Of a DNA stretch of 52,500 nt, positions 1-52,500 are shown piece after piece. A program made the position numbers and the translations under genes. Numbering within the stretch: the stretch's first letter is position 1; each line of letters begins with the position of its first letter. Source of the stretch: Nitzschia sp. pyKryTriq1. Lineage: Eukaryota > Bacillariophyta > Bacillariophyceae > Bacillariales > Bacillariaceae. The stretch lies in NCBI GenBank assembly GCA_956465555.1, contig OY101119.1, forward strand, positions 1,598,129-1,650,628, in the 5' to 3' direction. The notes beneath the pieces are model-generated. The model had not been told where the DNA came from, ran no database searches, and was given only the letters and a program-made list of their open reading frames with translations.

Positions 1-2776
1 TCGACCTTTCAAAGCTTTCCAATGCACTGTCGGTTCCGCTTAAGGACTGCATGACATTGTGTTCTCCATGACACAAACAAAATGGCTGATGATACTGCCT
101 GCCCTGCATCGTTCTTTCACTTGCTACTTTCACCAAATTGATTCCGTCCAGATTTCTCTCATACTCTGGATGGTCGTCTCTTTCGTCGACTGGCTCATGA
201 TCGATTGTATTCAACTCAAAACTGCTTCTGAGCTTTTCGCATCTTCCTTCGTTGACAAGTTCGGTGAGATGCCTGTTGTGCAGTGGCTGCATGGCTTCAC
301 GATGCATTCCGTCATCGAGCCCATGAAACTCTGTTTTACAATTTTCAGTTTCCCCGACCAAACTACATCTATCCAAAACGATTGTTGTACGATCCGGAGG
401 CACATTTGATGTCCCTCCCCTCGTTGATGTTCGAGCTTGGGTACTTTCAACAAGAAGGCTTTTCCGCCGTAGATTTCGTTCACGAAATACATACTTATTC
501 TTCTCGTGTTCGGCTTTGAATCTGTCCATGAGGTCGAAAACTTCTTCAATGGCAAAATCTGGGACTGTCCCACTGTTGTCATCGTTCTCTTGGAAAATAT
601 TCTCTAAGTGCGAGCTTCTTTCGTCGAAGAACAACTTGTTGCTATGTCTCGGGGTATATATTGGTGGCCCTGTAAGCTTGGCTTCGCGATTTGACTCGTT
701 GTCAAACTGTTCAATATTTGGATCCATACCGCTGATCATACTGGTGTCTTGTGACACCGTGCTCTCGTCTGAAACAATATCGATTCCAAGTGCATCGCCG
801 ATACCTGCCGATTGGTCAAACGATCGATGGCAAGTTGAGCATAATCGTCCGTTTGGATTTTCTTGTTGCCCGTTGTTTGAGTGCATGATTTCTTCATCGA
901 GTCTTGTTTCCATACAATGTCGAACGGAGGCTTGTGAATGAGATTCCCGTAATTTGTTATTATTGATATTTTCCACTTCCCGGCTTTCATCGGATTCGAT
1001 TGTGGTTTGTCGTGAAAATGAATGCAAGGAGCAATCGTATTCTGATGAGGGCTCATTATCTCGACGTGACAGAGAGATACAGGTTTGACGACAATCCACA
1101 CCGTCATCTCTTAGCTCATCATCAAACGTCGAAGAAGCACCGGCTGGGTGAGAAGCAGCAGCAAGAGAGAGAGCCTGGACTTCAAGAGGGTCGTAGAAAC
1201 TCCAAACGCGTTGAGGCGTTGTACCGACCCTCATATTGGCAGGTACTGTACATTCATATTTGGCAAAGTCATCAGACTTTCTTTTAGAAGGAGAGTTTAC
1301 ATCACCACACGAGTATTGCCGGGACGTTTCGTTGGTCGATATCGAGTCGCCTCCCAGACTTGAGATTGACGACTCTCCGAGTGATGGTAGTCCGATGGTT
1401 TCTGGGGCCGGATGCGGCTGAGATCTGTACTGCTGTGGTATACTACTGCCAATCTCGTCTTCATCTTGGTCGCTTTCAATTATTCCCTGCTTTCCCCTGA
1501 TCTTGGAGAATTTTTCTGGAGTTGGCAGCGTGTTATCACTGTCATCTCTGTGATCGAATGCAGTATCTCTTGATGCTGACCAGACAACAATATTTTCGAT
1601 GGTTGATCTTGTCGATCCACTGTGTACCGATCTCATGATTCTTTCTGATGTTTTTATCCCAACAATGGATGCCCGAGTGAATTTTCTCAACGGCTTGGGC
1701 TCGTCGTTAATTTCTCTCTGGTTATTCTGAGACCTCGACGAGTAAACGGAAGCTGACGCTTCGCATTTTTTATTTGACAAACGAGCCCTCTCAACGATCG
1801 ACTTCAGGACCAAGAATTTTGAAACCTCAATGGCCAAGCTTGAACTGTGTTTTCTGTCACTTAAGATTGACGTTGGGGCAACAATTGTGTCGATCGCATC
1901 TGCAACTTTGAATGTTGATAACTTCCTTTCCAGGGTCATTTCTGCTCCCTTACGTTTCTGATCAGCCAGAAAATGGCTATCGTCAAGGCTGGGGCATGAT
2001 TGATCTCCATTCGACGGTTGGCTGGCCTCCTCGTCAGAAGGCAACTCTCGTTCGCGTTCCTCTTCCCGAAAAAAAAATAAAACCTTTTCCTGTTGAAGCA
2101 CATCCACATCATCATTTCGAATACGAGGAATGCCTCGTATCGGTACTTCACTCTTTCCAAAATTTCGATGCGATCGATCTATATCAAGTCTGCCATGGTC
2201 GTTGCCAGAATATTTGAAAGTCCTGTGACATGTTGTACCAACGAGAATATTCCTTCGTGAGACGGCGTTTGATTGGTTGATTTGATCTACAGCCTGTTCT
2301 CGGTGTTTTTCCTGCTCTGATCGAAATTGCACCAAGGAAGACATATTAACCGAATCAAATGAATCATCCCGCACTTGACTTTCGTCAAAAGGTACACGTA
2401 TTGTTTGATGCTTCAAAACATGTCTTGTAGCCTTTTGTTTTCCCAGTGACCGTTCCCTGTTGTCAACTGTAAACGATTTTGGAGGAACAGCTGATGGTGA
2501 TGATTCGCAGCCGGCATCAAAATTGTTAAGCCCTGGTTTTGCTTGGCGGTGCATACCGGTATCGTTTTTGGGTGGTCGAGGATTCTCATCGAACGGAGTT
2601 TCATCGAGCATTATAGACGCCTCAACGTTTCTGGGCTCCATAGGGGACAACCTACGTTTGCATTCGTCCAACAGTTGTTTTCGTCTTGCCTCGCGTTCCC
2701 TTACAATAGTGGCGATGGCGGTTCTTCTGCTGCTTCTCATCCCAACAAAATCACCAGCTGGATAATTTTCTACCAT
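1..2776 (-). CDS. Very large disordered protein of unknown function, 3' end outside the window
   Basis: Reading the minus strand from the ATG at 2776, I find no stop codon down to base 1: 925 complete codons, so the gene continues past the left edge. A run of nine T (about 2070-2078) stays in frame. The first residues are MVENYPAGDFVGMRSSRR. The product is rich in Ser, Asp, Glu, Arg and Asn, with no hydrophobic segment and no domain I recognise. Two stretches look more ordered: a mixed-charge helix-like part about residues 290-345, and acidic segments near residues 690-760. A further in-frame ATG lies at 2863, but a strong donor/acceptor pair (2865/2784) suggests the upstream part is a leader intron, so 2776 is preferred. 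Over 900 codons without a stop makes coding very likely. The function is unknown. Confidence 0.8.
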   Translation of the reverse strand, partial: MVENYPAGDFVGMRSSRRTAIATIVREREARRKQLLDECKRRLSPMEPRNVEASIMLDETPFDENPRPPKNDTGMHRQAKPGLNNFDAGCESSPSAVPPKSFTVDNRERSLGKQKATRHVLKHQTIRVPFDESQVRDDSFDSVNMSSLVQFRSEQEKHREQAVDQINQSNAVSRRNILVGTTCHRTFKYSGNDHGRLDIDRSHRNFGKSEVPIRGIPRIRNDDVDVLQQEKVLFFFREEERERELPSDEEASQPSNGDQSCPSLDDSHFLADQKRKGAEMTLERKLSTFKVADAIDTIVAPTSILSDRKHSSSLAIEVSKFLVLKSIVERARLSNKKCEASASVYSSRSQNNQREINDEPKPLRKFTRASIVGIKTSERIMRSVHSGSTRSTIENIVVWSASRDTAFDHRDDSDNTLPTPEKFSKIRGKQGIIESDQDEDEIGSSIPQQYRSQPHPAPETIGLPSLGESSISSLGGDSISTNETSRQYSCGDVNSPSKRKSDDFAKYECTVPANMRVGTTPQRVWSFYDPLEVQALSLAAASHPAGASSTFDDELRDDGVDCRQTCISLSRRDNEPSSEYDCSLHSFSRQTTIESDESREVENINNNKLRESHSQASVRHCMETRLDEEIMHSNNGQQENPNGRLCSTCHRSFDQSAGIGDALGIDIVSDESTVSQDTSMISGMDPNIEQFDNESNREAKLTGPPIYTPRHSNKLFFDERSSHLENIFQENDDNSGTVPDFAIEEVFDLMDRFKAEHEKNKYVFRERNLRRKSLLVESTQARTSTRGGTSNVPPDRTTIVLDRCSLVGETENCKTEFHGLDDGMHREAMQPLHNRHLTELVNEGRCEKLRSSFELNTIDHEPVDERDDHPEYERNLDGINLVKVASERTMQGRQYHQPFCLCHGEHNVMQSLSGTDSALESFERS

Positions 2777-2783
2777 AGCAATC

Positions 2784-2865
2784 CTAGACCGATAACAATC
2801 ATAGGTCGACAAATAAATATTAGGAATCAGAGATGCAACTGGGGGGTTCTTGTACCGGTACATAC
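2784..2865 (-). other. Candidate 82-nt intron in the 5' leader of the gene at 1-2776
   Basis: On the minus strand GGCAG/GTATGT at 2865 is a strong donor and GGTCTAG/GATTGC at 2784 a plausible acceptor, with CTAAT-like branch sequences between. The length fits the other introns here. Neither frame upstream of the donor gives a start in phase with the large frame, so the intron would lie in the untranslated leader and leave a short upstream ORF starting at 2903. Confidence 0.4.
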
Positions 2866-3189
2866 CTGCCGCCTCCTGCCTCTCAGTTGATTTTTCATCG
2901 ATCGAAGGAAGACGAGAGGACCGATAGAATGAAAGCACCTCTCATTTCTTCTGTCACACTAAACGCAGTACCGGTGTGGATACATGCTCGTACTGTACGA
3001 GTACCTGGTAGGCTTGCACGCCGACAGAAGAATTATTATTATCATCATCAGCGATGGGAGAGCTCGCCGATGCCATAACAAATACTGATATATATATGCC
3101 TCGATGACAAGTGTGAGACTCACTCCTCACAGAGTGTTGTTCGACAGTTAGTGCAAGACTGAATTGCCCAACAACGGACAGACGACCAC

Positions 3190-3197
3190 TGACGTCA
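3190..3197. promoter_or_regulatory. TGACGTCA palindrome (CRE-like)
   Basis: A perfect TGACGTCA octamer, about 410 bp upstream of the start at 2776. In Phaeodactylum such CRE-like elements upstream of carbonic anhydrase genes act in CO2/cAMP response through bZIP factors. Whether this copy works is unknown. Confidence 0.35.
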
Positions 3198-3227
3198 CGG
3201 CCAGATCCCAAATCCAACTGACACGCA

Positions 3228-3295
3228 TATTGATGGGCACCTTGTCGATGATAAAGGTGAGCTACGTAAATTATGGGGATGTCGCTATGGTTCCA
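3228..3295. repeat. 68-bp direct repeat, copy 1
   Basis: This is identical to 3472-3539 except for one base (G at the ninth position here, T in the other copy). The repeat starts TATTGATG and ends ATGGTTCCA. Neither copy belongs to a gene I can support. Confidence 0.9.
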
Positions 3296-3471
3296 CCGAG
3301 TGGACAATGGACTGAGCGCAAGTTGGCATACACTTCACGACGAAGGAGTGTAAAGGTGGCCGTGTTGGGTTTCTCGGTGATGGGTGTGAGAGTACTAGGG
3401 TGTGGGAAGGGAAACGTGGTCGTCATGGTGGTGAAGTTCGGCGGGGTACGCGGAACGGTTTTACGTAGCTC

Positions 3472-3539
3472 TATTGATGTGCACCTTGTCGATGATAAAG
3501 GTGAGCTACGTAAATTATGGGGATGTCGCTATGGTTCCA
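3472..3539. repeat. 68-bp direct repeat, copy 2
   Basis: Same orientation as copy 1, offset by 244 bp, 67 of 68 bases identical. The intervening 176 bp are not repeated in the window. Confidence 0.9.
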
Positions 3540-3640
3540 TGATTTGTGTGAGAGCCTTGGATATCGGCACGTGTAATGGCTGAATGCTCTGATTGGCGGA
3601 AATAGGATGGCTGGCGTGAGGGAGCAACGGTGCTGGGGTG

Positions 3641-3648
3641 TGACGTCA
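3641..3648. promoter_or_regulatory. TGACGTCA palindrome (CRE-like)
   Basis: Second perfect TGACGTCA in the same spacer, in the context GTGTGACGTCACGG. Together with the copy at 3190 it brackets the 68-bp duplication. Confidence 0.35.
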
Positions 3649-4716
3649 CGGTGGGGATCAACAACGCACGCAGGATACAAGTAGCTCCGAGCCAGCGGTC
3701 CTCATCCCCGCCCAAGCCAGGCGGCAGTGGCAATCTGACAGAGATCATTTTTCGGTCAACATCGAAGCCGAATCACTGTTTCCCGCACGTAGAGCTTGTG
3801 CCTCACTGTCTTTCTTTCTTTCTTTCTTTCTTTCTTTCCTGGGCTTTTCTGTCAACCATTGTCTCTCAACATGCTGCATCCCCTGGAGAATCCCCTGGAG
3901 AACAGATCCGCCATCCTGGAGATTCTGCGCCTCAGATGCACGAGACGAACGAAGAACTGAGCTATGAGAAGAACTTTTGCTTCTGTGCTATGCTTTCCAC
4001 AGAGATCAAGCTGGTTCCTCTGAGTATAGTAGATTATCAAACTCACTGTAAGTGTAGTACTGTAAGTTCTTATTGTTGTTAGAGGTTACTCCATAAAGTG
4101 AGCTTGCCATCCCTTGTTTCTTTCCCAGCCGCTCTAGCTGTTGGGATGACGGATCTTTGATTGATTAAAATGATTAAAAATTTCCCGTCGTCTCATACCG
4201 GTACCACTGGGGTACAAGGTACTGTACCAGGCGTACTGCTTCTGTACAGACAGGCCTTGCTACTGGTATCTACTTGTACCGTCACCTGTCACCTTACGTA
4301 GCGGTACAATGATGATGATTCTTCATGCGGTATTACCAAGGTACGAGTATTACAAGCGCATAGCGCATCACCGGGCCAGGGATCAATAAACACCGGACCC
4401 GGTGCCATCCATGATTGACCGAGAGATCCGTGATACTTGTCATTCTTTCAATCGTTTTATTCTTCATTCGCTCGGGCGTCCCTCTCTCGACTTCGGCGGA
4501 CGACCGCTCCTCCTCAATTGCTATTCGTCTACCTGTACGCTTCGTATATGTTCAAGTATCTCAGTGCAGTAATTATCTTCGTCTTCTCTTTCTGCAATCT
4601 CAACCACTCGAGCTTAAAATTTTGTCGTTGAACGACTGATAAAATCCGCCATTGCTGGTATCTGGTATCGCAGCATATTACAATCACAGCCCTAGGGAAG
4701 AATCTGACTTTCGACC

Positions 4717-5661
4717 ATGAGAACCAATAGTTCCTTATATTCCATAGCGACGTTGCTTCTGTTGCTATGGTCAAGTTCTGATGCATTCTCGATGAAGAAT
4801 CATCTTTCTTCAGTATTCTCGAGACGAAACTGTCCAGACATGCACGCTGTGACTTGGCTGGGTATGTTTTTCGCTGAAGAGACTCCGAAAGAGGATCCTT
4901 CAGTAGTCAAGGGAGAATCCTCGACGCCCCCTCCGCCTATCGAGCTTGTTGCATCTGAAAATGAAAACTTTCTGAACGTGGTCGGAGCCTTTCTTGTTGA
5001 CGCTTTCTGGTTGAATTCTGAACACCACAAGCTTGGCAACCCCTCAACGGTGTCAGCCGAAGCACGCATGAATTTGATTGTAGAGCAGTGTGCAGACTTG
5101 CAAGAGAAGTTTGGGGAAACGATGGGGAAAAGACTCTTCGATTCGTGCGTTTTTGGAGCTTTTGATCCGGAATCTAAAAATCTTCTGGGTGTTGCGACTG
5201 TTAAAGCTAGCTTAATGATGGGAAGGGAAATCATCGAACCTGAGAAGGCCGAAGCCATCGCGAAAAATGCAGTCGCTTCCCTCAGTCCAAAACAACGCAA
5301 ACTGTTCAAAGCGGCTTCTTTGAACACGATTGCGACTGAATTGCTTTCACCTGACACGAAGGCGGTTTGTGTTCTCTCGAACCTCGCAGTTTCGACCGAG
5401 GTGAGGAGACGTGGAGTCGCTAGAATTTTGTGCAAAGAAGCAGAAGCCTTGGCACGAGATTGGGGATACGCGGAAATTCACTTGCTCGTTGAAAAGGAAA
5501 ACACGGCTGCGCGCGGGTTGTACGAGGGCCGTTTGGGATACAACATCGCAGCTGAAGAGGAAGGTACTCCGGCCCTTCGAGCAGACCTTGAATCCGGAAC
5601 CTTTCAGGAGGTTCAAGTTGATACGCTCATACTTGTAAAGCCCGTCTCGAACACCAACTAA
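4717..5661 (+). CDS. GNAT-family N-acetyltransferase, probably plastid-targeted
   Basis: A single-exon gene of 314 residues. The C-terminal half has the GNAT fold: strand VLSNLAV (219-225), the acetyl-CoA pyrophosphate loop VRRRGVA (229-235), a helix, then IHLLVEKENTAARGLYE, which ends in the usual N-x-x-A-x-x-LYE motif. It should transfer an acetyl group from acetyl-CoA to an amine; the substrate cannot be told. The N terminus is a signal peptide (hydrophobic residues 8-20) ending in SSDAF, with Phe24 after the likely cleavage site, as in diatom plastid presequences. Residues 55-75 are a Pro/Glu-rich linker. The ATG at 4717 is the first in frame and gives the complete presequence. It is convergent with the NDPK-like gene 695 bp downstream. 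Confidence 0.85.
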   Translation: MRTNSSLYSIATLLLLLWSSSDAFSMKNHLSSVFSRRNCPDMHAVTWLGMFFAEETPKEDPSVVKGESSTPPPPIELVASENENFLNVVGAFLVDAFWLNSEHHKLGNPSTVSAEARMNLIVEQCADLQEKFGETMGKRLFDSCVFGAFDPESKNLLGVATVKASLMMGREIIEPEKAEAIAKNAVASLSPKQRKLFKAASLNTIATELLSPDTKAVCVLSNLAVSTEVRRRGVARILCKEAEALARDWGYAEIHLLVEKENTAARGLYEGRLGYNIAAEEEGTPALRADLESGTFQEVQVDTLILVKPVSNTN

Positions 5662-6355
5662 GCCACTGTTATGACAAGAGGAGCAAGCGGTTCTTTTGTA
5701 CTCGCAAGATCTCTCAAAAGTCTACTCTAGTCATATACTCATAAAATTGTCTGAAGATGAGCAATCCCAATGGCACTCTAGTACTTTACTCTTTATAGTA
5801 GGAGTAATTATACCGGTACATACGAATACAGCACGAGTTATGACGTTACTTTTACTATTTACTGCAAGAGTGGCGGCACCACCCCGAATGAAGCTGCAGA
5901 AATTAAAACAGACAAGATGTACGTACGAAGTAAGGTAACTGTACACGTGGAACTGATGACTTCCATGTACTCGTGCGATTTCACTGATTCCCAATCAATC
6001 AGCAACGCGGCTGATGCCACCTTCCAAAGCGGTAGACAAAGAGCGAGCGTTCATCGTTCTCAATCTTTTGAAATCCTGGCTTGATTCACCGCTCTCGATA
6101 TTGCCGTATTTGACCACCATAGCTGCTCAGACGTAGTGTTTTGGTGCTTAGTAGTTTTGTGGGAGTGATCATGCGGCAACCCTAATCCTGTACTAACTTC
6201 ACCTCTTTCGATTGGATTAAAATACTACTCTGAATCTGCTTTGGTCTACGACGATCATTTTTGGAGGCGCAATACGAATGAGTAGATCGGATTTTACTAA
6301 TTCGTATGGAAGGTGCCTAAGGCACGGTTCGTGATCTCTACTGCGTAAGGTATTC
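5662..6355. other. Spacer between convergent genes
   Basis: It holds the 3' ends of the GNAT and NDPK-like genes. I see no plausible gene. One TACCGGTACA motif lies at 5810-5820; otherwise the sequence is unremarkable. Confidence 0.5.
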
Positions 6356-7728
6356 TTACTTCGAAATCTTACCAATTTTACCCCTGAAGAAGAGGAAAGC
6401 GAGACGGTGAGAATTTGCTTCCGTACCAAACAAGTATAACTGCTACTCCTATATGAAACGTACAACACGGCATCGGCATCCAGATCTTCCAAGGTGTCGA
6501 ATACACTCATTGTCTTTCCCTGAGCCGTTTCTCCTTCAACCGAAACTTGAGAGTCTCCCGACCACTTTTCAATAGTTTCCCTGGACACTCCAGCTGCCAA
6601 TACCCCCTTTCCAAAAGGATCAGACACGACATCGGCTCCCAGCCAATTAGCTCGCTCAGCCAAAGCCTCAAAAGGACTGGCAGACGCATGGACTCCGTTG
6701 TCTCCGGTGTTGGGCTTACTCTTCAGACCTAGAGCTTTATACTTTTCGAGGATTTCCCTACGGATAGAACCCTTGGGAGCCGCATTGGGGTTGGTGGCTC
6801 CTTTGTTGCCAAAAAGTGATGAATTAGAAACAAGACCAATTGAAGCTTTTTAATTGGTCAGAGGACGTACCCAAAACTGAACCACGGAAATCTCCCCAGG
6901 ACAACGTGTCGGTCGGCCATTGTACCGTGTAGTACTTGATCTTTTCACCAGGGTTACAGTAGGCAGCTCTCATGCTGAAAAAGCGTCAGTACCAACACTT
7001 GAAAAAAGCTGCATTGTTGCGCAACAGTATCGTTCCATATTCAATATTTCAAGAGCGTACCTCATGTAGAATCCATTGATGACATATATATCCCCGATTT
7101 TTCCACAATAAAAGCCACCGCCATACTTGATCAGGTCTTTGCCACTGGACAACTTGGACCATTCTTTGTTCAGGCCTTCGGAATCTAAGCCCAAGTGGGC
7201 AGCTGCATCCTTGGCGTTGTACACTTTTCCCGCTGCAAGAGCAGAGTCCCAAGACTCACCGAACATTTTCTCGAAACCAGCTTTTCCTTTTTCAGGAACG
7301 TTGAGCTCAGAGGGCTTCATCTTGACAGCCTTGCTCGCAATAGCACCGTAGTGGGTATCGATGTACATCTTCTTGTCAATTTCCTCAGCATTGATGGTGC
7401 CAGAGCCAGTGATGCGAATTCCGGAAGCTTTGAACTTTTCTTCGACAAGCGACTCAACTGCAGCCTCCTTTCCCTTGCAAGCATGCGGCTTGATAAAAAC
7501 AAAAGCAGCGTTGGTTTTCCCAGAAAGCTGCACTTGCAGGTCGTTCGCTTGAGTCTCCAGAGCCTCTTTCGCCTGTGAGGCGTCATAGTAGACAAAACCG
7601 GCACCAGCCACTGCGACGGCAGACAACAGTACTCCTGCATTGGAGCCACCGCCACTACCACCACCAGAGAAAGACCGGGCACCGCGGAGCAGGCGCGGAG
7701 CAGAGTAACGAAGAGTGCGCGACAACAT
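6356..7728 (-). CDS. Membrane-anchored nucleoside diphosphate kinase-like protein, mitochondrial type
   Basis: Four exons: 7728-7061, 6974-6871, 6800-6464, 6383-6356 (introns 86, 70 and 80 nt, all GT-AG), giving 378 residues in a consistent frame. Residues 1-22 (MLSRTLRYSAPRLLRGARSF) resemble a mitochondrial presequence, followed by a Gly/Ser linker and one membrane helix at about 31-48. From residue 72 the NDPK family pattern appears: AFVFIKPHA, then VINGFYM-type strands, FRGSVLGATNP (252-262) and NGVHASASPFEAL, where His295 matches the phosphorylated His of N-x-x-H-x-S-x-S. The domain is about 280 residues, nearly twice the usual 150, because of an insertion of roughly 80 residues before the ATNP segment. 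It probably moves gamma-phosphate between nucleotides at a mitochondrial membrane. An ATG at 7749 would add seven residues. Confidence 0.8.
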
Positions 7729-8260
7729 GGTTTTGACACAAAGGTGCAAAGGTGAAAACTGAAAGCATCTGGCTGCATTGCCATGGGCTGGTGGCTGGCT
7801 ATTGCTTGTCTGGGTGCCGATAGCCTGCGCCGCGAAATCGAAGACGACGACGACGACGACGACTACCGGTACTCCTCATCATCATCTACTGTGGTACCGG
7901 TACCGTACGAGTAGTACACGTATGGAGTACTTGTACTGCTCTGACTGTAGTAGACTGACTAACTACTGACTACTGACTCCCGCGGCACTGACGTCATCGG
8001 GCGCGCAAAAAAAATTTGAAGGTGCTGGACCAGCCAGCTAGCACCGGGTGATAGATTACTGTATACCACCATACCGTTTCTTCTTGTAGAGAGGTCTACT
8101 ATACTAATGGTTATAACCATACAGTACTACCCCAATGGTTTGAGGGACACTGACATGTCCATATCGGGTGGAGAATTCGTACGGGTGTTACGACCGAGCT
8201 GGTTTGGTTTCTTTGCTTCGACCCCAACTATGCGTCGCTACTGTACAGGGCAGCAAATCG
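7729..8260. other. Promoter region of the NDPK-like gene
   Basis: It contains a GAC repeat (about 7841-7863), a GTACCGGTAC cluster (7893-7905), a TGACGTCA octamer and a 14-bp perfect palindrome ATGGTTATAACCAT (8107-8120). No gene is seen. Confidence 0.5.
7989..7996. promoter_or_regulatory. TGACGTCA palindrome (CRE-like)
   Basis: A perfect octamer 261 bp upstream of the NDPK-like start codon, in CACTGACGTCATCG. Confidence 0.4.
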
Positions 8261-9697
8261 TCATATTTCGAACAGCCGTGTCAGGAAAAACTGCCTCATA
8301 CTTTCATAACATGTCATCGTCACCGCTGGGGCCACCGAAATTGCCACAGAAACCCACGAGTGAGACATGCGGATTCGAACAAGAGCACCAATGAGTTCCC
8401 CATGGTCACACACCAACCACTTACTTGTTGCAGGGACAAAATGTAATACGCGGGCACCGGCGCCTCTAAATAGACCATTTCGGATTCCTCCGTAAGCATA
8501 GGCTTGCTGCAGACAATCTATGATTCCTCGGTACCGGGTCACAGTGGATACAGTGGATGCTTGGTTTCGACCACGGTCAACCTGTAAGCGGAGCTTTGCC
8601 ATATCTAGGGGAGACGTCAGGAAGGATGCAAGGCCTCCAGCTGAGGCACTGGACAATACGAGCCAGGGAAGTGCGAGTGTCGCTGATCCTGTAAGCTCTT
8701 TCGACCAGGATTTGAATCGCTCGTAGAAGACAAAATATAACGCCGAAAAGGGCCCAAAACTCATCAATGTTGCTCCATAGCCTCGATACATGCCATGTAG
8801 CCCTTCTGAGTACCAAATCTTGACGAGTGCATCTGCTCCACCAGTATACCGAATCTCGTTTGCGTGCCTCCCCTGAACTTGTAGTCGTTCCTTTATGACG
8901 TCCACCGGGACGTAGACAGTACAAGCAACCGCTTCAAGGGATACGAGAAGCATCTATGATGAGATCACGTCCAGATGCCCCCTGGAAGTTAGTATCAGAG
9001 GCACCCCTTACCTTCCGCAAGTAAACCACTGGCAAAATGAACGCCAAAACTATCTTCGCTTCTAGCAGTTCCGTCGTGACTCCCGTACCCTTGAAATGAA
9101 AAAATCCGTTCTTTGAAAATATCGTAGCTTTAAAATGGATAGTCATCTTAAATTGAGCTGTGACTCCCCTGAAAGCAAACAATGAAATGGGATATGGTGG
9201 ATCAGCGAGACGTACCTACAGAGGTAAAGAATTGTTCCAGGTGTTCCTCCCACAATTACAGTACTGTCAACGTTTGAGCCTTCTGAAGTGAGTAATGTGG
9301 TTTTATTCTTTGCTGCCTGATGTGCTGTGCTATAACCTCACCTAAAACCACGGTATAGACCTTTGACACCTTCACTCGTGTACGTTCTCTTCAAACCATC
9401 AAATGGCCCTTTGTACCGCTGTTTTTGGTGGTCAGCCTGAAGCCTCGCCTTGACTGCCGTTGCACAAAGAGCGTTGAGATCCGATTTGAAATGCCACAGT
9501 TCCTTGAAGCAGCGCGGAGTAAATTACCTGCGATGAAAAATAGCGACATTTGGTTGGCTTTTATGGACGGGTACTCGTACTCAATATTGACTATTATTTG
9601 TCTCACCTGTATCCAATGGGTGCGTAGAGATTCGACTCAGAATTCCAGCAGCTGCTGATCCCAGCGCATTGGACACCATATTTTCCCATGTCGTCAT
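8261..9697 (-). CDS. Mitochondrial carrier family (SLC25) transporter
   Basis: Six exons: 9697-9607, 9453-9342, 9263-9216, 9127-9012, 8931-8425 and 8325-8261. Joined, they give 312 residues with every boundary in phase. Three carrier repeats are visible: HPLDTVKARLQ, VPVDVIKERLQ and SPLDMAKLRLQ, each P-x-D-x-x-K/R-x-K/R. Between them are GLYRGF, GMYRGY and GLFRGAG half-repeat ends, plus GGTPGTILYLCSYDIFKER and FGPFSALYFVFYERFK for the even helices. The length is normal for the family and six membrane helices are expected, in the inner mitochondrial membrane. The substrate is not clear from sequence. Three of the introns (81, 80 and 99 nt) contain frames that stay open, so naive ORF calling splits this gene. 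Confidence 0.88.
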
Positions 9698-11121
9698 TTT
9701 CGAATACCCACCACTTTCGTACGAAGGACTCTGAGTTTCGTCACTAGCTTCCTATTTTGCCATCCCCACAAAGATACAACGAAAAAAACAATGGTCTCAT
9801 CTCATCAGAAGCTGATGATTCTAGTAGATATTCCTGTATTGTGGCAAACTAACGCCCAGCGACGGAACAGTGCGTGGGGGGTGCAGTTAGTTCATGTGTA
9901 CGTACAGTAGCTGTACAGTACATGTACCTGTACAGTACTTGTACATACCTACCGGTGAGTCTTGGGGAATAACGTGGATTCCTGCAGACCAGGGGTCCAT
10001 AGCGCGAAGAGCTCTTCGCGCGCTATGGACCCCTGCTGCAGACTCCACCTCTCTCACACGCGCCTTGTTCTCCGCACTTCCACGTGGAATACCTCATCTC
10101 CATAAGCTATCTACAAGTCCGTATATCCTTATGTACTTGGTCTATGACAGAGCGTGTGATCCCCGATTCGCCGTTATTTTCGAGTAAATTTCGAATTACT
10201 GGATCATCGGGGAAGTGCTCGCCCGTACCCTTTTTGGTGTGGGTGGGTGGGAAAGCTTTTACTCTACTATCTATTCCACTGATCTCGATGCTCGAATTGC
10301 GTCGATTTGCAGAATTGTGAGCTCTTGGCTTGTTTGCAGATCGATCTCAAGTAAACCTGCGAACACTCTTCGATTGCTCGCCGTCCTCATTCATCTCTGC
10401 CGCCCGCGCCATTTCTTCCGCACATCTACCAATCAGATTCATTTGATGGCGTCATCATTACTCTGTCTGTCAGGCGTGCGCCTTCCATCAAAAGCTCCAT
10501 GCGGTCGGGCGTATTCTTATCAATTTATTGTAATAGAGCGATCTAGAGCAGTCAGTTGACATGACTCGGAACCGATCTGTTTCTACACCTATCCCTGACA
10601 CCAAGATAGGTGTCAAGCTACAACTTGGTATCATCTCTACACAGTTCGAGATCACGATCAGAGTCATTGATTGATCGTGGAGTGAGTTGAAAAGTGGTAT
10701 CAGTAGTACTGTATCATAATTTCTATTTTAGCATTTCGCGCAACACGCGATACTACGTGCTATTACTAGAAGTTTCAGCCCGTACTAGGCTCATAACCTG
10801 GTATTATCTCATGACAGTACAGTACTTATAATCTTCCCCCCACAAATATTGCGTGGTAGCAGACAGGACAGACAGTACAGTACGAACATAAACGTATTCG
10901 TACATTACACGCGTAAAACAAAGGACCGGACGCAACCACCAGGAGAGCCGAGAATAACGAGAAACGAGCGACACCAAACAAGCAAGCAACAAGCAAGATG
11001 CACCCAAATACACTTTACACTTTCTTTTTTCCGCCCACACTGTTAGCTTTTCATACATTCCAAACAAACGATCGGGATAAGAGATTATCTCGATAAAAGA
11101 GCAAAGAACAGCTGCGCGAAC
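9698..11121. other. Long spacer between divergent genes
   Basis: It carries the promoters of the carrier (leftward) and the gene at 11122 (rightward). It contains GTAC-rich stretches (9895-9955), a large palindrome (9991-10034), a CACGATCA...TGATCGTG inverted pair (about 10652-10678) and a GACACC...GGTGTC hairpin (10598-10615). Open frames at 10084-10559 have no protein-like composition, and I do not call them. Confidence 0.5.
9991..10034. repeat. Near-perfect palindrome, 20-bp arms
   Basis: The left arm AGGGGTCCATAGCGCGAAGA is answered by TCTTCGCGC, an extra GC, then GCTATGGACCCCT. The centre is AGAGCTCT. Pairing continues outward through CTGCAG on both sides after a 2-nt bulge, so the stem can be about 28 bp. 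It is GC-rich and could extrude as a cruciform or form an RNA hairpin. It lies in a spacer with no called gene. Confidence 0.85.
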
Positions 11122-12760
11122 ATGCGGGGCCAACATGTGTTTGGAGCGATTCTTTTGAATCTGCTAGTTTATTTGACTGAAGCTTTCGTACCACACCCCT
11201 CCTCCCATGGGCATGGGGCTCCGCGACCCTCCTTCACGGCGCTAGAAATTTCGTCTGGTCAGTCTGTTATCGTTGTATCGCCTCCAGGAGGCGTGGGCGA
11301 AGTAGCGGCTGTGAAAACAGCTTGTCTTGGGTGTTCTGTACGTTGGTTTGTTGTCTCGAAAGAGCAAGGATCCTCTGTGACCCTTGCGCCTCAAGCCCTT
11401 CAAGAAATATCCGACGCATCCGGATCTTTGGTTCTGGCAGGTGCGAGTGTGGAAGACCTAAAGGCAGGGGGTGAAGCCGTGGCAGCAGTATCCACATGGT
11501 GCTCCTCCGCGAACGGTATTGTTTGCACGTATGATGGGGCAGACGCCGACAATGAACTCAAAGCTGCTATTCAAGTCGCTTCCAAGGAGGCGGGAAAAGG
11601 TGTCAATGGGCCTCGGGTGGCTATTCTCGGAGCAGACGAAGATTTAGATGATGCGTATGAGGTCCAGTCAGATGACGGCGTTGCGCGCCTAGTGGGATCG
11701 ATCTTTGGCGGCGGCCAGAAAGGTCCTGCAACCCTTGCCAGGGCGCTTGGGGGCAATCCCTCGATTGTACGTCACGGGGAACTTTTCGGTATCCCAGAGT
11801 CGTCCTCGGAATTCTCTCCCCTTGTTGGTGGCCCTCGCCGAGACCCTGTTATCACGGAAGAGTACACGATGAGAACTGTACGCGTGGATCCTTTCCTCGT
11901 TTCTGGGAACGTCATGACATCTTCGTCCCGCAAATCTTGTCGCCACGCGGTGGGCGAAGCAGCTGCGTTGCTTGCGACAGGTTGCCTGAAGACACTCTCC
12001 GAAGATGTCAGTATATCGTCGCAGCCAGGAACTGGTGTGTGGACCCTTGATCAATGGGAGGACGAATTCGATCGCGTCCGAGAACTTGTTGCTAGTGGCA
12101 AAGCTTCGACTCTGTTCAGTCAAGAAATGATTGTGGACGACACAGAACGACTGGCAGAGTGGCTTGCTACCAAGTGGGCACCTGCTGTTATGAGAACCTA
12201 TGATATTGCAGCTATCCGTATCGGTGCCAGACCCGTGTCTTCCAGCCGTGTTGAAGGGTCCAAGGTGGAGATCGTTTGGCAAGAGCTTGTGAATTTCGAG
12301 ACCATATGCGTGGGGAAAATGCTTCTAGAAGTGTCAGAATATGGAATAACTGCTTCAAGAGAAGGCGGCGATGCGGCAAAGGGATATGGCTCCATTAGCA
12401 AGAAACCATTGCCAGGTGAAGATGTTTTGGTTCGACGACTGGCTGATGCCGCCTCACAGAGTATCGAAAAGGGGCTTGCGAAGAAGGTACGTTGCAATCT
12501 ACCGATGGTTTGACACCCCTTTCCATCCACTTCTCTCTAACACTTGTTCTTGTTATATTCTACTCTTATCATAACAGGTCCCTTCAAAGAAGCAAGCCAA
12601 ATCTGGAACCGCACTGGCAGCTCCTGTGTCCTCTCTCCAATCCGCTGGATCCGTGGACCCATCACCGACGCCCAAGACCGCTGGGACTGGTCCCCGACAG
12701 TCGGGAGCCCGTCGATCTACACCCCGAACTCGCCGGGGTACGAGCGAAAAATCGTCTTAA
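11122..12760 (+). CDS. Plastid-type protein with an N-terminal nucleotide-binding-like fold, unknown function
   Basis: Two exons, 11122-12486 and 12578-12760, with a 91-nt intron (GTACGT...ATAACAG) in phase 0; 515 residues. Residues 1-22 form a signal peptide ending in LTEAF, with Phe at the presumed cleavage site as in diatom plastid presequences. The mature part starts with a beta strand and glycine-rich turn (SVIVVSPPGGVGEVAAV, about 49-65), followed by strands RWFVVS and SLVLAG, which suggests a Rossmann-like domain as in atypical short-chain dehydrogenases. The middle (about 190-300) and a helical C-terminal domain (about 320-455) are not recognised. The tail encoded by exon 2 is basic, Ser/Pro/Thr-rich and probably disordered. 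Enzyme activity is not supported by any catalytic motif I can see. Confidence 0.82.
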
Positions 12761-12837
12761 CTTTCAGGTCAATACTTTGGTCACAACTAGTTTTTCTCCA
12801 TCCGATACCTAGCGCGATCTGCCCTCTGGATCCTATT

Positions 12838-13899
12838 TCATTCTTCACAGAGTAGATCGTCCAACATACCTTCGTCCAATAGGTTTTGCAATCGTTCGTT
12901 CCATGTCGATCCAAGGGGCGCCATCAACGTCATTAGTCGTGTATTACTTTGCGGAACAATCGAAATGGTAACATCTAATCGATGGGCATTCGACGGTAAA
13001 AGTTGTGGCTGGCTCTCCAATCGGCTCGGCCATTCGACCAAGGAGATGCCTGCACATGGTGGAAGCCAAAAGAAGTTACGACGTTGAAGCCTTAGGCGTG
13101 AGTTGCCATAATTCAACGGGAGAAAATCTCCAATCAAACTTACAGTTTTCAAAGACGTGATCAAGTTGCAAGGGCTCAAAGTTGATGGGAGAAGTTCCAG
13201 TAAGTCGATATAGATCCATATGGTGGATTCTAGTAGAGTGATCGAGTGCGGAGAAAGCGGTGAGTGGCGAATTCCACGAGGCAACGCCCACTTCCGTACA
13301 AGTACACACGTATACACCGAAACTAACGACTCACTCTTGCTGTTTCGCAGTAGATTCATCTTGATAGCTGTATGTATTGGATAACAAGTAGGTTGGCGAG
13401 GTAACACGAAGTGTTTGGTCATCGTCATTGTTCAAACCTAGTTTGCAAACTACAAATCCTCGCGCCAGCGTTGTCTTTCCGCATCCCAGATCTGTTTGTC
13501 ACCAACGCGTGAGCATGTCATCGTCATGTTCACCTGGGCGTACGAATTGCACACATTATCATGTATCATAATTACGTACTTACCTCCATCTAGGAACAAT
13601 ACATCGGGTGGAGTGGCGAGAGCAGCCAACAAGGCGCCGACCTCCTCCAAATCTTCAGGGGTTGGAACGGATAGTTGAAGCGTGAAAGTGGATGGATCAG
13701 GCAACTTGGACGATAGCGCCACTTGAGTATCGGAAGCGACTGATCCTGGCCTATATTTCTGCGAAGCATGTTTGTACATGTATGTACCGGTATGGTGCGT
13801 GGTAACCGGTCGTCCCGTCCACACCCGTCTTGAAAGCGGTTGCAATCCGTGGACGCCGAACGAGAGCAACAGGGCAGGGTGGCTCACCAATGTCGTCAT
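12838..13899 (-). CDS. tsaE: tRNA threonylcarbamoyladenosine biosynthesis ATPase TsaE, organelle-type
   Basis: Four exons: 13899-13584, 13491-13335, 13229-13144 and 13049-12838. Joined in phase they give 256 residues. The Walker A loop GDLGCGKTT (about 105-113) is created by the first splice. VTSPTYLL, IHHMDLYRL and ISLVEWPSRL follow in the family order. TsaE is the P-loop ATPase that works with TsaB and TsaD in making t6A37 of ANN-decoding tRNAs in bacteria and organelles. The residues before the domain (MTTLVSHPALLLSFGVHG...) look like a targeting sequence; an in-frame ATG at 14046 would add 49 residues. It is convergent with the gene ending at 12760, 77 bp away. Confidence 0.88.
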
Positions 13900-14110
13900 A
13901 GCGACGAGTTTTCTTATTGCACCCAATTGGGTCATTTGCGATTTATGCTCCCGTATGTGCGTACCGGTAGCAAGGTCGATGAAGTGGAGACGATCCGACG
14001 AAGAATGCTGCCCACGAGCAGAATGAATGATTGTATGAATCGGCACTCGGCACGAGCGTTGAGATGGTGGCAGTGTTAATCAAACACAGTATGCTCCGAT
14101 GTGTCTACTC

Positions 14111-14208
14111 GTGCAGTCTACTCTACTAGTAGAGAGCAGCTCTACGCTCTCTACTCTCTACTCTCTATACTCTACTCTACTCTGCTCTCTACTAGCTACT
14201 CTACTATA
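14111..14208. repeat. CTACTCTA/TAGAGTA low-complexity repeat
   Basis: About 100 bp of degenerate CTACTCTCTACTCTA units with both orientations present (TCTACTAGTAGAGA). A related block lies at 14500-14575, and weaker ones at 37897-37925. Confidence 0.8.
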
Positions 14209-14228
14209 TCGTAAAGCAGCGAAAAAGT
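14205..14228 (+). repeat. Dispersed motif, copy A
   Basis: TATATCGTAAAGCAGCGAAAAAGT on this strand (shown only to identify its core, AAAGCAGCGAAAA). It is identical over about 25 nt to the opposite strand of 37922-37946. Confidence 0.8.
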
Positions 14229-15097
14229 GCCGTCTATTTTAGTTGCTACATACCTTAACGGTTGAGAGCAATTAATCTCTCTCCCGCCGGAACGATACCA
14301 TCCACTCCAGACAGTCCAATTGATTGACTCAATGGACTCTTTTCACCCGTACGGGATCATCAGCGCTAATCTGCACATCTACAGAGACGATGGAACCGGG
14401 TCCTGTGCTTGCATCCTTCGTCAAGCTCGCTAGCTTTGTTCAACAAAAGATCGGGCTGCTGCCAGCTAGCACGGAGAATAGCGAGCTTTTCTTCCATGCA
14501 TAGTAGAGAGTAGTCTACTCTCGCTGGTAGTAGAGTAGCTACTAGTAGAGTATTAGTAGTTAGTAGTAGAGTGTGTTTTGTAGGCTTTAAAGCAAAAAAT
14601 TTTTTTTAAGTCCCCGGTACAAGTACTAGAATTTACCCTACGTTGGGAATTGTGTTCAAGTCTACAGCGCTCCTGGATTTTCACAACCAACAACAACAAC
14701 AAACTACAATCAACCATGGCGACGATCCCGCTGACCGAACCTCTGAGCATCCTCAGCTTGATTCACCTTTGAATTATTCGTTTGAATGCAGCATTGTGTA
14801 CACTGGTGGAGTACAACCGCCCGAGTACCAACTTCACCTGTTCGAGCTTGGTTGTGTGCGTGTCCATGTGACAAAAAGTCAAAAATCGCTGATCATGCCG
14901 CTGCTGATCCCATCGTCTGGACTGTTGTCACAGCTTTCCCAGGCAACACTGACTTCCGTCGACTTGCCGTCAGTCGATAACAACTCTCAACGGAATCTTA
15001 CAGCCGAAGATATTAATTTGAAAATACTACGAATTCAATTAAAACATATGTGAAATGATGCTCAAAAGGGATCCAGGTGGAAACCGCGCGCGGTGGG

Positions 15098-15241
15098 TTG
15101 TATGGTGTCTACTATACAAGCTTCCGGAGATAGTTGTATGGTGCCAACCATACAGCCAACTGCGATACGTTGTATGGTGGATACCATACAGTGCGTATAT
15201 AGGCATTGTATGGTGCTCACGATACAACTGTGTTTAGTCGA
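15098..15241. repeat. Four-unit array, exact 36-bp period, each unit a small hairpin
   Basis: TTGTATGGTG begins at 15098, 15134, 15170 and 15206, exactly 36 bp apart. Each is followed by 3-4 variable bases and the inverted partner (CTATACAA, CCATACAG, CCATACAG, CGATACAA), giving stems of 7-10 bp, then about 14 unrelated bases. On the minus strand a frame through the array (within 15062-15337) reads a 12-residue repeat C-[IM]-V-x-T-I-Q-x5, with the Val codon differing only at the third base in the four copies. It could be a minisatellite, a set of binding sites or RNA hairpins, or part of a coding repeat. Confidence 0.85.
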
Positions 15242-15818
15242 ATGAATCTTGTAAAGGAGACACAGGCAGTCGTGGGAGTAAATTTTGGTTGATGTGCAGG
15301 GGGTGCAACGGGTGCATCTCATAAGTGAGCCCTGCAACAGCGGTGCATGACCCTCCTGGTACTGATTCTACATACATAAAGGTCTACTACCATAAGTACA
15401 GTACCAGTGTACAAGTACAGTAGAGGTACTCTGGTAGATTGGGGTTTCCCGCCGCGCGCCCCCCCTTGCTTATTTGTTTTTAGTCCCGTTTCCCGGCCCC
15501 TGCAGTCCTGCTTGACGGACGTCGGACAGTCCTTCCGATGCCGACCGAACGATTTAGATTGCGAGAGCCTACACGTACCGGTACAACCTGCAACCGAAAC
15601 CAAGCAATGCTGCTGGCTGCAAATGAAATAAAAATAAAAACAAAAATAAAAACAAAAAACTAAACTGAGAACTGAGCAACAAGATAGAGTTCCACTCTTA
15701 CTCCTTTTCGATAGTCGACACACACTAGTCTACGAAGTAGTCTACTACCGGTAGTTTCAACTGCTACAGAAGGACAGAAGAAAACGTTCCATAGATCCCA
15801 CAAACCACAACCACAAAG

Positions 15819-17781
15819 ATGAATGGAATGGGAATGCGCCCTGGGATCATCATCCTGCGCGAGGGAACCGACACCTCTCAGGTACGTTGCGTTACGTTAC
15901 GTTACGTTACGTTTCGTTGTGCAGTACGAGTGCGAGTGCGAGTGCGAGCACGAGTGCGAGTGCGAGTAAAGACCATATGAGATGCTGCACGCGTGACAAG
16001 CTCAACGTGATACATCGACGTTGACATTCACATCGCTGACTCGCTGCCACCGTGCCGTTGTTCATTTTCTCTTCTTACGAATACTTTGCGAGTAGGGAAC
16101 TCCTCAACTGGTGAGTAACATTAATGCCTGCCAAGCGGTCGCTGATGCCGTCCGCACCACCCTAGGTCCTCGTGGCATGGACAAGCTGGTCGCCACTGGC
16201 CCGAAGACAGTGATTAGCAATGATGGTGCTACAATTATGAAATTACTAGAAATCGCCCATCCAGCCGCCAAGACGCTGGTGGACATTTCCATGAGTCAAG
16301 ATCTAGCAGTGGGTGATGGTACCACTTCGGTCGTCCTCTTGGCGGCAGAAATACTGACCAAACTCAAGCCTCTGGTCGAAGAGGGCATGAGCCCTACCCG
16401 CATGATTCAAACCATTCGCCAGGCGGGCCGTCAAGCGGTCGAAAAAGTGCACTCTTTGGCGGTACAACCCGATCGGGAAACAATGCTCCTGAAATGTGCG
16501 AGCACCGCACTCAACAGCAAACTCATCTCGAGCCATCAAGATCTGTTCGCTCCAATGGTAGTAAGTGCAGTCACAAAATTGCACGCAACAGGAAACCTAG
16601 ATGAAATCCAAGAATGGATCGCCATTAAACGCATTCCCGGGGGCGACGTCCGACAATCTTTCTTGGTGGATGGCGTCGCTTTCAAGAAGACTTTCTCGTA
16701 TGCGGGTTTCGAACAAATGACTAAGAAATTTGCGAATCCCAAAGTATTGTTGTTGAACGTTGAATTGGAATTAAAGTCGGAAAAAGAAAATGCCGAGGTT
16801 AGAATCTCGAGTCCCTCGGAATACCAATCCATTGTCGACGCAGAATGGCAAGTCATATACGACAAATTGGATGCATGTGTCAAAAGTGGAGCCAATATTG
16901 TTCTATCCAAACTACCAATTGGAGATCTTGCTACGCAATACTTCGCTGACCGGGGACTCTTTTGTGCAGGACGGGTCACCGACGGAGATTTGAAGCGAGT
17001 AGCAAAGGCGACCAATGCAAGTATTCAAACAACCACCAATGGACTTACCGAAACGGTATTGGGAACCTGTGGAATATTTGAGGAACGCCAAGTAGGAGAC
17101 GAGCGATTCAACATTTTTACCGAATGTCCCTCGACGTTAACTTGTACCATTGTCCTCAGAGGTGGAACGGAGCAATTCATTGCAGAAAGTGAACGCAGTG
17201 TTCATGACGCCTTAATGGTTGTCAAACGGACCATCCAGTCAGGATCAGTCGTGGCGGGAGGTGGGGCTGTGGAAATGTGTGTTTCCAACTATTTGCGTCG
17301 ACTGGCATTAGAAATTGAAGGCAAGGAGCAATTGATTGTGTTGGCCTTCAGTAAGGCTCTTGAAGTCATCCCACGTCAACTGTGTGACAATGCGGGCTTG
17401 GAATCGACCGATATTCTCTCAGCGCTGCGTCGCAAACATGCCCACGAGGGAGAAGACGCGTGCTGGTATGGGGTCGATATTGAAGAGGGTGGCATTACGA
17501 ACACCTTCGAATTGGGAGTTTGGGAGCCCAGCGATAATAAGATGAACTCGTTCGAGTCGGCGACAGAGGCCGCGTGTGTAATTTTATCCATCGACGAAAC
17601 TGTCATTAGTCCCCCGTCGCAAGATCCGAATGCACACGCAAGTGGAATGATGGGTGGCGGCGGAGGCGGAGGCGTTGGAAATATGATGGGCAACGCTATG
17701 GATATTGCAAACAGTGGCGGTGCTAGAAGCGGTCAATTGGGCCCGGGTGTTTCCTACATGAAGGGTCGCGGAGGAGGCTAA
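15819..17781 (+). CDS. CCT7: Cytosolic chaperonin CCT/TRiC subunit eta
   Basis: Two exons, 15819-15881 and 16096-17781; 582 residues. Exon 1 encodes [20 protein letters not shown], and the splice gives [16 protein letters not shown], matching the start of eta subunits. Group II chaperonin motifs follow: [31 protein letters not shown] with the catalytic-loop Asp, and [10 protein letters not shown] near the C-terminal equatorial domain. The subunit forms part of the eight-membered double ring that folds actin and tubulin using ATP. The tail after about residue 535 is Gly/Met-rich and longer than usual. The 214-nt intron carries two microsatellites (TTACG near 15890-15913 and GAGTGC near 15928-15966). 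Confidence 0.96.
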
Positions 17782-17862
17782 ACATACCGAGATAATCTAC
17801 ATTAGAAACAGGCGCGCAAACATAGCAGAGTTGCAGTGCTCAAAACTCGACTTGTACTACAA

Positions 17863-19500
17863 TCATATTTCTGCTTGGATTTGATCAAATCCCCCAGAAT
17901 CTTGCAACTGATGGCATGAAACGATTGAAAGGAGTTGTTGGAGGATGATAGATGCAGAAGCGACGGCAAAGCAAACAAAATCGATGAACAGTTGTATTTG
18001 TTATACGAGTACTTACATCCATGGCGTGGTTCGCCAACCAGTCAGCTCGTTTGTTTTCAGCGCGCGGAATGTGTCGTATTTCAAAGTATTCCAAGCCCTT
18101 TGCCACCTCTTGGCAAGAATTGAAAAATTTCTTGAGTGATGGTTCTCTACATTGGTATCGTCCCGTCAGTTGCCGCACAATCAACTGTGAGTCGCCTTCG
18201 ACAATCAGCCGAGAAATCCCGAAGGATCTGGCGCATTTCAGCCCAACCCTACGAGTAATTGCAAAAAGGGGAAGCAGGTTAGTTTTGCCCCGGCTTTTCA
18301 TGTCAGAGGTGCATGAACTTACAATAGCCCCAGGTATTCAGCCAAATTATTAGTGGCGGCCTCATGATGGAATCTCCACCCACACCAGATTTCTTGGCCA
18401 CTGTCGTCATATATCACCATTCCCGCGCCCGCAATCCCTGGATTCCCCCTCGATCCTCCATCGAAGCGGAGTAGGTAGGTTCGTGATGGATCGATAGCAG
18501 CTGAAAAGGAAGGTGGATCTGGCTGTCTCCATTGACCATCCTCCGTTGGATTCCGGTCGAGATCTTTCATCGGGTCACTGATATTCAGATCGCCATTTTC
18601 ATCTAATTCGACATTGAAGGATTTGCGCGTGGCAAGTGCTTTGCTCGCCAACTCTATACAAAGCGCATTTTCCGTCGTAGGAATTTCTGCAATGGAAAAG
18701 AAATCGAATTTTTGTTCCACTTCCCGTTCTTTATCCAGAAGCAAACGTAACGACTCTTTGTTCACTTTAAAGACACCACGAATCTGTTGGGCGATGACAT
18801 CACTCGATGTCTGAAGAAGTAGTCGCCTGATACCGATTGTTTGATGTATATACTCCATGCCAAGTATCACTCCAGTATATTCCGCTTCAAACAGGGTGCG
18901 ATCTCCGGCCATATACATCCCACCGGACCACAGTTCCTTATCCGTGTCCGGGTCGTACAGGGCCAGCCCCACGCCCAACCCACCACTTTTCTGTGTGGTT
19001 TGTCCTTTCACGCGAAGGACGTACAAGGTGTTCGTATCAAAAGTCGGAACTACTTTCGAAGTGCCATTCTCACCGTCACCTTCATCGAGGACTTTTATCA
19101 GCCGGTTGGTCAACATGATCCGATCTCCCTTGGTTTTCACTCCACGAGAGGCGAGCTCGCCCCTGAGCTCTAGCGTTTTCATCTGGAGGACATCCCTTTT
19201 CGTTAGATCAGGGTTTGATACGTGTTGACTGGAACGCCGGGAAGTCCTACTACCAGGATACGGCGCGGCCCTTGGGAATCCTTCCATGATTGCCTTGACG
19301 CGTTCCTTGGTCAACAGGGTGATCGCCGAGAGGCTGCGCTGATGACACTGAGAGGGAAAGTGCCTTGTCGAAGAAGCGAGACCTGCCATATGCCAGGCCG
19401 ACGTCATTCGGCTGCGCGAACTCAAGGAAGTAAGGACTATAGACATGACGAGGGTAGTAGCAACTCCTTTAAGTGCTGGCCGAAAAGAAATCTTCGGCAT
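17863..19500 (-). CDS. SAP-domain protein with two RNase H folds, the second one catalytically complete
   Basis: Three exons: 19500-18323, 18248-18017 and 17907-17863; 484 residues. From Met at 19500 the N terminus is basic then hydrophobic (ALKGVATTLVMSIVLTSL), suggesting a signal or organelle presequence. A SAP-type helix-turn-helix (about 99-141, LTKRDVLQMKTLELRGELASRG) should bind nucleic acid. A first RNase H-like domain (about 155-285) lacks the first catalytic Asp (LRVKGQ where FDGG is expected). The second has all four acidic residues: D347 in RFDGGSRGNPG, E388 in NNLAEY, D412 in EGDSQL and D462 in NKRADWLAN. It should cut RNA in RNA-DNA hybrids. An ATG at 19611 is an alternative start. 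The stop lies 82 bp from the CCT7 stop, convergent. Confidence 0.85.
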
Positions 19501-20438
19501 CACGCTATTGCCTTCCGCATCTGACTGCGAATAGATGTCCCAGGTCCGCCCAGTCCCAGAAGTTTTTTCAAGATTGAAGAACAGGTCCACACCACCAGAG
19601 CACCTCACCATGGACCATGGTCCTTTTTTATTGCGGATTGCGGTCCATTTTTTGCTCTTTTTGTCCGGATTTTTTATATTGCGAAGAAGTCGTCGCAATC
19701 GAGTCTGACCACCAGCCGGCCGGCGCGATGGCACAGGCGCCAACTAACCCTCAACTCTCTCGGACACACTGTCGACCGATGATGTAGTAGATGATAGAAT
19801 AATTCGCTGGCCTATGTCCCTAGTCGATTTTGATTTGCATAGCAAAGTCGTCCTCTTTCGGGAATACCCTGGGGTACATCTCCTTGCCTTGTTCTCATCA
19901 AGGTGTAAAGGGATGGCGGGTGAGTTTTTAAAAGCTAACTAATCTAGAAATCTGAAGTTGCGATTGTCGTCGACTTGAGCTTGCTTTTGCCAGGCTCTTC
20001 GAGAGACAAAGCTTGTGCAAGAGTGCTTGCGTTCATTCTTGGCTCTCTAGCTCCTGGTCATTGGGAGTCAATCTTCTAATGACCCAATCTGCTTTCAAGT
20101 ATAGTGTGGGCACCTAGCAGGATATATTATGGTATCATAAATCATAAATATATGTGGTCATAACGGTGTGGTACAGTAATTGTTAAGTCTGGCCGGTGGT
20201 CAGACTCGATTGTTGGCCAGAAACGCGCTCGTTCGACGTTCGACTTCAGGAATGGTGATGACGTACAAGTACGTGTACTGTACATACGACGTTTTAGAGA
20301 ACACCGGATATTCACTATTCCAACTCTCTATCGGTATAGCGAGTAAATACCGTACCAGCCTCTCTACTGAGAAAGATGATTCTTGGACAATCAGATTACA
20401 TTCGATTCCCTTGCATTTCGACCCGAAATCCTGATACG
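19501..20438. other. Spacer between divergent RNase H and yebC genes
   Basis: It holds the promoters of both genes. I see one GTACAAGTACGTGTACTGTAC stretch near 20263-20283 and no gene. Confidence 0.5.
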
Positions 20439-21585
20439 ATGCTTCGATTTTCGCTTCTCCTCCTCCTTCTTTTAGGGGTTTCTCGGCAAGTACTGGGGTT
20501 CTCCATTTCCTCTACCAAGAAGGTGGGACGATGCCAACCGCCGGCACACCAAGTGCGGACATCGCCTCTTTTGATGGGACGTGCCGCTGCCGTTCGAGCC
20601 GCAACCAAGTCAAAAACTGACGCCAGAAAGGCCAAGGTAAACGCTGTTTTTGGCAAACGTATCATAATGGCGGTGAAGCAGGTAAGACAGACCTCAGCCG
20701 ATGAAATCGCTTGAAAACATTTATCACACAAGCACCACACAAGCTTATGAGATTTTCCGACCAACAAATTTTTTATCGGTAACTACCAGGGAGGCTCCGA
20801 CGATCCAAATGCCAACCGCTTGCTGGCTGATGTCATCAAGGCAGCCAAGGGTAACAGCGTTCCCGTGGATGTAAGTACAACTTTTAGGCCAAGACATGAA
20901 CAATCCATCCACACATGTCTCTAATCAGGAAAGCTCCCCCAACATTGTTTCCATAGAATATTAATCGTGCGATCAAACGGGCTACGGAGGGAACTGTTGG
21001 TGACTTCACAGCTGCCACATTTGAAGCTTATGGATTCGGTGGAGCCAGTTTTGTCATTAATGTATTGAGTGATAACGCCAATCGGGCAAATGCCGATGTA
21101 AGATCGACTGTCAACAAACGAAACGCTAAGATTGCTGAATCGGGATCTGTATTGTTCATGTACGACCGAAAGGGCAAGGTGGAGGTTGGAGCCGTTTTGG
21201 ACGAAGAGACACTTTTGGATGCAGCTATCGAAGCTGGAATCGACGACTTCTCGCTGGAAGAGGTAAGAGGACTGATAAACAACGTGTTGTCTACCCGCAT
21301 CAACAAGCTGTGAATGTGGGACCTCGGCTCATAGTTTTGCTTCTCGACAATGTCTAGGGCGACACCGAAGGGACATCCTTTGTTTACGTAGAGCCTACAG
21401 ATTCAGCTGCCATGGCAGAGGCCATCAAGGGCATGGGGCATGAAAAATGCAAGATGTCGCTCGTCTACGTGAGTAAAGCGCCTGTGGAGTGCTCAGAAGC
21501 AGATTTTGAAAAGAACATGCAAATTATTGAAGCGTTGGAAGAGCTTGACGATGTGGACAGTGTGGAACACAACATGTCGAATTGA
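20439..21585 (+). CDS. yebC: YebC/PmpR-TACO1 family protein, plastid-targeted
   Basis: Four exons: 20439-20681, 20790-20870, 20957-21262 and 21358-21585; 285 residues, all splices in phase. Residues 1-20 form a strong signal peptide (MLRFSLLLLLLLGVSRQVLG) followed by FSISS, the Phe expected in diatom plastid presequences. YebC motifs follow: GRAAAVRAATKSKTDARKAK, the GGSDDPNANRLL segment, NINRAIKRATEG, YGFGGASFVINVLSDN and RSTVNKRNAKIAESGSVLF. Bacterial members act as transcription regulators or in relieving ribosome stalling; mitochondrial TACO1 supports translation of proline-rich proteins. The stop codon lies inside a TTGAA pentamer run (21580-21600). Convergent with bioB, 123 bp apart. 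Confidence 0.93.
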
Positions 21586-21662
21586 ATTGAATTGAATTGA
21601 ATCATACCATACCAGTAGACCGTTGGAATCACCACAATAATTTATTATATCTCTAGTGCCAT

Positions 21663-21683
21663 ACTTTTCGCTGCTTTCTTACG
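21663..21683 (-). repeat. Dispersed motif, copy B, in the bioB 3' region
   Basis: On the minus strand GAAAGCAGCGAAAAGT lies 25-45 bp after the bioB stop codon, so it is probably in the 3' UTR. Confidence 0.7.
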
Positions 21684-21708
21684 CAGTAGTCTAGAGAGTA
21701 CGATTTTT

Positions 21709-23099
21709 CTAGGCGTACTGTTCGCTCTTTGCTTCAACTTTCGTAATAATAACTTTCCCAGCACTTTCGGCGGGTGCAACAAGAGGCCCCTTGTGAGCAG
21801 GTTTTCCTTTGAATCCAAATCTTTGAAACATGCGTTGGTCTTCATCAAATTCCGGATTGTCTGTCGTCAACAACTTGTCTCCGTTGAAGATCGAATTGGC
21901 TCCAGCTTGGAACATGAGAAACTGCTCGGCATGATTGAATGACATGCGGCCTGCCGATAATCGTACCATTGTACGAGGCATCACGATACGGGCAGTGGCA
22001 ATCACTCGCGCCATATCAAAAGCATCAACACTATCAATGACGTCGGCGTCTCCAAGTGGAGTCCCTTCGACTGCCACCAGTGCATTGATGGGTACACTCT
22101 CGGGATGTTCTGGAAGGGTTGCCAACACGTGGAGCAAGCCTACTCGGTCGCTCTCTTCCTCACCCAAACCAAGAATTCCACCGCAGCAGACACTGATGCC
22201 AGCATCACGAACGTTGGCAATAGTCTGCAACCGATCTTCATAGGACCGAGTGGTAATGACATTCGGGTAGTGCTCTGGAGAAGTGTCCAGGTTATGGTTG
22301 TAGGCGGAAAGCCCAGCCTCCTTGAGCTGCTTGGCTTGCTCGGCAGTCAACATGCCAAGAGTGCAACAGACTTCCATTCCCTATAGAAAGTAGGAACAAA
22401 AAATGAGCGAGCATGACCGGCGCACGACCAATAAAGATGGATACACCCTCGAAGCAATACGGCGATTACCATTCCATTGACTCCTCGGACCATTTCCAAG
22501 ATATGATTGAAGGCGTTCTTCTTGTTTCCCAGCTCTCTCCACGCAGCCCCCATACAGAAGCGAGTAGAACCAGCTTCTTTGGCGCGGGTAGCCGCCTCCA
22601 ACACCTCCTGAACCTTCATGGTCGGTGTGGGCTTGACGAACGTGTTGTGGCGTGTCGACTGGGAACAGTACGAGCAGTCCTCGGTGCAACCTCCCGTCTT
22701 GATGCTCAATAGCGTGCACTGCTGGACCTCCGATGGGTCCCAATACATGCGGTGGACGGTACTGGCACGGTACATAAGCTCATGGAAGGGCAGGCCGTAA
22801 ATATCGGCAATCTCTTGCTTGGTCCAATCATGGCGGACGGTGGCCGTGACACCTCCCATGGTACGAGACTCTTCTTCTTCGTAGAGAGCATTGCGTTCAA
22901 TCATATCGTTCGGAAGCCGCTGCGTGGAGGTAGGCGCTGGAGGCATCGCCGAGTACCGATCGACCACAACCTTCCGAGACACAGGTTGAGGAACTGTCGA
23001 CAAAACGCGGAGGGACATTCTTCCGACTGGATGCTGGGACCCTGCCGACGCAACTCGGCGGACGGCTTGGGAGAGCGCGAGACGTGATACTGAAACCAT
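21709..23099 (-). CDS. bioB: Biotin synthase
   Basis: Two exons, 23099-22470 and 22380-21709, with an 89-nt intron in phase 0; 433 residues. The first 45 or so residues ([20 protein letters not shown]...) are an Arg/Ser-rich presequence, probably mitochondrial. The radical SAM cluster motif C-x3-C-x2-C is C138-TED-C142-SY-C145, and [19 protein letters not shown] and GGILGLGEE follow as in all BioB proteins. The enzyme inserts sulfur into dethiobiotin using S-adenosylmethionine, a [4Fe-4S] and an auxiliary [2Fe-2S] cluster. The splice joins VNGM to GMEVCC, the conserved strand bearing another cluster-ligand cysteine. The C terminus runs about 20 residues past the usual end. Confidence 0.96.
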
Positions 23100-24949
23100 C
23101 GTATTGTGTCAGCTTTCCCTTTTAAGGATGACAATAAAACACTACGACTTTTATACCAATTCGGCGAAGTTGCTTTCAATTGAGACCACTCCGACGCGAG
23201 GTCGGGGTGATGCAAGTGCTGTACAAGTACAAGCAAATACGTTCGTACGGAGTAACAGTACCCGGTACGGTATTACGGGGAGCCATCATCGGCCTTCTTG
23301 TTGGATACAAGACGTATTTATTGGATCTTTGGAGCAACTCCTGCTCCTCCATCATCATAAAATGTACATGCGCGCATCATCGAGAGATCATGCGCGAACC
23401 ACACGCGCAGAAGACGAACTCCGTTCGTACCGGTACGTAATTAATCAGGAAAATACAACCGTAGTAGTATACCCTTTTATTATCCCTACAGTAACCACAG
23501 TCTACGTGGTCGTACCATCCTAGTATGGGACGGTATGAGATCGCATATTATGCGCATTTTGATAGGTATGAGATACAACTCGAAGTAGCACGTGCAGTCG
23601 TGTTTTTATGATGAAAATACAATCCGAACCACGCAGAAAACTCGCAAAACTGCTGTCAAAATACAACTTACTGGGACCCCTCGCAAGGCAACAACACCGA
23701 AGTGGTACCCGTACACTATCCATACAATGCCGTCGTCGTTCTTCTGACAGTGCCTTTCTTGTCGACTACCTAGTGCATAGGGCAAACAAAACAGTGACAG
23801 CCTTTCTACTACTATTAGGATCACTGCCGTTCTTCCAGCATGGGGCAGCCTTTTTAGAACTGCTGCCTTAGAAGTGAAAGCAATTTACGACTCGACAATG
23901 TGACCCTACGCATCTTTCTTGTTGACTACTACCTCGTGCAAAAGGCACATCACTTTTCTACAGTAATTTGACATCTCGTCACGAAAAGCACTTCATTAAA
24001 CTGGAGAATTGACGTTTATTTCTTCATAGTATTAGGAAGATAATGGTTGTGGTGGTTTATTGTTGAGTGTTGTACCGGTAGGTGGTTTGATGTTTGATGA
24101 TATGTTGCTCCTCGTCGTCATTTTGCTTGTTGCGCGTATGATTCTTCCGATTGAAGAGCGAGTTGATCGTATTCAAAATACAATTGCATATTGTAGGGAA
24201 ATATTTAAAATAAGGAAATGTTTTGGTAGTTCCTCCTGATCAGAGCATGATGGCTCCTTGCCAAACCACCCAGCAAGTATTGAAAATAGTACACCGTTGT
24301 TTGTCAGCAAACTTCTTGTTTCTGTTCTTTTGAGTGACTGATCTCAGTCTAGCCAGCCGATCGTACAAGTAGCTCCAGTCTTCACTTATCTAAAGCAACT
24401 CTTTCGATGGTTAGGACTTCAAGTGAGGAGGAGTCTTGTTGTCGTAATGTCAGATGACGTCATCGAGCCATCTGGTACTGTACTTGTATGGTATCAATTG
24501 AGAAGAAAAGGGTGAAAATTTCTTAGCTACAAGTACCGCTTCAGGTACAGAATAGTATACGGTACGGGTATGTAAGCGTAAGGTATTGTAACTCAATACC
24601 TTAGACGAGTAGCAAGACTTAAGTAGTAACTCGTCATGAGGGTGGAGGCTAGTAAATCCCAGGAAAATTCACTATACAATCTGTTGCGATGGAACGCACA
24701 GGTGCGCCCCAGTCGATCCAACACGCATTTTAGGAAGGAGTAGGAGTGCCCTACTAGTGCTGTACAATAGTCAATTGATTTTCCCGGAGACATTGTATGG
24801 AAGCGATAAGATTACATGCCGTGAAATGCGTCCCAACGCCACTAGACGGTATCCTATCTACGATGCTAGTGTACCGTGTAAAACAAACAACAAATACGTC
24901 CATCGACGCGTCCGGGGTGGGTAGTATTTTTTCGCTAGTAGACAGGTGT
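23100..24949. other. 1.85-kb spacer, no gene supported
   Basis: It is AT-richer than its flanks. An imperfect direct repeat (TTTCTTGTCGACTACCTAGTGCA near 23755 versus TTTCTTGTTGACTACTACCTCGTGCA near 23917), a TGACGTCA at 24455 and scattered GTAC motifs are seen. Short frames (for example 23608-23871) lack protein-like features. Confidence 0.45.
24455..24462. promoter_or_regulatory. TGACGTCA palindrome (CRE-like)
   Basis: A perfect octamer in GATGACGTCATC, which is palindromic over 12 bp. It lies far from both neighbouring start codons, so a role is doubtful. Confidence 0.25.
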
Positions 24950-25486
24950 TTACTCTTGCAATGCTGCACGCTTCGCCTTGTGCTTGGCAATAGATGCTCC
25001 TGTACCTCGGACCTTCTTTCCCTTGTTCTTGGCCTCTTTGATGGCCTTACGGGATTTTTCCTTCTTCTCCGCAACTCCCTTTGTTACCAGTCTGTGCTTT
25101 GGCTCGAACTTAATCATGGACTCCTCGTTATCATAAATAACACAGAAGCCTGTGCTCTTGCCTCCACCAAACTTGGTTCGGAAGCCGAAAAGAAGTGTCA
25201 GCTTGGTGTCCGCCTTGTACATGCCCGCAAGGAGGTCGCAAAGCTCCGACTTGGCCACATTCGCTCTCCCCGGATGAATTACATCAACAATCATCTACAA
25301 ATAAAAAGACTGATGTGAGAAAACAAGATATCTCAAAAGTAACGGGTGAAGCTTCCTGGTTCTGAGCCTCAACAAGCGCAGCGCAACATGTCGTGATAAC
25401 TACCACCCTAATTGACACACCTGCTTTCGGGAAAGAAGCGGATTGCGCTTGAATTTGCGGGTCTTAATAATAACAGCGTCACTCAT
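24950..25486 (-). CDS. RPS24: 40S ribosomal protein eS24
   Basis: Two exons, 25486-25421 (MSDAVIIKTRKFKRNPLLSRKQ, positions shown by the splice after Gln22) and 25294-24950; 136 residues. MIVDVIHPGRANVAK and LLFGFRTKFGGGKSTGF are diagnostic for eS24. The tail is Lys/Ala-rich, as usual. The protein belongs to the small subunit and is needed for 18S rRNA maturation. The intron after the first 22 codons is 126 nt, with a GTGTGT donor. Confidence 0.96.
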
Positions 25487-26395
25487 GGTATTTCAGTTTT
25501 ACAATCAAGAAAACAAGAAATACAAGGCTACAGATCGAGAGAAGATGGGAACGACAATGGCGTGCCCCGTCCTTTCGTTGTTTTAGAGTACCCAGACTAC
25601 TTGTACAGTCCGAGCGAAAAACCGTGGTGGGTAGCGCTACCGTTACGGCAGCATTCCAAGTAAAAGGAAAGAGGTAAGAATAGTACAGAATTAGATTTTC
25701 AGAGAGACTAAGTATGTTCATTTCGAAGTTCAGCTAGGAAACCCGGATATTATTTTGATTCTTATGATGCCCAACCTTACCGTACGAGTACCCGGTACGC
25801 ATACTCGTACCGGTGGGGTATGATGCCATCGACGGCGATCGGGAAACGAAGGCCTGTGTCTGTACTGTAGTGGTACCTGGTACTGTACCGGGTACCGGTA
25901 TGACATACAAGTACGAGTAGTGTTCGTTGATGGAATAGACTTCACTTGTTCATTCACGGATCCCATATGTAAAGGGACTCGTGTCTGTCCGTTGTATGAT
26001 ATTATTTGAACAGTATCAGTACCGCAGGTAGACCGTACCGGTACTGTACAAGTACGTAGAGTACCGTACCAGGTACAGTAGACTGCTCCTGCCTGTCTTC
26101 TGTTGTTCTTGTTGTCTGTTGTCATCTTTTTCTGTTCTCTCGCTTCTACTGTATCTCTCTCATCTCGCATCATCATCGAACTGCTGGTTCCTTTATTCTC
26201 TCATACAGCGCAGCGATCGTCCTCCTTTCTTTTCTCAGCCTCAACATCGCATTCTTCCACCAAAGATCTTGACTCTTGGTTCAATTTTCTCAAGTACTGG
26301 TACTTGCAAGCTTCACGACGCATTTATTTGGATAAACTTCTCAATTCTCAACGCTCGTCATTTTATTTTCGTTTCGTGACGAAGATAGCCCAAGT
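25487..26395. other. Spacer between divergent RPS24 and the gene at 26396
   Basis: The dominant feature is a GTAC-rich stretch (25778-26085) with many TACCGGTA and GTACTGTAC palindromes. It creates long but meaningless open frames on the minus strand. A pyrimidine-rich leader (TTCTCTC-type, 26100-26250) precedes the next gene. Confidence 0.5.
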
Positions 26396-26956
26396 ATGGC
26401 TCCCCGACGACTCTCTTCCGGTGGACAATACATGCTAATTGTTTTATCACTTGCTCTGGTGGCTGTATTCGCGGCTCCACTTGTTTCACTTCGTCATCCA
26501 AATAATTTGTCAGAATGGAACGAGCATCGACATCTTCAAGTGACCGGAGCGTTGGATTGGCCCTCCTCGAATCCTCCGGCCCATGATAGCGATGATGTAC
26601 CTACCCAAGACCAGCGGACCCAAGAGGACACTGCATCTGCTGGCACTCCTCCGGAAGTGTCGACGATGACGCAATCGGGATCCAACACACCGACAGACGA
26701 AACAAGACTTGGCGTCAATGCAAATGACGTCGACATGTCACGGCAAAATAGTCACGTCACCCTTGGAACCATACTTTTGGTGATACTTGCATTGTCGATG
26801 GTTGTGTTTGTTGTTCTTGTTTTCAAAAGACGGCAAGAGTTGGCGCGATGGCGAGAATACAGAACACATCAAATTTTGCGAGCTCAAGATGAAGCCTTTG
26901 ACACCAATTATGATGAAGCATTTGATCTAGAGCTCGTGGAAGGATCTATATCTTGA
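26396..26956 (+). CDS. Small single-pass membrane protein, unknown
   Basis: A single exon of 186 residues. The N terminus has a basic stretch and a hydrophobic core (QYMLIVLSLALVAVFAAPLV, about 11-30), suggesting a cleaved signal peptide or anchor. Residues 45-120 are acidic and Ser/Thr/Pro-rich, probably a disordered, exposed region. A clear transmembrane helix covers about 122-143, followed at once by KRRQELARWR, which fits a cytosolic side by the positive-inside rule, and a short acidic tail with a repeated D-E-A-F-D element. A type I membrane topology is likely. I recognise no family. Confidence 0.75.
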   Translation: MAPRRLSSGGQYMLIVLSLALVAVFAAPLVSLRHPNNLSEWNEHRHLQVTGALDWPSSNPPAHDSDDVPTQDQRTQEDTASAGTPPEVSTMTQSGSNTPTDETRLGVNANDVDMSRQNSHVTLGTILLVILALSMVVFVVLVFKRRQELARWREYRTHQILRAQDEAFDTNYDEAFDLELVEGSIS

Positions 26957-27565
26957 GAATGGGAATGACACAGAAGTCTAAGGATGGTCCACCGATGAAT
27001 TTCCCGAGTATGCTACTGTTGGAGAACCCGTTTTCTTGATACCAAATCAGCATGCCAGGTGGTCTGCCTGATCAGTTGACGCGGTCTCCTCATTGCCCTT
27101 AAAGTACTCGTACACCGGGAGCATCACCTGAAGAGGGAAGTGTTTACTTTGCAGGTCGAAATTTTATTTGTCGGCTTTCCTGGGGAAGGTCCGGAGAATG
27201 GATTCATCGAACAACTATTCCTGGCGGAGCTCGTCATTGGAGAAAAGGTCATGTATAGACAAAGATATACATACCGGTACGAAGTACGAGTATACTTTAG
27301 CAGTAGTATTGTACCCAACCAAGTTTCACTTTCTGGTGCAGCGAGAAGACTCTAGACTAGCATTTCAATATGAAATATGAAAGGAAAGCTGCTGATAGCA
27401 ATACGAAATTAAAACATTAGTAAAACATATTACTATTGGGGTGGTGTGTGTCTTCTTTAAAGGTTTCAGTACTGGTACTGTCTGGTAGACTACCTGTATT
27501 TACAGTAAAGTGCGGCACGGTAAACTTTATAAAACAAAGAAAACGAACACGTACAGCCTTCGTTC
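26957..27565. other. Spacer between convergent genes
   Basis: It holds the 3' regions of the small membrane protein and the desaturase. A frame at 27140-27355 is open over about 70 codons but lacks features of a gene. Confidence 0.45.
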
Positions 27566-28672
27566 CTAGGCGGCCTTCTTGTTGGCCCGCTTGACTCGAC
27601 TGTAGGGACCGATATCAAGCTTGAAGATATAGTCATAAATAACACCACTCCACGAGTTATAAGAATGCAAATCGTCATAAAACTCAGGAGCCATACGCCT
27701 CACCATGGGCAGCTTAAATCCGGGCACCCTAGGGAAATCGTGGTGTTCGTTGTGATAACCTTTCGAGCAATTATAAGAGACAAAAAACCGATCGATGAGT
27801 AAAATCGTTTTGGACGAGGAAAAGAATACAAAGAAACGTTCCTACGGTGTTCGTAAAATACCAGGTACAGTCAAATCAATAGACAGGTACCGAACCGTCG
27901 GGGACTTACCGACATTAAAGGTGACATAGTTCAAAAGTCCATAGTATGAGTATGTCTCTTGGCCCTCTTTGAAGACGTAGTGCTCCGAGATGAAGTGTCC
28001 GGCAACAGGGTGGATGCCCATGCCAAGGAGAGTTGCGGCCAAGTTAAAGATCAGAGCCTTGACACCGAAAAAATACGCAAAAGCAATATCAAAGGCAATC
28101 GTCGTTGTGATATTTGCAAGCTCGTGCAAACACATGGGCTTGGGATTCACCAGGAGCGGACGCAGCGCATAAAAGGCTGGCTGCAGGATAACCCAGAGGA
28201 TCTTTTTGAGAGTCGTGTTGAAGGTTTGCCCCTCCCAGTCGGTGGGGACGTCGACGTCGATGACATCGACTCCTTGCGAATAGTGGTGTTCCAAGTGGTA
28301 CTTCTTGAAGGTGACGCACGAGGGCAGGCCTTGAGCGCAGTTGGCAACCATCCCCAGCAATTCGTTGTAAATCGTCGTTTTGAAGCACAGGTTGTGGGAC
28401 AATTCGTGGTTGCCGAGTGACAGCCAGTGCGTCAACGTTCCCCCCAGCGACCAGCAGAGGAGGAACCACTTCCAGCCATCTAGATTCGTGGCGTAGACGG
28501 CGAGGCCTAGTTGTGCAGCAACTATTGCTAAAATCATTGGCAACAAACGAATATCCGGTCCATACAATTCCTTGATTTCGGGGTGCTTCGCCAGGATGGC
28601 TTTGCGGCGGGAGTGGTGAGGTTCATCGGTTCCTACCCGATGGAAGGCTACGGAGGAGACTTTTTGTCCCAT
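27566..28672 (-). CDS. Sphingolipid delta-4 desaturase (dihydroceramide desaturase)
   Basis: Two exons, 28672-27910 and 27759-27566, phase 1, 150-nt intron; 318 residues, the normal length. The start MGQKVSS fits the family's N-terminal Met-Gly (often myristoylated). All three histidine boxes are present: HELSH (89-93), HLEHH (126-130) with [18 protein letters not shown] after it, and, made by the splice, HNEHH (257-261) followed by DFPRVPG. YNSW and GPYSRVKR end the protein. The enzyme introduces the trans-4 double bond of dihydroceramide at the ER membrane, using di-iron and cytochrome b5. An in-frame ATG at 28954 would add 94 residues of atypical sequence, and I reject it. Confidence 0.95.
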
Positions 28673-29332
28673 TTTGTGTACTCGTAGGTCTAGTCTTTTT
28701 CGTTCTCTTGAATGCCAAGAGTTGCAAAATAATGCGAGGTGGTTAGCGTTGGTGTAATTATTTATTATTTGTAATGAATCGTCGTCAGTTAACACTTCTC
28801 TGGTTGGCGAGTTACAAAGTACTCGTAGCGCACACGTCTGCGCTGTTTTCGCGGAAGCTGGATTTTTGACTTCGGATTGATGATACTGTACGAACGGTAC
28901 CAGTACCTGGTACCGGTCGGTATGTACCGTACTATTTTTTTCAAATTCGTCCAATGACAGTTACGCCTGCCTCGCTTTTTTTAGTCGGTGAAGTCAAAGT
29001 ACAATACCGGTACAGTTAGAGTGTAGTACCTATGGGTTGTTGTTGTTACTACGAGGGAGTATGTTACCCGTTGTTGTTGTTGTTGTTGCTACTCATACCG
29101 TACCTGGTACCAAGACAGGTACAGTACCTGTACTGTACCGGTACAGTACTCAGTACTCAGTACTCAGTACTTACTGGTACATTACCAGGTACGAGTAAAG
29201 TACTGTACCAGTTCCTGCACTGTATTCCTACAGTACAGGAGTACTGTGCTGTACAAGTTGACAAGTAGTGCAGTTCTCCTTCAGGGCTTCATTTGCTTTT
29301 CCAACTTTTAACTTCATTTTGATCACATTTGC

Positions 29333-29352
29333 AGGCCCCTATTTAGGGGCCT
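29333..29352. repeat. Short perfect hairpin
   Basis: AGGCCCCTA, two T, TAGGGGCCT: a 9-bp stem with a 2-nt loop, followed by a related AAGGGCCT. A similar sequence (CCTTTTAGGGG) occurs at 35431. Confidence 0.7.
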
Positions 29353-30088
29353 CTATAAGGGCCTGGAAGACTTTAACGCCTCTTAGTCTCCGCTAGTAAA
29401 AACATGATGTTTCTGCCACGACCATGTCATCTCATCATCCTGCCTCGGGCCTGCAGCAGCACGACTGTTCTTGTCGCCACTCTACCTCCTGCTGCCTGGG
29501 TGGGAGGGCGTTTTGGGCTCTCAAAAATGAAGAAGTGCATGGGTCACAAGAGGAGAAGTAGAATTTGGGTCACGCTCGAGTAATTGGGTCACGCTCGAAT
29601 CACGGGTGTCGTCATTTTTTTTGTGTCTTGGTGATCTCGTAGGCGGAGTAGATTAGTGAGCGTGATTATTAGACTACAGGTGGTACATACCACACTAACT
29701 GTAGAAGTTGGATGACCGGGTGTGCGCGGTCACAGCTGCGCGGGAAGGATAGTAGTCTTCTGTACGGGGGGGGAGTACCGGTACCGGTAGGTACTGTACC
29801 AGGTACTCGTACAGTACCAGTACTCGTACCCAGGGGTACATTGTACCCCTGCTCGTACCGGTACAAGTTGGTGCTCCTTCAGGCCATCAAAAAAATCCAA
29901 AGCCGCGTCTTCATTATTTTTGTATTCTTCACCATAAAATTGAAAATAATCAGTACTTGTACTTTGTACTTGTACAATAAACCTCTATTGTCGGCCATCC
30001 AACCACATTTCATACTCGTAGAGCAACGAGTAAGAGCTCAAAGCCCACAGCATCTACCAGCGTTTTGCGACCGCCCCCAATACCGCTG

Positions 30089-30123
30089 CAATACAATACA
30101 ATACAATACAATACAATACAATA
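30089..30123. repeat. CAATA pentamer repeat, about seven units
   Basis: A tandem CAATA run 60 bp upstream of the gyrB start codon, probably in its leader. Shorter CAATACAATACA is found directly before the eIF3m start codon. Confidence 0.9.
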
Positions 30124-30182
30124 AATACCCGACTGGGAGTACCAGGTACTTTGAACTTGTACTCGTACCAAGACAACCGAAA

Positions 30183-32903
<2,721 letters not shown>

Positions 32904-33251
32904 TTTAAAGTGGCGATTGCTATAGAATAATAAAGCACTCCTCCTGCCCTAGGACTTCATCGCCGTAGCTGAAGATGGACAGTTGAGCGTGTAAAAAGAT
33001 CAAAGGTACTAACTAGAGGGGTAACTAACACATAAAGATCACAATAACTCCTTACTAATGTTAGTAGTTGTACTTTAGTTTGTCACCTCTGGTAGCAAAT
33101 TGATATCATAAATAATGCCGTAGCTCAATAATACTATGAGATAAGTCTCTCGGCTAATATTGCATAAGGCTACGATGCCAGTGGAAGCAGTAGGACAACC
33201 AAGACTGTTTGTCTGCAGACGGCTGCAAATCAAGGGATTAGAGCAACTGTT
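32904..33251. other. Spacer between convergent genes
   Basis: AT-rich 3' sequence. A candidate poly(A) signal AATAAAG lies at 32928-32934. No gene is seen. Confidence 0.5.
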
Positions 33252-34996
33252 TCAGAACGTGTTGCCACCTGTTTTTTCCATCAGCCACCCTTCTAGTGCG
33301 GTCGCAGTTCGCGGTATTGAAGTTGGGACAGGGTTGTTGCTCGAGGAGTCCCTTTTCCCCCTGGCTGCGTCCAGATCCAATCCAGAACTCAGGTGAATTG
33401 GCGGCCTCTGAAAATTGAATGTTGCATTCCTTGTCGGTTTTGCTTCTTCTAGTGAAAGCAGATCCCGAGATGGATCACCTGCCTGCATTGGGGCAGGATG
33501 GTTAGCAAGTTTTCCGTCCCTGCCCCAGATAGGACCTCTACCAAAATCGCCGAAGGTCGCGTTCCTTGGGCCGGATCCGAAATCGCCAGCATGGGGTCTC
33601 CCGAAAGACTTGAAACTTCGAAGTCGGGCAGATGTGTCTGCAACACGCTGCCTCTTTGGTGAGGGAAATGCGGAAGCCTTGACTTTGAGAAGGTCGGTAC
33701 GGTGATCCCACTGCACAGATCGCGACTTGCGGGTTTTCTCTAGTCCAGCATTCCCGTCAGGTTTCCCAACTCCACCTTGGAGGACACTGTTCAATTTCAG
33801 GGCAGATGATCGGGCCTTCTGAAGCCGATGGGCAGGCTGGCTTGTACTGCCTTCGGCATTACCAGAACCAGATGATAGATTTAGCGCACTGCTGAACCCG
33901 GACAGAGTGGCCGTTTCTGCTCCAAACTCGTCCTCTGGTATTGACCCAACCTTTGAGTCCACCTTGGAATCCATGGGTACCGATGATTCAGCTGCAGAGG
34001 TGGCCTTGGCAACGGCTTTGAACACAATCATTCTAGCTTGCTGCACCATTGAATCTAACATTGCTCCTGTGTCCAATCTAATATCCACCTTCACTAGACC
34101 TGTGTTGCCACCGATCTGACTAGATCTTTCAAAGTTTCCTACGAGGTGGGCAATGAGACATGGTTATGAGTCCAGAAAAGTCCAACGATTCGGTGCCTGT
34201 AGCACTAAGGCCGCAGTCTATTCTCACCTGAAATTGTTCCTGGGGCGCGTAGGGTCACCATGTCAACCTTGCCTTGGATGGAGATTTCCATGTCAACCTC
34301 CAGAAGCAGCGGTAGGATTACATCCGCCTCTTTGTGTTGACCAGCTGCAGACGGCGGCAGAGGAATCGTTTTGAAGGCAGTTTTAGCTGAATGGACTTTG
34401 ATAATCGACGATAGCATGCTAAGCAGCCGGGAACGGCTAGCTGAGTCCCCCGTGGTTAAAGAGTGACGGAGGAGGAGAAGTGTCCAAGCACGCACTCTCG
34501 AGTCGACGAGAGACGAGAAAGAATCCGACACGTTCTTGGATATTGCACTAGATGCGTACACAACCGACGATTTCGTCCAGGACGTTAGTGAACCTAAGCT
34601 CTGCGCTGCTTTCTGCTCTACTTGGGCTGCCTTGGCGGACGCGTCAGCAGCGTTGTTTAAAACTGAGGCAGCCATTTGAGGCACGGCCTTCTCCCCTGCC
34701 CCGGTCATGATGACCTCCGTATGCCGATGCTCGCCTACTTTCGGCAAGGGCCCCACACCCACCTCTTCGTCCACCTTCCTCATATCTAATGAAGGAAGAG
34801 TGCATATCACTTCGTGACTCTCAATAGATTTCGACAGGCACATGAGCAGTTCTCGCGAAGCAGCGGCTCCCGGATCTGCACTCACAAGCGACGATGCCAC
34901 TGAGTCCTTTTGAATTCCCTTCGTGCCCAGAAGGGCAGCAAACCTTGAAACCACCTGCTCCTGTTCGGCAACACTAAACATCCTCTCGGTCTCCAT
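33252..34996 (-). CDS. Two-exon protein of unknown function
   Basis: Exons 34996-34228 and 34138-33252, phase 1, 89-nt intron; 551 residues. The start METERMFSVAEQEQVV is chosen because the upstream in-frame region is made of GTAC-repeat sequence. Residues 1-70 are helical and partly conserved-looking; about 125-200 are Ala/Ser-rich with heptad-like spacing (LNNAADASAKAAQVEQKAA), suggesting a coiled coil. Residues 230-300 contain alternating hydrophobic stretches (ADVILPLLLEVDMEISIQGKVDMV, given here by its ends at about 235-258) that look like a beta-rich fold. The C-terminal half is disordered and basic, with repeated F-G-D-F-G and G-R-G-P elements. I do not recognise the family. Confidence 0.78.
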
Positions 34997-36534
34997 GGAA
35001 TGGTGTGCTTGTACGGTACTGTAGATGCACTTGATTTGTTGAGCTCCGGTTTGCGAAAGAGGTGCTTGGTGCTTGGCATAGCTACCTTTACGGTACTGTG
35101 GTCGTACCGGTACTGTACCGGTACAGTACAAGTACCAGGTACTTTGTGCGTTGCACACGTAGATTCTGTACCAAGAGAGATGTACGCCCCACTACATACT
35201 GCTCTGTGTACTACCGGTATGTATGTGTTGCCGCTTGCCGCTGACTGCCGAGATTTGAGATTATTTTTTGAGATGCCTTCTTCGATGATGATTGAGATGA
35301 TGATGCTTTGCGCATGCGCGGACGGATTATTTTTTTAAGTTCGCCCCCTGGCGGCGGCGGTATTCTCTTTATTTTACCGGTCCACTCTGTAACGGTAGCC
35401 GTCGGCTGACGTACAGACTAGTTTTAGGGTCCTTTTAGGGGATTTTTAAGGGGGCCAGGCTGTGTACTACAGCCTCCCACGGCATCCTTGGAAAGAATTT
35501 ACCGGTACTTGTACTACTGTACGCCACACTGGAGTTTGACCATGGCGGCGGTAGGACCTCTATTCTTTTTCCAGAAGCTGTTTCGGCAGATGGACGTTGG
35601 CGATACACCACTCTGCTTGACTCTCCGCCTCCACCAAATCATTGCAACCCAAATGCCTTGCAATGCATTTGCGAAAGGCCACTGTATGCAACCCATAATG
35701 TGTTACCCTTGTTACACCATCGGCCATTATTTCGTCTTCTGCATCAAAATACTGCTGCCGAAGACTGAAGCATCGTTCCAGGTATTTGCAGGTACAAAGG
35801 TGCCAAAGTATCTTGGGTATTTCAGTTGGTATTTTGTTCATGATGGGAATGGAAAGAGAGAAATTATGAATACAAGAGTTGAAATGGGCAACAAATGACA
35901 GAAAGCGTAGTGGTGGGAGTTAGGAGTTGGTGTTTGTCCCACAAAAGAATTAGCCATACAAAATCCTTAAGAGCCCGGCCAGTGATAATTTGCGGAGCAT
36001 CTTGACAACCACACCAATGGGCTTCCTAGCCTGGTACGTTCGTAGGTACTGTAGAACATACTGGTATGGTGTAGACTGCTGTAGTCAAAGAATTCAGTCA
36101 TGAGTCAGTCTTGGAAGGCTAGTACAGTACTGTACTCGTTCTGTAGAAGAAGCTTTTGTCTCACGCCGGAACGATATTGCCTGTACCGCTAGTCTCTACT
36201 AGTAGGAGTACAAGAGTGCAAATACAACTAGTACGAGTACTCGCGAATTATGATGATAGCTGGCACAGAATTCCGTTCGTGTGAAGTATTCCGAGTAGTG
36301 ACCAGGCAGGACTGCGTTGTCAGTATTTTATCTCTTTTAGCTAGCAGATCGACTGAAATTTAATTACTCGTAGCTCTACCTGTACCGGTACATGATTTAT
36401 GAAAGAAATCTGCATGTATAAATTGTTTGGCAGTAAGTAGAAATTCCTTTCAGTGATTCCCTTTTGCTATCAAAGTCTGATGGAGCCATCTTGCCTCATT
36501 CTTCCTTACATTCTAGTGAGCTTATATTGCCAGT
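34997..36534. other. Spacer upstream of the 33252-34996 gene
   Basis: A GTAC cluster lies at 35080-35150 and another near 36040-36240. The most protein-like open frame is at 35560-35841 on the minus strand and is listed separately. Nothing else is supported. Confidence 0.45.
35560..35841 (-). CDS. Possible small protein or gene remnant, 93 residues
   Basis: A minus-strand frame starting MNKIPTEIPKILWHLCTCKY with mixed, fairly normal amino acid composition (AEDEIMADGV, HLGCNDLVEAESQAEW). No domain is recognised, and the plus strand is open over the same stretch. It could be a short gene, an exon or a decayed copy. Support is only composition. Confidence 0.2.
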   Translation of the reverse strand: MNKIPTEIPKILWHLCTCKYLERCFSLRQQYFDAEDEIMADGVTRVTHYGLHTVAFRKCIARHLGCNDLVEAESQAEWCIANVHLPKQLLEKE

Positions 36535-37485
36535 TCACACAACTTCAGATAATTTGGTATCCTCCATCTTCCTTTCTGATCCCGCCATTTCAACATCTTG
36601 ATTGACTTTCTCTCCAAAGTCACTTGGTTCTAATTCTCTGCCCGCTACTTCGTCCATGCCGTCACCTTGCGACACAAGCCACCATCTCAAAGAAAAAATC
36701 GGTATCTTTTGAACACAGCTAGCAACGATGATGGCCTGTAGACCAATGATCAAAGCAATAAAGCCGCATGTCATTGCAAAGGCTGGGTCCAACCACCAGA
36801 CTGCAGGAGCCTTTTCGATGACAACAGTTGTCACGAAGAGCCCAATAGCCAAGATGGTTCCAATCATGGAGCATAGTCCATCCTTACGCAGCGATGCCGA
36901 ATTCAATTTGTTGGCATAATGGAATTTGACAGTTGTCATTGCGGCGAAAATTGGAACACTGATAAAGGCAATGGCCATAACAATGGTCAGATTCGTGGAA
37001 TCTTCAGCCCCGCCCGCCAAGTCGTCAGCAGCGGAAGAAACCACACTAATTCCCAGAAGCACTAAAATTACAGAAATGGCCATGCTAGCGCGCTTTTCCC
37101 GCTTCCGCAGCAGCTCTTCCCTTTCCTTCGTCATTTCTCCCGGGCAATAAAATCTCCAAAGGACAACTACGCTTGATAAGAAATCGACACAATTTTCTAA
37201 CCCAAAAACCAAGCAAAGCGCAGATCCAGTGGCCTGAAATATCCAGTTACACCGAGGGTGGAAAAGTGAGACCAAATACCAGTTGGAAAGCTTTACACTG
37301 GACTCACCCTCGAGAAGGCTAAAAGACTGGCTTCAGCCATCAAGAAAATCTTCGAGCGAGCTCCAGTAGAGCATCCTCACCATGAAAAAAATCAGGCCAG
37401 CCGCTGCCGCACCGGCGGTCAGGACCACACTTATCCAAGAAAGGATGAATGCATGTTTGCTCGTAGGCTCGCTCCACCAAATCAT
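36535..37485 (-). CDS. TMEM163-like cation (zinc) transporter family membrane protein
   Basis: Two exons, 37485-37381 and 37233-36535, phase 0, 147-nt intron; 267 residues. Exon 1 ends with the first membrane helix (HAFILSWISVVLTAG...IFFM); exon 2 continues ATGSALCLVFGLENCVDFLSS then VVVLWRF, matching the D-x-L-S-S-x-x-V-L-W-R motif of TMEM163 and related cation diffusion facilitators. Four or five more hydrophobic segments follow (about 72-90, 102-122, 138-155 and 164-190), with Asp in VWWLDPAFA as in the family. It probably exports or sequesters a divalent metal. Inside the intron a second donor (about 37291) would add an alternative exon coding MAEASLLAFS. The start is uncertain: ATGs at 37647 and 37605 are also in frame. 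Confidence 0.75.
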
Positions 37486-38510
37486 TGGTATATTGCACGC
37501 TTGGGATAAGATGATATAGTCTACTGTATTATGAATACGTAGTACTGCAAGGAATGCTACAGTAAAGAAATTCAAATAGCGGCATGTGTGATGGGAGCGG
37601 CGCATAGTGGGCGTACCAGGTACCACCGTTTCGTACAATAAGTACATACCTAGGCATCTTGCTCTGAGCCTTCCGACTTGGAGTCTCGATGCCTGCCTCC
37701 GCCGCCGCCGCCGCCGCCTACAATACTACTTGAATTCATACTTCATACCTGAGACTACTGGTAGTCTTCTACTAACTTCACGGCACATGCGACTCGTTCG
37801 ATTCGCATCCATTTCCACAATGCCCTCCGGTCAAGGGCGGGGAGCGACCGCAGTGGGACGATTACAATAATCAATCATAATCACAAGTACCGTTAGTTTC
37901 TACTACTAGTAGTCTCTCTACTACTTTTTCGCTGCTTTACGATATAGCTTGATAGTTTTTCCTACTTCGCTGCTGTCTCTCTTTACTACTACAGTATGGT
38001 AAGCATGTAATAAAAGTTGAAAGTAGTGGGGGTGGCTCTTGTCCGTCACTTCGGGCTGCCGAAGGTCAATTCTCTAGAGAAGTTAGCACAGAGTATTCAA
38101 CAACTTCCTTGCCCCTGGGTGAAATTTGATTGAGTCGTTTTGGAATTTAAAGTCGTCTCAAACCAAATAAAATAGTAGGCATAGCCTACTTCTTCTACGA
38201 TGAGGGTGGTCTTGAAGGACAGATCGAGAATATTGTTGCGAAATCGTAGCAACCCTGTGCCGGTTAGTCATGCCTGTAGACCCCATCGACGTTTTGAGGC
38301 AGCGATTTCCACTTTCGCGAATAAATGATTGAAATAGCTCACACAATGCCGTCGCACTCGTACAAGACCTTTGAGACAGGCAAATCCATTCATTAATAAG
38401 CATCGCGTCCCTTCGCCTAGAGTGTTTTCAATGCCTCCTCCAAAGTCAGCGGAGCAAAGGGCTTGCGTTTCCTTCGACGTCTTCTGAGGATCCTTCACTA
38501 CGACAGTTGT
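37486..38510. other. Spacer between two minus-strand genes
   Basis: It contains a CCG/GCC trinucleotide run (about 37691-37713), CTACTAGTAG repeats and copy C of the dispersed motif. Minus-strand frames at 38158-38498 are open but unconvincing, and may belong to the alanine racemase 3' UTR. Confidence 0.5.
37923..37946 (-). repeat. Dispersed motif, copy C
   Basis: Opposite-strand match to 14205-14228, about 25 identical bases including CGATATAG at the end. It is again next to CTACTA repeats, so copies A and C share a wider context. Confidence 0.8.
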
Positions 38511-40727
38511 TTAACAGTATTGCCTCAGGACTCGTTCCTTGTCTAATCCACAAGTCAGTGCAGATTGTGTCGTCTTGAGTCTGGTGGCAATATCTTTTAA
38601 TGAAACCATGCCATCGCCGTCTTCGTCATCGCCAGGTCCCCACAGAATTGCCGTGTCTCCAACAACAACTTGAGCGCCCGGACTTGTCTTGTCACCAGCG
38701 TCACCCAATTCCACCATCATCATATCCATACAAATATTTCCCACCACCGGAAATACATGACCTCGAATCGTAACTTGACCATTCTTGTTGCCAAGCTCTC
38801 GTGGATAACCATCGGCAAAACCTATCGTCAGAGTGGCAATACGGACGTTGTGATCGGCTACGTAAGCGCGGTCATATCCTACCGATTCCCCCCTTTTCAA
38901 AATCGCAACGTGTCGTACGGAAGCCATCAACGTAGAAACCGCTCGTAGCTGTGGAAAACTGGGCCGTTGGCCATAAATGGCACCTCCTATCCTGACAAAG
39001 CCTCTCGTATCGGCAAATTCTTGAGTCAAAAGTTCTTTGGGATCAAAATGGTTGAGTGTTGTGGTGAGGAGGGCCGCAGAATTGTCTGTACTAATGGTCG
39101 GCACCGATATTCCGGCCGCACGAACACGTTTGAGCAGGTGTTTGAACTTGGTAATTTGAGCATTTGTATAGGTCGAGGTTGAATTGGCGTCGGCCATATG
39201 GGTAACCATCCCAAAGAATTCTATCGGACAATCAAATTTGACTTCCAGATCAACCAATTCTTTGATAATTTCCACAGAATCTCTTCTTTTTCCTTGCTCA
39301 TCTTTGGTTAAGGGATCTGTTCGGAAACCCAAACGTCCCATCCCACTATCTACCAATGCATGCCAACGCAATCGCTTTCTTTGGTTTCCCGTGGGTGGGT
39401 AGGCTTTCTTGTTCCCGCTGATCGGAACTCTGGGCTTTCCGTTCGCGTTTGTGTCATCGACCGGACACTGTGGCGAGTCTCCTGCATCGTCCTCGTCATC
39501 GTCGCCACTATCCATGAACACTTCACTTGTAGCTGCTTTTTGAATATTTCTTGAAATTCGGGCCGCCTCTTCAATGCCGGCGAAGGGTACGGCGTTCTTG
39601 TTGCCGTTGGCGAGAGTAGATACCAGATCAGCTTCAGAAGAAACCGGAGTGACACCCGAAGAATCCATTGACTGTGATGTGACCGAACCAGGTGGTTTTG
39701 CTTTCATGGGCTGCGTCGTCGCGGTTGTTGTCGTTTCCATCCGTGATTGCTGGTTTTTTAGAATTTCCCGAAGTTCCTTTGCGAGATCTGAGCCAGTTAC
39801 GTTTCCCAAAGTGGCTGAAGGGGGATGGTGGCGAGGTGTAACAGTATCGCCAGACTGCGAGTTCTCTGAAGTTGAAGCATCTGAAATGTTCGAATCTCGC
39901 TGCTCCATAACTCGGTTGGGCATGGTACGAGGAGCAGCAGGTGGATGGCCCTTGAGCGCCATTTCTTTGGCCTCCATAGCGGATCGTTCCACTTGAGTCC
40001 GTTTCCGCTCGTTGGGGTCGTGTACCCATTGATACAAGGCCTTCGCCACTTCAGGCCCGCTAATCATGACTTCAATTTGGTGGTGAAAGTAATCGTCGAA
40101 GCATCGCGGAAAACCAACAGGCGGGCCTAACACAAGAATTCGAATACTTGGCGGCCGCGCACTCCGCCTTCGTCCTGGGATGGTGAACGTCGTTGGAAGT
40201 GTGGCAAGAGTCATGTTGTCGTCGCCGCCTTTGACAAAGAGAGAAGTAACAGGCGACTTGTTCAGCTGTACGCCGTTGGAAGATCCTCCTGCGGTCTCTT
40301 GGAAGGCTCTGCGCAACGCGATTGCTTCTTCCAGTGTCGCCACGGCGAAAGCATAGGCCCCCATGCTGTCCGAGAGAAACAAAGCTGTTGCAATTGCGCC
40401 ATGTCCATATGCTATTGGTGGAGAAGAGTGGAGGCAAGGTAAGATTGACGCTCGATTCAACGGTGCCATATTGCATACAATGTGCAATGACACAAACGCA
40501 CGAAGACTCTACCCGTACTCACAATCCGCCTTGGTCACGCAAATCACATCGCATCGCTGGCGGTGAGCCGCTGATTCCACCTCGGAATAATTGTGTGACA
40601 GTGCGGAAAGACTAATGCGGTGGATCGCCCTGTGAAGGTTGTCGGGTTGAGGTGGAAGACGGTCAGCGGTGGTTGCCGTCGGGAAAACAATGGTCTGCGT
40701 TGGCGGTTGACCTGTCTCGCGGTGCAT
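38511..40727 (-). CDS. alr: Alanine racemase with a large inserted segment
   Basis: Two exons, 40727-40523 and 40411-38511, phase 1, 111-nt intron; 701 residues against about 370 for bacterial Alr. The splice builds VTKADSYGHGA, with Lys66 as the PLP-binding lysine. The catalytic Tyr is in VGYDRAYV (about 581). DSGMGRLGF, STDNSAALL, VRIGGAIYG, GFADGYPR and GNICMDMMMVELGD are all typical. Residues about 201-416 are an insertion rich in Ser, Thr, Pro and Asp (including DSGDDDEDDAGD) that splits the TIM barrel before WHALVDSGMG. It interconverts L- and D-alanine with PLP. There is no clear targeting sequence, so a cytosolic place is inferred. Confidence 0.92.
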
Positions 40728-41952
40728 TTTGGGGGTGCGGGATAGGGCGTCTGGAGTGAAACTACTTGTGCTTGTGGTGCAGTAATCAAGTGACGCTGAG
40801 GATTGTCAAGATTAATACAATAACGTGGACTGGCTTCCTTGGGAATCATCCGGGTATTTTAAAGTTACAATACAAAATACAATAATGTGGGGTGCTCTGT
40901 TTCTCGATGTCGAAGGTGTCGGTTCGGTTGTTGCATCATTATCAGTGCAGGTGGACAGTGCAAAGTGGACAGTCTGTTCTCCTCTCGTTTTTTGGTATGT
41001 GTGTCTGTACTTCGTACGTGGTGCAGACAGAAAAGTACGAGTGTACGTGCCGGTACGTGTACAGTCAGGAACGGTTCACAAACTCACAAAAACGAATCTG
41101 TCACGTCTGTCCGTCGCGCACGTTTCTTCATTATAGGCATATATATATTCATATACGACATTATCAGGACACACGACGGATTGCACGCAATGCGAGGTCT
41201 GTCATCCGTCACGAGGTTTGTGACGCGTCGCGAATACATCGCGACACGTCGAGGATAGCGATACCGGTACGATGGACGAGGACTATTAGGCGGCGTCTGT
41301 CGAAGCTGCGGTAGCCGCGTTGCGACGCGTCGCGATGTATTCGCGACGCGTCACAAACCTCGTGACGGATGACAGACCTCGCACTGCTTGCAATCCGTCG
41401 TGTGTCCTGATGATGTCGTATCAAATTATATATATGCCCACAATGAAGAAACGTGCGCGACGGACAGACGTGACTGATTCCGTTTTTGTGAGTTTGTCAA
41501 CGGTTCCACAGGGGCTAACGGTAATGTTGGCCCCTGCGTACAGTACAAGTACCAGGTACCTGGTACATACCGGTATGTACTGTAGACAATGCGTGCGGGA
41601 AGACAAGTGCTACGTACAACAGCCAGACTTGGGAGAACCAGATCAGAAAAAATACCGGTGCTAGTACAAAAATCAAAACAAACCAGAATGAAGAAAAAGA
41701 ATAATCATCATCATCATCATCATCCCATGGCAGGAGGAACCCAGGGATCAGCCACCGGTAAACTAGTAGAGTGTGTTGAGATTGAACTACGATACCCAAT
41801 TCTCTGGAGCGAGAGAGGCTGATCCTTATAAACACGAATTTCCTAAATTACGTTTTTCAAATCTCTACTACTACTAGGCTAGCTAGAGAGACCCCACCCC
41901 TTCACGAGCGAGCAGGCAGCACCGAACAAAGCATTGTTTGATTTCTCAACTA
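40728..41952. other. Spacer with a foldback element
   Basis: It begins with the alanine racemase promoter (CAATACAAAATACAATAA near 40867), then holds the foldback element, a GTAC cluster at 41538-41582 and an ATC run (41704-41724). Frames on both strands inside the foldback are mirror images and not genes. Confidence 0.6.
41070..41506. mobile_element. Foldback/MITE-like element with long terminal inverted repeats
   Basis: Left arm 41078-41251 and right arm about 41320-41497 are reverse complements over roughly 175 bp, with only about a dozen differences by eye, starting ACAAACTCACAAAAACG and containing GACGCGTCGCGAATACATCG. About 68 bp of unique sequence (with TACCGGTAC) lies between. AACGGTTC occurs directly outside both ends in the same orientation (41070-41077 and 41499-41506), which looks like a 7-8 bp target site duplication. 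No transposase is encoded, so it would be non-autonomous; the duplication length fits hAT or Mutator-type transposases. Confidence 0.85.
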
Positions 41953-43818
41953 CTAGGCCATGGCAGTATCGAAAAACTCCGCTTCGTCAAAGCTATCATT
42001 TTCGAAGCCAAATCGACGGGCCTCTCCCCCTCTAGAACTGTTTCTTTTCTTCGGCGTGGTGGTCCGGGGACTGAAGAATTCTTCGTTGCCGGTCGGAGAG
42101 AGTGGAAAATTGGTTCCTACCCTAAGATCAAAGGGCCTCCGGCGGAATTCAGTGGTGGAAGCGGCCACCAAAGACGAAGAATGGGTAGCACCCAAACTAT
42201 GGGGTGGAAGATCAACCGTTCCCAGCGCCATGCGGATCATTGAAGGCTGATTTCCTCTATTCTTTTCCAAGAAGCCTTTCCGGTGGTCAACTCTTTGTGG
42301 AGGACTTTCAGGCGGACTATTGTTTTCGTCTTGAAGTGCCATTGAAGACTCGTCGTCGTCAGTTTGAGAGTATAAGGATGCAGAAGGCATCGGCAACAAT
42401 TGACGGGACCTGATGGCGGTTGTATTTGTATAGGTTGGACATCCCAGAGTTTCTAGTCTCTTGCCAGTATCTGGTGCTGTGGGAGCAGTGGCTGGTTTTA
42501 CTGGGTGGGCTATTCTTGGCCCAGTGTGAGAAATTGCCTTGGGCTTTTCCGAAGAAATCGCTTCATCTGATGCGACGGAAACAGCAGCGCTGCTGTTTGT
42601 TTCGATCCCAAAACCACTATCCATAGTAATCTTCCCACTAGTGGAAGCTTCAGAAGCAGCAGGAGCAAAGGAGCCATACGTCTTGTTGTTCTCATGCTTG
42701 TCAAAGCTGGGACCGTCGTCGTCAAAGCTGGGCAACTTCGTCTCAGGCTCTTGGTTATCAAAGCTCGGACCTGTTGCCTCATGGCTGCCGTTCGGGCCCG
42801 TGTTGTGATCGAATGAAGCTTGTGCTGAAAGCTTCTCTTGGCGCTGATCACTCGGCCCTGGCTCATTTTCCTCGGATAATTGGGTTTCGTGCTCACTCTC
42901 ATCCGAATCGATCGACAACATTGGCTTCCCGAAGGCAAAGTTAGGTCGAAGTGTCAAAGGTTTGGGATGGTATTTGGTCAAATTGCATGGTGGTGGCAAG
43001 TCATCAACAGGGATCAAATCCTCGCTAAAGCATGGTTGCTCACCAATGTAGATCTGACTTGGAGGTGCCTCGATCGACATTTGCGGTGGGTCCATAGGAT
43101 ATTGCATTAAAGTCGACTGTTTGCCTTTTTCAGATTTGTTTTTCTCGTTTCTTGTTGGGGCCGCAGCACGATATGCCCGGTGGCTGTCTCTTCTATTTTC
43201 ACCCGGCAATACGAAATTGGACATGACATTGCGGTCTGAAACCTGACCACCAATGTTTCGGTATGGAAGTCTGCAACCAAAGTGTTTGGGGAATGACCGA
43301 TCAAAATTTTGGCTGGTGACGTTGAGTCCTCTACAAGCATCCATTGTGAGTTCCATGTTTTGGCGGCCAATAAAATTCATTCTGGGCACTGGAAATTTCA
43401 CTGTGAATTCGTTTTTCTTGGTTCTAGCTTCAACTCTGTTGGTTGAGAAGAACAAACCATCCATACATCCCATTTGAAGTACATCTTCTAAGCCGCCATC
43501 ATCGCCCGCAGAAATCGTGTGGGAAGAAGACGACTCGTCCTCATTGCCTCCTCCTGCTGGTGATGGATCCGAGCTGCAAAACGAAATGGCTTCATCTCGC
43601 GAGCTAGTGGCACGCACAACTCTAGGCGATGGCTTGGCTTCTTTCAACACGAAACTTGTCGACTCCACGGTTTGCCCTCGTTCTGGTGTCAGAATTTCGA
43701 CATGGTGCCCATTCTTGGCTTCCTGCTCCACCAATCCACGGGCTGTGAAGAGTTTTCTCTGCCCTCTTCTCCCCACTGTTGTCTTTCTGCGGGAGACGAA
43801 CGTTTCGCTTTCCACCAT
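41953..43818 (-). CDS. Disordered protein with SFD repeats, unknown function
   Basis: A single exon of 621 residues. The N-terminal 110 residues are basic then Ser/Asp-rich. About 110-220 is the most ordered part (MGCMDGLFFSTNRVEARTKK, FTVKFPVPRMNFIGRQNMEL), with alternating hydrophobic residues. From about 315 the sequence repeats S-F-D in ASFDHN, PSFDNQ, PSFDDDGPSFDKH and finally NDSFDEAEFFD. No membrane segment or signal is visible. It is divergent from the large gene at 44603, and both are Ser/Asp-rich, but I see no shared domain. Confidence 0.75.
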   Translation of the reverse strand: MVESETFVSRRKTTVGRRGQRKLFTARGLVEQEAKNGHHVEILTPERGQTVESTSFVLKEAKPSPRVVRATSSRDEAISFCSSDPSPAGGGNEDESSSSHTISAGDDGGLEDVLQMGCMDGLFFSTNRVEARTKKNEFTVKFPVPRMNFIGRQNMELTMDACRGLNVTSQNFDRSFPKHFGCRLPYRNIGGQVSDRNVMSNFVLPGENRRDSHRAYRAAAPTRNEKNKSEKGKQSTLMQYPMDPPQMSIEAPPSQIYIGEQPCFSEDLIPVDDLPPPCNLTKYHPKPLTLRPNFAFGKPMLSIDSDESEHETQLSEENEPGPSDQRQEKLSAQASFDHNTGPNGSHEATGPSFDNQEPETKLPSFDDDGPSFDKHENNKTYGSFAPAASEASTSGKITMDSGFGIETNSSAAVSVASDEAISSEKPKAISHTGPRIAHPVKPATAPTAPDTGKRLETLGCPTYTNTTAIRSRQLLPMPSASLYSQTDDDESSMALQDENNSPPESPPQRVDHRKGFLEKNRGNQPSMIRMALGTVDLPPHSLGATHSSSLVAASTTEFRRRPFDLRVGTNFPLSPTGNEEFFSPRTTTPKKRNSSRGGEARRFGFENDSFDEAEFFDTAMA

Positions 43819-44602
43819 GGTTAGCTGATCGACGTTGGATTATGGAAAGCGTGGCACTGCCAAGTATTATTTTGGACAGTCGAAAGGCAGGCAAGAAGGA
43901 CTGCCCACGCCGAGAGCAATCGAGATCATCTGTCTTTCGACTTGTCGGCATCAATTCTCAAAATCTTCCTGCGATGCGTTGGCGAGCCCAGGGCGAGCCT
44001 CTGTTGATATTTTTTATTGAATATTCGTATCCACGATATTTTTATGTTCCCTTTGTGAATAACCGTTATATTTAACGGTCAGAATCGCTATGGGCGCGCC
44101 CCCCGCCGCGACGTACCGTTACTGTATGAGTACCAGTACCAGGTACTTGTACGGTACTCGTACCTAGTACCGGTACCCGATGATTTCATCAGAGCGGTCG
44201 GTGGACAAGCCTCTACAGTACCGATAAGGTGCCAGTACGGCGGTACCGGTACTGTATTGTGCGCCATTCCGGCATGCTATGGTACTCCGTGTTAATGTAC
44301 GTGCGGCCGGTTTCCCATAACACTCTATTTACTTAGAGACGGGAGTCCTAAGTTACACCCGCCAAACGTCTAAGTATTCATCGCAGCCTAAGTAAAGCTA
44401 TATACGAACACGGATATTGTAATCCCCGCTAAAGGGCGCCATCCTGTCCGTCACAATTATACAAGCAAATTTGGGCTAGAACCAAGCAAGCAAACACCGA
44501 ACACGACGAGTGGGAACAATATTGTCTTGTCTACTATTTGCTCTGACCGGAGCTTCCAATGCACAGAAGTACAACTGTTGGGGTATTATATATCAATCGA
44601 CA
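43819..44602. other. Spacer between divergent genes
   Basis: It contains a GTAC-rich block (44112-44260) with several TACCGGTAC palindromes. It would be a shared promoter region for the two disordered proteins. Confidence 0.5.
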
Positions 44603-47600
44603 ATGAGATTCGAAGAATCGAGGAGTCTTTCCCGTCAGCAAGGGACTCGTTCTTTTGCCCAGGCAAAGAATAGATACTACCCTACACGTGATGAAACGGA
44701 AGAAGAGATCGCCCCTCACTCCGACGCTTCGAATCATCGTCGCGACTCCTTCCGCATGAGAGGACGCAAATCCAACAAGCTGGAAGCGCCTTTTGGAAAA
44801 CCGGCCTCGCGAAGGCGAGCTCTTCTAAATGAAAGTGACGAGTCCAGTCCGGAATCAAATGATGCGTCTCGTGAGCCTGATCATGGTGACTTCCGGAGAC
44901 GCAGCAGTGACTTCGTTCGACGTGAGAGTCCCTATGGAAGGGCTACCCAAGAAAACATTCAGCCTAGCTACGAAGAAGAAAGTGACGGATTGCCATCCGA
45001 TTCAAGACATATGTATAGTGGTGGCAACAGAAATAGCGTGTTGAAGGAAGATCATCGGCAGCGGCGACGTGAACCCAGACAAATCCATTGGCAACAGTCT
45101 CCAAACGTGTACGATGATGGCTTTTCTCGACATAGCGACTCAAAGTCACACAGCAGTTCTGACTCAAGTAGTTCGTACTCATCATCATCTGATGATGATG
45201 ATTTTCAGCTCAATGCAAACTGTATGAACGCCCTCTTCAGCAAAGATGCCGAGAGGGCCACGAGCTTAATTCGATGCGATAAGGCGGGCCCATCTGCCAC
45301 CGAAGTGCAGTTGAAAATGACACTACCACTACCACTTCAACTAATGGAAGGTATCGACAATCTGGTTCCGTCCAAAAAAGAATTCGTGTCTGCCATTAAG
45401 CATCTAAGGTACAATGGCGACAGATTTGCGAAGAAGTGTGATTTTGATTACAACCGACTGGATGAACAAGTGATAATTGATGAAGAATTCGCCGGAGAGG
45501 TCATGCCAGAATTTTACAAGTCTCTCTTTGAATCTCCAACTGACGTGACTTCAGACGGGGAAGATGAGCCTAAACAACATCAAGGAAATAGTGCTGTCCG
45601 TCGAATTCCAGAAGGGTCGTCCGCCTTGGATGTCAATCCCAATCATTTCAGATTCACAGCACCACAGCTGCCGGAGGGCGGTACTGAGGAAACTCTAGGG
45701 CGACCAGAGTCCTTACCAAGCCATATTATGCTTGATGGTGATGGAACATTTGTGAGCTCTCAGGGTAGCTTCGAAATGAATCACTTCGGAGCTACAACAC
45801 GGCAAGCTGCAGCTCGCCCATCTCCGGAACCCAGTTCGGATGACTTGCAAACGGGCACACATGACAGGCTAACGACCAAAATGGCCATCCACTCGACTAT
45901 CTATGCTAAAAAGATGCAACCAAGGGGTCCATCTCATGGTGCCTCCCAAGTCGGAACCCAGCGAGACAGCTCCGTTCAGCCAAGCATGCGGGAGCTGATT
46001 GAAGCCGGCAGTCAGGCAGGACAGAAGGCTCAACAATCACGCATTAAGGTACAGGAAGGGAAACTTATTTCATCAAACAAGTCGAGCCCTGAAAGCGTGC
46101 AGGAGCACCCCAGCTTTGACGAGGGTCACATTTCGAAGCCAGACACCCTGCAAAGAGGATTGCCGAGGGATTCTGACAGGCGTCGTATCGACGAGATTCC
46201 TGGACAGAGACAGAGAAATGCTCTCTCTAAATTCAGCAAATCGCTCAAGACGAATCTACTTCCCAACAAGGAGTGGATCCCTGCAAAAAAGGAGCAGCTA
46301 GACTTGGTCGACCAAGCTTACCCAAGCTTTGAAGTCCCCGAGGATGAATTACCGAAACGCAATCTGCGATCCCCAAAACAGGCACATGGGGTAGAGCCAG
46401 AAGCACCAGGTGCACTTGTTGACGGTATTCCGTCTTCTGTCGACTATCGAAAGAAGTCATATGATAGGGAACTCGGTACGGTGTACAGCGACCTGACGGT
46501 AGATGAGGAAGCCTTTGCCAGAGTCGAGTACCCAGTTGTACGAACCCTGACTTTGTCTGACCGCAGCAGCCCAACGCCTTCTGATCAAAAAAAGGATCCA
46601 TCAGCTTTAAAGGAAAAGCAGACGGCTCTTGAAAAGGAACCAAACATCAAAAGCACATTCATCGATACGCCCCTATCCTTTGGTGACGAGCTCATGGGTC
46701 ACCGCGAGAAGTTGTCGAGCCTTGGGTCCCGTCAAGGCAAGAGAGACTGGAAGGATGATGGCCTGGCAGAAAAGCCGGTTCTTCTAGAAATGCCATCTGA
46801 GGACCAAGGACCTTTGGATGAGCTCATGGATACGGCGAGGCAACACTTATCCGTTGCCGGTGCTGGTGCCAGTACCAATAACGCAGGAAAAGGTTCTCGT
46901 CCAGAAAAGGCACATACTGATTCCATCGATGAGCTAGGGGCTGCTCCTAAGCAAAACAAGAAGTGCTCTTCGGAACAGTCTAAGAGTTTACCTTTGAATT
47001 CGAGAAAAGAAGATCATTTGCCGAGCTTGGAGACCGACAGCCTGATCGCTAAACGGACTACTGAAGCTATGAACATTCCCGACATTTTGACCCCGGTAGC
47101 TTCCATTGATCAGTGTGCCAGTGCAGATATTCCGATGGACGAGCCAAAGAAGTCCAGCGTTTCCTCGGGTCACCGCGCTTGGCGAGACGACACCATAGAG
47201 GAACCTTCCATTCCGACTAGGGGGCCCTCCACGGAGATTGATAAAACAGTCCAATCGTGCATATTCACCCCTACCGGACCCAGCATGTCATCAAGATGCG
47301 CCGAGAACTTCGAAAGAGAGAAAACAAGTCCTCATTCCGAAAACACGGATCGAATCAGAAACGAAGTTGAAGATGGTCACGAAACAGCAAATAGTTTAAA
47401 AAACGCCTCGAGATCCAATGATTTTGCCGTTAGATTGAAGAGTGCGGCCGCTGCTCGGCTCGACGCTATGAATGATAATCCAACATTCCATCGCGGGGGC
47501 AGGGGAATCACAGCATCTTTGGATAGTGACAGTGATGAAGAAGCTTCAGAAGAAATCAACCAAGGCGGCAGGGACCCATCTGGTGATAAGGATGGGCCTG

Positions 47601-48748
47601 GTACCGGTCCAACGGATCCCGATGGCTCTCCGCACAAGGACGCTGGATTTACCGAAGAGAAGAACATCTCCGAAAGCAACAAGGACCAGCCACGTGAATC
47701 TGAACAATTTGTTAGGAAACCATGTTCTCTGTCATCCCCAACACAATACCCCACTTCTACTCAGGAAGAGAAGCAGGAAAGCGATATCTTTGTCGATGCT
47801 TCGTGTCAAGATTTTTTGGACGATGCTGTCAGCGAGGAGGAAACAAAGGAAACAGCTATCGACGACAACCGCATCCGATATTTGTCTGAAATCGACGATC
47901 GGTCACAAGCAGTAGAGATCAATTACATTGGAGAGCGGACGAGTCGACTAAATGATTCGCAGTCTTTGGCAACGGAACCACCATTGATCACCGCACCAAC
48001 TGCTACTACGCTTGAGACACCTCTATCAACTTCATACACTATGTATACTATGGATACCCCAGTCCAAGCACCCCCAACGGGGACATTTGATACCATGGAT
48101 CGAAGCGCCTGGGGCAGTGGCTCCCTAAGCAAAAAGGGCCCTGGGTCACGCAACGATTTCTACGAAAGGGAACACGATGAAGATGACTATCATTTTGATG
48201 AGCGCCTTGCCAAGCTTTCTGCTCTTTTGCCGGCCTCCAAGAAGCGAAAAGAGCAGACACGAGATTTTTCTGCTTTTAATTTGGGCCATTTGTTGCTCAG
48301 TGGAATGACCGCTATTGCGCTCTTGGCGGTGGCGTGGCTAAAGCATATCACTGGTTTTCAGCGAGAAAGGAAATCAGCATCAACGGCAACGAAGGGCGAG
48401 CCAAACTTTCGGGGATCCAAAGTTGCTCTGGGTATTCAATCCACCAATACCCAGAGGATCCAAGGGAATAAGCACATCCCACACGAGCTATATCGCATGG
48501 AACAAGAAGCCGGAACTTTTGTTGATTTCATTGTTCCAGATATCCATGGATCGGCACACGCCCAACAGCATCCGTCGATATGGAGCGTGAATTCGTCCTC
48601 ACAAAGCAGTAGAAAGTCGCAACGTGTTACTGAGACGTATTCTAGTATTGTTCGGAGCTTTTCGCGGGGCGATGCAAAAAGTGTTGCGTCGATGAGGGGT
48701 TGGTCAGCCAAACCAGACTTCTGCTCCACGGAATTTCGGGAAGAGTAG
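44603..48748 (+). CDS. Very large disordered protein with one C-terminal membrane segment
   Basis: A single exon of 1381 residues from the ATG at 44603; an open frame extends upstream to 44510 but has no earlier ATG. Residues 1-200 are Arg/Ser/Asp-rich with a run of Ser then Asp (SSSDSSSSYSSSSDDDD). A compact, possibly folded segment lies at about 205-315 (NCMNALFSKDAERATSLIRC ... IIDEEFAGEVMPEFYKSLFE). The rest is acidic, Ser/Pro-rich and low in hydrophobics. One transmembrane helix (LGHLLLSGMTAIALLAVAWL, starting at about 1227) precedes a tail of about 130 residues. This suggests a tail-region-anchored protein with a very long cytosolic arm. The family is unknown. Confidence 0.8.
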   Translation: MRFEESRSLSRQQGTRSFAQAKNRYYPTRDETEEEIAPHSDASNHRRDSFRMRGRKSNKLEAPFGKPASRRRALLNESDESSPESNDASREPDHGDFRRRSSDFVRRESPYGRATQENIQPSYEEESDGLPSDSRHMYSGGNRNSVLKEDHRQRRREPRQIHWQQSPNVYDDGFSRHSDSKSHSSSDSSSSYSSSSDDDDFQLNANCMNALFSKDAERATSLIRCDKAGPSATEVQLKMTLPLPLQLMEGIDNLVPSKKEFVSAIKHLRYNGDRFAKKCDFDYNRLDEQVIIDEEFAGEVMPEFYKSLFESPTDVTSDGEDEPKQHQGNSAVRRIPEGSSALDVNPNHFRFTAPQLPEGGTEETLGRPESLPSHIMLDGDGTFVSSQGSFEMNHFGATTRQAAARPSPEPSSDDLQTGTHDRLTTKMAIHSTIYAKKMQPRGPSHGASQVGTQRDSSVQPSMRELIEAGSQAGQKAQQSRIKVQEGKLISSNKSSPESVQEHPSFDEGHISKPDTLQRGLPRDSDRRRIDEIPGQRQRNALSKFSKSLKTNLLPNKEWIPAKKEQLDLVDQAYPSFEVPEDELPKRNLRSPKQAHGVEPEAPGALVDGIPSSVDYRKKSYDRELGTVYSDLTVDEEAFARVEYPVVRTLTLSDRSSPTPSDQKKDPSALKEKQTALEKEPNIKSTFIDTPLSFGDELMGHREKLSSLGSRQGKRDWKDDGLAEKPVLLEMPSEDQGPLDELMDTARQHLSVAGAGASTNNAGKGSRPEKAHTDSIDELGAAPKQNKKCSSEQSKSLPLNSRKEDHLPSLETDSLIAKRTTEAMNIPDILTPVASIDQCASADIPMDEPKKSSVSSGHRAWRDDTIEEPSIPTRGPSTEIDKTVQSCIFTPTGPSMSSRCAENFEREKTSPHSENTDRIRNEVEDGHETANSLKNASRSNDFAVRLKSAAAARLDAMNDNPTFHRGGRGITASLDSDSDEEASEEINQGGRDPSGDKDGPGTGPTDPDGSPHKDAGFTEEKNISESNKDQPRESEQFVRKPCSLSSPTQYPTSTQEEKQESDIFVDASCQDFLDDAVSEEETKETAIDDNRIRYLSEIDDRSQAVEINYIGERTSRLNDSQSLATEPPLITAPTATTLETPLSTSYTMYTMDTPVQAPPTGTFDTMDRSAWGSGSLSKKGPGSRNDFYEREHDEDDYHFDERLAKLSALLPASKKRKEQTRDFSAFNLGHLLLSGMTAIALLAVAWLKHITGFQRERKSASTATKGEPNFRGSKVALGIQSTNTQRIQGNKHIPHELYRMEQEAGTFVDFIVPDIHGSAHAQQHPSIWSVNSSSQSSRKSQRVTETYSSIVRSFSRGDAKSVASMRGWSAKPDFCSTEFREE

Positions 48749-49124
48749 AATGAATACATTCAGCAGTGAGGAAAACGCATGTTCCCAACCGTGGTGGAAT
48801 GTGTGCCTCAACCGGCAGAGAAGTTGGTGACAGCTTGAGGGCCCAATGCTCAACATACTTGAATATTCATAACAAATCAAACTACTACCATGATATTTCA
48901 GATTCTTCCGTGTGTGCTATAATTGTGCTTTTCGCAGATCAACTACTCTATCATAGCGAGACCGAGGATATCGCCCCGTGCCAATCTCAGCCAAAGTGCC
49001 TCACGCGGCCTTGGAGCCGGGCATTGGCCAAGGTACCGCTAACATAGTTATGCCACTTTTCGCTGCTTTCATGGCAAGCCAGAGAGGGCACCCGTATTTA
49101 CCCAAGGAAACAAAGGAAATTGCT
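48749..49124. other. Spacer between convergent genes
   Basis: It holds both 3' ends and copy D of the dispersed motif. No gene is seen. Confidence 0.5.
49055..49070 (-). repeat. Dispersed motif, copy D, in the eIF3m 3' region
   Basis: On the minus strand GAAAGCAGCGAAAAGT, 55-70 bp after the eIF3m stop codon. It is identical over 16 nt to the copy after bioB. Confidence 0.7.
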
Positions 49125-50388
49125 TTATTGCTGGTGTTGTCGTAGGCTCTGCCTGTAGGCCTCTAGGATGCCTCCTACATTTTGCTTCCACACATGAAGC
49201 CGGGACTGGACTGCCTTCCACTGATCTATATCGAACTTCCGAACGACGCATCGTTCAACGACCACCTTATTTTCAAGTTGATCCATTTTCGCCGAAAGAA
49301 GCCCCGAAGACACTGCCGCAATAACCCACTTTTCAACATCTTCCGAGCTTGTCTGGAGAGTACTCGCGACGACCTCATAAGGAATCTCTTCGTGTTCAGC
49401 TGCCAGACTACACAAACTGAGAATGCGCATATAACGAACGCAATTATCTGCTGAGACACCTTCCCACTGTTGCAGAACTCCCTCTCCACCGTTGGCCTGA
49501 ATAAACGAAAAGTAATCTTCCAGCTTGCCCTCCTGAAATACCTTCAACAAAGCAAAAAGAGAAGGCGACTGCTTTTCCAGCGCTTGAATAGCCGGCAGAG
49601 ACAATATGTTTCGTTGCTGTTCAAACAGAGAAACAGGATCTCGAATGGCACCGATTGCAGCTTCTTCTGATACCCTGAGTCCTTGAGAATCGACGTCCTG
49701 TTCAGAATAAGTTAGTTTGGTTCCTAGGATTCGAAGGCCAGGACAGGATTCTTTCTGGAACTTGCGTACTTACCGAGCTTGTGTACGTTTCGAGCACCAA
49801 CAAGGTGAAACGCTGTTTGGCCATCGCGGTAGGGGCACCCTCTGAAGCTGCTAGATACAAGGGTCTTCGCGAAACAGGTTCGACCTTCCATTCATCCAAC
49901 ATGGAAGGGAGCCGAGAAGCGTCCATCCACTTGCCCAGGACAGATACATGGGGCTCCAGCAAGGATGGCTCGCGCTCCGTCGCCAACCGAATCATTTTGG
50001 CCATGAGGCTGATTTTCTCAAGAGCGTCTGATCTCATATTGTACAAAGAGGCCAAGAGGGAAATAGTTTTTGTGGCATCCGTAGACACTTGAATCAGAGA
50101 GTCGGCCAGTTGATCCACCAGCTGCGAGTCCTTCGCCCGGTCCAAGAGTGCCGCCAACAAGGACACCACCGACAAAGCATCTTCATCGAGAGACAAAGCC
50201 CGAATCGCGCCTTGCTCGGCCAAAATGGTCGCCATCAACTTGGCTGCATCCCCGTGGGAAATGCAGGCTTCACAATCTTGGACGAAGCTGGGAGACGTGG
50301 ACTCTGCAACCTGAGCGAGGTGCCGAACCAATCGCAGCTCGGCATCCTCGGCAACATTGACCAAAGCTGAAGAGCCAACGCGAGACAT
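49125..50388 (-). CDS. EIF3M: Translation initiation factor 3 subunit M (PCI domain)
   Basis: Two exons, 50388-49774 and 49697-49125, phase 0, 76-nt intron; 395 residues, the usual size. The N-terminal half is helical repeats (LMATILAEQG, SVVSLLAALLDRAK). The C-terminal PCI domain shows LEDYFSFIQANGG, YMRILSLCSLA, IPYEVVASTLQ, VEKWVIAAVSSGLLSAKMDQ and VRKFDIDQWKAVQSRLHVWKQN, in the order found in eIF3m. It is a structural subunit of the eIF3 octamer that binds the 40S ribosome. The start codon is directly preceded by CAATACAATACA. Confidence 0.95.
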
Positions 50389-52500
50389 TGTATTGTATTG
50401 TAATGTATTGTACTATATTAATACGCTTCCACTGTCCACTTTCTTTCTCGCAGGTTACTCAAGGTTGGAGTATTGGATTGAAATGTTGTGGTTGCGCCTC
50501 TCGCCTCTCGCCGCCCTTCATTCTTCAGCTGGCATGAGATGTTGGTTGTTGGTTGTTGGTTGTTGGATGCACGGTCGGTGGTGCACGGAGCTTTGTTTGC
50601 TTGATTGGAACCGTTCAGTTTTCAGTAGGACTGAAAGGCTGATAACCTAATTTTCCAGGGGCGGCGGAGCGTGCAGGCGCGCATCGCACTGGTTTCGACG
50701 GGTGGGGTTTGGGTTCGTGACAGGTTCGTGATCGGGACAGATCCAAATTCGTACATACAGGTACGGGTACTACTTGTGTACTTGTACCCGTACTGTACCG
50801 GTACCGGGTACCGACAGACAGTGTATGAATACATAACATACATACTTCGTACTGGGTACCGGTACCTGGTACACGGCGTAGGACTTGATGATAAAAAAAA
50901 TGACATCCTTGATTGTTTCTATCGGGCCTACTTGTAGTACCAGGTACTGTACGGGTACCGGTACAGTCAGTACTACATTCCCATTCACCGTACTTTTTCC
51001 TACAAAATGAAAACTTTGTAGTGCATTGCAGTATCCTGAACCACCATTTGTCATATACCGTAGTAGACTAGAACCAAGTCGAATCATCCTCGAACGACAC
51101 CTGCAGGTGCGAAACTAATATCTCCTCATCGGGCATGGCAGTTGAATGACTTGAAAAGGTCCAAGACGAAACAACATCTTATTGCAAGCAACGAACAATG
51201 CTCCAGCACCCAGGCGACGAAGCTCGAACGGTGGAATCTCCCTTCCTTCCGACTGCCCCCACCCTCTCTACAAGAGCCAGTCTAGAGAGCTAGTATCAAC
51301 CAAGCGAGGAGACGGAGTGTCGAACGATGGCGATAAGTGCAAGTATGTTCCGCGAGGGTCACATGCACCTCGGTGGATTCTGGGCTCATCCATGGCTACT
51401 GTCTGGAGTCGAAATCAGGTTGAACAGGTGGGGGAGGGGGTGGGGTGGGGAAGTCAAGAAAGGAACAAGAAATGGTTCAAATGGGGATCCAACGTGTTAC
51501 CGGCTTTGTTATCACTACCGGCTTTGCTATCGCAAGGATTGGTCAAAGTCGAAAACGCGAGGATTGGCTTTGGAACTGTTGCAGTTGGTCGAGACTGTGC
51601 ATCGATCCAAGCTGCCAATCTTGCTAGCTGGCATGGGACTGGAGTTAACTACGAACTGTTTCTTCTCTGGTCTCGGGTCTCGGCCCTATATCACAATCTG
51701 CGATGAATCATCCATATACGATCTTCGTGCCGTCGCACTGTTGGTCCTCGCCCGATTATTTTTGCGAATGATAATGATAGCTCTCTGTACAGCCCTTTCC
51801 GTTCCCAAGCCGACGATTACGATTCCGGCCCTACTTACACGCGCTCAGCATTCTCGTTATGCCGAAGAACTGTATGCTTGATATCAGCAAAGTGATACAT
51901 TCAACTTGCCGAGGCATCAGTTGGAGCAGCCACTGCCGTCGCGTTGAAGCTTGCTTGTAGTCGGTACCAGAAAGCAGTTCAGGGGCTCAAGACAAGTGAA
52001 ACGTTTTTCAACACTGCCGGAATGATTTTCATCTCTAGTAGTAAGTCTACTACAGGTACGAGTATCTACAGGCGAGAGTCTTTTTCCTTCTCGAACGTGC
52101 TCAGGAATGCGAGATCGCATCAAAAGAGTACTTGATGCTGGAACGATCGAAGCCTGTCGAGCCGCGCCCTTTGGAGTACCTATCGTAGTTCAATGGTCCG
52201 CGCGGGTACAAAGCAAGTTTATTGAATGGCACAAGATTCGAGATTCTTGAATGGCCGTGGCGCGAAGTCGGGCCTAATGGAGATGTTTAGATTCACCGAG
52301 CTACTGGTCTCGAGAGCTTGCAAGAATGGAAAGAGAAAGTGGGTACGATTGCAATTGGAGGTCTGAGGCGCGGATTGCTGTGGTCGAAATCAGGTCGTGA
52401 CGCGGCAGGGGGTCTCAAAGGAAGGAACAAAGAAAAATCGAATGAGCATGTCGTTCCTCGACTCTAAAGCGTGAAGGACTATCGGGCAGCCTTGTTTGTG
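50389..52500. other. Right-end region without a supported gene
   Basis: 50389-50650 is the eIF3m promoter, with a TTGTTGG tandem (50542-50566). 50755-50975 is GTAC-rich. 51180-51880 has two long overlapping plus-strand frames (51182-51706 and 51327-51881) of unequal quality; the second includes LALELLQLVETVHRSKLPIL. An 18-bp tandem duplication (51498-51533) lies inside. 52100-52250 has a short frame with RIKRVLDAGTIEACRAAPFG. These could be decayed pieces of one gene or exons of a gene continuing past the right edge. Confidence 0.4.
51182..51881 (+). pseudogene. Possible gene remnant in two overlapping frames
   Basis: The protein-like stretches move between frames: Ser/Arg-rich in the first (51182-51330), then mixed helical in the second (51540-51700), with a G-rich run at 51427-51460 where slippage is easy. 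A duplicate-like fragment (GTCGAAATCAGGT, then AAGGAACAA) recurs at 52384-52430. No family is recognised; it may also be an intron-containing gene. Confidence 0.2.

Follow-up and report, generated by a model that had tools for sequence, protein, structure and literature searches.

The window, a 52,500-nt stretch of the genome of Nitzschia sp. pyKryTriq1, contains four imperfect palindromes arranged in tandem within the 3' portion of a dispersed repeat (Table 1). The window copy corresponds to approximately the last 330 bp of the element and is followed, some 0.4 kb downstream, by a TCP-1/CCT-like gene, whose main open frame (16111-17781) matches PF00118 with an E value of 1e-150 and which, judging from its sequence, may possess a short first exon from about 15819. 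The limits given for the repeat are the points at which likeness to the sister copies stops, its true ends being unproven.

Other features are scattered over the window. An open frame on the minus strand (18319-19743) has two stretches that match PF13456 (reverse transcriptase-like, RNase H type), and a frame at 11122 has a plastid-presequence-like N-terminus. An inverted repeat with 164-nt arms, 92% complementary and 71 nt apart (41088-41251 and 41323-41486), contains repeats of 33 nt in which CGCGACGCGTC-type sequence is abundant, and is possibly a foldback or MITE-like element. A 68-nt direct duplication (3228-3295 and 3472-3539) is 99% identical, its copies being 244 bp apart, and a 25-nt perfect inverted match, CTATATCGTAAAGCAGCGAAAAAGT, connects 14204-14228 with 37923-37947; this pair may represent a further dispersed repeat. 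Palindromes built on GTAC (GTACCGGTAC, GTACAGTAC, GTACCAGGTAC) cluster at 9896-9950, 29100-29150, 29787-29830, 44125-44179 and 50778-50967. GTAC itself occurs at 1.19 times its Markov expectation, the highest value among the 16 four-base palindromes, and several copies of the element adjoin GTAC-palindrome sequence.

Table 1. Position and make-up of the repeat, its palindromes and the neighbouring gene in the window (C labels denote copies of the repeat)
Feature	Positions	Strand	Description
Window copy of dispersed repeat	15073..15399	+	3' part, 5' part missing; blastn against sister loci
Palindrome unit 1	15098..15119	+	TTGTATGGT GTCT ACTATACAA; also in C13 and C10
Palindrome unit 2	15134..15155	+	TTGTATGGT GCCA ACCATACAG; all 7 array loci
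Palindrome unit 3	15170..15191	+	TTGTATGGT GGAT ACCATACAG; identical in 7/7 array loci
Palindrome unit 4	15206..15227	+	TTGTATGGT GCTC ACGATACAA; identical in 6/7 array loci, last base T in C2
Conserved 3' region	15242..15399	+	ends in AAAGGTCTACTACC, after which the copies diverge; C10 without it
TCP-1/cpn60 chaperonin gene (CCT subunit)	15819..17781	+	PF00118; host neighbour, outside the element

Structure and coding potential of the array

The sequence TTGTATGGTG occurs at 15098, 15134, 15170 and 15206, at a pitch of exactly 36 bp, and each occurrence opens a 22-nt imperfect palindrome of the form TTGTATGGT-NNNN-ACCATACAA. A unit is composed of an arm of 9 nt, a loop of 4 nt, a second arm of 9 nt and a spacer of 14 nt, so that the palindromes extend from 15098 to 15227 and the last spacer reaches 15241. 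All four window units have the same left arm and the same first loop base (G), and the right arm of each, following TTGTATGGTG, carries one change relative to a perfect complement, with 8 of 9 arm positions in Watson-Crick pairs throughout. The arms are common to all units of the array, the spacers differ from unit to unit. When up to three mismatches are allowed, the palindrome is found four times in the window against 0.02 expected, a number that none of 100 shuffles reached. The first-pass annotation had described four hairpins with an exact 36-bp period, each with an inverted partner followed by 14 variable bases; the positions and the shuffles bear out this description, the partner being an imperfect one.

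The same annotation had read the heptad C-[IM]-V-x-T-I-Q on the minus strand and had suggested a fragment of a protein repeat. The heptad is present there, and the plus strand also reads C-M-V-x-T-I-Q; both strands carry it because the units are palindromes. The third-base changes reported for the Val codon do exist, but the changing base is a variable base of the loop. Neither frame of the array has a match in Pfam (E up to 0.01), and neither is held open across copies: on the plus strand it ends after 37 codons in each of the four three-unit copies and after 59-63 codons in the remaining three array loci, and the minus frame meets a stop within the array of the C13 copy. Given the heptad on both strands, the lack of a Pfam match and the closed frames, we reject a protein repeat. 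With copies elsewhere in the genome, the array is no lone curiosity either.

Copies of the repeat across the genome

The genome searched comprises 40.65 Mb in 20 contigs, and an exact search returned 21 units in eight places. Identical order and pitch of the same units are seen at seven loci including the window, on six contigs and with differing flanks; further arrays were thus found by the genome search that had been proposed at the outset. The occurrence of one sequence in several unrelated genomic places is as expected of a dispersed mobile element. Four units are present in the window, C13 and C10, and three in C2, C5b, C7 and C9. In these three-unit copies it is the sequence upstream of unit 2 that is different, the array itself not having slipped, and the first base of unit 2 is A instead of T. 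An eighth, degenerate copy (C8, L049) has extra bases within unit 1, TAC-type triplets being inserted into both of its arms. Each unit is nearly identical across the loci that carry it, while the four units differ from one another, which agrees with the earlier remark that this is not a simple minisatellite. Since the series of units is preserved from locus to locus while the flanks differ, we conclude that the array was already established when the element began to spread.

In blastn comparisons the window copy is 98.8% identical to C13 over 15073-15398, 99.4% identical to C10 over 15073-15250, and 94.8-97.4% identical to C2, C5b, C7 and C9 from 15135 to 15399-15423. The 3' region of about 160 bp that follows the array, ending near 15399, is common to six of the seven array loci and is absent from C10. 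A query with 15275-15400 gives eight matches in the genome, the window itself counted, and the 5' region of C7 gives 14, its own locus counted, many of them cut short; many copies carry one end only. C7 is the longest copy read. It starts with GTAGTATCTGTCCC, measures about 1.7 kb and contains an open frame of 151 aa, GT-rich simple sequence, a 45-bp minisatellite and three array units. The minisatellite varies in number, with about two copies in C9, four in C7 and nine in C5b as counted by reading. The 151-aa frame has no relative in Pfam, in solved structures (PDB) or in viral contigs, and in its own genome it is found in four places, namely the query itself and three partial matches. The copies read include no autonomous one and showed no transposase or recombinase, and the exact two-unit array pattern is absent from the viral_contigs and genome_contigs collections. 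Full-text searches for diatom or algal elements with palindromes gave no account of this repeat family, and a prior description is possible.

The element ends, as read, are GTAGTATCTG at the 5' side and TACTACC at the 3' side, the exact ends being unproven. In C7 and C1 (L051 and L052), which lie on different contigs, the likeness continues upstream for 42 bp past the usual 5' end, so that the ends read are provisional; one of these two copies may derive from the other together with its flank. No clear terminal inverted repeats were found in the copies read. The terminal inverted match is limited to a short GTAGTA/TACTAC and a weak inverted similarity (score 55 against a shuffle mean of 37, reached by 6 of 500 shuffles). 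Inspection of five copies gave no convincing target-site duplication. An 8-bp sequence, CCGTAGTA, stands at both ends of C7 and was rejected as a target duplication, because it is element sequence at the 3' end, common to four loci.

Do the copies reveal a constraint on the palindromes? Over units 2-4 in seven copies, the varying columns number 1 of 53 in arms, 0 of 12 in loops and 4 of 42 in spacers (arms versus spacers, p 0.17; arm-and-loop 1/65 versus spacer 4/42). When unit 1 of three copies is pooled with these, the counts are 1/87 for arm-and-loop and 5/56 for spacer, with p 0.03 if position 15134, the varying first base of unit 2, is excluded, and 2/88 for arm-and-loop with p 0.11 if it is included. 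The degenerate C8 copy is excluded from these counts. Downstream of the array, 4 of 157 columns vary among six copies. In this weak test the arms are not clearly less variable than the spacers.

Palindromes near both ends of the longest copy

A scan of C7 with the array motif revealed two further, diverged palindromes, TTGCATCGT ATCA ACCATACAT and TTGAAACGT TGTT ACCATACAA, each with three mismatches, 38 bp apart and 241 bp from the 5' end. Two such palindromes were obtained in none of 500 shuffles of C7 3352-4660 (expected 0.0). The pair is also found in C5c and C5d, with three and four mismatches. A motif repeated in both subterminal regions, as in CACTA-type elements, is therefore present in C7, with two palindromes on the 5' side and three on the 3' side, at distances of some 170-240 bp from the ends. 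The sites also have a polarity. With the array's left arm and its complement as the reference, the better-matching half-site is the right half at the 5' side and the left half at the 3' side, in both cases the half towards the interior. This holds for four of the five C7 sites, both halves of unit 2 scoring alike, and for all four window sites. This inverted layout is as expected of the end-binding sites of a DNA transposon.

Both 5' palindromes are kept in only three of the 14 loci with a 5' region: C7, C5c and C5d. At L052, L054 and L055 likeness to C7 breaks within the first of them (C7 3593-3614), that is, at three of the six loci that reach it, the joint being displayed for L052 and L055. 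The remaining loci end before this palindrome or are without it. A deletion hotspot or a site of action is a possible explanation of these breaks.

A putative set of subterminal binding sites

We propose, with a probability of about 0.58, that the array belongs, as a constant internal component, to a dispersed family that resembles DNA transposons and is probably non-autonomous, in which it would provide subterminal sites for a mobilising protein. By analogy with CACTA elements, the palindromes are best read as putative binding sites for an element-encoded transposase or a partner protein. A dimeric protein would bind each palindrome, and dimers bound in sets at either end would pair, drawing the ends together for mobilisation; such pairing is possible because the sites lie inside both ends of C7 with the better half-site turned inwards. 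The dispersal, the maintained order and pitch of the units, the palindromes near both ends of C7 and their inward orientation are seen directly in the copies, and it is the protein, its binding and the pairing of ends that we infer.

CACTA elements (En/Spm) appear, on this analogy, to be the closest precedent. PMC2613891 reports that subterminal repeats of the soybean element Tgmt* form two left-hand and 12 right-hand palindromes, describes TNPA as recognising subterminal repeats in Spm/En, and adds that recognition of the compared motifs by proteins was still to be determined. To call the array undescribed, as had been done initially, was too strong in the light of these reported subterminal palindrome arrays. 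Like Tgmt*, the element has a palindromic motif in both subterminal regions in unequal numbers: two left and three right in C7, and four right in other copies. Unlike CACTA elements, it has a fixed 36-bp pitch and an unrelated motif, no CACTA termini at the ends read (exact ends being unproven), no 3-bp target duplication seen and no Tnp2 in the copies read. In the hAT element Hermes, according to PMC10368747, a quasi-palindromic pair of subterminal repeats is bound cooperatively by two BED domains of the transposase. Palindromic subterminal sites are common to Hermes and to the present element, in which protein binding is putative; however, the Hermes sites are short AAGT motifs near the tips and the half-sites described here are 9 nt long and 170-240 bp inside, and the 8-bp target duplication has no convincing counterpart in our copies. 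For piggyBac, PMC11707139 describes 19-bp palindromes in both ends, to which two domains of a transposase dimer bind. Palindromes at both ends and a binding role, here putative, are points of likeness, whereas the present element has no TTAA at the ends read, longer palindromes and a tandem array.

How do the other explanations fare? It is unlikely, although worth keeping in mind, that the palindromes are sites for a host transcription factor in a regulatory region of the element, driving or silencing its open frame. A dimeric factor fits palindromic sites, and the second 5' palindrome of C7 ends 11 bp before the ATG of the 151-aa frame; a promoter, however, needs no three or four evenly spaced, inward-turned sites near the opposite end. 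Across the genome the motif with up to three mismatches has 447 matches, element copies included, against 334 for a reversed control pattern. A bolder version of the transposon reading invokes an undescribed superfamily, whose protein would read an array of palindromes spaced like a ruler at 36-38 bp deep inside both ends and not at the tips, take half-site polarity as marking the inside of the element from its outside, and perhaps cut at the palindromes, within which three of six 5'-side copies break; we regard this as distinctly improbable. Slightly more doubtful still is a structured RNA, in which units 1+2 and 3+4 of the plus strand would form a pair of hairpins of about 72 nt with a role in the element's transcript. 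The plus strand folds at -77.2 kcal/mol (z -8.3) and the minus strand at -47.9 (z -4.4), the plus-strand z of the array is the second lowest among 698 segments scanned, and the plus fold contains nine G-U pairs where the minus fold has none. When the arms are kept and the spacers shuffled, however, the mean is -71.4 versus -78.0 observed, with 39 of 600 shuffles folding as well, and the minus strand gives a mean of -50.0; the arms therefore explain most of the fold energy and of the strand difference, since spacer shuffling preserves most of both. A G/T-rich conserved left half with transitions in the right half would yield an equal wobble bias, and the 5' sites of C7, read by eye, contain no plus-strand G-U pair. 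As a main function, RNA structure was set aside as not separable from the palindromes. Two Rfam hits were taken as chance: let-7 at 15084-15172 on the plus strand (21.9 bits versus a gathering score of 53.5, E 0.079) and AHBV_epsilon at 15388-15436, likewise below its gathering score.

The palindromes could also be recombination sites of a tyrosine-recombinase element. Inverted arms that flank a short core suit such enzymes. TATGG occurs in each half-site of the array, and of the six loci whose likeness to C7 extends to the first 5' palindrome, three break off within it, as recombination there might produce; hairpin-prone deletion can leave breaks of this kind as well. In the CryptonS elements of oomycetes and a diatom, PMC3212892 gives TATGG as the terminal sequence of most, whereas here it is internal and repeated; the element starts with GTAGTA and finishes with TACTACC at the ends read, short terminal direct repeats of the Crypton type (TATGG) are not present at the ends read, and a match of five bases is weak. 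We consider a CryptonS-like origin very unlikely. The odds are just as long for a neutral minisatellite that was frozen as the repeat spread. The 45-bp unit, different in number in C9, C7 and C5b, demonstrates that minisatellites arise within the element, and arms that are not clearly more constant than the spacers among copies would suit such an origin. Against it, the arms are common to the units while the spacers differ, and the 36-bp array shows no slippage among copies, those with three units differing in the sequence upstream; a neutral origin is disfavoured.

It was the discovery of the same units elsewhere in the genome that resolved a striking local pattern. If the reading of the array as subterminal sites for a mobilising protein is right, a repeat family with subterminal palindrome arrays would be added to an alga-like genome, and the array could serve directly as a probe for its binding protein.
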